DNA of 64,000 nucleotides from an uncultured Spirochaetaceae bacterium (lineage in GTDB: Bacteria; Spirochaetota; Spirochaetia; Sphaerochaetales; Sphaerochaetaceae): NCBI GenBank assembly GCA_944389295.1, contig CALXLV010000043.1, forward strand, positions 1 through 64,000, read 5' to 3'. Position 1 is the first letter of the stretch; each line of letters opens with the position of its first letter. This document shows positions 1 through 64,000 of this stretch, in pieces. The position numbers were made by a program, and so were the translations under genes. The notes below the pieces were generated by a model. The model searched no databases. It saw only the letters and a list, made by a program, of their open reading frames with translations, and was not told the origin of the DNA.

Positions 1-254
1 ATCTTGTTACATCCTGTGCCATAATAAAGCCTCCTGAACTTCTATAAGGATGTTCCTTATTGGAACACCAACGAAGATGCATTCCGTGTGCCAAGATATA
101 CAATTCATTATATTTAAAGCAATTAACGAAAGCGGATACGAAACAAGAAACAGAAGAAAAGGACAAATTATCCCCGGGAAGAGGAATGACAGAAGAAATG
201 TGGTCATTATGACGCACACTCCTCAGGATTATGGAATTTTGCGGGACATATGGA
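1..254. other. Window start, no convincing gene
   Basis: Open frames exist on both strands but none looks like a protein of known kind or has a ribosome site. The only structure noted is a short inverted repeat, TGTTCC (51-56) and GGAACA (62-67) separated by 5 bases, which could be an operator. An upstream gene may lie outside the window. Confidence 0.4.
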
Positions 255-260
255 TAGAAT
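255..260 (+). promoter_or_regulatory. Candidate -10 of a leaderless YbaK-like gene
   Basis: TAGAAT ends 7 bases before the ATG at 268. No Shine-Dalgarno precedes that ATG and no good -35 is seen. It fits the -10/6-7 nt/ATG pattern found at many first genes in this window. Confidence 0.4.
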
Positions 261-267
261 CACGGCT

Positions 268-738
268 ATGTCGATAGAAAATGTGAGAGAATACCTCAGA
301 AAATACGGAAAGGACGGAGATATCATCGAGTTCACAGTCTCAAGCGCCACGGTGAAAGAGGCCGCGGCCGATCTCGGGACGGAAGAAGGCAGAATCGCAA
401 AGAGCATGTCTTTCCTCCTTTCCTCCGGCGCAGTAATAATAGTCGCCGCGGGGGATGTGAAGATAGACAACAGGAAGTTCAAGGACACATTCCATGAAAA
501 AGCCCGGATGATCGGGCACGATGATGTGGAAAGGCTCACCGGCCACCCGGTAGGAGGCGTATGCCCGTTCGCAGTGAACGAGGGAGTGAAAGTCTATCTC
601 GACAGCTCGCTCAGACGCTTCGACTTCGTCTACCCCGCCGCAGGAACGCCGCAGAGCGCGATAAAGCTGACGATCGAAGAGCTTGAGAGGGTTTCGGAAG
701 CAGCCGGCTGGATAGACGTCACTAAGCCTGCGGAGTGA
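268..738 (+). CDS. YbaK/EbsC-type aminoacyl-tRNA deacylase family protein
   Basis: A 156-residue protein of the YbaK/ProX superfamily, whose members hydrolyse mischarged aminoacyl-tRNAs such as Cys-tRNA(Pro) in the cytoplasm. The body shows the usual pattern: an N-terminal region ending in KSM around residue 49, a strand pair (VIIVAAGD), a conserved Lys in the NRKFKD region, then GHPVGGVCPF around residues 90-100 and a C-terminal GTPQSAIKLT motif. Length matches the family. An ATG at 250 is also in frame; 268 is preferred because a TAGAAT hexamer lies 7 bases upstream and the protein then begins at the usual place. It converges on the next gene with a 17-bp overlap of 3' ends. The exact tRNA substrate cannot be told from sequence. 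Confidence 0.8.
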   Translation: MSIENVREYLRKYGKDGDIIEFTVSSATVKEAAADLGTEEGRIAKSMSFLLSSGAVIIVAAGDVKIDNRKFKDTFHEKARMIGHDDVERLTGHPVGGVCPFAVNEGVKVYLDSSLRRFDFVYPAAGTPQSAIKLTIEELERVSEAAGWIDVTKPAE

Positions 739-1423
739 CATCCTCCCCTATTCTTATCCTGCCGTCCTGCAGCGCCGTGGAGCTGTCGGGGAAGAGCAGA
801 TTGAGGGCATAGCCAAGCCTGTTGACGGCCTTCTCTACAGCTGCATGGACAGGCTCGGTTGACGACGAGTTTCCGGGAAGTGAGTTTAGAAGCGCGCCGT
901 AATAGCTCATGGGGCGGAATCCTTTCTTCTCAATCGAATCTGACGGAATCGGGTTTCTTCCCGGGATGAAACGGCATGGGCTGAATACCAGCTCTCCGTG
1001 CTTGCCCTCCGACGGGCAGGAGAAGAACATGCGGCAGGCAAGGGGCCTGACGCTGTAGATCATGCAGTGATGCTTTTCTGCCCATATATCGTAGAAAGGA
1101 CAGGTCGAATCCGGAAAAACAGGCTCGTTGACGCGCGCTCTCAGTACATCCTTCTGCTCTCCGAAGAGCACCTTAGCTCCGATTAGAAGCGCCTCCGAGG
1201 CAGTCACATCGGGAATGTAGTGGGCGCAGCAGCTGCCGCATCCTGACGGACAGTGCAGATCCATCTCCTTCATGAAGCGGTCAAACTCCGGCTGCACGCT
1301 GCTGTAGAAATCCTTTATGGCGCTCAGCTCAGACGATATCTCCGTATCGCCGAGCATCCTGATCGTGTTTTCAATAACTTCCACAGCCGCGTTATAATCA
1401 TATTCGGACAATTCTGCAAGCAT
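722..1423 (-). CDS. YkgJ-type cysteine-cluster protein (putative metal-chelating)
   Basis: A 233-residue protein with the CxxxCxxCC-type cluster of the YkgJ/UPF0153 family (CPSGCGSCC about a quarter of the way in, then further cysteines in STCPFYD, HCMIYSVRPLACRMFF and SPCRF). Such proteins are presumed to bind iron or zinc; their reaction is unknown. The frame extends to 1495, but the extra residues look non-native, so the ATG at 1423 is chosen. No clear Shine-Dalgarno is visible at either. It converges on the YbaK-like gene (17-bp overlap). The tRNA-Met gene lies about 160 bases upstream on the same strand, and read-through from it cannot be excluded. Confidence 0.65.
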   Translation of the reverse strand: MLAELSEYDYNAAVEVIENTIRMLGDTEISSELSAIKDFYSSVQPEFDRFMKEMDLHCPSGCGSCCAHYIPDVTASEALLIGAKVLFGEQKDVLRARVNEPVFPDSTCPFYDIWAEKHHCMIYSVRPLACRMFFSCPSEGKHGELVFSPCRFIPGRNPIPSDSIEKKGFRPMSYYGALLNSLPGNSSSTEPVHAAVEKAVNRLGYALNLLFPDSSTALQDGRIRIGEDVTPQA

Positions 1424-1582
1424 ATGGCCATGAAGCGAATAATTGATGATCACAGCTGAAAAACAAAGGCAACCTACTCTTGAACCATTGTCCAATCAGC
1501 AGATTGCCGCGTTTCATTGATGGTCTGGAGACCCTCTCCCACTGTCGGCTTTTGCCGCTCAATGGCCCAGATTACATCTATT

Positions 1583-1655
1583 TAGCAGGGGCAGGACTCG
1601 AACCTGCGACCTCCGGGTTATGAGCCCGACGAGCTGCCAACTGCTCTACCCTACG
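1583..1655 (-). tRNA. Initiator tRNA-Met (CAT)
   Basis: Cloverleaf read on the minus strand. The anticodon CAT lies at 1620-1622 in the loop CTCATAA. The anticodon stem has three consecutive G-C pairs (GGG/CCC), and the first acceptor pair is a C-T mismatch. Both are hallmarks of initiator tRNA. The T arm is GCAGG-TTCGAGT-CCTGC. The 3' CCA is not encoded; the gene ends at the discriminator A. Confidence 0.95.
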
Positions 1656-1669
1656 TCGATTTCTGTTGT

Positions 1670-1698
1670 AATATACGGAGTTTTCAGCAGTATGTCAA
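1670..1698 (-). promoter_or_regulatory. Sigma-70-type promoter of the initiator tRNA
   Basis: On the minus strand TTGACA (1693-1698) and TATATT (1670-1675) are separated by exactly 17 bases, near-perfect consensus. Transcription would begin about 9 bases before the mature tRNA 5' end. Confidence 0.85.
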
Positions 1699-1775
1699 CA
1701 CTCAGATGCATTATTTCTGACGATTCTAAAATATGCATAAATATGCAACCATTTTACAGATTTATTGCATAACTC

Positions 1776-1802
1776 TTGACATCACCTGCAATATTCTAAA
1801 AG
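1776..1802 (+). promoter_or_regulatory. Candidate promoter of the TRAP operon
   Basis: TTGACA (1776-1781) is followed after 15 bases by TAAAAG (1797-1802). The -35 is perfect, but the -10 and spacing are weak, so the exact -10 is uncertain. Confidence 0.4.
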
Positions 1803-1851
1803 ATTGGAATAATATTCCTCTTTTCGGGGAAGATGAACAAAGGAGGCCAAA

Positions 1852-2814
1852 ATGAAAAGAACAATAACAGCGCTCTCCGTCCTGCTGCTCGCAGCATCCA
1901 TGCTCCTCGCCTCGGGGTCCGGGGAAAACGCTTCAGGGGAACTGAGCTTCGGCACAGGAGGTGATCAGGGAACGTACTATGCGTTCGGGAATGTCCTTGC
2001 ACAGAGGATATCCTCTGAAACGGACACTAAGGTGACCGCGCTCGCGAGCAACGGTTCGCAGGACAACATCGAGATGATGGATATGGGGTACTATCAGCTC
2101 GGTTTCGTACAGTCCGATGTGATGAGCTACGCATACAACGGCACAAACCTCTTCGAAGGGAATGCCATCACGGATTTCTCCACGATCGGAGCGCTCTACA
2201 TGGAGCAGGTGCAGATCGTCACGCTCAATCCTGATATAAAGACTGTGGCTGATCTCAGAGGAAAGACAGTCTCCATAGGTTCTGCGGGCTCAGGCGTCTA
2301 CTACAATGCGATCGACGTTCTCGGAGCATACGGAATGACAGAGGAGGACATAAATCCCACATACCAGAGCTTCGGCGACAGCGTTGACTCTCTCCAGGAC
2401 GGCAAGATCGATGCGGCGTTCGTGGTTGCAGGCGCGCCTACAGTCGCAGTCTCAACTCTTGCCAGCTCGCGCGACGTCTACCTCGTCTCCATTGATGACG
2501 AGCATATAGAGAATCTCATCTCAGCATCACCGTACTACAGCAGATACACGATAGATGCATCTGTCTACGGCACCGACGAGGACTGCCAGACCGTCGCGAT
2601 CGCAGCCGTGGTCATAGCGAACAACGATGTCTCAGAGGACGATGCCTACAACATCATCTCCACGATCTTCAACGATAAGGAAGCGATAGCGCAGAGCCAT
2701 GACAAGGGAAATGAGCTCGATCTCGCGTTCGCATCCTCGATAACGACGGTTCCGTACCATCCGGGAGCCGCGAAGTATTACGCAGAACAGGGAATAACGG
2801 TACCGACAGAATAA
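1852..2814 (+). CDS. TAXI family TRAP transporter solute-binding protein
   Basis: A 320-residue secreted protein. Residues 1-20 form a Sec signal peptide (basic MKR, then a Leu/Ala-rich core ending ASMLLASG) without a lipobox cysteine. The mature part begins with the TAXI-type motif FGTGGDQGTYYAFG and continues through SNGSQDNIEMM and LRGKTVSIGSAGSG, typical of TAXI solute receptors that feed fused TRAP permeases. The ligand is unknown; characterised or proposed TAXI ligands include dicarboxylates and glutamate. The start is secure: AAAGGAGG lies 7-8 bases upstream of the ATG. It is the first gene of a two-gene operon, separated from the permease by a strong hairpin that may favour higher SBP expression. 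Confidence 0.93.
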   Translation: MKRTITALSVLLLAASMLLASGSGENASGELSFGTGGDQGTYYAFGNVLAQRISSETDTKVTALASNGSQDNIEMMDMGYYQLGFVQSDVMSYAYNGTNLFEGNAITDFSTIGALYMEQVQIVTLNPDIKTVADLRGKTVSIGSAGSGVYYNAIDVLGAYGMTEEDINPTYQSFGDSVDSLQDGKIDAAFVVAGAPTVAVSTLASSRDVYLVSIDDEHIENLISASPYYSRYTIDASVYGTDEDCQTVAIAAVVIANNDVSEDDAYNIISTIFNDKEAIAQSHDKGNELDLAFASSITTVPYHPGAAKYYAEQGITVPTE

Positions 2815-2820
2815 TGGGCT

Positions 2821-2846
2821 GATGCAGGGGCAGTGTCCCCTGCATC
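2821..2846 (+). promoter_or_regulatory. Intercistronic hairpin between SBP and permease
   Basis: A perfect 10-bp inverted repeat: GATGCAGGGG (2821-2830), loop CAGTGT, CCCCTGCATC (2837-2846). No T tract follows, so it is more likely an mRNA stabiliser or partial processing site than a terminator. It lies just upstream of the permease ribosome site. Confidence 0.75.
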
Positions 2847-2862
2847 TTCCAAGGGGGACGAT

Positions 2863-4836
2863 TTGGACAAAGAAAAGAAACATCACGAACATCATGGACT
2901 CCACTTCCACGACACAGGAACGGCTGCTGACGTTGAAGCCGTAATGAAGAAGTATGACAGGGAGTCGAACGTAAGGGTGTGGACGGGAACACCCAAACTG
3001 ATAATAAGGCTCATAATGGTGGCCTTCTCGCTGTACTGCATCATAGATGCCGTCTTTCTGACTACACTTCCGGAGACAAGACTCTCAGTTTTCATGGGAA
3101 TGATAGTATTCCTGGGCTTCCTGACATTTCCGGTCAGGAAAGGGGCCGAAAGGCCGAACCACATGCCCTGGTATGATATCATCCTCCTGATCCTGGGCTC
3201 GGGAGCGTTTTTCTTCTATGCGGCCAACGCGATGGATGCGATAAGGCTCTCCGCGCGCATCATCCGCGATCCTATGTTCATGGCCGCGGGAATCATAGCC
3301 ATTCTGGCGCTTGCGGAACTCTGCCGCCGCTGCGTCGGCCTTCCGATTCTCTGCGTGGCCGGAGCGCTGCTGATCTACACGTTCGCTTCAGGGCTGGATG
3401 TCCTGCAGGTCGTGAGGACGCTCTTCTACACCACAAACGGAATATTCAGCGCACCGGTGCAGGTCTGCGTGAAGTTCATAGTCATCTTCATAATCTTCGG
3501 AGCGTTCCTTGAGCGCACGGGAGTCGCGGATTTCTTCATCCGCTTCGCAAACGCCGCCGTAGGACGCTTCTCCGGAGGACCGGCAAAGGTCGCGGTCGTC
3601 GCAAGCGCCCTTGAGGGAATGGCCTCGGGCTCATCCGTCGCGAACACGGTCGGCTCTGGGTCGATAACGATTCCGATGATGAAGAAGATGGGATACAAGC
3701 CTGAGTTCGCGGCGGCTGTAGAGGCAGCGGCCTCGACCGGCGGACAGATCATGCCGCCCATCATGGGAGCCGCAGCATTCCTGATGGCGGAGTTTACAGG
3801 AGAGCCTTACGGCACGATCGCGGTCAGAGCGATTATTCCCGCACTGCTCTACTTCACCGGAATCTTCATCGCTGTGCATCTCGAGGCGAAAAAACTCGGA
3901 ATGAAGGGAATACCAAAGGAAGAGCTTCCGAAAGCAAGCGAACTCCTTAAAGAGATATACCTGCTTATTCCTCTCATCGTGCTCATCTACCTTGTCGGCT
4001 CAAGCACATTCACGATGGCATACTCCGCGACAATTTCCATCATCGCGGCAATAATAGTAGGAGTGCTGAACAAGCGGGAAAGGCTCACATTCACACGCCT
4101 TCTGGATGCTCTTGAGAACGGAGCGAGAAGCTCGATCACGGTAGTCGTGGCCTGCGGAATCGCAGGAGTTATCGCAGGATGCATAACTGTCACGGGACTG
4201 GCCTCGAAGCTCCTCGGTGCGATAGTGGCCCTCTCCGGCGGATACGTCATAGTGGCCCTGCTTCTGACGATGCTCTGCTGCATAGTTCTCGGAATGGGAG
4301 TTCCGACAACAGCGAACTACTGCATCATGGCGGCAACCTGCGCTCCCATCCTCATGGACCCGTCGCTTGGAGTTCCCAAGATGGCGGCGCACTTCTTTGT
4401 ATTCTACTTCGGAATTGTCGCGGATATAACCCCGCCGGTAGCACTTGCGGCCTATGCCGGAGCCGCGATCGCAAAATCCGATCCGATGAAAACGGGACTG
4501 AATGCAACGAAGCTGGCGATAGCCGCATTCATAGTTCCCTATGTATTCGCGCTCTCTCCAGCAATGCTGCTGATAGATGTCTCAGGACCTGTGGAGATAG
4601 TGCAGATATGCATAAGCGCGCTCATCGGAATATTCGGCATAGCGGCATCGCTCAACGGATACTTCATACGGAAAATTCCCGTACCGCTGAGACTGCTGCT
4701 GATGGTGGGCGGCCTCTGCATGGTATTCCCCGGAACAGTCACCGACGTGCTGGGCCTTGTAATGATAGCGGGAACCGCTCTCTACCAGCGCCTGATGCTG
4801 AACCACGAAAACCGCAGCGGTCTTGCAGCCGCATGA
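2863..4836 (+). CDS. TRAP transporter permease, fused small and large subunits (TAXI type)
   Basis: About 657 residues with a His-rich cytoplasmic N-terminus, a small DctQ-like membrane segment group (roughly residues 45-150) and a long DctM-like domain. The large domain carries the family motifs SGSSVANTVGSGSITIPMM and STGGQIMPPIMGAAAFLMAE, which line the substrate and sodium sites, and a repeat of the same fold near GMGVPTTANYCIMA. It imports the solute captured by the upstream SBP using an ion gradient. A GTG at 2833 is in frame but sits in the loop of the intercistronic hairpin; the TTG at 2863 has GGGGG 7 bases upstream and gives MDKEKK as N-terminus, so it is preferred. Downstream is the AT-rich repeat cluster. 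Confidence 0.92.
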   Translation: MDKEKKHHEHHGLHFHDTGTAADVEAVMKKYDRESNVRVWTGTPKLIIRLIMVAFSLYCIIDAVFLTTLPETRLSVFMGMIVFLGFLTFPVRKGAERPNHMPWYDIILLILGSGAFFFYAANAMDAIRLSARIIRDPMFMAAGIIAILALAELCRRCVGLPILCVAGALLIYTFASGLDVLQVVRTLFYTTNGIFSAPVQVCVKFIVIFIIFGAFLERTGVADFFIRFANAAVGRFSGGPAKVAVVASALEGMASGSSVANTVGSGSITIPMMKKMGYKPEFAAAVEAAASTGGQIMPPIMGAAAFLMAEFTGEPYGTIAVRAIIPALLYFTGIFIAVHLEAKKLGMKGIPKEELPKASELLKEIYLLIPLIVLIYLVGSSTFTMAYSATISIIAAIIVGVLNKRERLTFTRLLDALENGARSSITVVVACGIAGVIAGCITVTGLASKLLGAIVALSGGYVIVALLLTMLCCIVLGMGVPTTANYCIMAATCAPILMDPSLGVPKMAAHFFVFYFGIVADITPPVALAAYAGAAIAKSDPMKTGLNATKLAIAAFIVPYVFALSPAMLLIDVSGPVEIVQICISALIGIFGIAASLNGYFIRKIPVPLRLLLMVGGLCMVFPGTVTDVLGLVMIAGTALYQRLMLNHENRSGLAAA

Positions 4837-5195
4837 ATCTGAGGGCCTGCCGTACTGCGGCGGGCCCTGTTCTCTGCAATCATTCTGATATCAATAAAAG
4901 CCATCAAAATACGGAAGAATGAGACGCTGCTGAGCTATGCAATGGGTTCGTTCATACAAAAAAGACGCATGTAATCATATCAAAAAGCAATATTTTGATT
5001 AAAATATCAAATTTTTGATTAAATCCATCAAATCTCAAAATCAAATTTATTTCATTGCAGTAAAAATAGTTAATCTGAAATACGATCAAATTTTTGATTG
5101 TCGATATCAGAAATTTGATTAAAATTTCCCCGGTTTTGATTAAAAAATCAGATTTTGATTAAATTATCAAACTCGTATCAAAATGAAATCAGAAA
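4837..5195. repeat. AT-rich cluster of TTTGATTAAA repeats and ATCAAA half-sites
   Basis: No gene is present. Five exact direct copies of TTTGATTAAA start at 4994, 5014, 5114, 5135 and 5154. A sixth, TTTGATTG, begins at 5093. Inverted half-sites ATCAAA lie at 4903, 4979, 5006, 5027, 5040, 5085, 5166 and 5177. Two identical 14-mers, ATCAAATTTTTGAT (5006-5019 and 5085-5098), are near-palindromes, and 5106-5119 (ATCAGAAATTTGAT) is a related one. Spacing between several copies is 19-21 bases. Both flanking genes end here, so this is not an ordinary promoter operator. Function unknown. Confidence 0.85.
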
Positions 5196-5849
5196 TCACA
5201 GGAGACGAGCAAGAGCGAGGTAATCGCCGGATGAATCATCGGCAAGCGAGATATCCTGATGCACCTCTGAGCCGGTGAACGCCACAGTGTAGATGTCTGC
5301 AGCTTTCGCTGCTCTTATCCCCACGGGAGAATCCTCGAATGCAGCAGAATCCTCAGCGGAAACAGAGAGGGCTTCAAGAGCCATCAGATACGGCATGGGA
5401 TCAGGCTTCCTGCGCTCGGTCATATCTCCTCCGATGATGACTGAGGGAAAATCAGAAAGCCCCATGCGGGAGAGCGCTGTGCGCAGACGGAAAGAGGCAG
5501 TTGAGGAGACAACCGCGATCTTTCCTTCCCTGCCCTTTATCGCCTCAAAGAACTCCCTGAGGCCGGGAAACGGCGCGATTCCCTCATACCCTGTGTAGTA
5601 ATCAGGATAATCTGCAAGAAGCGTCATAAGAGTACCGGCATCGATTTTAACACCGTAGAGAGCGCCCAGAGCTGCCGCTATCTGCTCATTCCCGTGGCAG
5701 ATGACGTTGTCAATGAAGCTGTCATCGATCATGACGCCGAAATTATCAAGCACAAGCTGCCTGAGAATGCGGAACGAATAAGGCTCGCTGTCAGTTATCA
5801 CTCCGTCGAAATCAAAGAGAAAAGCTTTCTTCTTACTGAGGTCACGCAT
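5196..5849 (-). CDS. HAD-superfamily hydrolase, beta-phosphoglucomutase/phosphatase type
   Basis: A 217-residue haloacid dehalogenase-like protein. Motif I is FLFDFDGVITDSEP near the N-terminus (nucleophile Asp and acid/base Asp two residues later). Motif II is VVSSTAS in the middle, and motif III with the acidic pair is KPDPMPYL followed by AFEDSPVGIRAAKAA. This is the subfamily I arrangement with a helical cap after motif I, typical of beta-phosphoglucomutase and small sugar or glycolate phosphatases. The substrate is not predictable. The open frame extends to 5912, but the ATG at 5849 places motif I at the usual distance. It diverges from the LUD gene with only 14 bases between the starts. 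Confidence 0.85.
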   Translation of the reverse strand: MRDLSKKKAFLFDFDGVITDSEPYSFRILRQLVLDNFGVMIDDSFIDNVICHGNEQIAAALGALYGVKIDAGTLMTLLADYPDYYTGYEGIAPFPGLREFFEAIKGREGKIAVVSSTASFRLRTALSRMGLSDFPSVIIGGDMTERRKPDPMPYLMALEALSVSAEDSAAFEDSPVGIRAAKAADIYTVAFTGSEVHQDISLADDSSGDYLALARLL

Positions 5850-5851
5850 GA

Positions 5852-5857
5852 TATAAT
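5852..5857 (+). promoter_or_regulatory. -10 of a leaderless LUD gene
   Basis: A perfect TATAAT ends 6 bases before the ATG at 5864, placing the predicted +1 on the A of the start codon. A weak TTCTTA lies 16 bases upstream. No Shine-Dalgarno is present. Confidence 0.6.
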
Positions 5858-5863
5858 CATGGC

Positions 5864-6499
5864 ATGGATGCCAATCAGAGAAAAGCCATGCAGGGCGTGG
5901 TAAAGGAAACACTTGAAAATCTTGAGAAGAACGCTTTCAGGGCGGCCTTCGTGAATGACAGAAACGAGCTTCTTACTCTGATCGCCTCACTGATTCCCGA
6001 AGGAGCGGTGACGGCTTCAGGAGGATCTGAAACACTTCTTGAAACGGGAGTTATGGAGTGGATCAAAACTCACACCGATTACAGAACTGAGAGAAAAGAG
6101 GCTTACGGTGCCGACTTCTACCTCACCTCAGCCAATGCGGTGACGAGGCACGGCGAACTCTTTGAGGTGGATGGAAGGTCTAACAGAGTATCCGCCATGC
6201 TCTTCGGCCCTGAGAACGTGATTGCAATAGCCGGAATAAACAAACTTGTGCCTAATCTCAGGGCTGCGGCAGAGAGAGTAAAGACAATGGCAGCGCCTCC
6301 TAACTGCATCAGGCTCGCAAAAGACACGCCGTGCGCAAAGACAGGACACTGCGTATTCCCCGATTTCAGCGACGTGCACCTCTCTGCACAGGGCTGCGCA
6401 TCCCCTGACCGTATCTGCTCCAACCATGTGATCTTCTCCCGGCAGATGGTCAAGGACAGGATCATGGTGATAATAGTCGGAGAGGAGTATGGATACTGA
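5864..6499 (+). CDS. LUD domain protein (LutC/YkgG-like)
   Basis: A 211-residue protein of the LUD (DUF162) family, seen in LutC of the lactate-utilisation complex and in many stand-alone proteins of anaerobes. Recognisable parts are SGGSETLLETGV around residues 46-60, the YLTSANAVTRHGELFEVDG stretch near the middle, and the GINKLVPNLRAAAERVK segment. A C-terminal group of cysteines and histidines (DTPCAKTGHC, QGCASPDRIC) is characteristic of stand-alone LUD proteins and could bind metal. No LutA or LutB is next to it, so a role in lactate oxidation is not supported. It overlaps the AlkD-like gene by 11 bp, suggesting co-transcription. The start is supported by the TATAAT 6 bases upstream. 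Confidence 0.82.
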   Translation: MDANQRKAMQGVVKETLENLEKNAFRAAFVNDRNELLTLIASLIPEGAVTASGGSETLLETGVMEWIKTHTDYRTERKEAYGADFYLTSANAVTRHGELFEVDGRSNRVSAMLFGPENVIAIAGINKLVPNLRAAAERVKTMAAPPNCIRLAKDTPCAKTGHCVFPDFSDVHLSAQGCASPDRICSNHVIFSRQMVKDRIMVIIVGEEYGY

Positions 6500-7106
6500 G
6501 ACCCTGTACAGACCTTATATAGACAGGAAATACAGCGAATTCTCACAGCGGCTGACCAAGCACAGGGACAGGCCGTATCTAGGAGTGCGCATTCCCGTAC
6601 TGCGCAGACTTGCAGGAGAGATAGAGTCTGCGGATTTCCCCGTAGTCTACCATGAGGATGTGCTTCTAAGGGGGTTCTGGATAGCCCGTCAGCGAATACC
6701 GTTTTCGGAAAAGCGGAAGCTGCTTGAGGATCATCTCCAGTACCTTGAGACATGGGACGAGGCGGATACTCTCGTCTCATCCCTGCATCCGGGAAAGAAA
6801 GAACTTGATGAAGCCTATGATTTCTTCACATCGCTTCTTGAGGAAGAGCGGGTAATGCCGCGGCGCCTCGGCATCGTCACGCTGATGTCCCAGAGAGCGA
6901 AATATCCGGAGAAACGCGATGAGATCATCAGGAATATCTGCAGGGCGGACAGCGATGAATACTACATCTCTATGGCTGCAGCCTGGGCCCTCTCCTTCTT
7001 CTTCATCGACGACAATTCTGCAGCTGATTATCTCAGCTCCGTCTCAGCTATCACAAGAAAAAGGGCGGAGCAGAAGATCAGGGACTCCCGGCGAACTGGA
7101 AAGTGA
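6489..7106 (+). CDS. AlkD-like DNA alkylation repair protein
   Basis: A 205-residue, largely helical protein with the features of the AlkD/DNA alkylation repair HEAT-repeat family: the N-terminal GVRIPVLRRLAGEI element, then a series of short helical repeats (LLRGFWIARQRI, ETWDEADTLVSSL, RRLGIVTLMSQRAKYP) ending with YYISMAAAWALSFFF and a basic RKRAEQKIRDSRR tail. Family members excise cationic alkylated bases from DNA. The catalytic residues of Bacillus AlkD could not be placed with certainty, so activity is inferred. SD GGAGAGGAG precedes the ATG, which lies inside the end of the LUD gene. Confidence 0.82.
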   Translation: MDTETLYRPYIDRKYSEFSQRLTKHRDRPYLGVRIPVLRRLAGEIESADFPVVYHEDVLLRGFWIARQRIPFSEKRKLLEDHLQYLETWDEADTLVSSLHPGKKELDEAYDFFTSLLEEERVMPRRLGIVTLMSQRAKYPEKRDEIIRNICRADSDEYYISMAAAWALSFFFIDDNSAADYLSSVSAITRKRAEQKIRDSRRTGK

Positions 7107-7150
7107 AAGCATAATAAGTAAGAAAAAGATCAGAAGAGTAAGGATTAGTG

Positions 7151-7196
7151 TTGACAATTCGTTTCTTCGTATAGTAATGTTTCTTCATAAAGAAAC
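7151..7196 (+). promoter_or_regulatory. trpB promoter and leader hairpin
   Basis: A perfect TTGACA (7151-7156) is followed by TAGTAA (7172-7177) at 15-base spacing. GTTTCTTC occurs at 7161-7168 and again at 7179-7186, and the second copy forms a hairpin, GTTTCTT-CATA-AAGAAAC (7179-7196). The hairpin ends just before the ribosome site. An operator or an mRNA structure are both possible. Confidence 0.5.
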
Positions 7197-7213
7197 ACAG
7201 AAGGAGAAACACC

Positions 7214-8506
7214 ATGAAGAATCTCGTCAATAAAGCAATCAATACAGAGAACCTCCCTGACGATAAGGGATATTTCGGAGAGTTCGGAGGCTCATACCTT
7301 CCCGAAGCGCTTGAGACCGTCATGAAGGAGGTCAACGAGGCGTACGACAGAATCTCTCAGGACCCGACGTTCATCGAGGAGCTGAAAGAACTCAACGAAC
7401 ACTACACAGGACGCCCCAGCCCGGTGTATCACGCAAAACGCCTTTCAGAAGCCGCAGGAGGCGCGGAGATATATCTAAAGAGAGAGGATCTCAACCATAC
7501 TGGCGCGCATAAGATAAATCACTGCCTCGGCGAGGTTCTGCTCGCGAAGCGCATGGGAAAGAAGAAGGTGATCGCCGAGACCGGCGCGGGACAGCACGGC
7601 GTGGCCCTTGCGACCGCGGCTGCGCTCCTCGGCCTTGAATGCGATATCTACATGGGAGCCGTTGACGTCAAGAAGGAGGCGCCGAACGTCTCGAGAATGA
7701 AGGTTCTCGGAGCAAAGGTCATCTCCGTCACACAGGGCACAGCCACGCTTAAGGATGCCGTCGATGCAGCCTTCGAAGCGTATCTCAAAGACCCCGTCAC
7801 TCAGATTTACTGCATCGGGTCCGTAGTCGGCCCGCACCCCTTCCCGAGGATGGTCCGCGACTTCCAGTCGATAATAGGAACAGAGGCGAAGGAGCAGATG
7901 CAGCGCTATGCGGGATCACTTCCTGATGCGGTGGTCGCATGCGTCGGAGGCGGCTCGAACGCAATGGGAATCTTCTCGGCATTCCTCGATGACAAGGACG
8001 TGGCTCTCTACGGAGTGGAGCCGGCAGGCAAAGGGCTCGATACAGGCAGGCACGCCGCCACCATTTCAAAGGGAAGCGTGGGAATCCTCCACGGCTTCAA
8101 GTCATACGTCCTGCAGGACAAGAACGGAGAGCCCCTCCCTGTCTACTCGATAGCCTCCGGCCTTGACTACCCCGGCGTAGGACCGCAGCACAGCTATCTC
8201 CATACGATCGGAAGAGTCAACTACAGAACAGCCACAGACAGAGAGGCGGTCGAGGCATTCTACGCGCTCTCGAGAATGGAGGGAATCATCCCCGCGCTCG
8301 AGTCATCGCACGCCGTGGCGTATGCCGTGAAGCTGGCAAAAGAGATCGGCAAGGGAAAGAAAATCCTCGTCAACCTCTCCGGACGCGGCGACAAGGACAT
8401 AGACTTTGTGATGGAGCACTACCCGCTTGAAGAGTACGAGCCCGAGGAGAACCTCAAGGACGGATACGACGAGTTCCTCAAGCACATAGGCGGAGAGAGG
8501 AGCTGA
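7214..8506 (+). CDS. trpB: Tryptophan synthase beta chain
   Basis: A 430-residue TrpB of the main TrpB1 type. It joins indole with serine to make tryptophan using pyridoxal phosphate. The PLP lysine is in HTGAHKINH (about residue 98), the indole-channel glutamate in AETGAGQHG, and the phosphate-binding loop is GGGSNAMG (about residue 243). [12 protein letters not shown] matches the COMM domain region that contacts TrpA. The length is somewhat above the usual 390-400 residues because of a longer C-terminal tail. SD AGAAGGAGAA precedes the ATG. No trpA or other trp gene is adjacent, so it may salvage indole or pair with a distant trpA. It converges on yitT with no gap. Confidence 0.95.
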
Positions 8507-9454
8507 TCACTCCTTCTCCGCAGCCTTCTTCAGCGGCACGAAACCGCGGCCGAGCACCTCATAGGCCTCGGTGACAAATACAAAAGCCTTAGGGTCCTCC
8601 TGATGAATTATCTTCAGGAGGATGTTTATCTGATGGTTGGGAACCACCACGAGAAGCATCGTACGCGCACGGGAGGTGTATATGCCTGTACCGTGGAACG
8701 CAGTACCGCCATGATGGAGCTCCGATATAACTCTCCTCGATATCTCTGGAGTATGCTCATCTGAAAGTATGAACACGGACTTCGCCAGCTTCGTGCCGAA
8801 GTTCATCACGACGAAGTTCACCATCTGTGCGGAGAGATACATGGCTATGATGGCAAGAAGCATCGGCTGCAGGCCTAGGAATATGCCGCCGCATGAGACG
8901 ACAACCGCGTTGATCGAGAAGCTCACCGAACCGACAGATACGGGGAAGTAGTGGGATATCACCTGGGAGACGATGTCTGTGCCTCCGGTGTTGCATCCGC
9001 TCCGCATCGTGATTCCGATGCCTATCCCCATCAGAACGCCTCCGTATATGGCTGACAGCAGGATATTTATGTTGTCCGAATAGTCCAGAATGCCGTTGTA
9101 TCCTGTCAGACCGCCGAAAAAGGATGTCCAGAAAGAGACAAGCGTCGAGCCGATCAGCGTCTTTATGCCGTAGCGCCATCCGAATACCTTCATTCCGATC
9201 AGGATGAGCGGGATGTTCACGCACATCATCACAGCACCCTGATCGAGACCGAAGAGGTAGTAGAAGATCGTTCCTATACCTGTCGCGCCGCCGGCCGTTA
9301 TCCTTGCGGGCGTGTAGAACACCGCACCGGCCATGCCTGAGACGGCAGGACCGATCGCGAGATAAATATAGTCGACGAAGCGTCCGAAGAGGACGAACTT
9401 CCGGGAAGCGCCTCCCCCGCCGTGAGCGGGGGAAGAAGGATCAGCTGAGGGCAT
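8507..9454 (-). CDS. YitT family membrane protein (DUF161/DUF2179)
   Basis: A 315-residue integral membrane protein: an N-terminal run of about five or six hydrophobic helices (AGAVFYTPARITAGGATGIGTIFYYLFG, LSAIYGGVLMGIGIGITMRSGCNTGGTD, and so on), then a soluble C-terminal DUF2179 domain (YEVLGRGF). This is the YitT architecture, an uncharacterised family sometimes suggested to be a transporter. It is last in the uxuA-gntR-uxuB operon, overlapping the end of uxuB by 14 bp, so a link to hexuronate use is possible but not proven. A hairpin (9413-9433) lies within the first codons. The start at 9454 is uncertain because the first 18 residues are Pro/Gly-rich and unlike the family. Confidence 0.8.
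   Translation of the reverse strand: MPSADPSSPAHGGGGASRKFVLFGRFVDYIYLAIGPAVSGMAGAVFYTPARITAGGATGIGTIFYYLFGLDQGAVMMCVNIPLILIGMKVFGWRYGIKTLIGSTLVSFWTSFFGGLTGYNGILDYSDNINILLSAIYGGVLMGIGIGITMRSGCNTGGTDIVSQVISHYFPVSVGSVSFSINAVVVSCGGIFLGLQPMLLAIIAMYLSAQMVNFVVMNFGTKLAKSVFILSDEHTPEISRRVISELHHGGTAFHGTGIYTSRARTMLLVVVPNHQINILLKIIHQEDPKAFVFVTEAYEVLGRGFVPLKKAAEKE
9413..9433 (-). promoter_or_regulatory. GC-rich hairpin in the yitT start region
   Basis: TCCCCCGC (9413-9420) pairs with GCGGGGGA (9426-9433) across a 5-base loop. It lies inside the first codons of yitT just after the uxuB stop and could reduce yitT translation or mark a processing point. There is no T tract. Confidence 0.5.
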
Positions 9455-11045
9455 TTTCCAGTGTTTTCCTTACTGCGCCCGGAGCTGCGATCATGCTTCT
9501 GAAGTAGCCGAGAACCTCATCGGCAAGCCCTGCCTCATAGAGATCAACGCCGAAGATCTTGGCATTGGAGAGTATTCCGTGAAGCTGGTCGAGGCTGCCT
9601 GCATACCCGAGACCTATTCCCTTCACAGCCTCCTGAGCATATGAGAGAAGAGGATCGGAAGAAGGCTCGAACGCCTTTCCCTCATCATCCACGCCCATCA
9701 CATAGCGGAGCCATCCGGCGAATACAAGGGGAATTCCCTTGAGCGTGCGGACATCAAGCGAAGAGGATGCAAGATAAGCCTTTATCGTCTCACCGAAGCG
9801 TATCGAAAGCTTCTGCGAAGTGTCCGTGGCAATGCGCTGCGGCGTGTCGGGCATGAATGGATTGGGAACCCTGATATTCACGACCTGGTCGATGAAGCTC
9901 TTCGGCTCTATGATTCCGGGATCGACAACGACTGGGAGACCTTCGGTGTACCCTATCCTCTTGATGAGCTTCACGAGGACATCGTCCTTCATCTCGTCGG
10001 CGATGAGAGTGTAGCCGAGAAGGCATCCGAATACTGCGAGTGCAGTATGAAGAGGATTGAGGCATGTGCAGACCTTCATCTGCTCAACCTTGTTTACTGT
10101 CGCCCTGTCGGTGAAGTAAACGCCGGCCTTTTCAAGCGGCGGACGTCCGTTGGGGAAATCATCCTCGATGACAAGGTACTCGCACTCCTCCGCGTTCACG
10201 AACGATGCGATATATGTATGCTTCGATGTCACTACGACGCCGGTATCCTCATATCCGTCCGCCTCGAGCATCTTGGCTACGCTTGCATCCGGACGCGGCG
10301 TGATCTTGTCGATCATCGACCACGGGAACGAGACCTTGTCCGATGCGAGGTAATCTGCGAAACCCTGATCGGCATAGCCTCTCTTCACCCACTCAGATGC
10401 GATCGTCGTCAACGCAGCCTCTATCTTCTCGCCGTTATGCGAGCAGTTGTCCATCGACACCACGGCAAGCGGAAGCGCGCCGCTCTTGTAGCGGTGAAGA
10501 AGAAGCTCCGCAAGGCGCGAGAGGAACATCGATCCCTTTCCCGGGCCTGCCTCGAAATCCTTCACATAGCCGGGAAGATACTCTCCTGCAGGATTTTTAA
10601 GCGCATATCCCTTCTCCGTGATGGTGAACGAGATCATCTGCAGAGACGGAGAAGCGAAAATCTCCATGAATCTCTTCCATGCTCCCTCCGGCTGGTAGTC
10701 GCAGGGATAGGCTTCAGTGACCGTTCCCACTATCTCCTTGCCGATAGAACCGTCGGCATGGAGAGTCACAAGGAGGGTAAGCCTGTCATAGCGGTCGTAG
10801 ATGTCACTTATGATCTCATAGTCGAAGCCCTCGCCCACTATGATGCCTTTATCCGAAAGGCCATTCTCCACAAGCGTCTGCTGGAGCCTGGCAGGGAATC
10901 CGCGGAAGATGTTTCCCGCTCCGAAATGAACCCATATGGGCTCATCATGAGTGCGCTTCGCCAGAGCCTCACGGTCATAGCTGAAGAGTTTATAGCCTTT
11001 CTCTTTCCAGACGGGGCTGGAAAGTTCCTTCTCACTGAGTTTCAT
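9441..11045 (-). CDS. uxuB: Fructuronate reductase (mannitol dehydrogenase family)
   Basis: A 534-residue enzyme of the long-chain mannitol dehydrogenase family. The N-terminal Rossmann segment IWVHFGAGNIFRGF (about residues 36-50) binds NAD(H), and the C-terminal all-helical domain holds the catalytic Lys in the DKITPRPD region and the metal-independent active site. Next to uxuA it is best read as D-fructuronate reductase, which makes D-mannonate. It overlaps gntR by 4 bp (ATGA type), with translational coupling likely. Mannitol or altronate oxidoreductases are alternative names in this family, but the neighbourhood favours UxuB. Confidence 0.88.
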   Translation of the reverse strand: MKLSEKELSSPVWKEKGYKLFSYDREALAKRTHDEPIWVHFGAGNIFRGFPARLQQTLVENGLSDKGIIVGEGFDYEIISDIYDRYDRLTLLVTLHADGSIGKEIVGTVTEAYPCDYQPEGAWKRFMEIFASPSLQMISFTITEKGYALKNPAGEYLPGYVKDFEAGPGKGSMFLSRLAELLLHRYKSGALPLAVVSMDNCSHNGEKIEAALTTIASEWVKRGYADQGFADYLASDKVSFPWSMIDKITPRPDASVAKMLEADGYEDTGVVVTSKHTYIASFVNAEECEYLVIEDDFPNGRPPLEKAGVYFTDRATVNKVEQMKVCTCLNPLHTALAVFGCLLGYTLIADEMKDDVLVKLIKRIGYTEGLPVVVDPGIIEPKSFIDQVVNIRVPNPFMPDTPQRIATDTSQKLSIRFGETIKAYLASSSLDVRTLKGIPLVFAGWLRYVMGVDDEGKAFEPSSDPLLSYAQEAVKGIGLGYAGSLDQLHGILSNAKIFGVDLYEAGLADEVLGYFRSMIAAPGAVRKTLENALS

Positions 11046-11716
11046 ATATCAGCCTTCCTGTTCATGAAGTATTCCGGATGCGACTCGATTATCGCATCGG
11101 TCTGGTACTTGAGCTTCGAGAGATGCTCCGTCTCGATAGTGACGGCAAGGGTGAAGTCCCTCCGCCTGAGAGCCTCGACAAGCTCCTCATGCTGTTCGAT
11201 GTTCTTGTCCAGCACGTCTTTTGATCCCATCGAGAGAATCCTCATCCTCCTGTGGTTTCCGGTCTCGCGCTGTATCAGCTGCCATATCCTCATCAGCCCA
11301 GAGGCCTCAAAGAATATAGAGTGCATGTCATCGTCGGCATTGTAGAATGCAACGGTGTCGCCCGCCTCGGCAGCCTCCTTCTGGAGATCGATGAAGTATT
11401 CGAGCCGTGTGATGTCAGATGATTTCATATACTCCCTGTAGCGGTCAATGACGCTCTTCTCAAGAGCGAGTCGGAAAAAGCACTCGTCATCGACGCGCGA
11501 GAGATCTATCTTTGAAACCCAGCATCCTCTCTGAGGCCTCATGACCACGAGGCCTTCGGAGCGGAGCCTCATCAGGGCATCGCGCACAGGAGAGCGGGAG
11601 ACATCGAAGCTCTCCGATATCTCCGCCTGCGAGATCTCCTCTCCGGGCTTCAGGCGCAGGAAGATTATCTGATCCTTGAGATCATCGTAGATAGTCTCAC
11701 TGGATGTGCGTCTCAT
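11042..11716 (-). CDS. GntR/FCD family transcriptional regulator (UxuR-like)
   Basis: A 224-residue regulator. Residues about 5-70 form the GntR winged helix-turn-helix (LKPGEEISQAEISESFDVSRSPVRDALMRLRSEGLV is spread over this part). The C-terminal part is an FCD helical ligand domain with metal-binding His residues (DDDMHSIFFEASG, NHRRMRI and EQHEELVEALRRRD). FCD regulators of this kind usually sense hexuronates or related acids and repress uptake and catabolic genes. It lies between uxuA and uxuB, with 4-bp overlaps on both sides, and probably controls its own operon. A candidate operator palindrome is at 12818-12831. Confidence 0.9.
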   Translation of the reverse strand: MRRTSSETIYDDLKDQIIFLRLKPGEEISQAEISESFDVSRSPVRDALMRLRSEGLVVMRPQRGCWVSKIDLSRVDDECFFRLALEKSVIDRYREYMKSSDITRLEYFIDLQKEAAEAGDTVAFYNADDDMHSIFFEASGLMRIWQLIQRETGNHRRMRILSMGSKDVLDKNIEQHEELVEALRRRDFTLAVTIETEHLSKLKYQTDAIIESHPEYFMNRKADI

Positions 11717-12792
11717 TTTCCGAGCCTCTTCTCGCTCTTCTCAACAGCTTCCCACAGTCCGAGGATGTACTCGGCGCCGAGTGCCCTGTCATAAAGTCCG
11801 TAGCCAGGCATTGAGACCTCTCCCCAGATAGCCCTTCCGTGATCCGGTCTGATCGGGCCGTCGAAGCCTGTCTCATAGAGGGCGCGCACGATCTCATAGA
11901 GGTCGAACGAACCGTCGGACGAGAGATGCGCAGCCTCCTCGAATACGCCGGGAGCGAAGTGATGGAGGTTCCTGACATGGGCGAAATGCACGCGTCCGGG
12001 AAGCGCGCGGATGATTCCGGGCAGATCGTTCTTGGGATTGGTTCCGAATGAGCCTGCGCAGAACGTGAGGCCGTTGAACGGAGAATCCACGGCCTTCATC
12101 ACGCGGAGGATCTTCTCCTTTGAGGTTATAATCCTCGGCAGTCCGAACACAGGCCATGCGGGATCATCAGGATGAATAGCCATCTTTATGCCGTTCTCCT
12201 CGCACACAGGCTGTATGGCCTTGAGGAAGTAGACGAGGTTGTTGAAGAGCTTCTCCTCATCGACATCCTTGTACGCCTCAAAGAGCTCCTTCACCTTCGA
12301 GAGTCTCTCAGGCTCCCAGCCCGGCATCACGAAGCCGTTGGAGGCATCATTTGTCTGATCAAAGAATGTCTGGGGATCGATGGAATCGACGACCTTCTGG
12401 TCGTATGCGAGAACTGTCGCTCCGTCCGGCCTCATCTTCGCGAGATCAGTCCTCGTCCAGTCAAAGACAGGCATGAAGTTGTAGCATACGAGCTTTATCC
12501 CGCATTTGGCGAGATTCTTCAGCGTCTCTATATAGTTCTCGATGTACTTGTCGCGGGAAGGCTTTCCTATCTTTATATCGTCATGGATATTCACGCTCTC
12601 GATTCCGGCGATAGTAAGTCCGGCATCCTCGACTTCCTTCTTGAGAGCCTCGATGCGCTCAACCGGCCAGAGCTCACCTGCGGGTATGTCATAAAGCGTC
12701 GTTATGACACCTGTCACACCTGGAACCTGTCTTATCTGCCAGAGCTTCACGGAGTCGAATTTGTCTCCGAACCATCTCATCGTCATCTGCAT
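11713..12792 (-). CDS. uxuA: Mannonate dehydratase
   Basis: A 359-residue TIM-barrel protein matching UxuA, which dehydrates D-mannonate to 2-keto-3-deoxygluconate. Diagnostic stretches are MRWFGDKFDSVKLWQI at the N-terminus, the CYNFMPVFDWTRTDL segment near residue 110, MAIHPDDPAWP near 205, and RPDHGRAIWGE near 310, which supplies His and Asp metal ligands. It is the first gene of the operon. SD GAAGGAGAA lies 9 bases upstream of the ATG. With UxuB it makes up the middle of the glucuronate pathway; isomerase, kinase and aldolase genes are not in the window. Confidence 0.93.
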   Translation of the reverse strand: MQMTMRWFGDKFDSVKLWQIRQVPGVTGVITTLYDIPAGELWPVERIEALKKEVEDAGLTIAGIESVNIHDDIKIGKPSRDKYIENYIETLKNLAKCGIKLVCYNFMPVFDWTRTDLAKMRPDGATVLAYDQKVVDSIDPQTFFDQTNDASNGFVMPGWEPERLSKVKELFEAYKDVDEEKLFNNLVYFLKAIQPVCEENGIKMAIHPDDPAWPVFGLPRIITSKEKILRVMKAVDSPFNGLTFCAGSFGTNPKNDLPGIIRALPGRVHFAHVRNLHHFAPGVFEEAAHLSSDGSFDLYEIVRALYETGFDGPIRPDHGRAIWGEVSMPGYGLYDRALGAEYILGLWEAVEKSEKRLGK

Positions 12793-12817
12793 ATGCGATA
12801 ATTCTCCTTCAAAAGTG

Positions 12818-12831
12818 ATATATTAATATAT
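12818..12831. promoter_or_regulatory. Candidate operator palindrome between uxuA and the nagB-like gene
   Basis: ATATATTAATATAT is a perfect 14-bp palindrome about 26 bases upstream of the uxuA start, in the 150-bp region that must hold promoters for both divergent genes. It could be the binding site of the GntR protein encoded next door, or simply AT-rich promoter sequence. Confidence 0.4.
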
Positions 12832-12942
12832 TATGAAGTCTCCCGCAGGGAAGTAAAGCGGAAAATGAAGATATCATGTAGATTTTCACTTCGATTGAAC
12901 TAAAGGCATAAAGCCTTTATATTCCAGAGAAGGAGCAAGCCA

Positions 12943-13692
12943 ATGAGAATAACGATATGCGAGAATAAAATCGAGCTCGGGCAGCAGGCCGCATCGCTTG
13001 GCAGACACTGCATCAAGACCGCGATAGAGAGGACAGGCAGGGCGAATATCGCGTTTGTGACCGGTACGAGCCAGATCGAGATGCTCAAGGCGCTGAGGGA
13101 GAAGCCAGTAGACTGGAGCAAGGTCAACGTATTCCTTCTCGACGAGTTCGTGGGACTGCCCGACGGGCACCCGGCATCATCGGAGACATTCCTCAAGCAG
13201 AACTTCCTCGACTATATTCCCAATATCGGCTCATTCCATCCGATCTCACGCAGGACAGACAGCAGGACTACGCTGAAGGAGCTCAACAAACTCATGGCTG
13301 ACTACCCCCTCGATGTGGTATTCATCTGCATCGGCGAGAACGGCCACCTCGCATTCAACGATCCTCCCGCTGATTTCGACACGCACGATGCCTATATACA
13401 GGTCGAGCTTGAGAGGAGATCGAAGAGGCAGCAGGTCGGCGAAGGGTGGTTCTCATCAATCGAGGATGTTCCCACGAAGGCGATAACGATGTCCGTATTC
13501 GAGATACTTTCCGCAAAAAACATCATCTGCGCCTGCCCCGACCAGAGAAAGGCAAAGGCTGTCGCGATGTGCATATACGACGACATCACACCCGCATCTC
13601 CCGCGGCCTCGCTGAGGAGGCGCACTGAGTGCGCGCTCTACCTGGACAGGCAGTCCAGCCGCCTCATACTCGGCGATCTGAGATCAAACTGA
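12943..13692 (+). CDS. Glucosamine-6-phosphate deaminase family protein
   Basis: A 249-residue protein of the NagB/6-phosphogluconolactonase superfamily. It has FVTGTSQIEMLKAL (phosphate loop), NVFLLDEFVGLP (equivalent of the catalytic Asp-Glu pair in NagB) and IGENGHLAFNDPP, where E. coli NagB reads VDGHIAFNEP: the Asp before Gly-His is Asn here, as in some annotated NagB-like proteins. The expected reaction is glucosamine-6-phosphate to fructose-6-phosphate plus ammonia, but a related sugar phosphate cannot be excluded. SD AGAAGGAG lies upstream. Divergent from the hexuronate operon, and followed by the leader of the efflux operon. Confidence 0.82.
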   Translation: MRITICENKIELGQQAASLGRHCIKTAIERTGRANIAFVTGTSQIEMLKALREKPVDWSKVNVFLLDEFVGLPDGHPASSETFLKQNFLDYIPNIGSFHPISRRTDSRTTLKELNKLMADYPLDVVFICIGENGHLAFNDPPADFDTHDAYIQVELERRSKRQQVGEGWFSSIEDVPTKAITMSVFEILSAKNIICACPDQRKAKAVAMCIYDDITPASPAASLRRRTECALYLDRQSSRLILGDLRSN

Positions 13693-13709
13693 GAGCCATG
13701 TTACAGTTA

Positions 13710-13744
13710 GGGGAAATCTGTAAATAGGAAAAACAGGTTTCCCC
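13710..13744. promoter_or_regulatory. Imperfect hairpin downstream of the nagB-like gene
   Basis: GGGGAAATCTGT (13710-13721) pairs with ACAGGTTTCCCC (13733-13744) through 12 positions with one T-G wobble and an 11-base loop. Neither strand has a following T tract, so it is not a standard terminator. It lies upstream of the efflux operon and might shape its leader RNA. Confidence 0.5.
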
Positions 13745-13819
13745 GGAAAATCCACAATAAGTACAAACTTCAATAAAGACAGTCTCCCCTCCGAAATGGT
13801 AAGCATGTGAATGGGGTTC

Positions 13820-13846
13820 GGGAACGTGAAATGTTCTCACTTTCCC
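13820..13846 (+). promoter_or_regulatory. Hairpin abutting the ribosome site of the efflux operon
   Basis: GGGAACGTGA (13820-13829) pairs with TCACTTTCCC (13837-13846), 9 pairs plus one mismatch, loop of 7. It ends three bases before AGGAGA, the Shine-Dalgarno of the TolC-like gene, and could modulate ribosome access. Confidence 0.45.
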
Positions 13847-13865
13847 CTTAGGAGACAGCAATACT

Positions 13866-15230
13866 ATGAAGATCTTACCAAGGATCATGCTCCTTCTGGC
13901 GTGCATAATGCCACTGGGGGCGGACGATCTTCCGGTCGTCACGCTTGATGAGGCCATAACTGCCGCCGCTGACAGCAATACAGAGCTCCAGCAGGCCGCT
14001 GTGACGCTGAACAAGGAGATCAGAAAGGCAGACAACTATCTGTCGACATATCTGCCGACATTAAGCCTTACAGGAGCGGTTTCTACGGGAGTTGATTTTC
14101 CCGGAATAACCAGCCCACTGGGAGGAGGCAAGTCCCCTGACACAACCTTCGGAGGACTCACATTCTCCGCAGGAGTCGATGCCTCTTTCACATTCTCGGG
14201 CAACATGCTCACCGACAGCACACAGAGAAGGCTTTCAAGGGAAAGCGCAGCGCTCACATACGAGACAAAGTACGATACAATTGAGTCCTCCATAACAACT
14301 GACTACTGGAATCTCGCGGCGGCTGACATGGACATCGAGAACGCAAGGCTCGCCGCGGAGGATGCCGAGAGGAGCTACTCCTCAACGCTTGAGATGTACG
14401 AGAGCGGAATTGTGGACGAGCTCGCGCTCTCACAGGCTGAATACTACCTTGAGCAGATGAAGTACGCGCTCAAGACTGTCGAGGATGCGAAAGCGCTGCA
14501 GCTCTCGTCCTTCAAATCAGCAACGGGAATCACAGAGGACTTCACCACGGAGCCGCTGCCCGATGCGGTTATGCTCTCACTCCCCTCGCCCGAGGCCCTC
14601 TTTGCAGAGTATGGGGAGATGACCACAGCGATAAGAAGCGCGAGAAACACGCTTGCGGCGGCGGAGAACGGAGAGGATACATATGCGATGCTGCAGTACA
14701 TGCCGGCGCTGAATGTGAGTGTCGGATACAGCTATGCGGGCGGAACAGGAAGTGACGGCAAATGGGATTATTACAACCACAGCGCGAACGGCCTTTCCGG
14801 AAGCGTAGCAATCTCGATACCGCTTAGCAGCTACATTCCCGGAAGCTCTGCCGATGAGGACAGAAGGGATGCCTCAGATGATGTGAAAGTCGCGGCGCTG
14901 GAGGTGAAGAACCAGCAGGACACGCTTCTCCAGACCATCAGACAGTACTGCCTCGCAATCGGGCAGAATCAGGAGAACCTCTCCATAACAGCCAGGAACG
15001 CCGCGATCGCGGAGAGGACATACAACCTCACAGAGGAAGCGTTCAACGCGGGTCTCAAATCCGCAGACGAGCTTTCCACAGCGCGCATGAACCTGCTTGC
15101 GGCACAGATGAACGAGACTTCGGCAGAGCTCGATCATCTTCTTTCCTGCTATAACCTTGCATATACGCTTGGCCTGACGGTCAGCGAACTTCAGGAACTT
15201 TACCCTGCCACTATTGAGGAGACAGTATAA
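13866..15230 (+). CDS. TolC-like outer membrane efflux protein
   Basis: A 454-residue outer membrane factor with an N-terminal signal peptide (MKILPRIMLLLACIMPLGA). The mature part begins DDLPVVTLDEAITAAADSN, the typical start of TolC proteins, and shows the internal duplication of long coiled-coil helices (SALTYETKYDTIESSITTDYW, DELALSQAEYYLEQ, DELSTARMNLLAAQMN). It would form the trimeric channel of the efflux pump encoded by the next two genes. The stop overlaps the next ATG (TAATG). SD TTAGGAGACA precedes the start. Confidence 0.88.
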   Translation: MKILPRIMLLLACIMPLGADDLPVVTLDEAITAAADSNTELQQAAVTLNKEIRKADNYLSTYLPTLSLTGAVSTGVDFPGITSPLGGGKSPDTTFGGLTFSAGVDASFTFSGNMLTDSTQRRLSRESAALTYETKYDTIESSITTDYWNLAAADMDIENARLAAEDAERSYSSTLEMYESGIVDELALSQAEYYLEQMKYALKTVEDAKALQLSSFKSATGITEDFTTEPLPDAVMLSLPSPEALFAEYGEMTTAIRSARNTLAAAENGEDTYAMLQYMPALNVSVGYSYAGGTGSDGKWDYYNHSANGLSGSVAISIPLSSYIPGSSADEDRRDASDDVKVAALEVKNQQDTLLQTIRQYCLAIGQNQENLSITARNAAIAERTYNLTEEAFNAGLKSADELSTARMNLLAAQMNETSAELDHLLSCYNLAYTLGLTVSELQELYPATIEETV

Positions 15231-16228
15231 TGAGTGACGAGAACAAGAATACGGTCAGGGAACCGGATTTCGAGAAACTTGCAAACGACACATCGGCGAG
15301 CAAGTTCAACAAAATGGTGACACTTGTCCTGCTTGCAATCTGCATAGTGCTTGCGGGCTTCATTATCTACAGGATGGTGGCAAGCCGTCCGGACACAGGG
15401 CTTGCAGCCCCTGTCGCGGACAATGCGCTTGCGGCGGTGAACGTATCTGCAGAAGCTGCGTTCATCGGTGATTTCAGCAACATAACAAGACTCAACGGCG
15501 AAGTAGACAGAGCGGGCGGCGACGATATCTCCGTCTATCCCGACATCACATCCACAGGAACGGTGACGGAAGTGCTTGTCAGCCTCGGCGATGAGATAAC
15601 CGCAGGCGACACTGTCGCTTACATAGACTCATCACGCCCCGGCGCCTCCTACAAGGCAAGCCCTGTTGTGGCCAAGGCAGGCGGAATCGTGACAGACATC
15701 CCCGTATCAGTCGGACAGACTGTTTCGGCATCTCAGCCTGTGGTCACGCTCTCAGGCAGCTCTGATCTCGTCGTGAACGCATCGATACCTGAGAAGTTCC
15801 TCGGCACCGCAGCAGTGGGAATGCCTGCGGAGATGGAGTCCGTCGCCTACCCCGGCAGGATGTATGAGGGAAAGCTCACCTACATCGCTCCGACCGTGAA
15901 TCCTGCAAACCGCTCATCCGAGATAGAGATACAGTTCACAGGAGATACAGCGGGAATCAAGCAGGGAATGTACATTCGCCTCAACCTCGAGACTGAGCAC
16001 ATAGCCAATGCCCTTATGGTTCCTACAGCAGCCATGGACACATATCTCGGAGATCCCATCGTCTACATCGCCGACAACGGCACAGCGAGAAGGCAGGCAG
16101 TGACTGTCGGAAGCTCAAACGATGAATATACGGTAATCACATCCGGCCTCAATGAAGGCGACATGGTCATCACAGCCGGAAACGTCACCGATGGCACGGC
16201 CATCAGCGTTGTCAGTCAGGAGGAGTAA
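15230..16228 (+). CDS. RND efflux periplasmic adaptor (membrane fusion protein)
   Basis: A 332-residue adaptor with one N-terminal membrane helix (MVTLVLLAICIVLAGFIIY, about residues 29-47) and no cleaved signal. It has the lipoyl-like halves separated by a short hairpin (GTVTEVLVSLGDEITAGDTVAYID and AKAGGIVTDIPVSVGQTVSASQPVV), a beta-barrel (NASIPEKFLGTAAVGMPAEM) and a membrane-proximal domain (LMVPTAAMDTYLGDPIVYI). The coiled-coil hairpin normally found between the lipoyl halves is very short. It links the RND pump with the TolC-like channel and abuts the pump gene directly. Confidence 0.9.
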   Translation: MSDENKNTVREPDFEKLANDTSASKFNKMVTLVLLAICIVLAGFIIYRMVASRPDTGLAAPVADNALAAVNVSAEAAFIGDFSNITRLNGEVDRAGGDDISVYPDITSTGTVTEVLVSLGDEITAGDTVAYIDSSRPGASYKASPVVAKAGGIVTDIPVSVGQTVSASQPVVTLSGSSDLVVNASIPEKFLGTAAVGMPAEMESVAYPGRMYEGKLTYIAPTVNPANRSSEIEIQFTGDTAGIKQGMYIRLNLETEHIANALMVPTAAMDTYLGDPIVYIADNGTARRQAVTVGSSNDEYTVITSGLNEGDMVITAGNVTDGTAISVVSQEE

Positions 16229-19200
16229 ATGACCATATCAGAACTGTCGGTAAGACGCCCGGTACTGATGACAATGATCTACGTTCTGATCTGCGTCATC
16301 TGTATCGTATTCCTTCCGCGTCTTGATATAGCGCTCTACCCGGATGTCGACCTGCCGGTCATATCAGTCATTGTCGACTGCAATGACGCGGGTCCGGAAG
16401 AGATAGAGCTGCAGGTTACGGAGACACTCGAGGATGCTCTCAACTCACTCCAGAACCTAGATACGATGACCTCGATATCCCGGGACGGAAGCTCAATTAT
16501 AATCCTTGAGTTCGACTACGGCACCGATCTCGACGATGCGTCGGAAGATGTCGATACAATCACATCGATGCTCTCCAGAAGGCTCCCTGACTGGGCGGAG
16601 AACCCGCAGGTCATACGCTTCGACTCGCTCGGCTCCGGCTCGATCATGCGCCTTGTGCTTACAGGCGACAGGACAGAGGACGAGCTCCAGTACATCGCAG
16701 AGAACACAGTACAGCCCCTCATCGAGAGAATCGAGGGCGTCTCGCAGGTCAATGTCTACGGCGGTGCTCCGATCGAGTACGATGTCGAGGTTGATCCCAA
16801 CAGACTTGAGGCTTACGGACTGACGCTCTCCCAGATCTCCGGAATGATCGCGGCGCGCAACCTACAGAGCACCGGAGGAGAGGTCACGCAGAACGGCTTT
16901 GACTACCAGATCACGACGGATGCCCGCTACTCCACTCTTGAGGATATAAGGCAGACGATCATCGGCTACTCATCCATCGGAACCCCGATATACCTCCAGG
17001 ATGTCGCGGATGTCGTGCAGGGAACGGAGAACGACGGAAGGCTCTCATACCTCAACGGAGAGGAGATCGTCACAATAAACATCTCCAACGAATCCGACAG
17101 CAACGAGACGACGGTTGCCAAGGCAATACGCGAGACGCTGCCGGAGATACAGGCGGAGCTTCCGCCCGGACTGCTGCTTGAGGTCCAGAGAGACTCAACA
17201 GAGATGATCACGGACACGATGAACGAGGTTGTGAACTCCGCTGTGCAGGGCGTCATTCTCGCCGCAGCGATCATCTTCGTATTCCTCCGCGGAATAAAGA
17301 CGACTATCATCATCTCGCTCTCGATGCCTATATGTATTCTCATCACCCTTATGCTCATGTCGGTGACGGGAATGTCAGTCAACGCGATGAGTATGTCCGG
17401 CCTCATCCTCGGAATAGGAATGACGGTCGATGCATCGATCATCATTCTCGAGAACACATACACCTTCCGCCAGAAGGGTGAGAGAAGCGCCATCGCAGCC
17501 ATACTCGGAAGCAAGAACATGTTCACCGCGATCTGCGCCTCGACGCTGACGACGATCTGCGTGTTCGTGCCTATCCTCATCTACAAGTATGACATCGGCA
17601 TCATCGGCGTCATGTTCCAGGACCTCGTCATAACGGTCTGCATCTCGCTCTTCTCATCGCTCTTCGTGGCCGTCACTCTCGTTCCCGCTCTCTGCGGTTC
17701 GATACTGAGAATCAACACAAGGACTCAGAAGCCGCTCAGGATAAAGCTGCTGAGGAAAATAGACGATTCGATGGCCAACGCCGAGCTCCATCTCAGGAAC
17801 GGCTACGTCAGGGTTCTCAACTACTTCCTCAACAGGAAGTTCCTCCTGATAATGCTTCTGGTGCTTCTCCTCATCGTCTCGCTCATCAAGTTCGGAGATC
17901 TCGGAATCTCGCTTATTCCTGAGATGACCACGGACGATGCGGTTACGCTCGAGCTGACGCTTGATCCGGGAACGACGCAGGACGTGACCAAGGACTACGT
18001 CTTTGAGATGCAGAAGAAGGTCATGGATGCACTGCCCGAGGACAGCTATGAGAGCATCCTCACCGAAATAGGAACGAGCAACACGGGAAGCATAGAGATA
18101 GAGCTGCCTGAGATCACGGCGCAGAAGTACTCCGTCTCCGAAGTGCAGAACATGATACGTCCGTTCCTCAATGAGGACCCCGCCGCCAACTGGATCTTCT
18201 CTGACTCCAGATCGATGACGGGAATGGGCATACAGGTTGCTATCCACTCCGATGACACCGATCTCTCGCTGCAGGCCTCCGATGAGATAATGAACATCCT
18301 CGACACATATGTGCCGCAGGTAGAGAACATCGAGTCCGACATCGAGAACGGCGCTCCGAAGTACTCCATAATCGTGGACCAGCAGAAGGCGCAGGACCTC
18401 GGAGTCTCGATGAGCGACCTTACCACAACGGTTCAGGCCGCGATCACGGGACTTACAGCCACGGAGATATCAACATTCTCCGCAGATGAGACCTATGACC
18501 TTGTGGTGAAGATCGACGAGAACCAGCTGCAGAGCATCGAGGACATCGAGGCGCTCATGATTCCGACAGCCACAGGCGGCACGGTGCGTCTTGACGCGGT
18601 TGCGGAGCTTGAGGAAGGAATCGCGCCGATGATGATCATGAGAGAGAACAAGGAACGCGTTAACCACGTGACCGCAGACATCATGGAAGGCTATGCGGCG
18701 AACGAGGTTCAGGCGGCGGTCGACAAGGCTCTTGATGAGCACCTCGTCCTCCCCGAGGGCGTGACGCTCGAGCAGACAGGAGAGATGTCGATGTTCGCGG
18801 AGTACCTCCCGACGATGATAATGATCGTCTTTCTCGCGCTCTTCCTCGTCTATGCCGTCATGGCTGCCCAGTTCGAGTCGCTGATGGACCCTCTCATCAT
18901 CTTCGCCACGATCCCGCTTCTCCTGATCGGAGTTATCTGGATACATGTTGCGATGGGTGAGCAGTTCTCGCTCTTCAGCATCGTCGGCATCGTTGCCCTC
19001 ATCGGAACGGTCGTTAACAACGGTATCGTTCTCGTAGACTGCATCAACAGGCTCGTGGACCAGAAGGTTCCGGTGAAGCAGGCTTGTCTGCAGGCCGCAT
19101 ACGGACGTCTGAGGCCGATTCTTATGACAACGCTCACAACGATTCTAGGAATGATCCCTATGGCGTTCTTCCCGGGCGAGGGCGCGGAGATGATGCAGCC

Positions 19201-19384
19201 TCTGGCGGTGACGTTCACAGGCGGTATCATAACAGGCGCGTTCCTTACGCTCCTCCTGTCGCCTACCCTCTACCTCCTCCTGAACAAGCACAGGGAGAAG
19301 AAGTACGACGATCCGGACACGCTCGTGAACCAGCTCCATGCATTCGACATGAGAAGGCTCAAGCAGCTTGACGATATGATCTGA
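16229..19384 (+). CDS. RND multidrug efflux permease (AcrB/HAE1 family)
   Basis: A 1051-residue inner-membrane pump. The N-terminus SVRRPVLMTMI and DIALYPDVDLPVISV are typical of the HAE1 family, and the two-fold repeat of 6 helices with large periplasmic loops is visible. TM4 contains the proton-relay segment GIGMTVDASIIILENTY: the first Asp of the usual DD pair is present, the second is replaced by Ala, as also happens in other RND clades of anaerobes. TM10-12 carry GIVALIGTVVNNGIVLVDCI and GRLRPILMTTLTTILGM. It probably exports lipophilic drugs or envelope precursors. Substrate unknown. A terminator follows 17 bases after the stop. Confidence 0.95.
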   Translation: MTISELSVRRPVLMTMIYVLICVICIVFLPRLDIALYPDVDLPVISVIVDCNDAGPEEIELQVTETLEDALNSLQNLDTMTSISRDGSSIIILEFDYGTDLDDASEDVDTITSMLSRRLPDWAENPQVIRFDSLGSGSIMRLVLTGDRTEDELQYIAENTVQPLIERIEGVSQVNVYGGAPIEYDVEVDPNRLEAYGLTLSQISGMIAARNLQSTGGEVTQNGFDYQITTDARYSTLEDIRQTIIGYSSIGTPIYLQDVADVVQGTENDGRLSYLNGEEIVTINISNESDSNETTVAKAIRETLPEIQAELPPGLLLEVQRDSTEMITDTMNEVVNSAVQGVILAAAIIFVFLRGIKTTIIISLSMPICILITLMLMSVTGMSVNAMSMSGLILGIGMTVDASIIILENTYTFRQKGERSAIAAILGSKNMFTAICASTLTTICVFVPILIYKYDIGIIGVMFQDLVITVCISLFSSLFVAVTLVPALCGSILRINTRTQKPLRIKLLRKIDDSMANAELHLRNGYVRVLNYFLNRKFLLIMLLVLLLIVSLIKFGDLGISLIPEMTTDDAVTLELTLDPGTTQDVTKDYVFEMQKKVMDALPEDSYESILTEIGTSNTGSIEIELPEITAQKYSVSEVQNMIRPFLNEDPAANWIFSDSRSMTGMGIQVAIHSDDTDLSLQASDEIMNILDTYVPQVENIESDIENGAPKYSIIVDQQKAQDLGVSMSDLTTTVQAAITGLTATEISTFSADETYDLVVKIDENQLQSIEDIEALMIPTATGGTVRLDAVAELEEGIAPMMIMRENKERVNHVTADIMEGYAANEVQAAVDKALDEHLVLPEGVTLEQTGEMSMFAEYLPTMIMIVFLALFLVYAVMAAQFESLMDPLIIFATIPLLLIGVIWIHVAMGEQFSLFSIVGIVALIGTVVNNGIVLVDCINRLVDQKVPVKQACLQAAYGRLRPILMTTLTTILGMIPMAFFPGEGAEMMQPLAVTFTGGIITGAFLTLLLSPTLYLLLNKHREKKYDDPDTLVNQLHAFDMRRLKQLDDMI

Positions 19385-19401
19385 CAGGAATCACTTCCGC
19401 A

Positions 19402-19428
19402 GGGCCGTCTGAAAAGGCGGCCCTTTTT
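19402..19428 (+). terminator. Rho-independent terminator of the RND operon
   Basis: GGGCCGTC (19402-19409) pairs with GGCGGCCC (19416-19423), 8 pairs with one wobble, loop TGAAAA, followed by five T. Confidence 0.9.
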
Positions 19429-19452
19429 CATCCCGTCCCTTCCCTGTTGTGG

Positions 19453-19458
19453 TAGAAT
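19453..19458 (+). promoter_or_regulatory. Candidate -10 of the adenine deaminase gene
   Basis: TAGAAT lies 16 bases before the ATG at 19475, leaving room for the clear GGAGG ribosome site. No strong -35 is seen. Confidence 0.4.
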
Positions 19459-19474
19459 CATAGCGGAGGCGATT

Positions 19475-21217
19475 ATGGACAAGGACAGAGCTTCAAGGCT
19501 TATAGATGCCGCGATGGGCAGGATCAGCTGCGACACAGTGATAAGGAACGCCCGCGTGGTCGATGTTTTCAGCAGAGAGGTGTTCGAGAGCGATGTCTAT
19601 ATCATCGACGGGATGATAGCCGGGTTCGGAAGCGGAAAGAGCGCGAAGGAAGAGATCGATGCAGAGGGAAGATACCTTGTACCTGGGCTCATAGATGCCC
19701 ACTGCCATATAGAGTCATCGCATCTCTCTCCGTCGGAGTTCTCCGATGCGGTGGTTCCCTGCGGCACCACAACCGTTATCGCCGATCCGCACGAAATACT
19801 CAACGTGACCGGACTGGACGGAATGAAGTACATGCTCTCGGCATCCGAGAAAACTCCCCTCTCCGTATTCTTCATGTTCCCCTCATGCGTTCCCGCGACG
19901 CCGTTTGAGCATGCAGGTGCGGTTCTCGGCGCCAATGAGATCGCGAAGTATATAGACAATCCGCGCGTGCTGGGACTGGGAGAGATGATGAACTACCCCG
20001 GAGTTGCCGGACACGACAGCGCTGTCATGGACAAACTGGAGGAAGCGTACAGGACGGGGAAGAAGATAGACGGACATGCGCCATCCATTACAGGAAACGG
20101 TCTGGATGCCTACACAGCCGCTGGAATCTCCACCGACCATGAGTGCGAGACGCCGGCAGAGCTGAGGGAGAAAGTCAGGAAGGGAATGTATGTGATGCTG
20201 CGCCAGGGAACTGCCTGCCGCAACGTGCTGCAGCTTCTTCCAGGCGTAGATGAGAGGAATTCCTCAAGGATTCTCTTCTGCACCGATGACAGGCAGCCCC
20301 AGTCAATCGTCAGGGAAGGACATGTCAACTACGGTGTCTCTCTGGCAATCCAGAACGGCCTCGATCCTCTGACCGCCATCTCGATGGCAACGCTCAACGC
20401 CTCGATCTGCTACGGCCTTTCAGACCGCGGCGCGATAGCTCCGGGCCGGCGCGCGGACTTCTTCCTCACCTCTTCCATCAGCAATGGTCTCAAAGCCGAG
20501 GAAGTGTTCATTCTCGGCAGGAAAGCCGCGGAGAACGGGAAGATAATCATGAAAGCTCCCCATGTGAAGCCGGAAGGCGTCTCGGGCAGAATGGATGTAA
20601 AGGGATTCTCAGAGGCTGCACTCTCCCTCAGGCCCGGTTCAGATCATGTCAGGGTGATAGATATAATCCCCGGCGGAGTCGTCACAGGCAAAGGCGAGGC
20701 ATACATAAAGAGGGACGGGAACGGAGAGTGGCTCCACGATGATAATGCCGATATCCTGAAAATAGCTGTGATAGAACGCCACCACGGAACCGGCAACGCC
20801 TTCACCGCCCTGATAAGAGGCTACGGAATGAGGCACGGGGCTGTCGCCACATCAATAGCGCACGATTCCCACAACATCATTGTGATCGGGGACAACGATC
20901 ATGACATGGCTGAGGCTGCCAGGAAGCTGATCGCAATCGGCGGCGGAATAACGATGTTCAGGGACGGGAAAGAACTTGGAACCCACAGGCTTGAGATAGC
21001 GGGACTCATGACAGACCTTCCGCTCGGAGAGGTCACAGCATGCCTCGATGAGATGCACAGGACAGCGGAGGAGACGCTGGGAGTGTCAAAGGATATAGAC
21101 CCGTTCATGACGCTCTGCTTCATGGCCCTGCCAGTCATACCTTCGCTGAAGATCACCGACTGCGGTCTCTTTGACGTGGATTCATTCTCCTTCACCGATA
21201 TCGCCATCAAGGAGTGA
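19475..21217 (+). CDS. ade: Adenine deaminase
   Basis: A 580-residue amidohydrolase matching AdeC-type adenine deaminase, which converts adenine to hypoxanthine and ammonia. The metal-binding HCHIESSHLSP (around residue 77) carries the HxH motif, followed by CGTTTVIADPHEI and the signature GHAPSITGNGLDAY; further down are DDRQP and AIVERHHGTGN-type elements (here AVIERHHGTGNAF). The C-terminal domain, with DNDHDMAEAARKLIAIGGG, is typical. The length agrees with the family. SD GCGGAGGCG precedes the ATG. The 3' end overlaps recX by 36 bp in convergent orientation. Confidence 0.95.
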   Translation: MDKDRASRLIDAAMGRISCDTVIRNARVVDVFSREVFESDVYIIDGMIAGFGSGKSAKEEIDAEGRYLVPGLIDAHCHIESSHLSPSEFSDAVVPCGTTTVIADPHEILNVTGLDGMKYMLSASEKTPLSVFFMFPSCVPATPFEHAGAVLGANEIAKYIDNPRVLGLGEMMNYPGVAGHDSAVMDKLEEAYRTGKKIDGHAPSITGNGLDAYTAAGISTDHECETPAELREKVRKGMYVMLRQGTACRNVLQLLPGVDERNSSRILFCTDDRQPQSIVREGHVNYGVSLAIQNGLDPLTAISMATLNASICYGLSDRGAIAPGRRADFFLTSSISNGLKAEEVFILGRKAAENGKIIMKAPHVKPEGVSGRMDVKGFSEAALSLRPGSDHVRVIDIIPGGVVTGKGEAYIKRDGNGEWLHDDNADILKIAVIERHHGTGNAFTALIRGYGMRHGAVATSIAHDSHNIIVIGDNDHDMAEAARKLIAIGGGITMFRDGKELGTHRLEIAGLMTDLPLGEVTACLDEMHRTAEETLGVSKDIDPFMTLCFMALPVIPSLKITDCGLFDVDSFSFTDIAIKE

Positions 21218-21634
21218 GGCGGCCGCTCTTATCTCGCTGCCGCGGAAGCCTTTTCTGAGGAGGACGGCTCTGGCCCCCTCCTCTCCTTTTCTGCGGCAGA
21301 GCTGCGAGTAGTACATGGATAGCGGAGCAAGGTAATCCTCCCTCTCCCATGCCTCACTAAGCGCACTTTCAGCAATCTCAGGAGGCGTGCCTTTCTCTTT
21401 CAGCCTCATATATAGGAGCGTGCGGCCCTCAGGACTCTTTCTCAGCCGGGAGCGTATGAATGCCTCAGCATAGCGGCGCTCCGAGAGGCTTCCCTCCTCC
21501 TCAAGACGAGATACCGCATCATCGATCTCTTCATCCGGAAAGCCTTTCTCCGAGAGTTTTCTCCTTATCTCCCTGCCGCTGTGCTCCCTCATCGAGAGAA
21601 GCCTCAGCGCCATGTCATATGCGCTGCCGTTCAT
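21182..21634 (-). CDS. recX: RecX-like regulatory protein
   Basis: A 150-residue protein with three tandem three-helix repeats typical of RecX, which binds and inhibits RecA filaments. The signature REIRRKLSEKGFPDEEIDDAVSRLEEEGSLSERRYAEAFIRSRL runs over repeat 1 to 2, and repeat 3 ends GFRGSEIRAAASLL. No recA is adjacent in the window. The start has no Shine-Dalgarno; instead TATTAT ends 6 bases before the ATG, predicting a leaderless message. That TATTAT is also part of the T tract of the terminator of the upstream gene. Confidence 0.85.
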   Translation of the reverse strand: MNGSAYDMALRLLSMREHSGREIRRKLSEKGFPDEEIDDAVSRLEEEGSLSERRYAEAFIRSRLRKSPEGRTLLYMRLKEKGTPPEIAESALSEAWEREDYLAPLSMYYSQLCRRKGEEGARAVLLRKGFRGSEIRAAASLLDGDIGEGE

Positions 21635-21640
21635 ATAGTG

Positions 21641-21646
21641 ATAATA
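21641..21646 (-). promoter_or_regulatory. -10 of leaderless recX, nested in a terminator tail
   Basis: Read on the minus strand, TATTAT ends 6 bases before the recX ATG (21634). The same bases form the T-rich tail of the terminator at 21649-21680. No good -35 is seen; the hairpin occupies that position. Confidence 0.5.
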
Positions 21647-21680
21647 AAACAGGGAGGCCGGTATGGGCCAGCCTCCCTGT
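21641..21680 (-). terminator. Terminator of the secreted protein gene
   Basis: A perfect 10-bp stem, ACAGGGAGGC and GCCTCCCTGT (21649-21658 with 21671-21680), loop of 12. On the minus strand it is followed by TTTATTAT. Confidence 0.8.
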
Positions 21681-21703
21681 ATGTGAACACCGCAGCCGAG
21701 AGT

Positions 21704-22171
21704 TCAATCAAGCGTGATCTGATACACCGATGCCGTGCCTGAAGGGAATGTCACGGTATAAGCGCCGTCAGATGGAAGTGTGTAGTCAACATAGACCACA
21801 GCACCATCCGTTGTCTCACCGCCTACGAGCTCCGATGTGTCAGCGCCCGCTACAAGAACCTCGAAAGCTGTTCCGTCAGAAGGAACCGCCGCTGTGACGC
21901 TGAGCTTCTGTCCGGATGTTCCGTCAAATGAGAATGAAGCATCCCCAGAGATGACAAACACCTGCGAATACTGCGTTCCGTCGGCGGATACTGCAGCATC
22001 AAGGGCCGCTTCTACAGTCACAGAGCCTGTGCCCAGCGAAAGGTTAATTCCATCAAGTGCCATATCCTCAGTCACTGCGCCGGCGGGAAAACTGTCCGCT
22101 GCCACATCCGCCGCAGCAAGGGCGAAGCCTAATACGAGAAACACCGAAAGCAATGCAATTACTCTTTTCAT
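21704..22171 (-). CDS. Secreted protein of unknown function
   Basis: A 155-residue protein with a clear signal peptide (MKRVIALLSVFLVLGFALAAA, about residues 1-21). The mature part is acidic, rich in Thr, Ser, Gly and Val and probably all-beta (VTVEAALDAAVSADG, YSQVFVISGDASFSFDG, YTVTFPSGTASVYQITL). I do not recognise the family; a small pilin-like or carbohydrate-binding fold is possible but unsupported. The frame extends to 22219, but the ATG at 22171 follows AAGGAGGA at good spacing and starts the signal peptide. It stands alone with its own terminator downstream. Confidence 0.75.
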   Translation of the reverse strand: MKRVIALLSVFLVLGFALAAADVAADSFPAGAVTEDMALDGINLSLGTGSVTVEAALDAAVSADGTQYSQVFVISGDASFSFDGTSGQKLSVTAAVPSDGTAFEVLVAGADTSELVGGETTDGAVVYVDYTLPSDGAYTVTFPSGTASVYQITLD

Positions 22172-22251
22172 ACTGTATCCTCCTTGATCCTGATTACCTG
22201 GAGGATAAGAGCCAATCATGACAAAATGATGAAATAATGATGGAAATTGGA

Positions 22252-22285
22252 TAAAGAAAAATGGCCGATCGATGTAGACCGGCCA
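22252..22285 (-). terminator. Terminator of rplM-rpsI
   Basis: On the minus strand, TGGCCGGTC pairs with GATCGGCCA (9 positions, one wobble, loop of 6) and is followed by TTTTTCTTTAT. It starts 18 bases after the rpsI stop. Confidence 0.85.
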
Positions 22286-22303
22286 CGCTGAAGAGAAAGA
22301 TGA

Positions 22304-22717
22304 TTATCTCTTCGAGAACTGGAAGCGCCTTCTGGCTCCTCTCTGTCCGTACTTCTTTCTCTCGACCATTCTCGGGTCTCTTGTCATATATCCGGCAGCG
22401 TGGAGAGCTGAGCGGTATGCCTCGTCATAGTCCACGAGAGCTCTCGAAAGTCCATGCCTGCAGGCCTCCGCCTGTGAGCAGATACCGCCACCGCATACGG
22501 TGATGACGACATCGTACTTTCCGGAAGTCTCCGTGACCTCGAAGGGCTGGACGACCTTCGCAGCGTTGATAGCATCGACGAAGTACTCCTCGAGCTTCTT
22601 TCCGTTAACCTTCACCTGGCCATTTCCGTCCCTGAGGTAGACTCTCGCGACGGAAGTCTTGCGGCGGCCGACGCCATGACCGAGGTTGATTGTCTTGTTC
22701 TCGTCTTTCTTAGCCAT
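22304..22717 (-). CDS. rpsI: 30S ribosomal protein S9
   Basis: A 137-residue S9. It has GVGRRKTSVARVYLRDGNG near the N-terminus, GGGICSQAEACRHGLSRAL in the middle and the basic C-terminal tail RRRFQFSKR that reaches the P site. A GTG at 22723 is in frame, but the ATG at 22717 is better placed, 7 bases after GGAGAGG. It is the second gene of the conserved rplM-rpsI operon. Confidence 0.97.
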   Translation of the reverse strand: MAKKDENKTINLGHGVGRRKTSVARVYLRDGNGQVKVNGKKLEEYFVDAINAAKVVQPFEVTETSGKYDVVITVCGGGICSQAEACRHGLSRALVDYDEAYRSALHAAGYMTRDPRMVERKKYGQRGARRRFQFSKR

Positions 22718-22731
22718 AATCACACCTCTCC

Positions 22732-23160
22732 TTAGATTTCAACAGCAATCGGCTGCTGTGCCATGTGCGGATGCTCGGAACCTGCGTAGATCTTCACATT
22801 GTTGAAGAGCTTCCTTCCAAGCCTGTTGTTGGGAAGCATGCCCTTCACCGCATGTTCCATCGGGAAAGTCGGCTTGCGCGCGACCATCTTTCCATAAGGC
22901 TCAGCCTTGAGCCCGCCCGGATACATGGAGTGGCGGTAATAGATCTTGTCTTCCATCTTGTTGCCGGTGACTTTTGCCTTGGCTGCGTTGATGATGATGA
23001 CGTAGTCACCAATCTCCTGGTGAGGGACGTATTCAACCTTGTTCTTGCCCTTGATGATATATGCAGCTGCCGCCGCAACTCTTCCGAGGGACTTTCCTTC
23101 TGCATCGATGAGATACCACTTTCTCTCAATCGACTGCGGTTTGATGAAAATAGTCTTCAT
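22732..23160 (-). CDS. rplM: 50S ribosomal protein L13
   Basis: A 142-residue L13. Characteristic segments are RKWYLIDAEGKSLGRVA, HQEIGDYVIIINAAKAKVTGNK (over two parts), HSMYPGGLK and PNNRLGRKLFNNVKIYAGSEHPH. An ATG 5 codons upstream is in frame, but the ATG at 23160 gives the standard N-terminus MKTIFIKP and has GAAGG upstream. It is preceded by an untranslated stretch of about 250 bases with hairpins, and followed by rpsI after 14 bases. Confidence 0.97.
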   Translation of the reverse strand: MKTIFIKPQSIERKWYLIDAEGKSLGRVAAAAAYIIKGKNKVEYVPHQEIGDYVIIINAAKAKVTGNKMEDKIYYRHSMYPGGLKAEPYGKMVARKPTFPMEHAVKGMLPNNRLGRKLFNNVKIYAGSEHPHMAQQPIAVEI

Positions 23161-23556
23161 AAACTCAACCTTCATTCATTTTCTCTAAGGACTGGCCTCT
23201 CCCGTCTGGGGCAAAGCTCCCGTCTGGGACGCATCGATCCGGCTTCTGGATCGGAAGAAAACAGGTCACCGAATCCCTGACGCACCGTCACACTCTGGAG
23301 TTCCCGGGGAAAGGAAGTATTCATGAAGATTTCTCTTCGGCTCCGCTCATGTGATTCAGCGCAGGAATATCCTGCTCTCTCCGCTCATGCGAGAGTGTGC
23401 GTTTCCACGCACGGAATGGTATTGTATCGGAAAAGGCATTTCCTTGTAAAGATATATCCAGCATGCTTCTGCAGAATAGAAGCGGGGCAAAGGAATGATT
23501 TTCATTGAAAGCATCATGCTGCGGGTTTAGATTATCACCAGAGAAGGAGAATGGCC
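23161..23556 (-). other. Long leader of rplM-rpsI (intergenic region)
   Basis: No convincing gene. On the minus strand the promoter at 23421-23450 would give an untranslated leader of about 250 bases. It contains a repeated CCCAGACGGGAG-like element (two copies around 23197-23228) and a CGATCC/GGATCG hairpin (23235-23253). R-protein leaders often bind the encoded protein, here L13, to feed back on translation; that is inference. The plus-strand side holds the start region of the aldo/keto reductase gene. Confidence 0.45.
23421..23450 (-). promoter_or_regulatory. Promoter of rplM-rpsI
   Basis: On the minus strand TTTACA (23445-23450) and TACAAT (23421-23426) are separated by 18 bases. Confidence 0.6.
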
Positions 23557-24699
23557 ATGATATACAGGAAATTCAAAGATATTGAGATCTCTGCGCTCGG
23601 ATTCGGAGCCATGCGGCTTCCCGTCATCGGAGGAAATGATTCCGATGTCGACCAGAAAGCTGTGAACAGGATGGTGAAGACTGCGATCGAAAGCGGAATA
23701 AACTACTTCGACACCGCCTGGGGATACCACAGCGGAAACTCTGAGACAGCCATTGCGGAGGCGCTCAGGCCGTACAGAAGGGAAAGCTATTTCCTTGCGG
23801 ACAAGTTCCCCGGCTATGACCTTGTGAATTTCGGAAAGGCTGAGGAGATATTCAATAAGCAGCTTGAGAAATGCTCCACACCCTACTTTGATTTCTACCT
23901 CTTCCACAACGTCTCCGAGCTGAACATAGAGAAATATCTCGACGATGCGAAGTGGGGAACATACAGCTGCCTGATAAAGCAGAGGAATGAGGGGAAGATA
24001 AAGCATCTGGGTTTCTCATGCCACGGCGATCTCGGCGTGATGGAGCTCTTCCTTGAGGCTTACGGGAAGGATATGGAGTTCTGCCAGATACAGCTCAACT
24101 GGATCGACTATCATTTCCAGCAGGCTGACAGGAAAATCGAGCTGCTGAGGAAGTGGAACATCCCTGTGTGGGTGATGGAGCCGCTGAGAGGCGGAAAGCT
24201 CGCATCACTGAAAGCCGGAGACGAGGATAAGCTGAAAGCGCTCAGGCCGGATGAGAGCGTTCCCGGATGGGCGTTCAGATTCCTGCAGACGATACCTGAT
24301 GTCACCGTCATACTCTCCGGCATGTCCAATGAGGAGCAGCTTGAGGACAACATAAAGACATTCAGTGAAGAAAAGCCTCTGAATGCTGCAGAGATGGAGA
24401 CAATACTCTCCATCGGGGACACGATGGTGAAGAGCATAGCGCTTCCCTGCACATCATGCCGCTACTGCACGTCCCACTGCCCGAAGAAGCTCGACATACC
24501 GCGCCTTCTCTCCTTCTACAACGAGCATGTATTCACAGGAGGAGGATTCATCGCCCCGATGGCTCTCGCCTCATTCTCAGCAGACAAGCTGCCCTCAGCG
24601 TGCATAGGATGCGGAAGCTGCAGACGCGTCTGTCCTCAGGGAATAGACATCCCCGCAGCGATGAAGGATTTCGCAGAGAAACTTGGGATGAACAAATAA
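23557..24699 (+). CDS. Aldo/keto reductase with C-terminal ferredoxin domain
   Basis: A 380-residue protein. Residues 1-280 are an aldo/keto reductase barrel: LGFGAMRLP, then NYFDTAWGYHSGNSE with the catalytic Asp and Tyr, and ADKFPGYD with the Lys. Residues about 300-375 hold two 4Fe-4S motifs, CTSCRYCTSHCPKKLDIP and CIGCGSCRRVCPQGIDIP. Such fusions are common in anaerobes and are thought to couple carbonyl reduction to ferredoxin-like electron transfer; the substrate is unknown. The ATG at 23557 is chosen because AAGGAG is then 8 bases upstream; an ATG at 23551 sits too close. A paralogue lies at 46156. Confidence 0.9.
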   Translation: MIYRKFKDIEISALGFGAMRLPVIGGNDSDVDQKAVNRMVKTAIESGINYFDTAWGYHSGNSETAIAEALRPYRRESYFLADKFPGYDLVNFGKAEEIFNKQLEKCSTPYFDFYLFHNVSELNIEKYLDDAKWGTYSCLIKQRNEGKIKHLGFSCHGDLGVMELFLEAYGKDMEFCQIQLNWIDYHFQQADRKIELLRKWNIPVWVMEPLRGGKLASLKAGDEDKLKALRPDESVPGWAFRFLQTIPDVTVILSGMSNEEQLEDNIKTFSEEKPLNAAEMETILSIGDTMVKSIALPCTSCRYCTSHCPKKLDIPRLLSFYNEHVFTGGGFIAPMALASFSADKLPSACIGCGSCRRVCPQGIDIPAAMKDFAEKLGMNK

Positions 24700-24711
24700 A
24701 AAAGAGAGAAA

Positions 24712-24746
24712 AGGAGATGGCTGGGAAGGTCATCTCCTCTCTTTTC
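24712..24746. terminator. Probable bidirectional terminator
   Basis: AGGAGATG (24712-24719) pairs with CATCTCCT (24731-24738), loop of 11, between the convergent aldo/keto reductase and helicase genes. CTCTTTTC follows on the plus strand and a T-rich tract on the minus strand. Confidence 0.7.
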
Positions 24747-24754
24747 AGGCATCA

Positions 24755-26965
24755 TCACTGCTCTACTCTCTCAAGGGCGGCGAAGGCCTCGATGAACTTG
24801 GCGGTGCGGCCTTTGAAGTCAATCAGAAGAACTCTTCTTCCATTCTTGACCTCGACCTCCCTTACAGTCCCGATGCCGTAATTGGCGCTTCTGACCTTGT
24901 CTCCGGGATTGAATGTCTCGCTGCTGACAGGCTTCCTCTCCTCAGCAGCGCCTTTCTTCCTGATGACTATTCCCTCGCTCCATGAAGGACGGGAAGAGAC
25001 CTCCGTCCTCCTCTTCGGTACAAATGACGAACCAATGTATGAGCGCGGCTCATCCGTACGGTGAGCGCCTACGCTCAGATACGCGGTCTCTCCGGAAAGA
25101 AGGCTCACCGGAATCTCTGAGAAGAATCTCGACGGAGAGTGGTACTCGCCCCTCCCCCACATCGAGCGCTGCGACGCAAAGGAGAGATAGAGGGATTTGC
25201 GCGCACGCGTCATGGCGACATAGAGGATGCGCCTCTCCTCCTCCATCTCCCTCTCTGTCTCGGTGCTGCGTCCGGGAATGATCTCATCCTCAAGTCCGAC
25301 TACGAATACACGGTCGAACTCAAGGCCTTTGGTGTTGTGCATCGTGATGAGAGTGACGCCTCTCTGGTCACGCGGATCATTATTGCCGAGCGTGGTGTTG
25401 TCGAGAGTGAGCTTCTCAAGGAAGAGGGAAAGAGCCTCCCTTCCAGTACCAGCCTCCGAAAGAACGTTGACAAGCTCTCCGAGGTTGTCAATGCGTGTTT
25501 TCCGTACAGCCCTGTCGGTCTCGCTGTTGTAGAGATCGAGAAGCTGAGTCTCCTCAAGTCCGCGCCTCAGCACATCTCCAAGGTTGCCGTCCTCTTCGAG
25601 AGCCTTCTCCGCGTTATCCCACGCCGTGAGGAAAATGCGCGCGTTGCCGCTTATCGTTCCCGTGGAGGATTCCACGAATTCAGTGAGAGCTGTTTTAAGG
25701 TCGGGAGAGAGGGAGAGTATCTTCTGTATCTTTGCCTCCCCCATTCCGCGCGAGGGCTTGTTTATTATCCTGCGGAAGCTCACCGTGTCGCGGTGATTCA
25801 TCAGAAGGTAAAGGAAAGCGAGGGCGTCCTTTATCTCCTCACGGTCATAGAAGCGGAGCGCGCCTATGACTTTGTACGGTATCCTGCGGTCCGTGAAAAC
25901 CTGCTCGAAAGCCTGCGACTGCGCATTGGTGCGGTAGAGCACCGCAGTGCTGTCGTAGTCGCCGAAGTTCTGTATCAGGCCGCCGATTCTCTCCGCCTCA
26001 GCTCTTCCTGTCATTGAGAAGATGACGGAAGGCTTTGGCCCTTCCGTGCCGTCAGCGCTGACAAGCTCTTTCTTGTGCCTCATCCTGTTATGGGAGATGA
26101 GGGCTCCGGAGACGCGGAGTATCTCTGATGTGGAACGGTAGTTCTTCTCCAGCTTTATCTCCCTGACATTGTCGAATGATGAGGCGAACGTCAGTATGTT
26201 CTCGATGTCGGCACCGCGGAACGAGTATATCGACTGGTCATCATCGCCGACCGCGACAAGCCGGGAATCATCACCTTTGAGGGCGCGGAGGAACTCGAAC
26301 TGCATTCTGTTGGAATCCTGATACTCGTCAACGAGGATCATGCGGAAGCGGCTGCGGATGTAATCTCCCGCTTCCTTGTCATTCAGGAGAAGCTCCGTTG
26401 GCTTTGAGATGAGGTCTGCGAAATCAGCGTTGCCGGATGCCTCCAGCGCCGTCTCATATTTTCTGAAAAGCGTCGGGAAGTCATAGTCTGGGAGAATATC
26501 CCCGATTCCCGGCGAAGATGAATCAAGGCCCTTGTCCTTTGCCTTGGATATAGCCTTCATCACCTCCCTCAGCGTCTTTTTGTCATAATCAGTGACGGAC
26601 GACAGAAGCGAGAGCGAGTCATCATCGTCATAGATGCAGAACTCCGGAGCAAGTCCCACTCTCGTTCCGTAGCGTCTGAGAAGCCATGCGCCGAATGAGT
26701 GGAAAGTGCGCATCTCGAGGCCGGAGAGATCGAGACCGGGAAGCATCCCCTCCACACGCTCGCGCATCTCTCCCGCAGCCCTGTTGGTAAATGTGACTGC
26801 CAGAATCTGCCAGGGTTTCATTATCCCTGTCTCTATGGCGTACGCTATCTTCGATGTTATAGTGCGCGTTTTGCCGGAACCCGCACATGCGAGTATCAGG
26901 AGGTTGTGGTCAAAGTCGAGGACGGCCTCTCTCTGTTCAGGGTTGAGGGAATCAAGATCAGTCAA
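24755..26965 (-). CDS. UvrD/PcrA-type DNA helicase
   Basis: A 736-residue superfamily 1A helicase. Motifs in order: Q motif LNPEQREAV, Walker A ACAGSGKT (about residue 28), motif Ia TFTNRAAGEM, motif II LVDEYQDSN, motif III VGDDDQSIYSFRGAD, motif IV NYRST, motif V TMHNTKGLEFDRVFV and motif VI YVAMTRARKSL. The C-terminus has the SH3-like domain GDKVRSANYGIGTV seen in PcrA and UvrD. It unwinds DNA in excision repair and fork restart. The start codon is TTG (26965), 8 bases inside the end of rimO, with AAGGAG 7 bases upstream, which indicates translational coupling. Confidence 0.93.
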   Translation of the reverse strand: MTDLDSLNPEQREAVLDFDHNLLILACAGSGKTRTITSKIAYAIETGIMKPWQILAVTFTNRAAGEMRERVEGMLPGLDLSGLEMRTFHSFGAWLLRRYGTRVGLAPEFCIYDDDDSLSLLSSVTDYDKKTLREVMKAISKAKDKGLDSSSPGIGDILPDYDFPTLFRKYETALEASGNADFADLISKPTELLLNDKEAGDYIRSRFRMILVDEYQDSNRMQFEFLRALKGDDSRLVAVGDDDQSIYSFRGADIENILTFASSFDNVREIKLEKNYRSTSEILRVSGALISHNRMRHKKELVSADGTEGPKPSVIFSMTGRAEAERIGGLIQNFGDYDSTAVLYRTNAQSQAFEQVFTDRRIPYKVIGALRFYDREEIKDALAFLYLLMNHRDTVSFRRIINKPSRGMGEAKIQKILSLSPDLKTALTEFVESSTGTISGNARIFLTAWDNAEKALEEDGNLGDVLRRGLEETQLLDLYNSETDRAVRKTRIDNLGELVNVLSEAGTGREALSLFLEKLTLDNTTLGNNDPRDQRGVTLITMHNTKGLEFDRVFVVGLEDEIIPGRSTETEREMEEERRILYVAMTRARKSLYLSFASQRSMWGRGEYHSPSRFFSEIPVSLLSGETAYLSVGAHRTDEPRSYIGSSFVPKRRTEVSSRPSWSEGIVIRKKGAAEERKPVSSETFNPGDKVRSANYGIGTVREVEVKNGRRVLLIDFKGRTAKFIEAFAALERVEQ

Positions 26966-28325
26966 TCAGAACTCCTTCAAGGTCGATTCCCCTTGTGCGC
27001 GTTATGCCGACGCGCACTCTGTCGCCGCTCTTCATCCCGCGCCCCATTATTACAGTCAGTCCGTCAACATCAGGCGCCTGCGAGTAGATTCTTCCGATCG
27101 CGAGGTCCTCGCCTTCTATCGGGTCCTCGATTATAGCGGTGTACTCATGGCCCGTGAATCTCTGAAGCTTCTCCTCCGTTATCTCTTCCTGCAGCGCCTC
27201 AAGCTCCTTCTGCCACTCAGCTGCTTTGCGTCCGGCTTTTAAATGCTCTTCCTCGCCTCTCATCTCATAGGCGGGAGTATCCTCCTCTCTTGAATAGAGG
27301 AATGAGCCCATCCAGTCGAAGCGGGCATCGCGGACAAAGCCGAGAAGAGTGTCTAACGCCTTTCTGTCCTCTCCGGGAAAGCCGAGCATCAGGGTGGTTC
27401 TTATTACGGCATCGGGAAGGGCTTTCCTTATGCGCTCTATCAGCGAGAGATATATCTCCGGAGAGCCTGTCCTCCTCATCGCGCGCAGCACCGCGGGGTC
27501 GGCGTGCTGGAACGGAATGTCGAAGTAAGGAAGTATCTTCTTCCTCTCCGCCGCCAGCTCAATCAACCCCTCAGGGAATGTATCGGGGTGGATGTAGAGC
27601 ATCCTCAGAACGAAATCACCGGGAAGGGATGAGAGTTTGTCCATCAACTCCACAAAGCGTGATGCTCCGCCTTCATCAGTTCCATACGCGCCGAGGTCCT
27701 GAGCTACGATGTTTATTTCATAGATGCCGGAGGCTATCAGTCTCTCAGCCTCCTCGATGACCTTCGCCATCGGGCGTGAGCGCAGCGGCCCGCGTATCAC
27801 GGGAATCGCACAGTAAGAGCATCTGTGGTTGCATCCTTCGCTTATCTTGAGATAGGCGCTTCCGGGATAGCCGAGAAGTATCCTCCTTGCATCGCGCTCG
27901 CTGTCGGGATCGGGATAGTCATGCGGAATGAGTACGCGCTCACGTCCTGAAAGCACCTCGGGGAACTTCGAGAGATCCCTGTTGCCGAATATGGCATCAG
28001 CCTCCTCAAGCTCCATGCTGCTTCCATAGCGCTCCGCGAGGCAGCCAGCCATTATGATTCTGGCCTTCGGATTGAGTTCATGGAGTGAGAAGAAGGTATT
28101 CACCGACTCCTCCTTCGCGCTCTCTATGAAACCGCATGTGTTTACGACTATGACATCGGCATCCTCTGCCGAGAGAGTACGCTCATACCCTTCATCGAGG
28201 GCATAGGAGAGAAGTATTTCCGAATCCACCTGATTCTTCGCGCAGCCGAGGCTCTCTATATAAATCCGCTTCACGGGTGCATCGTATTGCATCGCGCATC
28301 CGATTGCAACACAGCTTTGGGGCAT
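26958..28325 (-). CDS. rimO: Ribosomal protein S12 methylthiotransferase RimO
   Basis: A radical SAM enzyme of about 455 residues that methylthiolates an Asp of ribosomal protein S12. The N-terminal UPF0004 domain binds an auxiliary 4Fe-4S cluster (SLGCAKNQVDSE, NTCGFI, AGCLAERY). The radical SAM motif is CNHRCSYCAIPVIRGP, and a TRAM domain closes the chain. GCAKNQVDSE and RGPLRSRP separate RimO from the tRNA enzyme MiaB. The ATG at 28325 follows the upstream stop by one base; an internal ATG at 28292 gives an N-terminus more like other RimO proteins and is an alternative. The helicase gene overlaps its end. Confidence 0.92.
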   Translation of the reverse strand: MPQSCVAIGCAMQYDAPVKRIYIESLGCAKNQVDSEILLSYALDEGYERTLSAEDADVIVVNTCGFIESAKEESVNTFFSLHELNPKARIIMAGCLAERYGSSMELEEADAIFGNRDLSKFPEVLSGRERVLIPHDYPDPDSERDARRILLGYPGSAYLKISEGCNHRCSYCAIPVIRGPLRSRPMAKVIEEAERLIASGIYEINIVAQDLGAYGTDEGGASRFVELMDKLSSLPGDFVLRMLYIHPDTFPEGLIELAAERKKILPYFDIPFQHADPAVLRAMRRTGSPEIYLSLIERIRKALPDAVIRTTLMLGFPGEDRKALDTLLGFVRDARFDWMGSFLYSREEDTPAYEMRGEEEHLKAGRKAAEWQKELEALQEEITEEKLQRFTGHEYTAIIEDPIEGEDLAIGRIYSQAPDVDGLTVIMGRGMKSGDRVRVGITRTRGIDLEGVLID

Positions 28326-28326
28326 C

Positions 28327-28815
28327 TCATGTGCGGCGGCAGCTGTCGTAATAACGCTGAAAGACCTCGCTCGGCAGCACTCCGGCGGCGTTGCAGTAGT
28401 CGATCAGCTTGTGTATATGCACGGAGCACTCCTTACGCGTGAAATCATCGCTCACATGCTCCTTCGTATATCCCATTCTCTTCCTCAGCTCCGCACGGCA
28501 GTCCCTTCTCTTCTCCTTCTCCGCCATAAGTTCCTGTACGGCGCGGAATACCTTCTTCCTGTCGTGGGCTATTCCTCTGAACTCCGGAGACTCTCCTATT
28601 CTGCCTGCAAGCCTGTCCCGCTCATAGGCGAGGAAGAAGTCCTTCATGTCTATTCTCAGCGGATAGAGCAGCATCTCCAGCGTCGAGAGCGAAGGAGACC
28701 AGAAATCATCCCTGATGCATGAGAGGTAGTTGCGCGACAGAGGCACACGGAGGCCTTTCTCCTCATACATGACATAGAGCCTGTACGCGGTGAGGCGCGA
28801 GAGGTATTCCACCAT
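28327..28815 (-). CDS. Small protein with degenerate helix-turn-helix segments
   Basis: A 162-residue basic protein. Residues about 20-60 (VPLSRNYLSCIRDDFWSPSL, then LEMLLYPLRIDMKDFF) look like a worn Cro/XRE helix-turn-helix. The last third (HIHKLIDYCNAAGVLPSEVF) has the same flavour. It could be a DNA-binding regulator, but I do not recognise a characterised family. Good SD GGAGGAGG before the ATG. It is the first gene of the operon with rimO and the helicase; the rimO ATG follows its stop by a single base. Confidence 0.65.
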   Translation of the reverse strand: MVEYLSRLTAYRLYVMYEEKGLRVPLSRNYLSCIRDDFWSPSLSTLEMLLYPLRIDMKDFFLAYERDRLAGRIGESPEFRGIAHDRKKVFRAVQELMAEKEKRRDCRAELRKRMGYTKEHVSDDFTRKECSVHIHKLIDYCNAAGVLPSEVFQRYYDSCRRT

Positions 28816-28898
28816 AATTCCTCCTCCATTTCCGGCAGGCGGAAAGGACTTTCAGGTATATGATACACCTGCTGCGGAAATATGGACTGTCAAAGAAC

Positions 28899-29450
28899 TC
28901 AGTTTGAGACGATTACAGGATTGAGCAGGAATCCGTCCTCTGCGATGGTGTGTTTCTGCTTTATCGACATCTCTGCGCTGCAGCGGTGATTGCCTGCGGT
29001 GATCTCCACAGACAGCGTGCTGTTGTCATATTCCAGCGTTATGTCATCTGTCAGGCGTATGACGGCATAGTATTTTCCACCGGACCTGAGGATATCAGCA
29101 GGAACCTCACTGCCCATGAATACAGCTTTCACGTCATCGCCGTCATCAATGCCGCCGGTCACGATTTCCAGCGGAAGGAAATACCCTCTCATCTCTTCCG
29201 AACCGGCAAACCCTTTTATTCCGTGCTCTGTGTAAGTGCTTGCAAGATTTCCTCTGACAATCCAGCCGTCCTCGATGACAATATCGGAAGTGTTGAATAC
29301 CAGACCGGTCACCCCGCCGACAGTGAATATTGTTTTCGCCTCCGCTCCCCTGACCTCAAGAGTACCATCCACAGGTGCAATACTGCTGTCGCATGAAACC
29401 ATCATCAGCACCATGCAAAGCAGAACGGACAATATATTCCTCACTTTCAT
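28899..29450 (-). CDS. Predicted lipoprotein of unknown function
   Basis: A 183-residue protein with a lipoprotein signal: basic start, hydrophobic core VLLCMVLMMVS and Cys at residue 20. The mature part is rich in Gly, Thr and Val with many predicted strands (IFTVGGVTGLVFNTSDIVIED, IRLTDDITLEYDNSTLSVEI). I do not recognise the fold. The start overlaps the stop of the small HTH gene upstream (4-bp ATGA type), with GGGAGGGG as ribosome site, so its translation is coupled to that gene. Confidence 0.75.
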   Translation of the reverse strand: MKVRNILSVLLCMVLMMVSCDSSIAPVDGTLEVRGAEAKTIFTVGGVTGLVFNTSDIVIEDGWIVRGNLASTYTEHGIKGFAGSEEMRGYFLPLEIVTGGIDDGDDVKAVFMGSEVPADILRSGGKYYAVIRLTDDITLEYDNSTLSVEITAGNHRCSAEMSIKQKHTIAEDGFLLNPVIVSN

Positions 29451-29653
29451 TCATCCCCTCCCTCTTTTCCGGAAACACCGGCCCATCTGCAGTCGCCTGC
29501 CTTGTAGCGTCTGAGGTAATCGCGGACTGTGTATCTTTTGATTCCTGTAAGGGTCGCGGTTTTCTTGTACCCGTTTCCTTCCCTGAAAGACTCAAGGCAT
29601 CTCTTCTTCATCTCTTCCGGAATACGCACTCTTCTGTCATTGATACTGTCCAT
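29447..29653 (-). CDS. Small helix-turn-helix protein (copy 1 of the cassette family)
   Basis: A 68-residue protein centred on a transposase-type helix-turn-helix: EEMKKRCLESFREGNGYKKTATLTGIKRYTVRDYLRRYKAG is the motif, given here in parts, followed by DCRWA. It matches the small gene at 50447 almost residue for residue over GYxYK..ATLTG..RYTVRDYLRRYKAGD. There is no catalytic domain, so it could be a regulator or the DNA-binding remnant of a transposase. GGGGGA lies 4-5 bases upstream of the ATG at 29653; the frame is open to 29707. It sits downstream of a poly-G lipoprotein gene and is coupled to the lipoprotein that follows. Confidence 0.65.
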   Translation of the reverse strand: MDSINDRRVRIPEEMKKRCLESFREGNGYKKTATLTGIKRYTVRDYLRRYKAGDCRWAGVSGKEGGDE

Positions 29654-29770
29654 GTTTCCCCCACATTGCCGAAGAAGATCAAAGCTGAACGGGAGGAAAA
29701 GAAACAAGGCTCAGCGGATATGCCTAATCAGAAAGATGCGTAATCCAAATCCTCCACACAGCCTCTGTTT

Positions 29771-29795
29771 TGAAAACGGGGAGCACTGCTCCCCG
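29771..29795 (-). terminator. Terminator between lipoprotein and HTH gene
   Basis: CGGGGAGCA and TGCTCCCCG form a near-perfect palindrome (29777-29795), with TTTTCA following on the minus strand. It would limit read-through from the poly-G promoter to the HTH gene downstream. Confidence 0.75.
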
Positions 29796-29812
29796 CTCAC
29801 AATAACTGCCTG

Positions 29813-30334
29813 TCAGGCTACAGGCTCCATCTCATCTGTACCTTCAATGTCCGTACCGGGATTTCCTTCCTCCTCCGGATCATCCGGCTGTTCCGGGTTA
29901 TCAGTCTCGGGATCATCAGATTCCTCAGGATCATCTGTACCGCTGCCGCCAATAACGACGCCCGCCGTTATGCTGGAAGCTGCAACTGTATATTCATCAC
30001 CATTGATTGTCACAACGATATCGGTGTCATCAGCACCGACTGTGAAACTCATGGTATAATCGCTGTCTGCTTTTTCAGCTGTCACCTTAAGCGACCAGTT
30101 TTCGCCTGCTGTATAGGTATAAGTAACAGAATATCCGCCAACATCTGAGATTGTCTTATCAGAAACATTAGCTGATGCATCGGTGATATCCTTTGCCGCC
30201 GCCTCATAGAATGACTTTGCAAGCTCAAGGTCCGTCTGAGAGATTGCAGGCGTACCGTTGTCAGAATCATCATCACAGGCAGCAAATCCGAATACAACCA
30301 TCATTGCAAGAAGAGCAATAAGAATCTTCTTCAT
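29813..30334 (-). CDS. Lipoprotein under a poly-G promoter (phase-variable candidate 1)
   Basis: A 173-residue lipoprotein: signal MKKILIALLAMMVVFGFAAC with the lipid-bearing Cys at residue 20. Residues about 30-115 form a folded part (LAKSFYEAAAKDITDASANV, SDVGGYSVTYTYTAG, SFTVGADDTDIVVTINGDEYTV) that resembles the protein at 49698, for example LAxSxYxxAA and SDVGGxxxT. The C-terminal 45 residues are an acidic, Pro-rich tail (DDPEESDDPETDNPEQPDD), likely an extended surface region. Strong GGAGGATTTGAA ribosome site. The promoter has nine G between -35 and -10. Confidence 0.82.
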   Translation of the reverse strand: MKKILIALLAMMVVFGFAACDDDSDNGTPAISQTDLELAKSFYEAAAKDITDASANVSDKTISDVGGYSVTYTYTAGENWSLKVTAEKADSDYTMSFTVGADDTDIVVTINGDEYTVAASSITAGVVIGGSGTDDPEESDDPETDNPEQPDDPEEEGNPGTDIEGTDEMEPVA

Positions 30335-30364
30335 TTCAAATCCTCCATAGATTTTGATACATGC

Positions 30365-30394
30365 ATCCTACCCCCCCCCGTTCATTATTGTCAA
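30365..30394 (-). promoter_or_regulatory. Poly-G promoter of lipoprotein 1
   Basis: On the minus strand TTGACA (30389-30394) and TAGGAT (30365-30370) are separated by 18 bases, of which nine are a run of G (30371-30379) directly next to the -10. A change of one G alters the spacing by one base. A spacer of 17 needs eight G, so expression should depend on tract length. Confidence 0.85.
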
Positions 30395-30481
30395 GGAAAA
30401 TATTACGTCATTCTGAATGTTTATGTTGGATATTGGGCCTTTTTCGCTGCTGAAAAGATTACCTGTGCGCTCTCCTTGCAA

Positions 30482-30487
30482 TATACT
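30482..30487 (+). promoter_or_regulatory. Candidate -10 of the double ABC gene
   Basis: TATACT lies 8 bases before the GTG at 30496; no Shine-Dalgarno is present. The message would have at most a two-base leader. Confidence 0.45.
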
Positions 30488-30495
30488 GAGATATC

Positions 30496-32187
30496 GTGAA
30501 GCATCTGAGCATGGAAAGCGCATTCCCAATCCTCTCTGTAAGGAATCTCAGGACCGTCATCGGCGGACATGAAGCCGTGAAGGACGTCTCCTTTGACCTC
30601 ATGGAAGGGGAAATACTTGGCATCGCTGGAGAATCGGGGAGCGGAAAGACCATGACAGCACTCTCAGTGATGCGGCTCGTTCCCTCTGCAGGCAGCATAA
30701 TTCTCTCAGGAAAGAACCTGCAGGAAATGACTGAAAAGGAAATGCGCAGGATAAGGGGCAGGGATATAGCGATGATCTTCCAGGACCCTATCTCCTCCTT
30801 GAGCCCGTACACGCGCATATCCTCGGCAATGACAGCGGTGATGAGAGTTCACAGGGATATATCAAAAAAAGAGGCACTTTCAGAGGCGGCAGAGCTTCTC
30901 CGCCTTGTGGAACTCCCCGCCTCATGTCTTGGCTGCTATCCGCATGAACTCTCGGGAGGAATGCTGCAGAGAGTGATGACAGCAATGGCGCTTTCATCCA
31001 AGCCGCGCATCCTCATAGCTGATGAGCCGACGACAGCACTTGATGCTTCAGTGCAGAGAGGCATCCTCACCCTGATCGACTCACTCCGCATACGGTTCGG
31101 CCTCTCTGTCATCATGATAAGCCACGATCTTGATGCAATCGCAGAATACACAGACAGAACTCTTATCATGAAAAACGGAAGGATCGTGGATGAAGGAGAG
31201 ACCAGAACTCTCTTTGCAAAATCTTCCCTGCGGCATGAATCAGGAGAAAAAAAGATTCCCGCTGCAGAGAAAAAGGAAATTGTATTGACTGCCCATGATC
31301 TTGCGAAAACCTATGCCAATGGCAGGATAACAGCGCTTGATTCTGTCTCGCTTGAACTCGGGAAAGGAGAGATTCTCGGCATAGCGGGGGAATCGGGAAG
31401 CGGAAAGACAACACTTCTGAGGACACTTTCCTGCCTTGCTGTTCCAGAGAGAGGAAGCGTAAAACTTCTGGGCAGAGAGCTTATCGGAATGAGTGAGAAA
31501 GAGCTGAGAAAGGAGAGAAGGAACATACAGATAATCTTCCAGGATTCATTCTCCGCTCTCGATCCGCTGATGGAGATAGGATCGCTCATCGCAGAGCCTC
31601 TGAAAATAGCCGGAGAGAGGAAGAATATCAGAGAGCGGACAGAAAGAATGATGGCTGAGGCAGGACTTCCGCTTCCGCTCATGAAGAGGCGGCCCGGAGA
31701 ACTTTCCTCCGGAGAGCGGCAGAGGGCATGCATCGCACGGGCCCTGATGATGAAGCCGTCGGTAATCCTTGCGGACGAACCCGCTGCATCACTCGATACT
31801 GCAAACGCTGAGGGAATACTCTCCCTGATCAGAAAGCTCAGGAATGAAGGAATCTCCTTCATAGTCGTATCACACGATCTCAGGATGCTGAGAAGCATTG
31901 CAGGGAGGATAATGATTCTGAGCGGCGGCAGAGCAATCGAGGAAGGAGACACGGAAGAGGTGTTCTCCTCACCTCTTCATCCGTTCACAGTCTCCCTTAT
32001 CGCCGCCTCATCCGGGAAGGAACGGAAAGTATGGGAAACCATGACTTCCGGAAATGGATGTCCTTTCCGACGCTCCTGCCCCAGAGCAGATATTCTCTGT
32101 GAAAAGGAGAAACCTCTGATGGAGAGCATTACAGAGCATCACCGCACAGCATGCTTCCACCCCTCAGCCGGCAAGCCCGGACTTTGA
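30496..32187 (+). CDS. Fused double ABC ATPase (oligopeptide/dipeptide type)
   Basis: A 563-residue protein with two ABC domains in tandem. Domain 1 (residues about 12-235) has Walker A GESGSGKT, signature LSGGM and Walker B ILIADEPTTALD. Domain 2 (residues about 255-500) has a second GESGSGKT, signature LSSGERQR (unusual Ser for Gly) and ILADEPAASLD. The end HPFTVSLIAAS plus the Cys-rich RRSCPRADILC segment is the oligo_HPY element of peptide/nickel transporters (OppD/OppF, GsiA). No permease or binding protein is adjacent, so its partners must be elsewhere. The start is a GTG at 30496 or an ATG at 30511. The 3' end overlaps the flavodoxin gene by 24 bp. Confidence 0.9.
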   Translation: MKHLSMESAFPILSVRNLRTVIGGHEAVKDVSFDLMEGEILGIAGESGSGKTMTALSVMRLVPSAGSIILSGKNLQEMTEKEMRRIRGRDIAMIFQDPISSLSPYTRISSAMTAVMRVHRDISKKEALSEAAELLRLVELPASCLGCYPHELSGGMLQRVMTAMALSSKPRILIADEPTTALDASVQRGILTLIDSLRIRFGLSVIMISHDLDAIAEYTDRTLIMKNGRIVDEGETRTLFAKSSLRHESGEKKIPAAEKKEIVLTAHDLAKTYANGRITALDSVSLELGKGEILGIAGESGSGKTTLLRTLSCLAVPERGSVKLLGRELIGMSEKELRKERRNIQIIFQDSFSALDPLMEIGSLIAEPLKIAGERKNIRERTERMMAEAGLPLPLMKRRPGELSSGERQRACIARALMMKPSVILADEPAASLDTANAEGILSLIRKLRNEGISFIVVSHDLRMLRSIAGRIMILSGGRAIEEGDTEEVFSSPLHPFTVSLIAASSGKERKVWETMTSGNGCPFRRSCPRADILCEKEKPLMESITEHHRTACFHPSAGKPGL

Positions 32188-32691
32188 GAGATACTCCCTG
32201 ACAGCCGCCTCGGCCTTGTCTCTGTCGTTCTGAAGCAGAGTTCCCCTGAGAGCAAGTCCCTTCATGACCTTCGCAGAGGGATATGCCTGCATGATGCATC
32301 TGTCCGTCATTCCCAGCCCATTGCCCTCATGCGTGCATACCGGATATATGCTGAGTCCATCCGTATCTATACCGTCAAGGAACGTGTAGACCGGCATCGG
32401 AAGGTCACCCCACCAGTTAGGATATACCAGAATGAGCGCATCCACGCCGGTCATGTCAGGGAGAGGTGAACGGAGGGCGGGACGCTCGTTCTCGTTTCTC
32501 TCCCTCTGCGCCTCCTTGTTGCAGTCGTTGTAGTCCGAGGGATAGTCCTCCTTCCTCTCAATCCTGTATGAAGGAGCTCCGAGAATCGATGAGATGATAT
32601 CAGCAGCGATGTTTCCGCTGCCCTTCTCCACATTACCGACCATGTAGTTCTCCCCGCTGCGGGAGAAGAATGCCGTCATTATCTTTGCCAT
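32164..32691 (-). CDS. Flavodoxin-like protein
   Basis: A 175-residue flavodoxin-fold protein. The N-terminal phosphate loop FFSRSGENYMVG binds FMN phosphate, and LVYPNWWGDLPMPVYTFLD (residues about 85-105) is the FMN-stacking loop of the flavodoxin_4 type. It probably works as an electron carrier or an NAD(P)H:quinone-type oxidoreductase subunit. GAGGAGA precedes the ATG. It stands alone on the minus strand. Confidence 0.88.
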   Translation of the reverse strand: MAKIMTAFFSRSGENYMVGNVEKGSGNIAADIISSILGAPSYRIERKEDYPSDYNDCNKEAQRERNENERPALRSPLPDMTGVDALILVYPNWWGDLPMPVYTFLDGIDTDGLSIYPVCTHEGNGLGMTDRCIMQAYPSAKVMKGLALRGTLLQNDRDKAEAAVREYLSKSGLAG

Positions 32692-32892
32692 TGCAGTCTC
32701 CTCAGACAGTTTAACCGTCTATTCAAGCGCAGGCAACGTCACATACCAAGAGTGAAGCAGCATACCCCGAAATTATACATCCGCATCTTCGTTCTCTCCT
32801 CACTGGAAGAACTCCGATCCGTTCTCTTCTGTATGGATGGATTTGTAAAACAGCCGCTGAAGAAACTGAAGAAAAACAACCCGGGAGTGATG
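32692..32892. other. Intergenic region upstream of the flavodoxin gene
   Basis: The promoter of the flavodoxin gene should lie here on the minus strand. I see no clear hexamer pair, no gene and no notable repeat. Confidence 0.3.
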
Positions 32893-32900
32893 TATATTCT
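32893..32900 (+). promoter_or_regulatory. Candidate -10 of the SprT-like gene
   Basis: TATATTCT holds overlapping hexamers TATATT and TATTCT, ending 7 and 5 bases before the ATG at 32906. No Shine-Dalgarno lies between. Confidence 0.5.
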
Positions 32901-32905
32901 CAGTG

Positions 32906-33943
32906 ATGGACAGGACGATAAGGGTCCGCAGCACACTGACGGACAGGAAAGAAGAGGAGCTTGAGAGACTTGGAAGGGAGAAGGAGGCGGAGCTCAGGGC
33001 AGGAGGAGTGACAGCATCTCCCCTCTTTACCTCAGTCTGCATCGCCCCCGACCTCGAGAAAGGCAGGCTCGGCTATTTCTCACCTCAGGGACGCCTTATC
33101 GTAATCTCAGAGAACCTTGCCTGGGGAGATGACGGCTCCGCTCTACGCGGCGTATTCCTCCACGAACTCGCACACGCCCTTGACTTTGCCCTGAACGGCA
33201 GAGTCTCTGGCCACTCCGCCCTCTTCCGGCAGTACTGCAGCCTTCTGGGCCTTGAACCGGGATTCGAGAAGAGCAGAATACGGATTGACCTCGATGCGAG
33301 GGAGGAGAAGAAGGAGAAAATCAGAAAGCTCCTCGCGCTCTCTTCCTCACCCTTCGAGAACGAAGCGAAAGAGGCGATAAAGAAAGCACGCATGCTGATG
33401 GCCAGAGAAAGCATCGAAATCGGGGAAGAGAAGAATGAGAGGATATACATGGTCACGCTCCATCAGGCGGGACGCTTCCCCTTCTCCGTACGGATGCTCC
33501 TCTCATACATATCACGTATCACCGGAGTGTACATCGTCACATCGTACAACGGCGACGGAAGCAAGTCGGCAGTGGCATACGGATCACTGGAGGAGACAGA
33601 GGCATCGATATACCTCTATGACTATCTGATGTCATCGGCGGAGAGGGAGATAGCAAAGCTGAGGAGAAAAGGAAGGCGCGTAACGAAGGACAGCTTCCTG
33701 CAGGGAGCGCTATCCGTGCTCGTTTCCGGGACAGCTGACGAAAGCGCGGACAGGGCAATAATCGCTGTGCAGAACGAGAACCAGAGACTTGCGAAGAAAC
33801 TGGTCTTTCCCGACACGAAGATAGTCACGACGACAAAAAGATCGCACGCAGGCGATGCCGGAAGCTATGCGGAAGGAAAGGGATTCGGATCAAAACTCGA
33901 TATTCCGCCGGCAATAGGAAGGAAGAAGATAGGATGCCCCTGA
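32906..33943 (+). CDS. DUF2786 protein with SprT-like zinc peptidase motif
   Basis: A 345-residue protein. Residues about 70-100 contain FLHELAHALDFALNG, an HExxH-type motif (HELAH) with a further His (GHSALF) about 20 residues on, as in SprT/Wss1-like metallopeptidases. Residues about 130-165 match DUF2786 (KKEKIRKLLALSSS, EAIKKARMLM). The rest (KLRRKGRRVTKDSFLQGAL, TTTKRS) is basic and may contact nucleic acid. SprT-like proteases act on DNA-protein crosslinks in other organisms, and phage-linked DUF2786 proteins exist; a repair role is a guess. Overlapping GTG at 32903 is a possible start. Confidence 0.7.
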   Translation: MDRTIRVRSTLTDRKEEELERLGREKEAELRAGGVTASPLFTSVCIAPDLEKGRLGYFSPQGRLIVISENLAWGDDGSALRGVFLHELAHALDFALNGRVSGHSALFRQYCSLLGLEPGFEKSRIRIDLDAREEKKEKIRKLLALSSSPFENEAKEAIKKARMLMARESIEIGEEKNERIYMVTLHQAGRFPFSVRMLLSYISRITGVYIVTSYNGDGSKSAVAYGSLEETEASIYLYDYLMSSAEREIAKLRRKGRRVTKDSFLQGALSVLVSGTADESADRAIIAVQNENQRLAKKLVFPDTKIVTTTKRSHAGDAGSYAEGKGFGSKLDIPPAIGRKKIGCP

Positions 33944-33976
33944 TGCTCCGTTATTGCCCATCGGAGTGGCTGAGGA

Positions 33977-33982
33977 TACAAT
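33977..33982 (+). promoter_or_regulatory. -10 of leaderless aroA
   Basis: TACAAT ends exactly 6 bases before the ATG at 33989. No Shine-Dalgarno lies in between. Confidence 0.55.
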
Positions 33983-33988
33983 CATCCC

Positions 33989-35245
33989 ATGATTTCACTT
34001 GAACCGTCAGCTCCATACGGGAGCATAGAGATACCCGCCTCGAAGAGCCAGACCATCAGGGCCCTCCTGATAGCCTCGTTCGCAAGAGGACGGTCGGTAA
34101 TAAGGCATCCTCTCATCTCAGCGGACACCATGTCATGCGTCAGCGCAGTTCAGGCGCTGGGCGTGTCAGTCACATTCAATGAGGACAGATCAGCAGCGTT
34201 CGTCGACTCATCGGCGATGAATCCCACAGCAGCGCTGACGATAGATGCGGGAAACAGCGGAACCACTGAATACCTTCTCCTGCCGATGGCGGCTACGCTC
34301 TCCGTTCCTGTAACCATCACAGGCGATGAGCAGCTGAGGAAAAGACCCGTAGGGCCGCTTGCCGATGCGCTAAGGTCACTCGGCGCCGAGGTTGAGGAGT
34401 GCGGCGGATATCCTCCCGTCACAGTCAGAGGACCTCTCAAAGGAGGGCACGTCTCGATAGAGTGCAGGACAAGCCAGTATCTCTCAGGACTTCTCCTCGC
34501 TTCTCCGATGGCGGAGGGAGATACAGTGATCGACTGTCCCCTCCTCTATGAGAAACCCTACGTCTCTCTTACAGAGGAGTGGCTGAAGAAGGAGGGAATC
34601 AGATTCACGCTGTCTCTCGATTACATGCACTCAGAGGTAGAGGGAAGGCAGAAGTACAAGCCCTTCGATGAGTACATAGGAGGCGACTACTCATCCGCAT
34701 CGTTCTTCTTTGCGGCGGCAGCCATCGCAGGCACGGAGATAACAGTCTCTGGTCTGGACAGAAACGACAGACAGGGAGACAAGGCAATTCTCTCCATTCT
34801 GGAGAAGATGGGATGCAGCATAGAGTGGAATGGCAACGCCGTGACGGTTAAAGGCCCGGAAAAGCTCAGAGGCGGCGACTTCGATCTCAATGCGATTCCG
34901 GACACTCTCCCGGTTCTCGCTGTGACAGCCGCAGCTGCATATGGAGACACGCGTCTCGGAAATGTCCCGCAGGCAAGAATAAAGGAGACGGACAGGATCG
35001 CATCGATGCGGGAGAACCTTGAGCTTCTCGGCGTAGAGGCGGAAGAGGAGCCCGATGCCCTGATCATCCACGGGAAAGGAAGAATAAAGGGCGGAGAGGT
35101 GAAAGGCTTCGGGGACCACAGGATAATAATGGCGCTGGCCGTCGCATCCTGCGGAGCTGATAGCACGATAACGATAGACGATGAGAAGGCAGCCGGAGTT
35201 ACATTCCCCTCATTCTTCCAGCTCTTCGGAAGCCTGAGGAGGTAA
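33989..35245 (+). CDS. aroA: 3-phosphoshikimate 1-carboxyvinyltransferase (EPSP synthase)
   Basis: A 418-residue enzyme of the shikimate pathway, joining shikimate-3-phosphate and phosphoenolpyruvate. Visible landmarks: the N-terminal ASKSQTIRALLIA, DAGNSGTTEYLLLP (the usual Thr-Met-Arg is changed to Thr-Glu-Tyr), RPVGPLADALRSLGAEVE, SQYLSGLLLASP, DYSSASFFFAAAA and IKETDRIASMRENL. KETDRI is the conserved Glu-Asp-Arg loop. The protein is a little shorter than E. coli AroA (427). First gene of a four-gene run with threonine aldolase, ferredoxin and MalY-like genes. Confidence 0.93.
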   Translation: MISLEPSAPYGSIEIPASKSQTIRALLIASFARGRSVIRHPLISADTMSCVSAVQALGVSVTFNEDRSAAFVDSSAMNPTAALTIDAGNSGTTEYLLLPMAATLSVPVTITGDEQLRKRPVGPLADALRSLGAEVEECGGYPPVTVRGPLKGGHVSIECRTSQYLSGLLLASPMAEGDTVIDCPLLYEKPYVSLTEEWLKKEGIRFTLSLDYMHSEVEGRQKYKPFDEYIGGDYSSASFFFAAAAIAGTEITVSGLDRNDRQGDKAILSILEKMGCSIEWNGNAVTVKGPEKLRGGDFDLNAIPDTLPVLAVTAAAAYGDTRLGNVPQARIKETDRIASMRENLELLGVEAEEEPDALIIHGKGRIKGGEVKGFGDHRIIMALAVASCGADSTITIDDEKAAGVTFPSFFQLFGSLRR

Positions 35246-35246
35246 T

Positions 35247-36260
35247 ATGTACGACTTGAGATCAGACACATTCACGCAGCCATCCGATGAGATGAGGAAG
35301 GCGATGTACACGGCAGAGACCGGAGACGACGTATATGGGGAGGACCCCACAGCCAACAGACTGCAGGAGATGGCAGCCGCGATCACAGGCAAGGAAGAGT
35401 CATTGATCGTCTCCTCCGGCTGCATGGGCAACCTCATCCCGCATATGATAAAAGGCGGAAGAGGAAAGGAGGTGCTCTGCGCCGCATCCTCCCACATCGT
35501 CCAGCATGAGATCGGAGCGGTTGTATCGCTCTCCGGCACACTTCCCGTCATCGTTCCCTCCGACAACGGTATCATGGCCCCCGCAGATGTGAGGAAAAGC
35601 ATCCATGGCTACGCCTACGATATGTCGGAGACATCGATGATAGAGGTCGAGAACACAATCTCGGGACAGCCATATCCCCTTCCCTTCCTCAAGGAGATAA
35701 AGAAAACTGCGGAGGAGCACAAACTCTGGGTGCATATGGACGGGGCAAGGATATTCAACGCATCGGTTGAGACGAGAATACCTGTTTCCGAATATGCCGC
35801 CTGTTCCGACGACATCACGTTCTGCCTCTCAAAAGGACTGGGCTGCCCGGCATTCTCCGTGCTCTCATCCACACATGACTTCATAAAGGAAGCCAAAAGA
35901 TGCAGGAAGCTGCTCGGAGGCGGAATGAGGCAGATAGGCATACTCGCCGCTGCCGGAATCTACGCGCTTGAGCATAATGTTGAAAGGCTCAAAGCAGACC
36001 ATGCCAACAGAGCCGCGATCTCCTCAGCACTCGAGGAAACAGGATGGGCCGAGATAGTCATATCGGCGACGAACATGATCTTCTTCCGTTCACAGTTCCC
36101 GATCGATTCAATAGTCAGCGCATTCAAAAAGAAGGGAGTTCTCTTCCTCCAGGATGCGGGAATGGGACGCATTGTCCTCTCGCTGAACGTCACTGAAAAA
36201 GATACCGAGGAGATATGCGCGATCATAAGGAATATGGACACAAAGGAGTTCTCCGCATGA
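35247..36260 (+). CDS. Low-specificity L-threonine aldolase
   Basis: A 337-residue PLP enzyme that splits threonine to glycine and acetaldehyde. It has DLRSDTFTQPSDEMRKAM at the N-terminus, GDDVYGEDPTANRLQE, HMDGARIFNAS and the PLP lysine in FCLSKGLGCP (around residue 195). The fold-type I family and length agree. It starts one base after the aroA stop and overlaps the next gene by 4 bp. Confidence 0.92.
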   Translation: MYDLRSDTFTQPSDEMRKAMYTAETGDDVYGEDPTANRLQEMAAAITGKEESLIVSSGCMGNLIPHMIKGGRGKEVLCAASSHIVQHEIGAVVSLSGTLPVIVPSDNGIMAPADVRKSIHGYAYDMSETSMIEVENTISGQPYPLPFLKEIKKTAEEHKLWVHMDGARIFNASVETRIPVSEYAACSDDITFCLSKGLGCPAFSVLSSTHDFIKEAKRCRKLLGGGMRQIGILAAAGIYALEHNVERLKADHANRAAISSALEETGWAEIVISATNMIFFRSQFPIDSIVSAFKKKGVLFLQDAGMGRIVLSLNVTEKDTEEICAIIRNMDTKEFSA

Positions 36261-37033
36261 GCACCGTCATAGCCCTCTACACAGGGACGGGAAACAGTCT
36301 CTACGCCGCAAAGCGCATAGCGGAGAAAACTGGAGAGGACACGGTTCTGCGTTTCACCGAGGACTTTCTATCAGGTGCGTGCGAGCTTCCTGCCGGGACA
36401 GACCGTCTCGGCATCATCTTCCCCGTTTACTTCGGCGGAGTTCCCTATCCAGTGAGAAGATTCATCAGAGAGTATCTTGCCTCGCGTGACAATTCCGATC
36501 TCGGATATGTATTTGTGATTGCAACGCATGGCGGCTCACCTCTTTACGCACTCGCCGATGCTGACAGAGAACTGCAGGATGCGGGAATAGCGCTTTCCTA
36601 TGCGTCATCTGTGAGAATGCCCGACGGTTATCTGCCGCTGATGAAGAAGGCAATCCCACCGGAGAAGGCGGAAGCGATAAGGGTTAAAGCCGATGTGAAG
36701 CTGGCCGCTGCCGCTGATGATATCGCCGGCGAGCGCATTCACCTTCCGCGAAGAGGACCGGGCTGGAGGATCATCAGGGGAATATCAGCAAAGATGAAGC
36801 CGGGAGAGAACAGCAAACTCAAGCTCTCGCAGTCATGCACGGGCTGCGGCGTATGCGCCTCGATATGCCCAGAGGGAAATATAACAATGGAAAACGGACG
36901 GCCTGTGATGGGAAGCAGCTGCGTCTCATGCTTCGCCTGCTACCACAGATGCCCCGTTAATGCTATAGAATACAAAGGCGCAGCCGGACAATACAAAGGA
37001 TTCGTAGATACCGGCGAGCTGCGGAGGCGGTAA
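36257..37033 (+). CDS. EFR1-type flavodoxin/ferredoxin protein
   Basis: A 258-residue protein with an N-terminal flavodoxin-like domain (ALYTGTGNSLYAAKRIA binds FMN; FPVYFGGVPYPVRRFIREY) and a C-terminal pair of 4Fe-4S motifs (CTGCGVCASICPEGNI and CVSCFACYHRCPVNAIEY). This EFR1 layout is widespread in anaerobes and likely moves electrons between flavin and iron-sulphur partners; no partner is identified. The frame extends to 36215, but the ATG at 36257 overlaps the upstream stop in the usual ATGA way and starts the flavodoxin motif correctly. Confidence 0.88.
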   Translation: MSTVIALYTGTGNSLYAAKRIAEKTGEDTVLRFTEDFLSGACELPAGTDRLGIIFPVYFGGVPYPVRRFIREYLASRDNSDLGYVFVIATHGGSPLYALADADRELQDAGIALSYASSVRMPDGYLPLMKKAIPPEKAEAIRVKADVKLAAAADDIAGERIHLPRRGPGWRIIRGISAKMKPGENSKLKLSQSCTGCGVCASICPEGNITMENGRPVMGSSCVSCFACYHRCPVNAIEYKGAAGQYKGFVDTGELRRR

Positions 37034-38250
37034 TGAACTTCAACATAGCTGCGGACAGACGCTGCACAAACAGCATCAAATGGAACAGGAAAGCGATTGA
37101 GAACATAGCATCTAACCCGGATGCGGAGCCGTTCTGGGTGGCCGATATGGATTTTCTTCCCGAACCCCATATCCACGATGCTGCAAAGACGCTGGCAGGA
37201 ATGGGCGTTTACGGATACCCCTCCTTTCCCGACGACTGGAAGGCCGTCTCATCATGGCTGAGGGCAAAGCACGGCTGGATACTCCCTGAGGAGAAGATCA
37301 TCTTCTGTCAGGGACTGCTGCACGGCCTTGCGCTGGCTCTGAACCTCTTCACGAAAGAAGGAGACGGAATACTCGTTCCGTCCCCGATGTACCGTCCGTT
37401 CAGGGAGATTCCCGCAAGAAACGGACGCCGTCTGATCGAGCATGATCTCGGATACTCAAACGGACACTTTTTCCTCGACAGAGAGAGATTCGCGCGCGAT
37501 GCGGAGAACGCCTCGATGATAGTATTCTGCTCGCCGCACAACCCGTCGGGAATAGTATTCTCCGAGGATGATCTCAGGTTCGTGCTGGAAACGGCTAAGA
37601 AGAAGGACATCCCGATCATATCTGACGAGATACACTCAGACCTCGCCCATCCGGAAAAGAAGCACATCCCCATGGGCCTTGCCAACGAGCGTGCCGGCGC
37701 GAAGTGCATCACGCTATTCGCTCCCTCAAAAACATTCAACATCGCCGGAGAGCACTGCGCGTTCGCCGCACTTTCCGACACAGCAATGGAGGATGCCTTC
37801 AGGAAAGCGGAATCGGCGCTCTGGCTTGACGAGCCGGGAATAACGATCGGGGAACTGGCATATGCTGCCTACTCGAAGGGAATGGAATACAACAAAGAGC
37901 TCTGCAGATATCTCGGAGAGAATGTCAAAGCGATACGCGAATATCTTGCCGCATCCTGTCCTGACATGATCCTCTCAGACTGCGAGGCATCGTTCGTAGG
38001 CTTCCTCGACTGCTCTGCGTACTATGACAGAATAGAGGCAGAGGTAATCTCCCATCCCGATAAGTACATGGGCGGAGACGGAGGCGGAGTGCTCTCGCGC
38101 TTCTTCGGCGTTAACGCTGCCGTCGCGATGAATGACGGCACTTGGTTCGGAGACAGCTGGAAAGGCTTCGTGCGCTTCAACTACGGCACATCCAGAGAGC
38201 GTGTGATGAAAGCGCTCGAGAGAATCGTCAAGGCAGTAAAGTCACTCTAG
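37033..38250 (+). CDS. MalY/PatB-type PLP aminotransferase (C-S lyase)
   Basis: A 405-residue fold-type I PLP enzyme. It has DPAEPFWVADMDF-type start (here NPDAEPFWVADMDFLPEP), CQGLLHGLALALNLF, CSPHNPSGIVFS, DEIHSDLAHP and the PLP lysine in FAPSKTFNIAG (around residue 238), then NYGTSRE near the end. These features place it with MalY/PatB cystathionine beta-lyases and related C-S lyases rather than with class I aspartate aminotransferases. It starts at the stop of the ferredoxin gene (TAATG). The stop codons of this gene and of the addA-like gene overlap by 4 bp. Confidence 0.9.
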   Translation: MNFNIAADRRCTNSIKWNRKAIENIASNPDAEPFWVADMDFLPEPHIHDAAKTLAGMGVYGYPSFPDDWKAVSSWLRAKHGWILPEEKIIFCQGLLHGLALALNLFTKEGDGILVPSPMYRPFREIPARNGRRLIEHDLGYSNGHFFLDRERFARDAENASMIVFCSPHNPSGIVFSEDDLRFVLETAKKKDIPIISDEIHSDLAHPEKKHIPMGLANERAGAKCITLFAPSKTFNIAGEHCAFAALSDTAMEDAFRKAESALWLDEPGITIGELAYAAYSKGMEYNKELCRYLGENVKAIREYLAASCPDMILSDCEASFVGFLDCSAYYDRIEAEVISHPDKYMGGDGGGVLSRFFGVNAAVAMNDGTWFGDSWKGFVRFNYGTSRERVMKALERIVKAVKSL

Positions 38251-41200
38251 CCGCTCGGCGGCGCACCGCTGCGGTCTATCATTGTGCCGGCCCTCCATCC
38301 TCTGACATAGAGGAGCACGGACCGGCACTTTTTGCCATATAAATCCTCCATCGCGGCTGCATACGCTGTTATCTGGGCGCGGTGGATGTTCTCATCCATA
38401 TATCTGTCCGTCTTGTAGTCAACCACCAAGTTGTATTCATCGGAGAAAACGAGAAGATCGGCAGAGCCCTCCGCGACGCTGCCGTTCATCGGATAGTAGA
38501 ACCTTATCTCCGTCTCTGTGCGCTTTCCCTTTATGCGGCTCTGATAGAACTCCGAAGCGAGGAAACCGGAGACAATCCCGTCAAGGGCCGCTGAAAGCTC
38601 CTCCTTCTCGCTCTCGGAAAGGGATTGCGGAAAGTCATAATGAGCTCTGCCTCCGGAAACGGCGGCCTCAAGCGCGGCATGCACCATCGTTCCGAACTCT
38701 TCCTGAATACCGTGTGCAGAGACTATGCCGTCGGAAGGAAGTGACGGCAGCCGCTCCGCACTCTCAGAGATATTGATGCCGTTCTCGCTGTGAGAGGAAT
38801 CCTTCACTCCGAAACGCTTTGTCTCAAAGGCAGGCGGCGGAGAAAGCGGAGTATCGTACCATGAGAATCCTCCCTTCCCGCGCCGGCCTCCAAAGAGAGC
38901 GCTCACTGGTGCATAAGGTATGATCTCAGGTTCGCTTCCCGCAGTCTCGGCATAGAGACTATAGAGTGACGGGCCAGCCTTCTGACGCCTCTCCTCAGCT
39001 GTTATCAGGAGATGATCAACAGCACGCGTGAGCGCAACATAGAGAACACGCCTGAGCTCGGCATCCTCCCTTCGCCTTGAGTAGCTGTTCATCTCCATAA
39101 GCAGGGCATCGGAAGAGCCTTCCCCTGTGAGATCAGGGAGAATCACAGGATTGGCGCCTCCTGCGGCTATCAGCCTGTTCTGCGAGCCTGCGGCCCCTGT
39201 GCCGTGATCCGCATCGGCAAGAATCACAATCGGGAACTGCAGTCCCTTTGACTTGTGTATCGTCATTATCTGCACGCCGTCAGCTCCGAGATGCTGGACT
39301 ACAGCGTTCTCAAGCCTGTCCGGATGCCCGATGGACGGACGGAGATAATCCAGGAACGCAGGAAGTCCCTTCCCCTTCGCATCATAAAGCGATGCGGCAG
39401 CCCAGAGATAGCTGAAATGCTCAGAGTAGACGGATAGGAACGGAGAGCTCTCAAGATAGGAATGATAGCCGCTTTCATAGAAAAGTCTGTCAAGAACAGC
39501 GGTTATAGTGTATCTTCCGACCATCGGACGGAGTGAGAAATACAAATCCCGGATATTCCTGTACGCCTTCTCGTCCGCACTTGCGGCAGCATCATCCGCC
39601 TCCCCGCGGAAATCCCTGTGGATGGAATGGAAATCAGGATCGCGGCTGAATGCCTCCTCTCCCTCAGCCATATCACGGAGGAAGAGAAGCCCGCAGTCAG
39701 AGATGCGCGCAAACGGAGAGCGGAGAACAGCCATATATGAGAGCCTGTCCTCAGGATAGACAAGAATCTGCAGGAAGGCATAGATATCCCACGCAACTCC
39801 TTCAAGCGTCGCGGACGAGCTTTCGGAGACAGTATAGGGGATGCTTTCCGCCCTGAATGCCCTCTCGACAGGCATCTGGCTTGCCGTCGTACGGAGAAGC
39901 ACTGCTATATCGCTGTACGAAGGTCTTTTCAGCCCGCCTCTGCCGTCAGGAATCAGATAGCCGTCACCCTCCGTCATCTCCCTTATCCGGGAGGCTATGA
40001 AGAGAGCCTCGGAATCAGCTCTGGATGCATACTCTTCACCATCATCGGGCTTCTCCCGCGGAAGGACGGCAAGCTCAATGCGGCTTTCCATTCCGGGAGA
40101 AGGCGGGCGCGGCGTCATGTCCTCCGCATCGGCGTGGAAGGATGTGGACGGGATTCCTGTAAAAGACGATACGAAAGCCTCCCTCTCCTCAGCCTCATCA
40201 TCGGGCTCAGTGCTGAATACACTTCTGAACACTGTGTTGAAATGATCAATCAGAGCAGGTTCAGAACGGTAGTTCGCCGAAAGCGAGAGCACATTTCCGC
40301 CCATTGCCGCGATATCGTTCTTCAGCGCCCTGAACACGGAGACATCTGCGCCGCGGAAGTAGTAGATCGACTGCTTGTCATCGCCGACGAAGAAAAGTTT
40401 GTCAGGATCGAGCGCCGAGACAGGAGGAACTGACGGGGAATGCATCTCCGGCCTCTCGGAGAGGAGGTACAGTAGGTCCTTCTGTCCGCCGTTGTTGTCC
40501 TGGAACTCGTCGACCATGATGTATCTGAACTTCTTCTTGAAATAATCCCTCACATCGGTATTTGAGATGAGGATTCTGCGGCAGAGCGCCTCTGTATCGC
40601 GGAATGTGAGCGCTCCCTGCATCCTCTTGCGTCTCTGCACTTCTGCGATGAATCTCTCCAGCACGCGCGACACCGCAGGAACGTCCTCCGCAGCTGCCTC
40701 CAGAGCTGTAAGCGCCTCCATTCTCTCAATGAAAGGCCTGTACTCATTCTTGATGAAATCCGAGAGCGGTCTGTCCGTTTTCTTCCTCAGCTTCTGCAGG
40801 CTGAAACGCGGCATCGCACTCCAATCCCCGTCCCTGTATGCCTCCGCAGCCTGAAGTATCTCACCATGCTGGCCGTTCCCGGGATTCTCCGCATCAAGGG
40901 AAAGCAGCGCGGAGAATATCCTTCCGGCCTCTCCGCTCCCGCAGTACTTCTCACGGTAGAGAGAGATGAACGAGCGGTAGGATTCTGTGTTCCTCTCAGC
41001 GCTGAAAGATGTGAGGATATCTGTCTCATCACGGGCTATGCGTACAAGAAATGAGAGTATCTGCTCGGAGGTATATAGCTCGGAAAGTACCATGAAGCCA
41101 TCTCTCAGGTTATCATCTCCGCGCATCTCCTCGTAAATGCCCCTGACCATATCCTCCGTTCCGTCTCCGTCGAGAAGGAGGAAATCACGGGTGATGCCGT

Positions 41201-41564
41201 AGCGCATGGAATCTGTGCGGGCTATCTCGCTCCAGAATGAGTCCATCGTGGAGATTCTCGCTTTCGGGAAATGAACGGAGAGTTCCTCCTGAAGCAGGGA
41301 ATCCTCCTTAGCGGCTTCGGAGAGAATCGAGTAGATTCTTCCGTACATCTCCGCTGCGGCCTTCTTCGTAAATGTCAGAGTAAGTATCTCATCAGCATGA
41401 ACCTTTCCGGAGAGGATGAGGCGCACGAAACGCAGGGAGAGCACAGTTGTCTTTCCCGACCCCGCGCCTGCGGATACCACTGTGGCAGTGTCTGACATAA
41501 TGGTTGCCATCTGCTCCGCAGAGGCTTTCCGTCCCGCTATCTCAAGAAGTCTTTCCACCGTCAT
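38247..41564 (-). CDS. AddA-like helicase-nuclease subunit (RecB-type)
   Basis: A 1105-residue UvrD-family helicase with a C-terminal nuclease. Helicase motifs: Walker A SAGAGSGKTT (about residue 35), TFTKKAAAEMYGR, IMVDEFQDNN, FVGDDKQSIYYFRGADV, TIHKSKGLQFPIVI and RRVLYVALTRAVDHLL. The C-terminal PD-(D/E)XK part has AEGSADLLVFSDEYNLVVDYKTDRY with the catalytic Asp and Lys. With the AddB-like partner it would process DNA double-strand breaks for recombination. The frame extends to 41606, but the ATG at 41564 overlaps the partner's stop by 4 bp (ATGA) and starts at a natural N-terminus. Confidence 0.88.
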   Translation of the reverse strand: MTVERLLEIAGRKASAEQMATIMSDTATVVSAGAGSGKTTVLSLRFVRLILSGKVHADEILTLTFTKKAAAEMYGRIYSILSEAAKEDSLLQEELSVHFPKARISTMDSFWSEIARTDSMRYGITRDFLLLDGDGTEDMVRGIYEEMRGDDNLRDGFMVLSELYTSEQILSFLVRIARDETDILTSFSAERNTESYRSFISLYREKYCGSGEAGRIFSALLSLDAENPGNGQHGEILQAAEAYRDGDWSAMPRFSLQKLRKKTDRPLSDFIKNEYRPFIERMEALTALEAAAEDVPAVSRVLERFIAEVQRRKRMQGALTFRDTEALCRRILISNTDVRDYFKKKFRYIMVDEFQDNNGGQKDLLYLLSERPEMHSPSVPPVSALDPDKLFFVGDDKQSIYYFRGADVSVFRALKNDIAAMGGNVLSLSANYRSEPALIDHFNTVFRSVFSTEPDDEAEEREAFVSSFTGIPSTSFHADAEDMTPRPPSPGMESRIELAVLPREKPDDGEEYASRADSEALFIASRIREMTEGDGYLIPDGRGGLKRPSYSDIAVLLRTTASQMPVERAFRAESIPYTVSESSSATLEGVAWDIYAFLQILVYPEDRLSYMAVLRSPFARISDCGLLFLRDMAEGEEAFSRDPDFHSIHRDFRGEADDAAASADEKAYRNIRDLYFSLRPMVGRYTITAVLDRLFYESGYHSYLESSPFLSVYSEHFSYLWAAASLYDAKGKGLPAFLDYLRPSIGHPDRLENAVVQHLGADGVQIMTIHKSKGLQFPIVILADADHGTGAAGSQNRLIAAGGANPVILPDLTGEGSSDALLMEMNSYSRRREDAELRRVLYVALTRAVDHLLITAEERRQKAGPSLYSLYAETAGSEPEIIPYAPVSALFGGRRGKGGFSWYDTPLSPPPAFETKRFGVKDSSHSENGINISESAERLPSLPSDGIVSAHGIQEEFGTMVHAALEAAVSGGRAHYDFPQSLSESEKEELSAALDGIVSGFLASEFYQSRIKGKRTETEIRFYYPMNGSVAEGSADLLVFSDEYNLVVDYKTDRYMDENIHRAQITAYAAAMEDLYGKKCRSVLLYVRGWRAGTMIDRSGAPPSG

Positions 41565-44113
41565 CGTACGCTGAACCTCCTTCTGCAGATACCTTTGAAA
41601 GCGCATCCCGAGCAGTTCTCCTCAGAGGAAGAAGCATGCCAGTCTCCCTCTGCAATGGAATGTGAGGCGGAAGAGAGCCTCTCCTTCATCTCATCCATAT
41701 CCGGGGCCGGGGAGGAGTGTGTGAAAGCACCGTCGAGAAGGGAGACAAAATAGGCATCACCGACATTCCCTGCGCCTGCAGAATCGAGGAGAAGCCTGTA
41801 GATGTGGAACTGCCAGCTCTTCTCTTTCAGTGCATCCGGACGGAACTTCCTGCCCTTTTTGTAGTCATAGAGCACAAGGCCGCTGCCGTCCCTCGCCTCC
41901 GCAATTCTGTCAACACGCCCGTCCAGCGTGAAGCCCAGATCAGGAAAAGAAGCCGAGAAACTCTTCTCAAGCCCGTCCGGAACGGGAACGGAGATTTCAT
42001 CCATTCTCTTCACTGTCTCCACAAGCCGCCTCAGGTACTTCTTCCTGAGATATCCTATGAGGAAGGCTTCAGGGCGCGATGCCGATGACGGCATATCCAC
42101 AGCCGTACCGTTCTCTCCCCTTCTCATTCCCTCGCTCCAGAGCCTCATCTCCTCCTCGAAAATGCGAGGGATATCATCCTCCGGAGAGGTGCAGCCTTCA
42201 CGGAAATACTCCTCGAGGATGCTGTGGAGCCTTGACCCTATCTCAAGATGATCCATCTCCACAGGTTCATATGCGGGCAGGTTCCTGAAACCAAAGCTGT
42301 ACTGCAGAGCGTGAAGATAGGGACAGCGGATATATGCGTTGAACGATGTGTAGGAAAGACGGACGGGAAGGTTCCTGCCTACGCCTCTCTGCCCCTCGGT
42401 CATATCGTCCTCTGCGCGCCTCTCTTTCAGCGACGCCTCCACGGCGCGGAGATAACCCTCGCGCTGCAGCGGAAGGATCGCCGGCACTTTCTTCCTTGCG
42501 CTCTCCGCCTCCCATGGATCATGGTCAGCTGCAGAGCCCTTCACGCTTTTCTGAAGAAGCGCTGCCAGCGGAAGCGCCGCTCCTCCGTATGTGTCATAAG
42601 ATGCCGAAATGCGGAGGTCCTCGGTCATCGCAGCATACAGCGAGAGCAGCGGCAGCGTTATCTGCCTCTCCTCACGCGGCAATGCAAGCTCGTAATCAGA
42701 GAGGAACGCAGCCTCCTTGACAACCTTCCCGCTCTCTCCTTCGTTGAGCCCTATTATGAATCTATGCCTGTACGGAACCGCGGCATCCTGGGTGAAGGGA
42801 TATACGCGCACACCTTCCGTCCTTGCAGGAGGCACATACTTCTGATCCCGGAGGTACTCGATGAAAGCTGGAAAGAGCGGCTTTCCGGGAGCATATCCCG
42901 CGGCATCGGCCTCCGTTGCAGCAGCGAGGAACGAGGAGAGAGAGTCAAGCGCGAATGAGTAGACTGCGGCATCGCCGCTGTTTCCCGTAAACTCACCGTC
43001 GGCAAGGAGCGAGGATGAGATCGTATGGAGATAACCGGTTATCTTTCCCGGGTCCTTCTCTGTCATCAGCCTGTCAAGAGTAAGACGCAATACTCTGTAA
43101 TACTCAACGCCCGAACCCGGCGGAAGCCTCATGTAGCGGTCGTTCCTCCTGTCAGGAGCCGATGTGATCGAATAGCTTACCGAAAGCGCTATGAACCGCC
43201 TGAGATCCCGGCTGTCCCTGAACGGTATCGAGGGAGTGAGCATGAAAGTCTTCAGGGCATCGAGCGAATAGCCCGAGCTGTGGATATCCGCAAGACCGGA
43301 GAGGAATCTTCCGGGGGATGAGGCAAGAGGCGAGATTCCGGAGGCGTAATCTAGAGGTATGCCGAAGAGATACGCCTCCTCGTCAAGATACGGCCGCAGG
43401 CGGTCAAGGGCCGGAACGGAGACAGCTATATTGTCCATCGTCTCTCCTCCGTCCAGCAGTTTCCTGATCTCAAGGAACAGCGCTCTGATCTCCTCTTTCT
43501 CAGAAGTGAATGCGGAAAGGAGCGGAATGGGCGCGGAGACATCATCAGCGATGATTACATCAGGATGATCCGCAAGCGCCGCCGCTATCCGCTTCTCCTT
43601 TGGAAAGACGGACGGCATCACAAGTACACAGCGTCTCTCCAGTCTCTCAGGCACAGACGGAGAGAGGAATGCTTTCTCAGAAAGGCCGCAGGATGAGAGA
43701 TATGCGCCGTACTCGTGCCTGAGGAGCGCGATGTCCGCCATAGCCTCCCTGCTCTTCTTCGGCAGAGCCGCAGCCTCATCAAGGAGAGGGAGAATGGAAC
43801 GGAAGAATGACGGCAGCCTGTTCTGCATCTCAGGATAGGACTCAGGGGCGAAATAGCCGAGGCGTCCTGAAAGTGCGCGGGAGGCATAGCAGGAAAACAT
43901 ATAGCGTGCGGCATCATCTGCTTCCCTCGTTCCTTCCGCTTCCCGATAGAAGCGGGCTGCAAACCTGTCGAATGCCATGCAGGAGGATGCGAGAAGGCCC
44001 TTGCCGGTCCGGAGGACATAATCAGAGGAGAACGCGCGGGCGCTCTCCTCTGTCGGAAAGACAAGCGCCGCACCTTCATCAAGAAGCCTCAGGAGATCAT
44101 CATACCCTCTCAT
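41561..44113 (-). CDS. AddB/RexB-like exonuclease subunit
   Basis: An 850-residue partner of the AddA-like gene. There is no helicase Walker A, as in RexB-like proteins (VFPTEESARAF at the N-terminus replaces it). The C-terminal quarter has the RecB-nuclease part: SYTSFNAYIRCPYLHALQYSFGF with the first cluster Cys, LEIGSRLHSILEEYF, DGRVDRIAE, LVLYDYKKGR with the catalytic Lys, and the end CSGCAFKGICRRRF with further Cys for a 4Fe-4S cluster. First gene of the pair. It has TATAAT 7 bases before the ATG and no Shine-Dalgarno. Confidence 0.82.
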   Translation of the reverse strand: MRGYDDLLRLLDEGAALVFPTEESARAFSSDYVLRTGKGLLASSCMAFDRFAARFYREAEGTREADDAARYMFSCYASRALSGRLGYFAPESYPEMQNRLPSFFRSILPLLDEAAALPKKSREAMADIALLRHEYGAYLSSCGLSEKAFLSPSVPERLERRCVLVMPSVFPKEKRIAAALADHPDVIIADDVSAPIPLLSAFTSEKEEIRALFLEIRKLLDGGETMDNIAVSVPALDRLRPYLDEEAYLFGIPLDYASGISPLASSPGRFLSGLADIHSSGYSLDALKTFMLTPSIPFRDSRDLRRFIALSVSYSITSAPDRRNDRYMRLPPGSGVEYYRVLRLTLDRLMTEKDPGKITGYLHTISSSLLADGEFTGNSGDAAVYSFALDSLSSFLAAATEADAAGYAPGKPLFPAFIEYLRDQKYVPPARTEGVRVYPFTQDAAVPYRHRFIIGLNEGESGKVVKEAAFLSDYELALPREERQITLPLLSLYAAMTEDLRISASYDTYGGAALPLAALLQKSVKGSAADHDPWEAESARKKVPAILPLQREGYLRAVEASLKERRAEDDMTEGQRGVGRNLPVRLSYTSFNAYIRCPYLHALQYSFGFRNLPAYEPVEMDHLEIGSRLHSILEEYFREGCTSPEDDIPRIFEEEMRLWSEGMRRGENGTAVDMPSSASRPEAFLIGYLRKKYLRRLVETVKRMDEISVPVPDGLEKSFSASFPDLGFTLDGRVDRIAEARDGSGLVLYDYKKGRKFRPDALKEKSWQFHIYRLLLDSAGAGNVGDAYFVSLLDGAFTHSSPAPDMDEMKERLSSASHSIAEGDWHASSSEENCSGCAFKGICRRRFSVR

Positions 44114-44120
44114 AGCACTG

Positions 44121-44126
44121 ATTATA
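44121..44126 (-). promoter_or_regulatory. -10 of the addB-like gene
   Basis: On the minus strand a perfect TATAAT ends 7 bases before the ATG at 44113, again without a ribosome site. Its predicted +1 lies at or beside the start codon. Confidence 0.6.
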
Positions 44127-44148
44127 GGCAGAAGAGGAGTGAACGTGC

Positions 44149-44154
44149 TAGTCT
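44149..44154 (+). promoter_or_regulatory. Candidate -10 of the CPBP protease gene
   Basis: TAGTCT ends 6 bases before the ATG at 44161; no Shine-Dalgarno lies upstream. It is only 22 bases from the divergent TATAAT of the addB-like gene. Confidence 0.45.
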
Positions 44155-44160
44155 TGCCTC

Positions 44161-45051
44161 ATGGAATGGAGAGACACCGGAGAGACAGCTAAGGGAATGG
44201 GAGTACTGCTGACAGCCCTCTTCTCCTGGCTGATCATAGGCCCTCTGGCGGCCGCGGCGTTCATGTCTGCGGCAAAGCATTTTCCGCCTCTGTTATCCGC
44301 GCTCAGCGGATACATCGCAGTCAACATCCCGCACATCATGATGTTCCTCTCATTCGTCATCTCGCTGCGTCTGATAATGAAAACGGGAATCGTGAAGATC
44401 ATCACCGGCGGCAGACATCCGCTCCGCATTTCATATGCTCTCCAGATTGCGGTGATATACATTGTTTTCATGGCAGCAGACAGTTTGTTGTCAGTACAAA
44501 CAATATCCCCTGGAAGCGCTTCGACTGCTGAAAAGCTAATATTCATCATTCCTGTGCTGCTGATCACTCTCGTGCAGGCACTTGCGGAGGAAATCCTCTT
44601 CCGCGCCCTTCCGCTGAGGATCGCCTATGGAAACAGAAGGCCGGAAAAGATATTGGAAGGACTCCCTATAATCCTGATGACAGGAATACTTTTCACGCTT
44701 CCCCACATGCGGAATCCCGAGGTTGCAGCATCTTCCTCACTCCTTCCGCTCCTCTACTACTTCCTCTGGGGCTCCCTCGCGATGTTTCTCGCTCTCGCGG
44801 CAGACGGCTTCGAGGCTCCTTCTGCGATGCACATGGCGAACAACATCTTCATAGCCATAGCGGTGAACTATGAAGCATCTCCTCTGCCGACAGCTTCTTT
44901 TTTCATCAGCGGCAGTGTGCCTTCTACGCTCCGCTCAATAGCGGGGAGCGTGATCATTTTCGCTGTAATCTACATATTCTCGCTCCGCAGAGGAGAAGTT
45001 CTTCCTCAATACTCATTCAGGAAAAGGGCCGATACACGCTATAATAGCTGA
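44161..45051 (+). CDS. CPBP family intramembrane metalloprotease
   Basis: A 296-residue membrane protein with about eight hydrophobic segments. The CPBP (Abi/Rce1-like) motifs are AEEILFRALPLR (Glu-Glu and Arg, about residue 143), FTLPHM with its His, and AMHMANN further on. Members cleave CAAX-type or other peptides within the membrane, or confer bacteriocin immunity; the substrate is unknown. No ribosome site; a -10-like hexamer sits 6 bases before the ATG. Divergent from the addB-like gene. Confidence 0.85.
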   Translation: MEWRDTGETAKGMGVLLTALFSWLIIGPLAAAAFMSAAKHFPPLLSALSGYIAVNIPHIMMFLSFVISLRLIMKTGIVKIITGGRHPLRISYALQIAVIYIVFMAADSLLSVQTISPGSASTAEKLIFIIPVLLITLVQALAEEILFRALPLRIAYGNRRPEKILEGLPIILMTGILFTLPHMRNPEVAASSSLLPLLYYFLWGSLAMFLALAADGFEAPSAMHMANNIFIAIAVNYEASPLPTASFFISGSVPSTLRSIAGSVIIFAVIYIFSLRRGEVLPQYSFRKRADTRYNS

Positions 45052-45096
45052 GGCTGACATCCCTCTTACCTGCCGGGGAATTGGCCGGAGGAGTTA

Positions 45097-46107
45097 ATGA
45101 CAGCTAAGAAAAACGGAAAGAAGAAAAGATTTCTCAGGGTGAAAGTGCTCCTGGTGGTTCTCGTGCTGCTAGTGGCGGCGTTCATAGCGCTCTGCTATCT
45201 GACGCCCTCTGAGAGCAGCGAAAGCGGCCTCACATCTTCTGGCGAGATAAAGGATCTGGAACTTCCGGCTCCTGTCGCCGGCGAGCAGATAATAAGGCAC
45301 ACGGGGTACACGCTCTCATACAACGAGGAGTACGAGGTTCCTTCATATGTCGCCTACGAGCTGACAAGGGATGAGGTCATCGGAGGCGGAGAGAGGGAGG
45401 ACAGCTTCAAGAGCGATCCTGATGTGAGGACTGGGTCGGCGTCGCTTGCCGATTACAAAGGCTCTGGATTCGACAGGGGGCACATGGCTCCGGCTGCCGA
45501 TTTCAAATGGTCCGACGAAGCTATGAGTGACACATTCTACCTCTCGAACATGTGTCCGCAGGAACCTTCCTTCAACAGAGGCATATGGGCAGACCTTGAG
45601 GCTGTTGTGAGAACGATGGCCTATGACAACGGCAAGGTCTATGTGGTCACTGGGCCTGTACTGACAGACGGCCCGTACGAGACCATCGGGGAGAACGAGG
45701 TTGCCGTTCCCAAACGCTTCTACAAGACGGTACTGGATTACACCGATCCTGATATAAAGGCCATAGGCTTCGTCCTTGACAACGAGGGATCGGACAAGGC
45801 GCTGCAAAGCTTCGCGATGAGCATAGATGATGTCGAGGAGATAACGGGACTGGACTTCTACCCCGCCCTGCCGGACGATATAGAGGAGAGCGTGGAGAGC
45901 ACATACAGCACGTCGGAGTGGAACTTCACAGAATATGTCCCGAACGGAGAGACATCGGATGCTGCTGCGGCGGCTTATGTCGGACACGAGGACAGCATGA
46001 AGGACAAGGTGTTCAATGCCATTCTTGATGTCTTTGTGGAGATAAAGACCGAGATATTCAAGTCGCTGGGACTGACCGAGACCGCGAAACGGTTCGGACT
46101 TCTTTAA
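45097..46107 (+). CDS. DNA/RNA non-specific endonuclease, membrane-anchored
   Basis: A 336-residue protein with a basic N-terminus and one signal-anchor helix (VLLVVLVLLVAAFIALCYL, about residues 12-30), so the nuclease domain is outside the cytoplasm. The catalytic motif DRGHMAPAADF (His at about residue 130), followed by FYLSNMCPQEPSFNRGIWADLE with the metal-binding Asn, is that of the NUC/EndA beta-beta-alpha-metal family. It could degrade extracellular DNA for nutrition or uptake. SD GGAGGAG precedes the ATG; a terminator overlaps the stop. Confidence 0.92.
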   Translation: MTAKKNGKKKRFLRVKVLLVVLVLLVAAFIALCYLTPSESSESGLTSSGEIKDLELPAPVAGEQIIRHTGYTLSYNEEYEVPSYVAYELTRDEVIGGGEREDSFKSDPDVRTGSASLADYKGSGFDRGHMAPAADFKWSDEAMSDTFYLSNMCPQEPSFNRGIWADLEAVVRTMAYDNGKVYVVTGPVLTDGPYETIGENEVAVPKRFYKTVLDYTDPDIKAIGFVLDNEGSDKALQSFAMSIDDVEEITGLDFYPALPDDIEESVESTYSTSEWNFTEYVPNGETSDAAAAAYVGHEDSMKDKVFNAILDVFVEIKTEIFKSLGLTETAKRFGLL

Positions 46108-46136
46108 AGAGGCGCCTCCGGGCGCTTCTTTTTTCC
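46107..46136 (+). terminator. Terminator of the nuclease gene
   Basis: AAGAGGCGCC (46107-46116) pairs with GGCGCTTCTT (46121-46130), 10 positions with one wobble, loop TCCG, followed by TTTT. Confidence 0.85.
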
Positions 46137-46155
46137 CTGTTATGATGATCTCTTA

Positions 46156-47316
46156 GTGCACATCACGGATTTCGTACGTATAATCCGTGACATGGACGGT
46201 TTGATGAAAAAAAACAGGAAGAAACTCGGTTTCGGCCTTATGAGACTTCCGAAGGATGCGGACGGTGCTCTTGATGTGAAACGTACCATTGCCATGGTGG
46301 ACAGGTTCATTGAGGAGGGCTTCACATATTTCGATACGGCCTATGTCTATCCCGGCTCCGAGGAGATATTCCGCAAGGCGATAGGATCGAGGCACAGAAG
46401 GGACAGCTATACGCTGGCCTCGAAGCTCTCCGGCTGGGCGCTCTCTGCAGACGGTCTCACTCCCCAAACGATGTTCGAGCGCCAGCTTGAGCGCACTGGA
46501 CTTGACTACTTTGATTTCTACCTGCTCCATAACGTGAACAAGGAACATCTGGAAATCTACGACAGGAATGACTGCTGGACATTCTGCGAAAAGCTGAAAA
46601 GAGAGGGGAAGATAAAACACTTCGGCTTCTCCCTCCATGACACTCCGGAATTCCTGGACAAAGTGCTGACAGAGCATCCTGAGGTGGACTTCGTGCAGCT
46701 GCAGATAAACTACCTCGACTGGAACAATGCAAGAGTGCAGTCAAAGGGCGTCTACGAGACAGCAAGGAAACACAATAAGCCCATCGTGATAATGGAACCT
46801 GTGAAAGGCGGCATGCTGGCTGATCTCGACAGCAGTATCTCCGCGCCTCTCTTCTCTCTCGGAGGAGAATACTCGCCTTCTGCGTATGCGCTGCGCTTCG
46901 CCGCATCTCTTGACGGAGTACTTGCAGTTCTCTCAGGAATGAGCACTGAGGCTCAGCTGGAAGAGAACCTTAAAACATTCTCTCCTCTCGTACCTCTCAC
47001 GGAGAGAGAGACAAGAGCGATAAAGGAAGTCAGGGAGGCTATGGAAAGGCTCAATCCGATACAGTGCACAGCCTGCAGGTACTGCACCGACGGATGCCCG
47101 GAAAAGATAGCCATTCCTGATATCTTCCGCTATATGAACGAGGCTGCGATACAGAAGGACAAGAGCCGTGCGCGTAGCAATTACGCCAATATGATAAAAA
47201 ACGGCAAGAGCGGCGCGGCCTCAAGCTGCATAAAGTGCGGCAAGTGCGAGAAGGTATGCCCGCAGCGTCTGCCGATACGGTCGCTTCTGGAGAAAGCTGA
47301 GTCTATACTTGTTTAA
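46156..47316 (+). CDS. Aldo/keto reductase with C-terminal ferredoxin domain (second copy)
   Basis: A 386-residue paralogue of the protein at 23557. The barrel has LGFGLMRLP, TYFDTAYVYPGSEE (catalytic Asp and Tyr) and ASKLSGWA (Lys); the ferredoxin part has CTACRYCTDGCPEKIAIP and CIKCGKCEKVCPQRLPI. The start is uncertain: GTG at 46156 has TATGAT 9 bases upstream, while ATGs at 46192 and 46204 would give a shorter N-terminus closer to the paralogue. Function is likely carbonyl reduction with ferredoxin-type electron transfer. Ends with an inverted repeat downstream. Confidence 0.87.
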   Translation: MHITDFVRIIRDMDGLMKKNRKKLGFGLMRLPKDADGALDVKRTIAMVDRFIEEGFTYFDTAYVYPGSEEIFRKAIGSRHRRDSYTLASKLSGWALSADGLTPQTMFERQLERTGLDYFDFYLLHNVNKEHLEIYDRNDCWTFCEKLKREGKIKHFGFSLHDTPEFLDKVLTEHPEVDFVQLQINYLDWNNARVQSKGVYETARKHNKPIVIMEPVKGGMLADLDSSISAPLFSLGGEYSPSAYALRFAASLDGVLAVLSGMSTEAQLEENLKTFSPLVPLTERETRAIKEVREAMERLNPIQCTACRYCTDGCPEKIAIPDIFRYMNEAAIQKDKSRARSNYANMIKNGKSGAASSCIKCGKCEKVCPQRLPIRSLLEKAESILV

Positions 47317-47332
47317 GATAAACAGTCCCATA

Positions 47333-47369
47333 ACGGAATGATTGTCATAATATCGGGCAGTCATTCCGT
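47333..47369. repeat. Inverted repeat after the aldo/keto reductase gene
   Basis: ACGGAATGA (47333-47341) and TCATTCCGT (47361-47369), perfect over 9 bp with a 19-base loop. There is no T tract, so termination is uncertain. Confidence 0.5.
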
Positions 47370-47403
47370 AAAAGATAGGCAGAAAGCAGGAAAAGCATCT
47401 CTC

Positions 47404-47432
47404 TTGATTTTCCGCTGAAAGATATATATCAT
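47404..47432 (+). promoter_or_regulatory. Promoter of tRNA-Leu
   Basis: TTGATT (47404-47409) and TATCAT (47427-47432) at 17-base spacing, ending 13 bases before the tRNA 5' end. Confidence 0.75.
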
Positions 47433-47445
47433 ACGGCGTGTATCA

Positions 47446-47528
47446 GCCCAGATGGCGGAACTGGTAGACGCGCTAGTTTCAGGTACTAGTCTGTAACAAG
47501 GGTGGGGGTTCGAGTCCCCCTCTGGGCA
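47446..47528 (+). tRNA. tRNA-Leu (CAG)
   Basis: An 83-base class II tRNA. Acceptor arms GCCCAGA and TCTGGGC pair fully. Anticodon loop TTCAGGT sits on stem CTAGT/ACTAG, anticodon CAG. There is a long variable arm, and the T arm is GGGGG-TTCGAGT-CCCCC. CCA is not encoded. Confidence 0.97.
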
Positions 47529-47558
47529 CAATTTAGGCCTCTGGTTTTGGTCAAAATC

Positions 47559-47623
47559 AACCTTCCTTACTCCTAAGTATGTATATTCAAGGAGTTATAA
47601 GGAAGGTTATTTCTTTTATTATT
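47559..47623 (+). terminator. Terminator of tRNA-Leu
   Basis: AACCTTCCTTA (47559-47569) pairs with TAAGGAAGGTT (47598-47608) and CTCCT with AGGAG inside it. The T-rich ATTTCTTTTATTATT follows. Confidence 0.85.
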
Positions 47624-48185
47624 CCCAGCCCCCCTGCTGACACCTCCATAGCAGTCCGGCAATAGGTTCAATCAGCTTATAAAAAGCTCAATGGTATATA
47701 AGTAACTATCCAGTCATCTATTGGTATTTCAAACAAGAACGGCTTTGAAGAGCTCCTGCGACACCTATCATCCCATCCAGAGAAATGCTATTCTTCACAT
47801 AGTCTCCGTAGAGGTCATCCATTACGCAGAAACAGACAATCGAAGAGCCTCTTCCGCAGAAATCCATGATGATCGTCATCCCGGTGCTTTCCGAAATCAT
47901 CTTCCCGACCGTTCTCTTTATCATCTTGTCAATCCTGCACTAAACATAATCCACAGCGCCCACATCCGCACTATCTGGTCATTTATCGATGAGACGTACT
48001 GATACAAAGACCTCACGTCTTGTGGAATATGTCTTCAGAATCCTCTTCATCTCATTATTCAATCCTTAGTCAGGACAGCACTGAGAAGAAGCAGGATTCA
48101 ATGCTCCAGAAAAACTGGAGCATTGAAAGCGTGATTTGATAGAAAATCCTGGCAATGCGACTGAGCAGTTACCAGATATATGAAT
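47624..48185. other. Gene-poor stretch downstream of tRNA-Leu
   Basis: About 560 bases without a convincing gene. Short open frames of 60-90 codons occur on both strands (for example 47718-47924 minus) but none has a ribosome site or a familiar motif; they may be decayed remains of an inserted element. A perfect palindrome is at 48099-48127. Confidence 0.45.
48099..48127. repeat. Perfect 12-bp palindrome
   Basis: TCAATGCTCCAG and CTGGAGCATTGA flank AAAAA. No T tract on either strand, so it is not a standard terminator. It lies 58 bases past the stop of the minus-strand lipoprotein and may be a processing hairpin or an element end. Confidence 0.7.
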
Positions 48186-49598
48186 TTATTGTGCCTCTCC
48201 GGATTCTGCAGGTGAAACTGACAGCCACTGTATTGAAGTCAGATCAACTGGATTGTCCTTAACCTTTATTTCATCGAATACCGCACCATCAAGCCAGTAT
48301 ATTTCTCCCGATGATCCATTGCTGAAAACGATTTTGAATGTTGTTTCATCAGTATCGGCCAGTGTTATTTCAGGTTCCCGTGAGAAATCACCATGCACCT
48401 CAAATGACAGATTGGTATTATCGAGAACCTCATCAATCTCATTTTCGGTTTTGCAGAGAGAAACATTTATGTTTTCAGAACTTATCCTGTAGCTATCTGC
48501 TGTAAAGGTTCCAGATTCATTAAAAGAACCGATAAAGGTTATAGTAGCATCTCCATCAGAGGTTTTGACCGGACTTATACCAGGCAGATCATTGATTCCT
48601 ATTGACTCAAGATATTCGCTGATTTCCCGTGATGTCGAATACTTGTAACCAGTCATTTTTATTCCGACGGTGATTTCATTATCAGTCTTCTCAATAGCCG
48701 TCTTCTCAAAGCTGTCATTATTGCTTTTGCCATTGAGAGATGAGATGAGGCGCTGACTTCCGAACATCGTGATATACGGCAGAGGTGTGGCTGCTGCAAA
48801 ATCTATATCTGGAGCTATCCTTATCTCCGGAGCAAGTTCTGAGACAGTATTCTTCCAGCTGACCTCTGACGAATTCCCATTGAAACTGTTATGAATCTTC
48901 ACGTCATTGTCCTCTGCGCCAGGCAGGTAGAACCTGTTGTAACTTATGGAAACAGCATTCTGCAGATCGGATTGATCTCGAAGTTTTACTAGATTGATTG
49001 TCAGCCCAAGTTCAAATAAGCCATTGAAGGAATCCACGGTGAGAATGCATGATTCAGTTCCGTCATAGAATTCTACAGGAGCTTCATTCACTGTCTCAGT
49101 TGAATATTTACCTGTGATCCTGAGAGTGAGGAGGGGTCCCAGAAATTCTTCCGTATATAGTACCTTGGGTGATAATGTGATCTGTAGATCACCTGATTTC
49201 AATCCAGAAGGATAATCATTGAAAGATGTGATTATCTGCATTGTGAGATCAGGATCAACTGCTGCGCCATTAAGTATTCCTCTGAATAAAATTCCGTCAT
49301 CTTTTTTAAGGGCTTCAGCCACCACATTGCGCAATTCTGTTTCTGAGGTGATTGAATTTCCATTGATTGCAGCATCTTTCAGATAAACAGCAGAATCGCC
49401 AGCAGCATTCCCATCAAGGAAATCAAAAAAGCTGCCAGTCACATCTGATGAGAGCTTATCCATGTCAATGGTATTTAACACTTCAGCCAGCGATTTCTGT
49501 TCCTCTGATACAATATGTGGGTCACATGAGACCGCCATTATGATGGCAGACATCATGAGAACAATAGAAAAAATCTTCAAATGTCTCATTTTTTTCAT
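48186..49598 (-). CDS. Large predicted lipoprotein of unknown function
   Basis: A 470-residue lipoprotein: signal FSIVLMMSAIIMAVSC with Cys at about residue 25. The mature protein is acidic, with many short strands and repeated turns (IDMDKLSSDVTGSFFDFLDG, ILTVDSFNGLFELGLTINL, VSLCKTENEIDEVLDNTNL). No family is recognised. The gene is AT-richer than its neighbours before 47 kb. SD GGGAGG precedes the ATG. It diverges from the poly-G lipoprotein gene, sharing a 99-bp region, and is monocistronic. Surface-exposed lipoprotein is a reasonable expectation, not shown. Confidence 0.75.
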   Translation of the reverse strand: MKKMRHLKIFSIVLMMSAIIMAVSCDPHIVSEEQKSLAEVLNTIDMDKLSSDVTGSFFDFLDGNAAGDSAVYLKDAAINGNSITSETELRNVVAEALKKDDGILFRGILNGAAVDPDLTMQIITSFNDYPSGLKSGDLQITLSPKVLYTEEFLGPLLTLRITGKYSTETVNEAPVEFYDGTESCILTVDSFNGLFELGLTINLVKLRDQSDLQNAVSISYNRFYLPGAEDNDVKIHNSFNGNSSEVSWKNTVSELAPEIRIAPDIDFAAATPLPYITMFGSQRLISSLNGKSNNDSFEKTAIEKTDNEITVGIKMTGYKYSTSREISEYLESIGINDLPGISPVKTSDGDATITFIGSFNESGTFTADSYRISSENINVSLCKTENEIDEVLDNTNLSFEVHGDFSREPEITLADTDETTFKIVFSNGSSGEIYWLDGAVFDEIKVKDNPVDLTSIQWLSVSPAESGEAQ

Positions 49599-49637
49599 TT
49601 ACCTCCCTTCAAATTCCCCCAAAAAGTAGAAAAATGC

Positions 49638-49668
49638 TTGACGGTTTTGTACGGGGGGGGGGTAGAAT
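49638..49668 (+). promoter_or_regulatory. Poly-G promoter of lipoprotein 2
   Basis: TTGACG (49638-49643) and TAGAAT (49663-49668) are separated by 19 bases, of which ten are a run of G (49653-49662) directly before the -10. Loss of two G would give the ideal 17. The layout mirrors that at 30365-30394, and the ribosome site TGGAGGATTTGAAATGAA is identical in both genes. Confidence 0.87.
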
Positions 49669-49697
49669 CATGTTACCAGATTATTGGAGGATTTGAA

Positions 49698-50405
49698 ATG
49701 AAAAAAACATTTTTCATTGCTATTTGTGCGATTGCGATGCTTTTCGCATTCACAGCCTGCTCAGAAGATAATGGTATTGACTATGCAGACAACAACCTTG
49801 CAGCTGACCTTGCAGAATCAATCTATGCCAAGGGTGCTGCAGAAAGTCTCGTCGCAGCTGCAAACGAAAAGGGAAGCGATGTGGGTGGCCTGACAATAAC
49901 ATCATATGGTTTCGCGGGGGGAAACACACCTACGATTCCGAATACAGGAGCCCCGGTTCAAACATCAATTGAGGTCACCGTAGAAATTACAGGTAAATAT
50001 ACTGCTGGTTTCCATCAGAAAACTCATTCATTCAGGTCTCTTAAAGATGGTAGTGGAACGGTTACTGTCAATGGCCGCATAAGCAATACTGATGGTGTTC
50101 TTAATTTTGTGGCTGAGAGTTACACTGCTTCTACGACTGAGGACGTCGTAATTATGGATACTGATGGAGACTACAAAGGCGAGCATACTTTCAAAGTCGC
50201 AAAGATAGAGGGTATTGCAGATGGAAATATCAAGATGGAGAATGGAAAATTTACGACTGATGGCATGACACTCACGCTTCCTACAGCTGACAAGGTTGAA
50301 GTTTATCTTGATAAAGACCCCGTTGATTACAACAAGCTCTGCTCGACCGTCGGTGTAACTCCGGGTGAATATAAGATTACATTCATCCCTGAAAATTTAC
50401 AGTAA
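49698..50405 (+). CDS. Lipoprotein under a poly-G promoter (phase-variable candidate 2)
   Basis: A 235-residue lipoprotein with signal MKKTFFIAICAIAMLFAFTAC, Cys at about residue 21. Early residues (LAESIYAKGAAESLVAAANE, SDVGGLTITSYG) resemble those of the protein at 29813, so the two are paralogues; the remainder (ITGKYTAGFHQKTHSFRSL, GTVTVNGRISNTDGVLNF, YLDKDPVDYNKL) is different and longer and lacks the acidic tail. The strong GGAGGATTTGAA ribosome site is shared. Function is unknown; a surface lipoprotein subject to on/off switching is the working idea. Confidence 0.82.
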   Translation: MKKTFFIAICAIAMLFAFTACSEDNGIDYADNNLAADLAESIYAKGAAESLVAAANEKGSDVGGLTITSYGFAGGNTPTIPNTGAPVQTSIEVTVEITGKYTAGFHQKTHSFRSLKDGSGTVTVNGRISNTDGVLNFVAESYTASTTEDVVIMDTDGDYKGEHTFKVAKIEGIADGNIKMENGKFTTDGMTLTLPTADKVEVYLDKDPVDYNKLCSTVGVTPGEYKITFIPENLQ

Positions 50406-50446
50406 GTAACGATTCTCAGATGATGAGATCAGATATGGAGAGCGGC

Positions 50447-50623
50447 ATGCAGAACTGTATGCATAGGCTCTCCAGAACATCCAATGAGAGCCGGAGGGGA
50501 TGCCTTCGGCTCTTTCAGGAAGGTTATGGATATAAACGCGTAGCGACGCTTACCGGCCTCAATAGATATACGGTCAGAGACTATCTCAGGCGCTATAAAG
50601 CCGGAGACCTGAGCTGGGCCTAA
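50447..50623 (+). CDS. Small helix-turn-helix protein (copy 2 of the cassette family)
   Basis: A 58-residue protein, nearly all helix-turn-helix: SRRGCLRLFQEGYGYKRV, ATLTGLNRYTVRDYLRR and YKAGDLSWA. It shares the core of the gene at 29447, which also lies downstream of a poly-G lipoprotein gene. GGAG 6 bases before the ATG at 50447 supports that start, although earlier in-frame ATGs exist at 50420, 50423 and 50435. No catalytic residues of a transposase are present. Confidence 0.6.
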   Translation: MQNCMHRLSRTSNESRRGCLRLFQEGYGYKRVATLTGLNRYTVRDYLRRYKAGDLSWA

Positions 50624-50821
50624 AGAGGTCACTGATCATTTCGAGCCGTTTGTTCAATCGCAAGGTGATTTGTGACAGCATGGAATTGCTTGAAGGATTA
50701 TGAAACAGGGATTTATGGCTGTGTTTCTATAATCCAACAATTTTACACACTTGGTTCTAAATATGGTTGTTCAGTTTCTGATTTGGTTCCAAATACAACC
50801 AAATACGACATTCCTTAGAAG
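50624..50821. other. Degenerate sequence upstream of an ATPase fragment
   Basis: No intact gene. In frame with the fragment that follows, a short reading SVSDLVPNTTKYDIP ends in a stop at 50819, suggesting a broken gene. Confidence 0.35.
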
Positions 50822-51019
50822 ATGGAGATTGATTTCATAATCGAGATGGATAAGGCCATCCTGCCTATAGAAGTGAAAAGCGGTAGCAACAAGGCCGTTT
50901 CACTTTCAAAACTTCTTGCCTCCAGTGATATCCCGCGCGGGCTGGAGTTTGCCGAATCTTCCAGCGGAATATCCGATAGAGTACTTACGCTTCCTCTGTT
51001 CATGGCCGCTTTCCTCTGA
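50822..51019 (+). pseudogene. C-terminal remnant of an ATPase of the DUF4143 kind
   Basis: A 65-residue stretch reading MEIDFIIEMDKAILPIEVKSG and SLSKLLASSDIPRGLEFA. This is the C-terminal nuclease-like end of AAA_14/DUF4143 ATPases (EIDFII...PIEVKSG). The ATPase domain and most of the middle are missing, and a stop lies just upstream, so it is a remnant. It lies next to an intact ATPase of a different family (DUF234), so the area may have received such elements repeatedly. Confidence 0.65.
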
Positions 51020-51173
51020 ACAGGCTGTCTGTAGGATAATTAAGTGATTCCGGATTAGGTTTCTGCTATATGACTGTTCATCCTCTGGATCATTGAGCGT
51101 ATTCATTGTTGATAAAGATAAATTTACTAAAATATAATTTAACAAATTTAGATTTAATAAATTCTGTTTCTCT

Positions 51174-51179
51174 ATTATC
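51174..51179 (+). promoter_or_regulatory. Candidate -10 of the DUF234 ATPase gene
   Basis: TATTAT lies 8 bases before the ATG at 51188 (2 bases before an ATG at 51182). There is no ribosome site. The surroundings are AT-rich, so the match is weaker evidence here. Confidence 0.4.
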
Positions 51180-51187
51180 ATATGCAT

Positions 51188-52570
51188 ATGGAAGAGCAGA
51201 TCATAGGCAGGAAGAGTGAGCTTGCAAGGCTTAAGAAAGCGTGGGAAAGCGGCAGGTTCGAGTTCATTGTAATATATGGACGCCGGAGGATTGGAAAATC
51301 CTTCCTTATAGATGCCTTCCGTGAAGGAAAAAATGGCGTCTATTTCGAAGCTGTCGATAACGGTACGGAAGTTACGCAGCTGCGTCTAATGTCGCGTTCT
51401 GCTGCTGAAGGACTGTACGGTGTTGAAAATCTTGCCTATCCGGATTTCATCTCGATATTCGATGATATAGCGAAGAAAGCTGAGAATGAACGGTTATACT
51501 TCGCCATAGATGAGATCTCATACCTCTGCGAATCATGTCCGGAGATGGTGGGATTGCTGCAGCACTACATAGATACCATCTTCAGGAATACGAAGCTTGT
51601 CCTAATCCTGTCCGGATCATCGAGAAGATTCATCGAAGAGGATATCCTCAGCAGAGAAAGCCCTCTCTATGGCAGAAGGACGGAGGAGATCAGGCTATTT
51701 CCGTTCTCTGCGAAAGAAACCGCAGAGATGCTTCCCGTATGGGGAATTCAAGATCTTGCAATTGCTCATACTCTGACAGGTGGTATTCCTTATTACCTCA
51801 GCTTCATAGCAAGGCATGAGAGCATCACAGAAGCAATCCATGATGAATTCTTCCTTCCTGGAAGCAGCCTTTTCACGGAAGCTGAACTTTTCATGAAAGG
51901 CATCTACCGGAAAACCAGTACTTATGGCTCTATACTTGCTCAGCTTGCCAGCGGCTGCAATGAGGTAAGCAAAATAAGCGGCAAGACAGGCCTGAGCACC
52001 GCAAATGTAAGCACTGCGCTTTCGTCTCTGGCTTCTCAGGACATCGTTGCAAAGCGTGAGAAGGTCGCGGGAAGGGGTACGGGACGGGGATGGGAGTTCA
52101 CAGACAGCTACTTTGCTTTTTTCTATCACTATGTACAGCCATATTATTCGCTGATTGAGCGAGGCCGCGGGGAGGCAGCCTTCAGGAATGCTATGAAATC
52201 CCTTGATGGTTTTGTCTCCGAATGGATTGAAACTGCCTTCAGAGAATATGTCCTTACGGAGTCAGGCCTGCTGATTAAGTCCATAGGTCATATTGATTTT
52301 CCGAATCCTCTTCAGAAGAGGAATGAGGAAGTGGATCTTTTCGGCGAGACATATGATGGCTGGATCATCGGTGAATGCAAGTGGAAAAACTCTCCGGTAG
52401 GTTTCGACGTTCTCAACCTGCTTGAAATGCGCCGGAACATTCTGGTCGGTGACGAAAATACGGATTATTTCATTCTCTCGAAGTCTGGATTCTCCGATGA
52501 TCTGGCAGCATTTGCATCCACGCACACCGATATCCACCTTATAAGCGGAGAAGATATTTTCGGAAGGTGA
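51188..52570 (+). CDS. ATPase of the DUF234/archaeal-type ATP-binding family
   Basis: A 460-residue protein. The N-terminal ATPase domain has IIGRKSELARLKK, Walker A VIYGRRRIGKS (about residue 35), Walker B-like LYFAIDEISYL, and sensor LILSGSSRRFIEE. A winged helix follows (VSKISGKTGLSTANVSTALSSLASQDIV). The C-terminal DUF234 nuclease-like part has RNEEVDLFGE and IIGECKWKN, matching the PD-(D/E)XK core. These genes are often mobile and may work as stand-alone defence or toxin-like modules; function here is unknown. In the AT-rich stretch after tRNA-Leu, next to an ATPase remnant. An alternative start is at 51182. Confidence 0.8.
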   Translation: MEEQIIGRKSELARLKKAWESGRFEFIVIYGRRRIGKSFLIDAFREGKNGVYFEAVDNGTEVTQLRLMSRSAAEGLYGVENLAYPDFISIFDDIAKKAENERLYFAIDEISYLCESCPEMVGLLQHYIDTIFRNTKLVLILSGSSRRFIEEDILSRESPLYGRRTEEIRLFPFSAKETAEMLPVWGIQDLAIAHTLTGGIPYYLSFIARHESITEAIHDEFFLPGSSLFTEAELFMKGIYRKTSTYGSILAQLASGCNEVSKISGKTGLSTANVSTALSSLASQDIVAKREKVAGRGTGRGWEFTDSYFAFFYHYVQPYYSLIERGRGEAAFRNAMKSLDGFVSEWIETAFREYVLTESGLLIKSIGHIDFPNPLQKRNEEVDLFGETYDGWIIGECKWKNSPVGFDVLNLLEMRRNILVGDENTDYFILSKSGFSDDLAAFASTHTDIHLISGEDIFGR

Positions 52571-52849
52571 GCTGATTCAATCCATATTCTCAAGCTGCAT
52601 TTCGCTTTTTCCATATCTGATAGACAGCATCGCTGAATCACAAGAAGTTCTTTACACATACGAAAAGATTCTATTTTATGCGGAGTTCAACATGAGAGGC
52701 AGATTGCGCACGGACAGTGCTAGGCAGATTCCAGACTGCATTCAGGCTCCTGCCGCTCGTCTTGCTGCATTGACATTCCAGTGCAGCCGCATTCATTTGT
52801 TCTTCTCATTTTCTCCAGATTCAGAGTTGTCCGGACAGTGATATCAAGA
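52571..52849. other. Gene-free stretch before the envelope operon
   Basis: No open frame with a credible start or familiar product, no tRNA and no terminator with a T tract were seen. It marks the end of the AT-rich region. Confidence 0.4.
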
Positions 52850-52878
52850 TTGTAACTGAATGAGATAAAAGGTATTCT
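52850..52878 (+). promoter_or_regulatory. Promoter of the YmdB-lpt-rpoN operon
   Basis: TTGTAA (52850-52855) and TATTCT (52873-52878) at 17-base spacing. The -10 ends 6 bases before the ATG at 52885, so the message should be leaderless. Confidence 0.65.
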
Positions 52879-52884
52879 TTTCCT

Positions 52885-53733
52885 ATGGTAAAAATACTCT
52901 TCCTCGGGGAGATAACAGGAAGGCCGGGAATAGCCGCGCTGAAGAACGGCCTCTCCTCCCTAAAGACGGAATACAGCATAGATTACACCGTGGCCAACGG
53001 CGAAGGAATGACGAACGGTTTCGGCATCGGGAAGGCCCACGCGCTGCAGCTGGGCAAGCTCGGCGTCGACACGATAACAGGCGCGGAAAAACTGTTCTAC
53101 AAACTGGACATGGTCGAGTTCATAGCCAAGGCAGGATTCATACTCCGGCCTGCAAACTATCCACCGCTCTGCCCCGGCCACAGCTGCCGGCATGTAACGA
53201 TAAACGGAAAGCGCTTTGTGATAATCAACATACAGGGCAACTCCGGCTTTCCCCGTCAGAACCTGCAGAATGCATTCTTCTCAGCAGACAGCCTTTTGAA
53301 GAAGTTCGCGGAGAACCAGGAGAAGGAAATCCCCATCGTAGTTTTCCATGCCGCGACAACCGCGGAGAAAAAGACGATGAAGTTCTATCTCGACGGCAGA
53401 GCCGCGGCTGTCATAGGCACGCACTCTAAAGCGATCACGGCGGACGAGTGCGTCACTGAGAAAGGAACCGCGTACATCACCGACATCGGGCGCGTAGGCT
53501 CCCTGATGTCTGTCGGAGGTTTCGACCCCGCGACAGAGATACAGAAACTAAGATCGCAGCTCCCGCTTAGAAGCAGGGAGTGCTGGGACGACGGAATCAT
53601 AGAGGGCGTGGTCGTCGGAATAGATGAAAACTCGGGAAAAGCGGTATCCATCGAGAGGATAATGAAGCATGTGACCATAACGAGGCCCGAAGAGAAGAAA
53701 AATGAAGCAGACGGTAACGATACAGGAAAATAA
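52885..53733 (+). CDS. YmdB-like metallophosphoesterase with altered active site
   Basis: A 282-residue protein of the YmdB (TIGR00282) family, whose Bacillus member is a 2',3'-cyclic nucleotide phosphodiesterase. The frame of the family is clear: ILFLGEITGRPGI, VANGEGMTNGFGI, VVFHAATTAEKKT, IGTHSKAITADE. But ligand residues are changed: the first Asp (GD in the family) is Glu, the GNH loop is GAEK, and the second His of THxH is Lys. Activity may be lost or different. It heads an operon of at least six genes for envelope assembly and sigma-54; RseC overlaps its end by 32 bp. Confidence 0.82.
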   Translation: MVKILFLGEITGRPGIAALKNGLSSLKTEYSIDYTVANGEGMTNGFGIGKAHALQLGKLGVDTITGAEKLFYKLDMVEFIAKAGFILRPANYPPLCPGHSCRHVTINGKRFVIINIQGNSGFPRQNLQNAFFSADSLLKKFAENQEKEIPIVVFHAATTAEKKTMKFYLDGRAAAVIGTHSKAITADECVTEKGTAYITDIGRVGSLMSVGGFDPATEIQKLRSQLPLRSRECWDDGIIEGVVVGIDENSGKAVSIERIMKHVTITRPEEKKNEADGNDTGK

Positions 53734-54103
53734 AGACGGAAAACTGATCGCAGGATGCGACAGGGCAGCCTGCGAAGGATGCAAAGGCTCTTTCTTCTGC
53801 ACATCGAAGAAAGCTGTCTTTCCTGTGCTCAATCCGGAAGGAATACCTCTTGAGAAAGGAGACAAGGCGGAAATAGACCTTCCGTCGGGAAAGACGCTCT
53901 TCACCGTATTCATGAGCCTCGGGCTTCCCCTTCTCATGTTCCTCCCCGGCTACTTCATATCCTCAATGTTCACGAAGAGTGAAGGCGTGATTCTCCTCTC
54001 ATCGCTCGGCGCCGTAGCTCTGGGCTTTCTGATCTCAGCTGTCTACTTCCGATTTCACAGAAAGAAGTACACACCGGTCATAACAGGCAGGAAGGAAGAT
54101 TGA
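53702..54103 (+). CDS. RseC/MucC-like membrane protein
   Basis: A 133-residue protein with an N-terminal cytoplasmic Cys cluster (GCDRAACEGCKGSFFC, about residues 18-33) and two membrane helices (TLFTVFMSLGLPLLMFLPGYF and VILLSSLGAVALGFLISAVYF). This is the SoxR-reducing/RseC family layout, thought to aid reduction of iron-sulphur proteins or sigma-E control in proteobacteria. No rnf or rse genes are adjacent. The next gene starts inside its stop (TTGA). Confidence 0.82.
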   Translation: MKQTVTIQENKDGKLIAGCDRAACEGCKGSFFCTSKKAVFPVLNPEGIPLEKGDKAEIDLPSGKTLFTVFMSLGLPLLMFLPGYFISSMFTKSEGVILLSSLGAVALGFLISAVYFRFHRKKYTPVITGRKED

Positions 54104-54615
54104 AGAAGCTCATACCTCTGCTGCTCTCCCTGATTCTCGCCTCCTGCTCATTCAGCTCCGACGAGGAAGTCCATGAGAAAGGCGTCTATCCGATGATGGT
54201 GCTCCGCGAAGCAAAATACACACTCGGACAGAGCGGAGAGAATCCGATATTCATAGAGAGCGCCGAGATGGCGGTCTATGAGGACAGCAGGGCAACGGTG
54301 AAGGAGATCACATTCATAAGCTACGGAGATGACGGGGAAGCCGCGCTGGAAGGAAAGGCCGACAGCGGCGAGATAGACACAGATAAAAAGACAATGAACC
54401 TCTCCGGGAACGTCAGCCTCCGCAGGAGTGAGGGTAATATGGAGATAGAGGCGGACACTCTCTACTTCGACAGCGCTGAGGATATCATCGAGGCCGGCGG
54501 AAGAGTATATGTCTCCTCCGACGACGGCGTCTTCACAGGCACCGGATTCAGAGGCGATCTCAGAGAAGACGCGTATTCGTTCACTTCGATAGAAAAAGGA
54601 GAATTCACGATATGA
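54100..54615 (+). CDS. lptC: LptC-like lipoprotein
   Basis: A 171-residue lipoprotein (signal LIPLLLSLILASC, Cys at about residue 16). The mature domain reads as a beta-jellyroll: ESAEMAVYEDSRATVKEI, ALEGKADSGEIDTDKKTMNLSG, IEADTLYFDSAEDIIEAGG and GVFTGTGFRGDL. This matches the OstA/LptC fold that passes lipopolysaccharide from LptB2FG to LptA. It differs from typical LptC, which has a membrane anchor rather than a lipobox. TTG start, TTGA overlap with rseC, GGAAGGAAG upstream. Name rests on context as well as fold. Confidence 0.75.
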   Translation: MKKLIPLLLSLILASCSFSSDEEVHEKGVYPMMVLREAKYTLGQSGENPIFIESAEMAVYEDSRATVKEITFISYGDDGEAALEGKADSGEIDTDKKTMNLSGNVSLRRSEGNMEIEADTLYFDSAEDIIEAGGRVYVSSDDGVFTGTGFRGDLREDAYSFTSIEKGEFTI

Positions 54616-55244
54616 GCCACATCATCAGACGGATTATCCTCATGGCAGTCATCTCATCCCTTCTCCTTCCTCTTGGAGCGGAGAGCATCGTCTTCTCAGG
54701 CGGAGAGAGCTCCGTGGTGCTGAGGGAAGGCCGCGAGAACGTCGAACTCACCGGCGGGGCATCCGTGACAGTCGGATCAATGAACATCGGAGCCGACAGG
54801 ATAACGCTGAGCGGAGACGGGTGGAGATTCGTGGAATGCACAGGCAGCGCCTCCGTCAGGGATGATGAGAGAGGAATATCGATACTTACATCATCCATAT
54901 GGTACGACAGGACAGAGGAGAGAATACTTATCTCCTCATGGTTCGAGATAGACGACACGGAGAACGAGGTCACAGCGACAGGTGCGTCGCTCGAGTATCT
55001 TCTCGACGACGAGTCGCTCAGGCTGGACAAGGATGTCTCGCTTCTTAAAAGCACAGACAGCGGTATAATGCGATGTACGGCCCAAAGCGTGATATACTCT
55101 CGTTCAGGCAACACTCTGCAGCTGAGAGGATCGGCGGCGGTGGAGTGGAACGGCGACAGATACGAGGCCGAGGTCATAAGCGTTGATCTCGACACCGACA
55201 GTATCACGCTGGACGGAAGGATAAGAGGAAGCATAAATGGCTGA
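54612..55244 (+). CDS. lptA: LptA-like periplasmic protein
   Basis: A 210-residue protein with a signal peptide (IILMAVISSLLLPLGA). The mature domain repeats the OstA-like strand pattern: IVFSGGESSVVLREGRENVEL, NIGADRITLSGDGW, VTATGASLEYLLDDESLRLDKD, and MRCTAQSVIYSRSGNTLQLRGSA. This fits the LptA bridge that carries lipopolysaccharide or an equivalent glycolipid across the periplasm. It overlaps lptC by 4 bp (ATGA) and lptB by 8 bp. Confidence 0.78.
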   Translation: MSHIIRRIILMAVISSLLLPLGAESIVFSGGESSVVLREGRENVELTGGASVTVGSMNIGADRITLSGDGWRFVECTGSASVRDDERGISILTSSIWYDRTEERILISSWFEIDDTENEVTATGASLEYLLDDESLRLDKDVSLLKSTDSGIMRCTAQSVIYSRSGNTLQLRGSAAVEWNGDRYEAEVISVDLDTDSITLDGRIRGSING

Positions 55245-55974
55245 GCTTGAGGTCGACCATCTCTCCAAGTTCTACGGGAAGAAGCATGTGGTGAAGAATG
55301 TCTCCTTCTCCATGTCCTCAGGCGACATAACGGGACTCCTGGGGCCCAACGGAGCGGGAAAGACGACCTCGTTCTACATGATAGTCGGCTTCATAAAGGC
55401 AGACGGAGGGAAGGTCTCGATAGACGGCTCTGATATAACGAAACTGCCGATGCATAAGCGTTCAAGGATGGGGCTGGCCTATCTTCCCCAGGAGGCGTCG
55501 GTATTCCGCAAGCTGACTGTCGAAGAGAACATCAGACTCGTTCTCCAGACGCAGAACGGAATGACAAGGGAGAGCCGGAGCGAGATGCTTGAGAAGCTCA
55601 TCTCTGATTTCGGGCTGGGAAAGGTCAGAAAACAGTACGGCTACACACTCTCAGGAGGAGAACGCAGAAGGACAGAGATAGCCCGCTCGCTCGCCACATC
55701 GCCGAAATTTCTCCTCCTCGACGAGCCTTTCGCAGGCATAGATCCCAAGGCCGTCTACGAGGTAAAGCAGATCATACGCCGCCTCGCCGATTCAGGCATC
55801 GGGATACTGATAACCGACCACAACGTCCGCGACACGCTTGAGATAACGACCACGGCACATATCATCTCCGACGGGGAAATACTCGTATCAGGCACGAAGG
55901 AGGAGCTGCTGTCAAACGAGGAAGCGAGGGAAATCTACTTCGGACGTGATTTCGACAGGGGGAGCGGCGCATGA
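55237..55974 (+). CDS. lptB: LPS export ABC transporter ATPase LptB
   Basis: A 245-residue ABC ATPase. Walker A is GPNGAGKTT (about residue 39), Q-loop region LPQEASVFRKLTVEENI, signature LSGGERRR, Walker B LLLDEPFAGIDP and switch His in TDHNVRDT. These, including the VFRKLTVEEN segment, are typical of LptB, and its neighbours lptC and lptA support it. The LptF/G permease genes are not in the window. RpoN starts in its stop codon (ATGA). Confidence 0.93.
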   Translation: MAELEVDHLSKFYGKKHVVKNVSFSMSSGDITGLLGPNGAGKTTSFYMIVGFIKADGGKVSIDGSDITKLPMHKRSRMGLAYLPQEASVFRKLTVEENIRLVLQTQNGMTRESRSEMLEKLISDFGLGKVRKQYGYTLSGGERRRTEIARSLATSPKFLLLDEPFAGIDPKAVYEVKQIIRRLADSGIGILITDHNVRDTLEITTTAHIISDGEILVSGTKEELLSNEEAREIYFGRDFDRGSGA

Positions 55975-57329
55975 GGCAGGGTCTCGATCTCACGCTCAGA
56001 CAGGAACTGAGGATAAACGCCCAGCTTCTGCAGACAATGGAGACATTATCCCTGTCGACGGACGAGCTCAGGGAGAAGATAAAGAAGGAGGCCGAGACCA
56101 ATCCTGCCCTGCTCGTCCATGAGCGTGCCGCATCATATGACAGATTCGCAAAGGAATATACAAGAAAAACCGACAGGAGCGAGAGTTTCTCCGACAGTGA
56201 CTCAGACGACGAACACCAGAACTGGATAGAGGGCATGATCGGAGAGAAGGAGACGCTGCAGCAGCATCTTCTGGGCGAGCTTGGATGCATGGAGATTCCG
56301 GAAGGCGTCAGAGCAGCCGCAGAGACCCTAATAACCTCGCTGGACAGAAACGGCTTCTTCCCCTCCGACCCTTCCCTTCTTGTAAAGCCGTCAGAGAAAC
56401 AATTCGTGCCGGAGGCCGTGAAGATCATACAGAAGATGGAGCCCGAGGGAGTCGGAGCGCGCGACTGGCGCGATAGTCTGATAATCCAGGCAGAGGCGCG
56501 CGGCATGAAGGGAGACGAGCTGAATCTCTTCCGCAAGATGGTCTATGAGGAGCTCGACAACATAAGGCTCGGAAAGACGGAACAGAGCGCGAAGGCCCTG
56601 AAAACGGACACAGGAGAGATAGAGGCGCTCTTCTCCTTTCTCAAAACGCTGACGCCTTTTCCAGGCCGGAAGTACGACTCTGGATACGACGAATACATAA
56701 TCCCGGAGCTCTCGATAAAGAAAGAGGACGGAGTTCTCAGGATGAGAGTGAACAGGGACTGCCTTCCGTCAGTTGAGATAGACCCCGCCTACAAGGAGCT
56801 TGCAGAGGAGTACAAAAAGGACAGGTCGGAGAGCGGACGCAAAGCGGAGAAGTTCATAAAGGAGAAGATAAACGCGGCTTCCAGCCTGATAAACCAGATA
56901 GACATGAGGGCATCCACCCTTGAAAGGACGGGAGCGGTGCTGATGGAGAAGCAGAAGGACTTCTTCCTCAAAGGACCGCTCTATCTCAAGGGCCTGACGA
57001 TGCAGGAGGCCGCCGCCGAGGTCGGCGTGCATGAGGCAACGATAAGCCGCATAGCGTCATCCAAGTACATAGATACAGATTTCGGCATCTACCCGATCAG
57101 AGCACTCTTCTCCAGCACAGTGAACTCCGATGACGGTCAGGGATATTCCAGAAACGCCGTGAAGGAGATGATACGGAATATCATCGCGGAGAATACAGGC
57201 GGAAAGCCCCTCTCAGACCAGAAGATCAGCGACATACTCGCCGAGCGCGGCATAAAGACGGCAAGGCGCACCGTGAGCAAGTACCGCCACGAGCTCGATA
57301 TAGACTCATCGTTCGGCAGGACGAAGTAA
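55971..57329 (+). CDS. rpoN: RNA polymerase sigma-54 factor
   Basis: A 452-residue RpoN. Region I at the N-terminus is RQELRINAQLLQTMETLSLS followed by LREKIKKEAETNPAL. The core-binding part spans residues about 100-280. The helix-turn-helix is LTMQEAAAEVGVHEATISRI, and the RpoN box is ARRTVSKYRHEL near the end, preceded by LSDQKISDILAERGI. The linkage lptB-rpoN-hpf is conserved in many Gram-negative bacteria. No sigma-54 activator or -24/-12 promoter was noted in the window. Last gene of the operon. Confidence 0.97.
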   Translation: MRQGLDLTLRQELRINAQLLQTMETLSLSTDELREKIKKEAETNPALLVHERAASYDRFAKEYTRKTDRSESFSDSDSDDEHQNWIEGMIGEKETLQQHLLGELGCMEIPEGVRAAAETLITSLDRNGFFPSDPSLLVKPSEKQFVPEAVKIIQKMEPEGVGARDWRDSLIIQAEARGMKGDELNLFRKMVYEELDNIRLGKTEQSAKALKTDTGEIEALFSFLKTLTPFPGRKYDSGYDEYIIPELSIKKEDGVLRMRVNRDCLPSVEIDPAYKELAEEYKKDRSESGRKAEKFIKEKINAASSLINQIDMRASTLERTGAVLMEKQKDFFLKGPLYLKGLTMQEAAAEVGVHEATISRIASSKYIDTDFGIYPIRALFSSTVNSDDGQGYSRNAVKEMIRNIIAENTGGKPLSDQKISDILAERGIKTARRTVSKYRHELDIDSSFGRTK

Positions 57330-57401
57330 AAGCATCCGCCGTCACTCAGAACACATCTCCGCTTCCGCAAAACTATACATTCATTATCCGGAATAATGGA
57401 T

Positions 57402-57407
57402 TATAAT
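57402..57407 (+). promoter_or_regulatory. Candidate -10 of the hpf gene
   Basis: A perfect TATAAT lies 29 bases before the ATG at 57437. A weak TTCATT is 16 bases upstream. The gene also has a good ribosome site, so it may be made from its own transcript as well as by read-through from rpoN. Confidence 0.5.
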
Positions 57408-57436
57408 GTAATCATCAACAAGGAAGGAGGAAGTCT

Positions 57437-57733
57437 ATGAATCTTACATTCAGAGGTATCGGATTCACCCCGAAGGACGAGGACAGGGAGTTCCTCGACA
57501 AGAAGCTGAAGAAGCTCTCCTTCGCTGACGATTATCTTCATGACCTGGATATCGTGGCGACGAAGGAAAGCAAGGGCATCGGCTTCCATCTGGATGCCAC
57601 TCTCCATTTCTCATGGAAGAAGGAGAAGGTGGTATCGCAGGATGCATATGAGCTGTATGAGGGAATAGAGCTTCTCGCGGACAAGATACAGGCTGCGGCA
57701 AAGAAGGAAAAAGAGAAAACGATGAAGATATAA
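57437..57733 (+). CDS. hpf: Ribosome hibernation promoting factor (short HPF/YfiA family)
   Basis: A 98-residue protein of the HPF/YfiA family: NLTFRGIGFTPKDEDREFLDKKLKKL at the N-terminus and DATLHFSWKKEKVVSQDAYELYEGIELLADKIQ later. It binds the ribosomal decoding site in stationary phase. The short length fits the short form that makes 100S dimers. SD GGAAGGAGG lies upstream. Conserved next to rpoN. Confidence 0.85.
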   Translation: MNLTFRGIGFTPKDEDREFLDKKLKKLSFADDYLHDLDIVATKESKGIGFHLDATLHFSWKKEKVVSQDAYELYEGIELLADKIQAAAKKEKEKTMKI

Positions 57734-57748
57734 GGTCTGATGACCTGG

Positions 57749-57774
57749 GGAGGCCGGCCGCGGCCTCCTTTTTT
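57749..57774 (+). terminator. Terminator of hpf
   Basis: GGAGGCC (57749-57755) pairs with GGCCTCC (57762-57768), loop GGCCGC, followed by six T. Confidence 0.9.
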
Positions 57775-57824
57775 CACGCTCTGCCATCCCTCTCCTTTCC
57801 ATACACATAGATATTTCTCTGCGC

Positions 57825-57830
57825 TATAAT
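57825..57830 (+). promoter_or_regulatory. -10 of leaderless hprK
   Basis: A perfect TATAAT ends 6 bases before the ATG at 57837. No Shine-Dalgarno is present, and the -35 is weak. Confidence 0.6.
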
Positions 57831-57836
57831 CACAGC

Positions 57837-58844
57837 ATGAGAGAATTCACCGTACTCGATCTTCTCGATCTCGATCTCAGGGAACACAACCATCTGCAGC
57901 TCATCTGTTTCGCAGGACGCTCAGGACTTTCAAGAACGATAAAGAATGCGAAGATATCGCGTCCGGGACTTGCTCTGACAGGCTATTTCAGCGACTACTC
58001 GGGAGACAGCATCCAGCTGATAGGCAGAAGCGAGCAGTCATACATAAAACTTCTCGAGGAACGCAACGAGTATGAGAATATAGAGAAGCTCTTCTCCTAC
58101 GGCAGCCCGTGCTTCATCTTCATAGGCGGATACAGACCGTCGGAGCACTTCGTGGAGCTTGCGGAGAAGAACGCCACGGCAATACTCACCACTCCCCTCG
58201 AATCCTCATCATTCTCACGCCGCCTCTACGCGATGCTGGATGAGGTATTCGCAGAGACAATGACGATACACGGAGTTCTCGTCGAGGTCTACGGCATAGG
58301 AGTGCTCATCACAGGCGACAGTGGCGTCGGCAAGAGCGAGACGGCCCTTGAGCTCATAGAACGCGGACACAGACTGATAAGCGATGACACGGTGAAGCTG
58401 AAGAATATCTCCGATGCATTCCTTATAGGATCGGGAGAGAATCCAATGCTGGCGCACCACATGGAGATAAGAGGACTGGGGATAATAAACCTGCCTACCC
58501 TCTTCGGCGTCGGAGCGATCAGGGAGAAGAAGAAGATAGAGCTCTCCGTCTATCTGCAGACGTGGGAGAAAGGAAAGCAGTATGACAGGATCGGGGATAC
58601 GCTTACAGACACCTTCCTCGGAATCTCTATACCGAAGATAGTATTCCCAGTGCGTCCCGGAAGGAACATCCCCATTCTGATAGAGACCGCCGCGAGAAAC
58701 GAGAGGCTCAAGAAGCTGGGATACTACTCCTCGAAGGAATTTGACCAGAACGTGCTGAAATGGCTGGAAAGCGAGGCCGCGAGGAAGATGTACTTCAACA
58801 GCGACGACATAGGCTACGACGGGGAGGACGGAATTGATCAGTAA
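57837..58844 (+). CDS. hprK: HPr kinase/phosphorylase
   Basis: A 335-residue HprK, which phosphorylates and dephosphorylates HPr on a serine. The N-terminal domain (residues 1-130) is followed by the kinase domain with Walker A ITGDSGVGKSETALEL (about residues 157-172) and the HprK signature EIRGLGIINL (about residues 210-220). A C-terminal K-rich helix ends the protein. HPr is encoded next, overlapping by 11 bp. No EI or sugar EII genes are nearby, so in this window only the regulatory side of the PTS is represented. Confidence 0.96.
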   Translation: MREFTVLDLLDLDLREHNHLQLICFAGRSGLSRTIKNAKISRPGLALTGYFSDYSGDSIQLIGRSEQSYIKLLEERNEYENIEKLFSYGSPCFIFIGGYRPSEHFVELAEKNATAILTTPLESSSFSRRLYAMLDEVFAETMTIHGVLVEVYGIGVLITGDSGVGKSETALELIERGHRLISDDTVKLKNISDAFLIGSGENPMLAHHMEIRGLGIINLPTLFGVGAIREKKKIELSVYLQTWEKGKQYDRIGDTLTDTFLGISIPKIVFPVRPGRNIPILIETAARNERLKKLGYYSSKEFDQNVLKWLESEAARKMYFNSDDIGYDGEDGIDQ

Positions 58845-59097
58845 GGAACTCGAAGTGACCAACAGAGCAGGAATACACGCCCGCCCCGCATCGGAGATAG
58901 CGATGACCGCCTCCACATTCTCCTCCGACATCTTCTTCGAGAAGGATACGATGAAGGTCAACGCAAAATCGATCATGGGAGTGATAACCCTGGGAGCGAC
59001 ATACAGAACAAAACTCCTCTGCATATGCTCCGGCCCCGATGAGAAGGAAGCGATGGCTGCGATGGAGAAGCTCTTTGAGAGGAGATTCGAGAGTTGA
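58834..59097 (+). CDS. ptsH: HPr phosphocarrier protein
   Basis: An 87-residue HPr. The EI-phosphorylated His is in NRAGIHARPAS (about residue 15), and the regulatory Ser in NAKSIMGVITLG (about residue 46). Both landmarks are intact, so HprK regulation is expected. The start is a TTG inside the end of hprK, with GGGGAGG upstream. Overlaps the LexA-like gene by 4 bp (TTGA). Confidence 0.95.
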   Translation: MISKELEVTNRAGIHARPASEIAMTASTFSSDIFFEKDTMKVNAKSIMGVITLGATYRTKLLCICSGPDEKEAMAAMEKLFERRFES

Positions 59098-59717
59098 GAG
59101 CACTTACGGAGAGACAGAAGGAGATACTTTCATTCGTCTCGGCGTACATCTCGGACAACGGACGCGCACCGACGCAGAGAGAGGTAGGAACTGCGTTCGG
59201 ATTCTCACATACCGCCGCGCGCGATGCGCTTGCCTCCCTTGAGAGGAAAGGATTCATAGAGCTTGAGAGAAACAGGCAGAGAGCGATAGCGCTTTCTGCG
59301 GCAAGAAGGGAGGAGATGGAGAACATTCCCGTTCCGTTCTATTCCTCCGAACCCTCCGCGGAGATGCTCTCTGATAATCCTCCGGAAGAGAGGATATTCG
59401 TGCAGAAATCCATCCGCTCCGCCTCCCTTTTCGCCTTCCGCGTCACATCCGAGTCGATGAGGAACGCGGGCATACTTCCGGGCGACACGGCAGTGATGAG
59501 GCCGTGCACATCACCCCTCCCGGATGATATAATCCTCGCATCATACGGGGATGACGGAGAGGAAATGGAACTCAGGCGGTACAGACCACTAAACAACGGC
59601 TACGCTGAACTCTGGCCGGAGAATGACAGCATGGGGATCATCAAGGTTCCTCTGAGCGATCTCTCCGTCCATGCCGTGCTGACAGCACTCAGGCGCGACT
59701 ACAGGAGGCGGGGATGA
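59094..59717 (+). CDS. LexA-like repressor lacking autocleavage residues
   Basis: A 207-residue LexA/S24-family protein. Residues 1-65 hold a LexA-type winged helix (LTERQKEILSFVSAYISDNG, then APTQREVGTAFGFSHTAARDALASLERKGFI). Residues about 120-205 are the S24 peptidase-like domain: FRVTSESMRNAGILPGD keeps the Ser of SESM, but the lysine of the catalytic dyad (TVKRL in E. coli) is replaced by Arg in MELRRYRP, and no Ala-Gly cleavage site is seen before it. It may therefore be a stable repressor. TTG start overlapping ptsH by 4 bp; holA follows with an ATGA overlap. Sites it binds are unknown. Confidence 0.82.
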   Translation: MRALTERQKEILSFVSAYISDNGRAPTQREVGTAFGFSHTAARDALASLERKGFIELERNRQRAIALSAARREEMENIPVPFYSSEPSAEMLSDNPPEERIFVQKSIRSASLFAFRVTSESMRNAGILPGDTAVMRPCTSPLPDDIILASYGDDGEEMELRRYRPLNNGYAELWPENDSMGIIKVPLSDLSVHAVLTALRRDYRRRG

Positions 59718-60793
59718 CTTATCTGCTCTTCGGGCCGGAGGACGGGCTGAAGGCCGACTGGATTGCGGATGAGAAGAAAAGAGTTCTCTCTGCCCATCCG
59801 GATGCCGAGATACACCAGCTCTTCGTCGGCGATGACCGCGGAGAGGATCTCGAGGCCGTGCTGATGCAGCCTTCCCTCTTCTCATCATTCCGCTTCGTGA
59901 TCGTGAAGCAGTATGAGAACAGGACAGCTAAGGATGGCTTCGAGAAAGCTGTCGTGAACTTCATAGAATCCGGCGGAGACGATGCGGAGCTCATAGTCAT
60001 CTCATCGGAGAAATCAAAGTCGAAGGTAAGCCAGAAGATACAGAAAGCCCCTGAATCAAAGGTCAGGATAATCTTCTTCTGGGAGCTCTTTGACAGCCAG
60101 AAGAGGACATGGATAAGAAACGCGTTCCAGAAGGAAGGATTCTCCATCACCGCGGATGCGGTAAGCGAGCTTCTCTACAGCGTCGATAACAACACCGCCG
60201 AGATGAGGAACCTCGTATCAGCCATCTCGCTGTACTTCAACGCCTCAGGAAGAGGCGGCGGAGAGATCACTTCTGACGATATAAGAAAGTATTCTGTGCA
60301 GACGCGCGGAGAGGACGGCAGCACGCTCTTCCAGGCCATCGCCGAATCCGATCTCGACCACGCCGAGGCTATAATCGCATCAATACTCTCCACTGACTCC
60401 GCAGCTCCAGTAAGGGCGTTCTCGACAGTCGTGTCAAAATTCAGGATGCTCGAGAGCTTTGAGAGCCTGAAAGCAGAGGGTTATCATGACGAACGCGCTT
60501 TCAGCGAAGCCGACTGCCTCTCCCCCTATCCTTCCTTCTTCCCGACGAAGGGAATAAGGAAAACGGAGTGGCCGCTTTATAGAAAAGCCGCCGAGGCCTA
60601 TCCACTGGAGGACACGAGAAGGATAATCTCATACCTCGGGAAGATGGACAGCGAGATGAAAAATGCACCTTCCGAGTGGCAGCTTACGATCTTCTCCACC
60701 GTTGTAGCAGCGATAATACACTTCAAGGGCCGAGTGACGGGAATAGAAATTGACTCCTCCCCGCTCGGGAGCGGCATCCAGCTCAGAAATTGA
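59714..60793 (+). CDS. holA: DNA polymerase III delta subunit
   Basis: A 359-residue clamp-loader subunit. Recognisable segments are TYLLFGPEDGLKADWIADEKK at the start, FRFVIVKQYENR, LIVISSEKSKSK, FQKEGFSITADAVSELLYSVDNNTAEMRN and GSTLFQAIAESDLDHAEAI. No Walker A, as usual for delta. It starts inside the lexA-like stop (ATGA). The 3' end overlaps uvrC by 11 bp in convergent orientation. Confidence 0.9.
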   Translation: MTYLLFGPEDGLKADWIADEKKRVLSAHPDAEIHQLFVGDDRGEDLEAVLMQPSLFSSFRFVIVKQYENRTAKDGFEKAVVNFIESGGDDAELIVISSEKSKSKVSQKIQKAPESKVRIIFFWELFDSQKRTWIRNAFQKEGFSITADAVSELLYSVDNNTAEMRNLVSAISLYFNASGRGGGEITSDDIRKYSVQTRGEDGSTLFQAIAESDLDHAEAIIASILSTDSAAPVRAFSTVVSKFRMLESFESLKAEGYHDERAFSEADCLSPYPSFFPTKGIRKTEWPLYRKAAEAYPLEDTRRIISYLGKMDSEMKNAPSEWQLTIFSTVVAAIIHFKGRVTGIEIDSSPLGSGIQLRN

Positions 60794-62558
60794 GTTTGTG
60801 CAGAACCCTCTCTGCAACAGGTTTAGGTATCGAGGCTCCCTTAGCAAGCTCCTCTGCAGAAAGCGGGAGTATGGCCTCAACGGAACCGTATTTCTGCATG
60901 ATGCGCTTAGACCTCTCCGGCCCTATGCCCTCGATCGACTCAAGGAGAGAGAACGACGCCTCGCGGCTTCTCATCCTCTGGTTGAAAGATGTCGCGAAAC
61001 GGTGGCATTCGTCGCGCACTGCGATGAGGACGCGGAGCCCGGGATTGCTGTGCTCAAGCAGAAGCGGCTCTCTGTCACCGGGGAATACTATCTCCTCGTG
61101 TTCCTTGGCCAGCCCGACGACAGGGAAATCAAGTCCGAGCGCGGAAAGGCTGTCCAGCGCGGCGCTGACCTGCCCCTTGCCGCCGTCGACCATAAGGAGA
61201 TCTGGCATCTCCGCGCCCTCGTTGAGAAGCCTCTGATAACGCCTTCCCACAGCTTCCCTCATCGACTGGAAGTCATCGATCTTCCCATCAAGCGTTTTCA
61301 TTGAGAAATGGCGGTACTCCTTATTGGAAGGGTTGCCGTCACGGAATACGATCAGGGAAGCGACGGTGTACTTGCCTGAAAGCTGGGCAATATCGAATCC
61401 CTCGATATGACGCGGAAGCGCAGGAAGCCCCAGCTCCTTCTGCAGAACCTCAAGAGAAGGTGTGTTGTCCACATCCCGGAGACGTTTCTCCACATCCCTC
61501 GATGCGTTCTCCGCAGCCATGCGGAGTATCCTGTAATGCTTTCCGTCCTTGGGAACTGTGATATAGACAGGCGCTTTCAGCTCATCGTTGAAATAGCGGG
61601 ACAGAAGCCCGGTGTCTATATCGCAGGAGACGAAGATCTCCGCGGGAAGAGTATCGCCGTCGCTGTAATACTGGACGAGGAACGAGAAGAGCGTCTCTGT
61701 CTCGTCTCCGAGGCACTCTGCCCTGTAGAGCGCTTTGCCTATAAGACGGCCTGAGCGGAACTGCATTATCGAGATCGTGCAGAGATAGCTGCGCATCTCT
61801 ATTGCGACGTAATCGCGGCTGTCGGAGGAGAAATCCTGCACCATCTGGTTCTTCTGCATCACAGTAAGGGCCTTCATCTGGTCGCGTTTTCTCGCCGCAG
61901 TCTCGAAATCGAGTTCCTTTGCGGCCTTCTGCATCTCGCGCTCGACCTGCTTTATCATCGATGAGTCATCACCCTCAAGGAAGTCCTCTATCTCCCTGAT
62001 GTAGCGTCCGTAGTCCTTCTCAGAGATCGCTCCGACGCACGGCCCCGAGCATTTGTGGATATGGTAATAAAGGCATGGCGCGCTGCGCTTTTTCAGCACT
62101 CCGGAGCAGTGCCGCAGCGGGTAGTTGTCCTCCACCATCTGCAGATATGTCTCAAGGCGCATGCCGTCAGGATAGGGCCCGTAGTATCTGGAACCGTCCT
62201 TCACCACCCTCCTCGTCTTGAAAACTCTTGGGAAAGGCTCCTTCGTAATTCTTATCACAGGATAGCTCTTTCCGTCCTTGAGCAGGATGTTGTAGTGGGG
62301 ATTGTATTTCTTTATCAGGTTGTTCTCGAGGATCAGCGCCTCGTACTCATTGCCTGTTATGACATAGTCTATCGCCGCTATTTTCTCCACGAGCGCCGCA
62401 GTTTTTGCATTGCGGTTCGGAAGGAAATATGATGTGACGCGCCGCTTGAGGTTCTTCGCCTTGCCGACGTAGATGACTGTGCCTTCACTGTTCTTCATCA
62501 GATAGCATCCGGGATTCTCCGGCATCTCCCTCGCCATCTGCCTTGCGCTTTCGGACAT
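60783..62558 (-). CDS. uvrC: Excinuclease ABC subunit C
   Basis: A 591-residue UvrC. The GIY-YIG domain at residues 12-95 (GCYLMKNSEGTVIYVGKAKNLKRRV), a Cys-rich stretch (LRHCSGVLKKRSAPCLYYHIHKCSGPC), the UVR motif KAAKELDFETAARKRDQMKAL, the RNase H-like domain (LMVDGGKGQV) and terminal HhH (LESIEGIGPERSKRIMQKYG) are all present. It makes both incisions in nucleotide excision repair. The start has TATCCT 6 bases upstream and TTGCCA at the right distance, and no ribosome site. Confidence 0.97.
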   Translation of the reverse strand: MSESARQMAREMPENPGCYLMKNSEGTVIYVGKAKNLKRRVTSYFLPNRNAKTAALVEKIAAIDYVITGNEYEALILENNLIKKYNPHYNILLKDGKSYPVIRITKEPFPRVFKTRRVVKDGSRYYGPYPDGMRLETYLQMVEDNYPLRHCSGVLKKRSAPCLYYHIHKCSGPCVGAISEKDYGRYIREIEDFLEGDDSSMIKQVEREMQKAAKELDFETAARKRDQMKALTVMQKNQMVQDFSSDSRDYVAIEMRSYLCTISIMQFRSGRLIGKALYRAECLGDETETLFSFLVQYYSDGDTLPAEIFVSCDIDTGLLSRYFNDELKAPVYITVPKDGKHYRILRMAAENASRDVEKRLRDVDNTPSLEVLQKELGLPALPRHIEGFDIAQLSGKYTVASLIVFRDGNPSNKEYRHFSMKTLDGKIDDFQSMREAVGRRYQRLLNEGAEMPDLLMVDGGKGQVSAALDSLSALGLDFPVVGLAKEHEEIVFPGDREPLLLEHSNPGLRVLIAVRDECHRFATSFNQRMRSREASFSLLESIEGIGPERSKRIMQKYGSVEAILPLSAEELAKGASIPKPVAERVLHKLNF

Positions 62559-62564
62559 AGCAAG

Positions 62565-62593
62565 AGGATAGCTTCACCAAACATCTTTGGCAA
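62565..62593 (-). promoter_or_regulatory. Promoter of leaderless uvrC
   Basis: On the minus strand TTGCCA (62588-62593) and TATCCT (62565-62570) are separated by exactly 17 bases. The -10 ends 6 bases before the ATG at 62558. It overlaps the promoter of the divergent gene. Confidence 0.7.
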
Positions 62594-62601
62594 CTTATAC
62601 T
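62573..62601 (+). promoter_or_regulatory. Promoter of the leaderless SPL-like gene
   Basis: TTCACC (62573-62578) and TATACT (62596-62601), 17 bases apart. The -10 ends 6 bases before the ATG at 62608. It overlaps the uvrC promoter. Confidence 0.6.
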
Positions 62602-62607
62602 CACGGT

Positions 62608-63852
62608 ATGCCGGCAGCAGAAGAGATAATCAGGACATTTTCAGAGGAAGAGAGGGAGAGAATCCAGGCACTCTTCTCCCGCTACCACTTCACAGAGAGC
62701 CAGAAACTTGAGATAGCGAAGAACGAAGCCGATCTGAGGCAGTGGAAGGAGCCATCGTTCCTTCTCTCCGCAGGTTATGAGGCGATAGACAGCAGGAAGG
62801 ACGGTAGGAAGGGAGATGCTTTCGTAAAGGAAATGCGCACCCATATGGACGATCTGAGGAAGGGAGAGACAGACTACTCATCATTCTTCCCCTCAATACA
62901 CCCGAGGCCGAAGTACAGGACGGTCGCTTCCGATGATCCTGCAGTGCTGGGAAGATGTCCCTGCCCTGTCGACGGGGAGAAAACGAGATGCTGCAAGCTG
63001 ACCACGCTCGATGCCGTCTCGCAGTGCGCATTCTCATGCTCATACTGCTCCGTGCAGGCGTTCTACTCGGAGAACGAGATACATGCGGTAAGGAATCTTG
63101 AGGAGAAACTCCTAGCTCTTAATCCCGGTCCGGATGTCTGGCACATAGGCACGGGGCAGGCTTCGGACTCCCTTCTGCTTGGAGACGACTATGGAACGCT
63201 CAGCGCGCTGCGCTCCTTTGCGGAAAAACATCCTGAGATAGTGATAGAACTCAAGAGCAAGAGCTCAAGGAATGTCTTTGCGGAGAAGTATCCCCGCAAC
63301 ATGGTATTCACATGGTCTCTCAACGCACCGACCATCGTCGAGAAGGAGGAGCATCTCACAGCCTCGCTTGAGAAAAGGATCGGGAACGCCGAACGTGCAA
63401 GGGACAGCGGCTGCCTCGTAGGTTTCCACATACACCCTATGGTCTACTTCAGAGGATGGGACGAGGAGTATCCGCGCATCGCGCAGATGATCACAGAGCG
63501 TTTCTCCCCCGATGAGGTCTGCATGATAAGCATAGGCACGCTGACATTCACGAAATCGGTGCTGAGGACGCTCAGGGAACGCGGAGAGGAGAGCAAAGTG
63601 CTGGAGATGGAGCTCACTCCTGCCGCCGGGAAGTTCTCATACCCTCTGGACGTGAAAAGAAAGATGTTCAGCACGGTGTACAGAGCTTTCCCTGAAGAGT
63701 TCAGGAAAAATGTGTTCTTCTACCTCTGCATGGAGGACCCATCGCTCTGGCTGCCCGTTCTCGGCAGGGAATACAGCTCTGACAGGGAGTTTGAGGCGGA
63801 TATGAAGAGGCACTATCTCGGGAAAATATGGGGAGAGTCCTATCCTTTATGA
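62608..63852 (+). CDS. Radical SAM protein of the spore photoproduct lyase type
   Basis: A 414-residue protein. The radical SAM motif is CAFSCSYCSVQAF (CxxxCxxC, about residue 143). HAVRNLEEKLLALNPG and WHIGTGQASDSLLLG follow, then FTWSLNAPTIVEKEEHLTASLEKRIGNAERARDSGCLVGFHIHPM and CMISIGTLTFTKSVLRTL, all typical of SPL-like enzymes. True spore photoproduct lyase repairs a thymine dimer; a spirochaete does not form spores, so a related nucleic acid repair or unknown role is more likely. Divergent from uvrC with overlapping promoters. An earlier in-frame ATG at 62587 would include the promoter. Confidence 0.85.
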   Translation: MPAAEEIIRTFSEEERERIQALFSRYHFTESQKLEIAKNEADLRQWKEPSFLLSAGYEAIDSRKDGRKGDAFVKEMRTHMDDLRKGETDYSSFFPSIHPRPKYRTVASDDPAVLGRCPCPVDGEKTRCCKLTTLDAVSQCAFSCSYCSVQAFYSENEIHAVRNLEEKLLALNPGPDVWHIGTGQASDSLLLGDDYGTLSALRSFAEKHPEIVIELKSKSSRNVFAEKYPRNMVFTWSLNAPTIVEKEEHLTASLEKRIGNAERARDSGCLVGFHIHPMVYFRGWDEEYPRIAQMITERFSPDEVCMISIGTLTFTKSVLRTLRERGEESKVLEMELTPAAGKFSYPLDVKRKMFSTVYRAFPEEFRKNVFFYLCMEDPSLWLPVLGREYSSDREFEADMKRHYLGKIWGESYPL

Positions 63853-63869
63853 GCGGAGAGCGCTCCGCT
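63852..63869 (+). promoter_or_regulatory. Short hairpin between SPL-like and hydrolase genes
   Basis: AGCGGAG pairs with CTCCGCT across AGCG. No T tract follows; the TATAAT of the next gene comes 4 bases later. It could attenuate read-through. Confidence 0.4.
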
Positions 63870-63873
63870 GCTG

Positions 63874-63879
63874 TATAAT
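63874..63879 (+). promoter_or_regulatory. -10 of the hydrolase gene
   Basis: A perfect TATAAT ends 7 bases before the ATG at 63887. No ribosome site is present. Confidence 0.55.
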
Positions 63880-63886
63880 TCTGGTC

Positions 63887-64000
63887 ATGATCTGCGATAC
63901 GACGAAGGTGAAACTGCACTACGAGGTCTCAGGAAGCGGACTGCCGCTTGTGATGCTCCATGGAAACGGCGAGGATATCTCGATATTCGAAAAGGCTCTT
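63887..64000 (+). CDS. Alpha/beta hydrolase, 5' part only
   Basis: Thirty-eight codons before the window ends. It reads MICDTTKVKLHYEVSGSGLP and then LVMLHGNGEDISIF. The HGNGE element after a strand is the oxyanion-hole loop of alpha/beta hydrolase fold proteins. The catalytic triad lies outside the window, so the substrate cannot be guessed. Leaderless start is suggested by the TATAAT 7 bases upstream. Confidence 0.75.
   Translation, partial: MICDTTKVKLHYEVSGSGLPLVMLHGNGEDISIFEKAL

Follow-up and report, generated by a model that had tools for sequence, protein, structure and literature searches.

The window, the whole 64,000-nucleotide stretch that was analysed, is part of contig C43 of a 1.98 Mb assembly in 46 contigs that is 87% complete; the data used throughout are MAG assemblies, one per species. 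At 49638-49668 on the forward strand, a −35-like hexamer TTGACG (49638-49643) precedes a spacer with a total length of 19 bp (9+10), composed of a constant 9-bp part, GTTTTGTAC (49644-49652), which is the N9 arm common to most members of the family described below, and a variable part consisting of a G10 tract (49653-49662). The spacer is closed by a −10-like hexamer TAGAAT (49663-49668), and a ribosome site plus start, TGGAGGATTTGAAATGAA (49685-49702), leads into a 235-aa lipoprotein gene (49698-50405, forward strand) whose product begins with MKKTFFIAICAIAMLFAFTACSED. A twin arrangement is found on the reverse strand near 30.3 kb, with a −35 hexamer TTGACA (30389-30394), a G9 tract (30371-30379) within an 18-bp spacer (N9 + G9), a −10 hexamer TAGGAT (30365-30370), the ribosome site TGGAGGATTTGAAATGAA (30330-30347) and a 173-aa lipoprotein gene (29813-30334). 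On the other side of the first promoter, a divergent lipoprotein-like gene of 470 aa (48186-49598, reverse strand) starts 40 bp upstream.

The initial annotation had read the architecture of both promoters correctly, including the 19-bp spacer, the tracts of 9 and 10 G and the identity of the ribosome sites. Indeed, when up to three mismatches are allowed, TGGAGGATTTGAAATGAA has only two matches within the window, both exact, against 0.04 expected. The paralogy that had been claimed for the two lipoproteins holds for the signal peptide and a short stretch, since the N-terminal ~85 aa are 36% identical (E 5e-8). Runs of at least eight G occur at two places within the 64 kb (five overlapping matches against 1.15 expected, a number reached by 2 of 100 shuffles), so that the G-run taken alone is just mildly unusual, while the joint architecture is more than that.

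That such promoters form a family across the genome, as had been proposed, is borne out by a genome-wide pattern search, which recovered further copies. The genome holds 20 G-runs of at least 8, ten of which lie in TTGACR-N8-10-G9/10-TAxxxT promoters ahead of lipoproteins starting with MKK. At all ten loci, a homopolymer is placed between the −35 and −10 hexamers in a spacer around 17 bp, the actual lengths being 17 (n=1), 18 (n=4) and 19 bp (n=5). The family is also genus-wide: TTGAC-N8-14-G8 is present in 38 of 48 congeneric genomes, in nearly all of which the reversed pattern has no occurrence, and tracts of 8-12 G are seen at many loci in several species. One further tract, in contig C36, is additional to the ten promoters. 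There, two G9 tracts lie 30 bp apart (C36:49741-49780), the upstream one directly behind its hexamer in TTGACA-G9-TAAAAAG and the downstream one in TTGACA-N8-G9-TAGATT, both ahead of a single lipoprotein gene; this pair is possibly a doubled switch. The remaining G-runs are partly coding and are found in an epimerase-like gene (C28:7653-7661), near a lipoprotein start (C31:14231-14240) and in poly-C lipoproteins (contigs C4 and C5); the runs in C28 and C31 are likely to mediate translational phase variation.

The site can be viewed as a sigma-70-type promoter in which the −35/−10 spacer would hold a slippable G-run. Slipped-strand mispairing would then add or drop a G, moving the spacer between 17, 18 and 19 bp and switching a surface lipoprotein stochastically, with the N9 arm plus G8 giving the optimal 17-bp spacer. 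We infer independent variation of the tracts, which had been suggested for the two promoters of the window, from paralogues, which carry G9 or G10 and have spacers of 17-19 bp. In Treponema pallidum, tp0126 is transcribed best with a 17-bp spacer set by its G-run, and in vivo the tprL promoter has a variable poly-G tract of between 7 and 11 G (PMC7864442). The promoters described here resemble those of T. pallidum tp0126 and Neisseria meningitidis porA in having the G-run between −35 and −10, but differ from them in that about ten lipoprotein promoters per genome have a common design and leader, and in being known from sequence alone. Moreover, tp0126 is treponemal, whereas the present host belongs to a gut Sphaerochaetaceae lineage, so that the promoter family alone extends a known treponemal mechanism to this group. 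It is unlikely that the tracts are static and that G9 and G10 are fixed differences between paralogues without phase variation. Such a reading would suit a comparison made between paralogues with one assembly per species; nevertheless, it fits poorly with runs of 8-12 G at many loci and species, with the classic type of coding poly-C tract seen in C4 and C5, and with the length variation measured for promoter poly-G in T. pallidum (PMC7864442).

The G-runs of this genome are also associated with a mobile element. Eight contigs start with a common stretch of ~125 bp or more and then continue into sequence unique to each, where a G-run lies near position 158 (in C11, 315). The common stretch represents an IS3-family left end, with the tip TGAACCTTCTCGAATTAGTGGACA and an inward-reading orfA (MPKRYPRQFRKMVAELICVQNEGTIKTAEEF...), while the right end, ...GTCCACTTTTTTCGGAAGTGCCC, is found at eight contig ends. 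OrfB matches rve (PF00665, 3.8e-11) and HTH_21; a 169-aa part matches NF033516 (transpos_IS3) at 2.6e-36, under the whole-protein cut-off because the protein is partial. The OrfA and OrfB frames overlap around an A7, and the element thus has the OrfA and overlapping OrfB with rve/DDE integrase core of the IS3 family. Members of this family generate target duplications of 3-4 bp and have imperfect terminal inverted repeats, usually TG...CA. Here, the left terminal repeat TGAACCTTCTCGAATTAGTGGACA and the reversed right one, GGGCACTTCCGAAAAAAGTGGACA, match in their inner part, and the right tip is not TG. As nearly every copy is broken at a contig end and no intact copy with both flanks is present, ends can be paired only by 3-bp duplications: for five of the nine left ends, the same 3 bp occur at some right end. 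When the left flank in C4 is joined to the right flank in C22 over their common CTT, the C4 reading frame also runs on to a stop 41 codons later; this pairing is putative, since C19 also ends in CTT.

A search for IS ends made independently of G-runs gave eight places, to which a variant end in C32 adds a ninth. These nine are all the left ends found in the genome, and each has a G9-10 run at 29-32 bp; conversely, at nine of the 20 G-runs an IS left end lies 29-32 bp away on the 5′ side, with the same orientation every time. The distance from the tip to the first G is 29 bp in one case, 31 bp in five and 32 bp in three. None of the eight right ends lies beside a G-run, and no G or C run of at least 7 is present within the next 200 bp. 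Among the 92 contig ends, only the nine IS left ends have a G or C run of at least 8 within 400 bp, although several other repeated elements also end contigs. The chance of finding a junction in register is ~2e-5 per junction (20 tracts in 1.98 Mb), a figure that treats junctions as independent events, as their differing flanks support. This occupancy of G-runs was invisible to the initial annotation because it lies outside the window. In the window itself, the predicted insertion point (49621/49622, forward strand), placed 31-32 bp 5′ of the G-run, is empty in this genome; given the start of the divergent gene 40 bp upstream of the promoter, an IS at this point would fall between both genes.

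All nine junctions of this genome are at contig ends, and short-read assemblers break at repeats, which could create spurious poly-G by contig ends. Such an artefact is extremely improbable: the breaks fall inside the IS, as a repeat predicts, and each junction continues past the G-run into unique sequence of its own. An equal pattern is seen where the junction is away from a contig end (L128, L129, L133, L137, L151, L189 and L193), and the contigs stem from different assemblers and studies.

Related copies are carried by uncultured Spirochaetales, Spirochaetaceae or Sphaerochaetaceae, and within the phylum Spirochaetota strong matches to the element are confined to the family of the window. 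Six genomes of the same genus (G014, G025, G027, G039, G042 and G044) harbour IS copies that are 77-87% identical. G-runs of 9-12 are found at the equivalent place in L128-L133 and L135-L137, and a G10 in L151, a copy from another genus of the family. In 19 of 19 spirochaete junctions measured, the C-run is 47, 49, 51 or 52 bp from the GACA box of the IS (52 bp in both L130 and L135). When the home genome and other species are taken together, 19 of 22 left junctions lie beside a G-run at equivalent spacing. The three exceptions without a plain G-run are L139 (GGTGGTGGAGGGGG), L142 and L152, the last of which seems to abut another repeated element; L142 alone is a clearly decayed copy, so L139 and L152 stay exceptions. 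In G039, the interval from tract to IS contains GAACTRACCCCCGAAAGGTAGACAC in both targeted promoters, L130 and L135, together with a GACAC box that resembles the IS end.

Altogether, we favour, with a probability of roughly 0.86, a reading in which the locus is a promoter with a slippable G-run and an IS3-family element preferentially targets G-runs. The IS would insert with its left (orfA) end 29-32 bp 5′ of the G-strand, in one orientation, whether the run lies in a promoter or in a coding sequence. Alternatively, the IS might insert anywhere, with harmless or useful insertions near phase-variable surface genes being kept by selection; such genes are often dispensable, and an insertion that falls upstream of the −35 leaves the promoter intact. 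This is quite improbable, as selection leaves unexplained the 29-32 bp offset and single polarity shown by all nine own copies, coding ones included, as well as the conservation of the offset in other species, and other repeated elements at the contig ends of this genome are not beside G-runs. Similarly improbable is the recognition of the promoter, or of RNA polymerase bound there, by the transposase or a host factor. Promoters do make up most of the targets, and this extends to Bacilli, as in L189 with TTGACA-N9-G10-TATAAT. However, the G-run is the only feature common to the target flanks, and the targets in C4, C5, C14 and C33 lack a TTGAC hexamer suitably placed before the tract. The C4 and C5 runs are each the coding poly-C of a lipoprotein reading frame, read in the opposite direction, which makes the run rather than the promoter the common feature. 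No G-less promoter is targeted among the nine own copies.

Targeting of G-runs by this element can be compared to that of known mobile elements. Tn7 recognises attTn7 through TnsD and inserts next to it, with spacing and orientation both fixed. The present element shares these two constraints; unlike Tn7, it is an IS with two ORFs and a single DDE transposase, in which no separate target-selector genes were seen, and its target is generic, with many per genome. The IS3-family elements IS1397 and ISKpn1 are likewise highly selective in their targets, and this selectivity is reported to be determined by the transposase (PMC1525189). These elements insert in REP palindromes, whereas here the target is a homopolymer and insertion occurs ~31 bp beside it, the G-run being all that the target flanks have in common. 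No published homopolymer- or poly-G-targeting IS was found in the open-access literature. The target choice of DDE transposons is seldom reducible to a simple sequence rule, and the apparent rule here, insertion in one orientation ~31 bp from the 5′ side of a G-run of at least 9, is directly testable. Phase-variable tracts would also serve as landing sites, and looking beside the IS would offer a route to phase-variable loci in uncultured genomes that needs only their sequence.

Beyond the spirochaetes, a contig of an uncultured Bacilli (L180, isolate Lapin-013) encodes an OrfA 60% identical over the best segment, with a C11 outside the left end. In the order to which it belongs (35 of 385 genomes in one scan and 32 of 370 in another), related elements often have C8-C11 outside the left end, commonly in TTGACA-N8/9-Gn-TATAAT-like promoters. 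The association is restricted to some IS3 lineages, which the OrfA tree separates: a C8+ run lies at most 400 bp upstream of orfA in 14 of 26 in-clade Bacilli elements, leaving 12 without one, and in none of 25 elements belonging to other IS3 lineages (Fisher 1e-5, with rows within a lineage not independent). The distance from the tract to the GACA box varies by lineage, being ~36-39 bp for the L204 type, ~50 bp for L199 and L209, and ~67-77 bp for the L187 type. It appears probable that, in a Spirochaetota-Bacilli lineage of IS3 elements, transposases read homopolymeric G-tracts and gauge a lineage-specific distance, switch loci serving as landing sites. If so, transposon spread would be tied to phase variation via hypermutable switch loci.

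We infer that recognition of the G-run lies with the transposase itself. Spirochaete IS ends have GGGTA just inside the box, and a GGG at this place is common in in-clade Bacilli ends (16 of 21) and rare in those of other lineages (1 of 26). The target run may be read by the DNA-binding domain that also recognises such a GGGTA-type motif inside the IS ends; the motif suggests, without showing, that the same protein surface is used, and this idea is weakened by L187 and L196, two targeting Bacilli elements that lack a subterminal GGG. A mirror model, with the target G-run as far outside the tip as the GGGTA lies inside, roughly fits the spirochaete copies (31-42 vs about 36-39); it was demoted to just a hint because of these two elements and of the lineage-dependent distances in Bacilli.

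The TTGACA-N8/9-G-run-TATAAT design itself is also present in the distant Bacilli order of G139 (L187, L189, L190, L208 and others), and G170 has 43 G-runs of at least 8 in about 1.2 Mb. In L189, the interval from the C10 tract to the IS end contains TTATCATTTTTTTAGACAC, which resembles an end from a different lineage within this IS clade, and the tract may have been used by two elements in turn.
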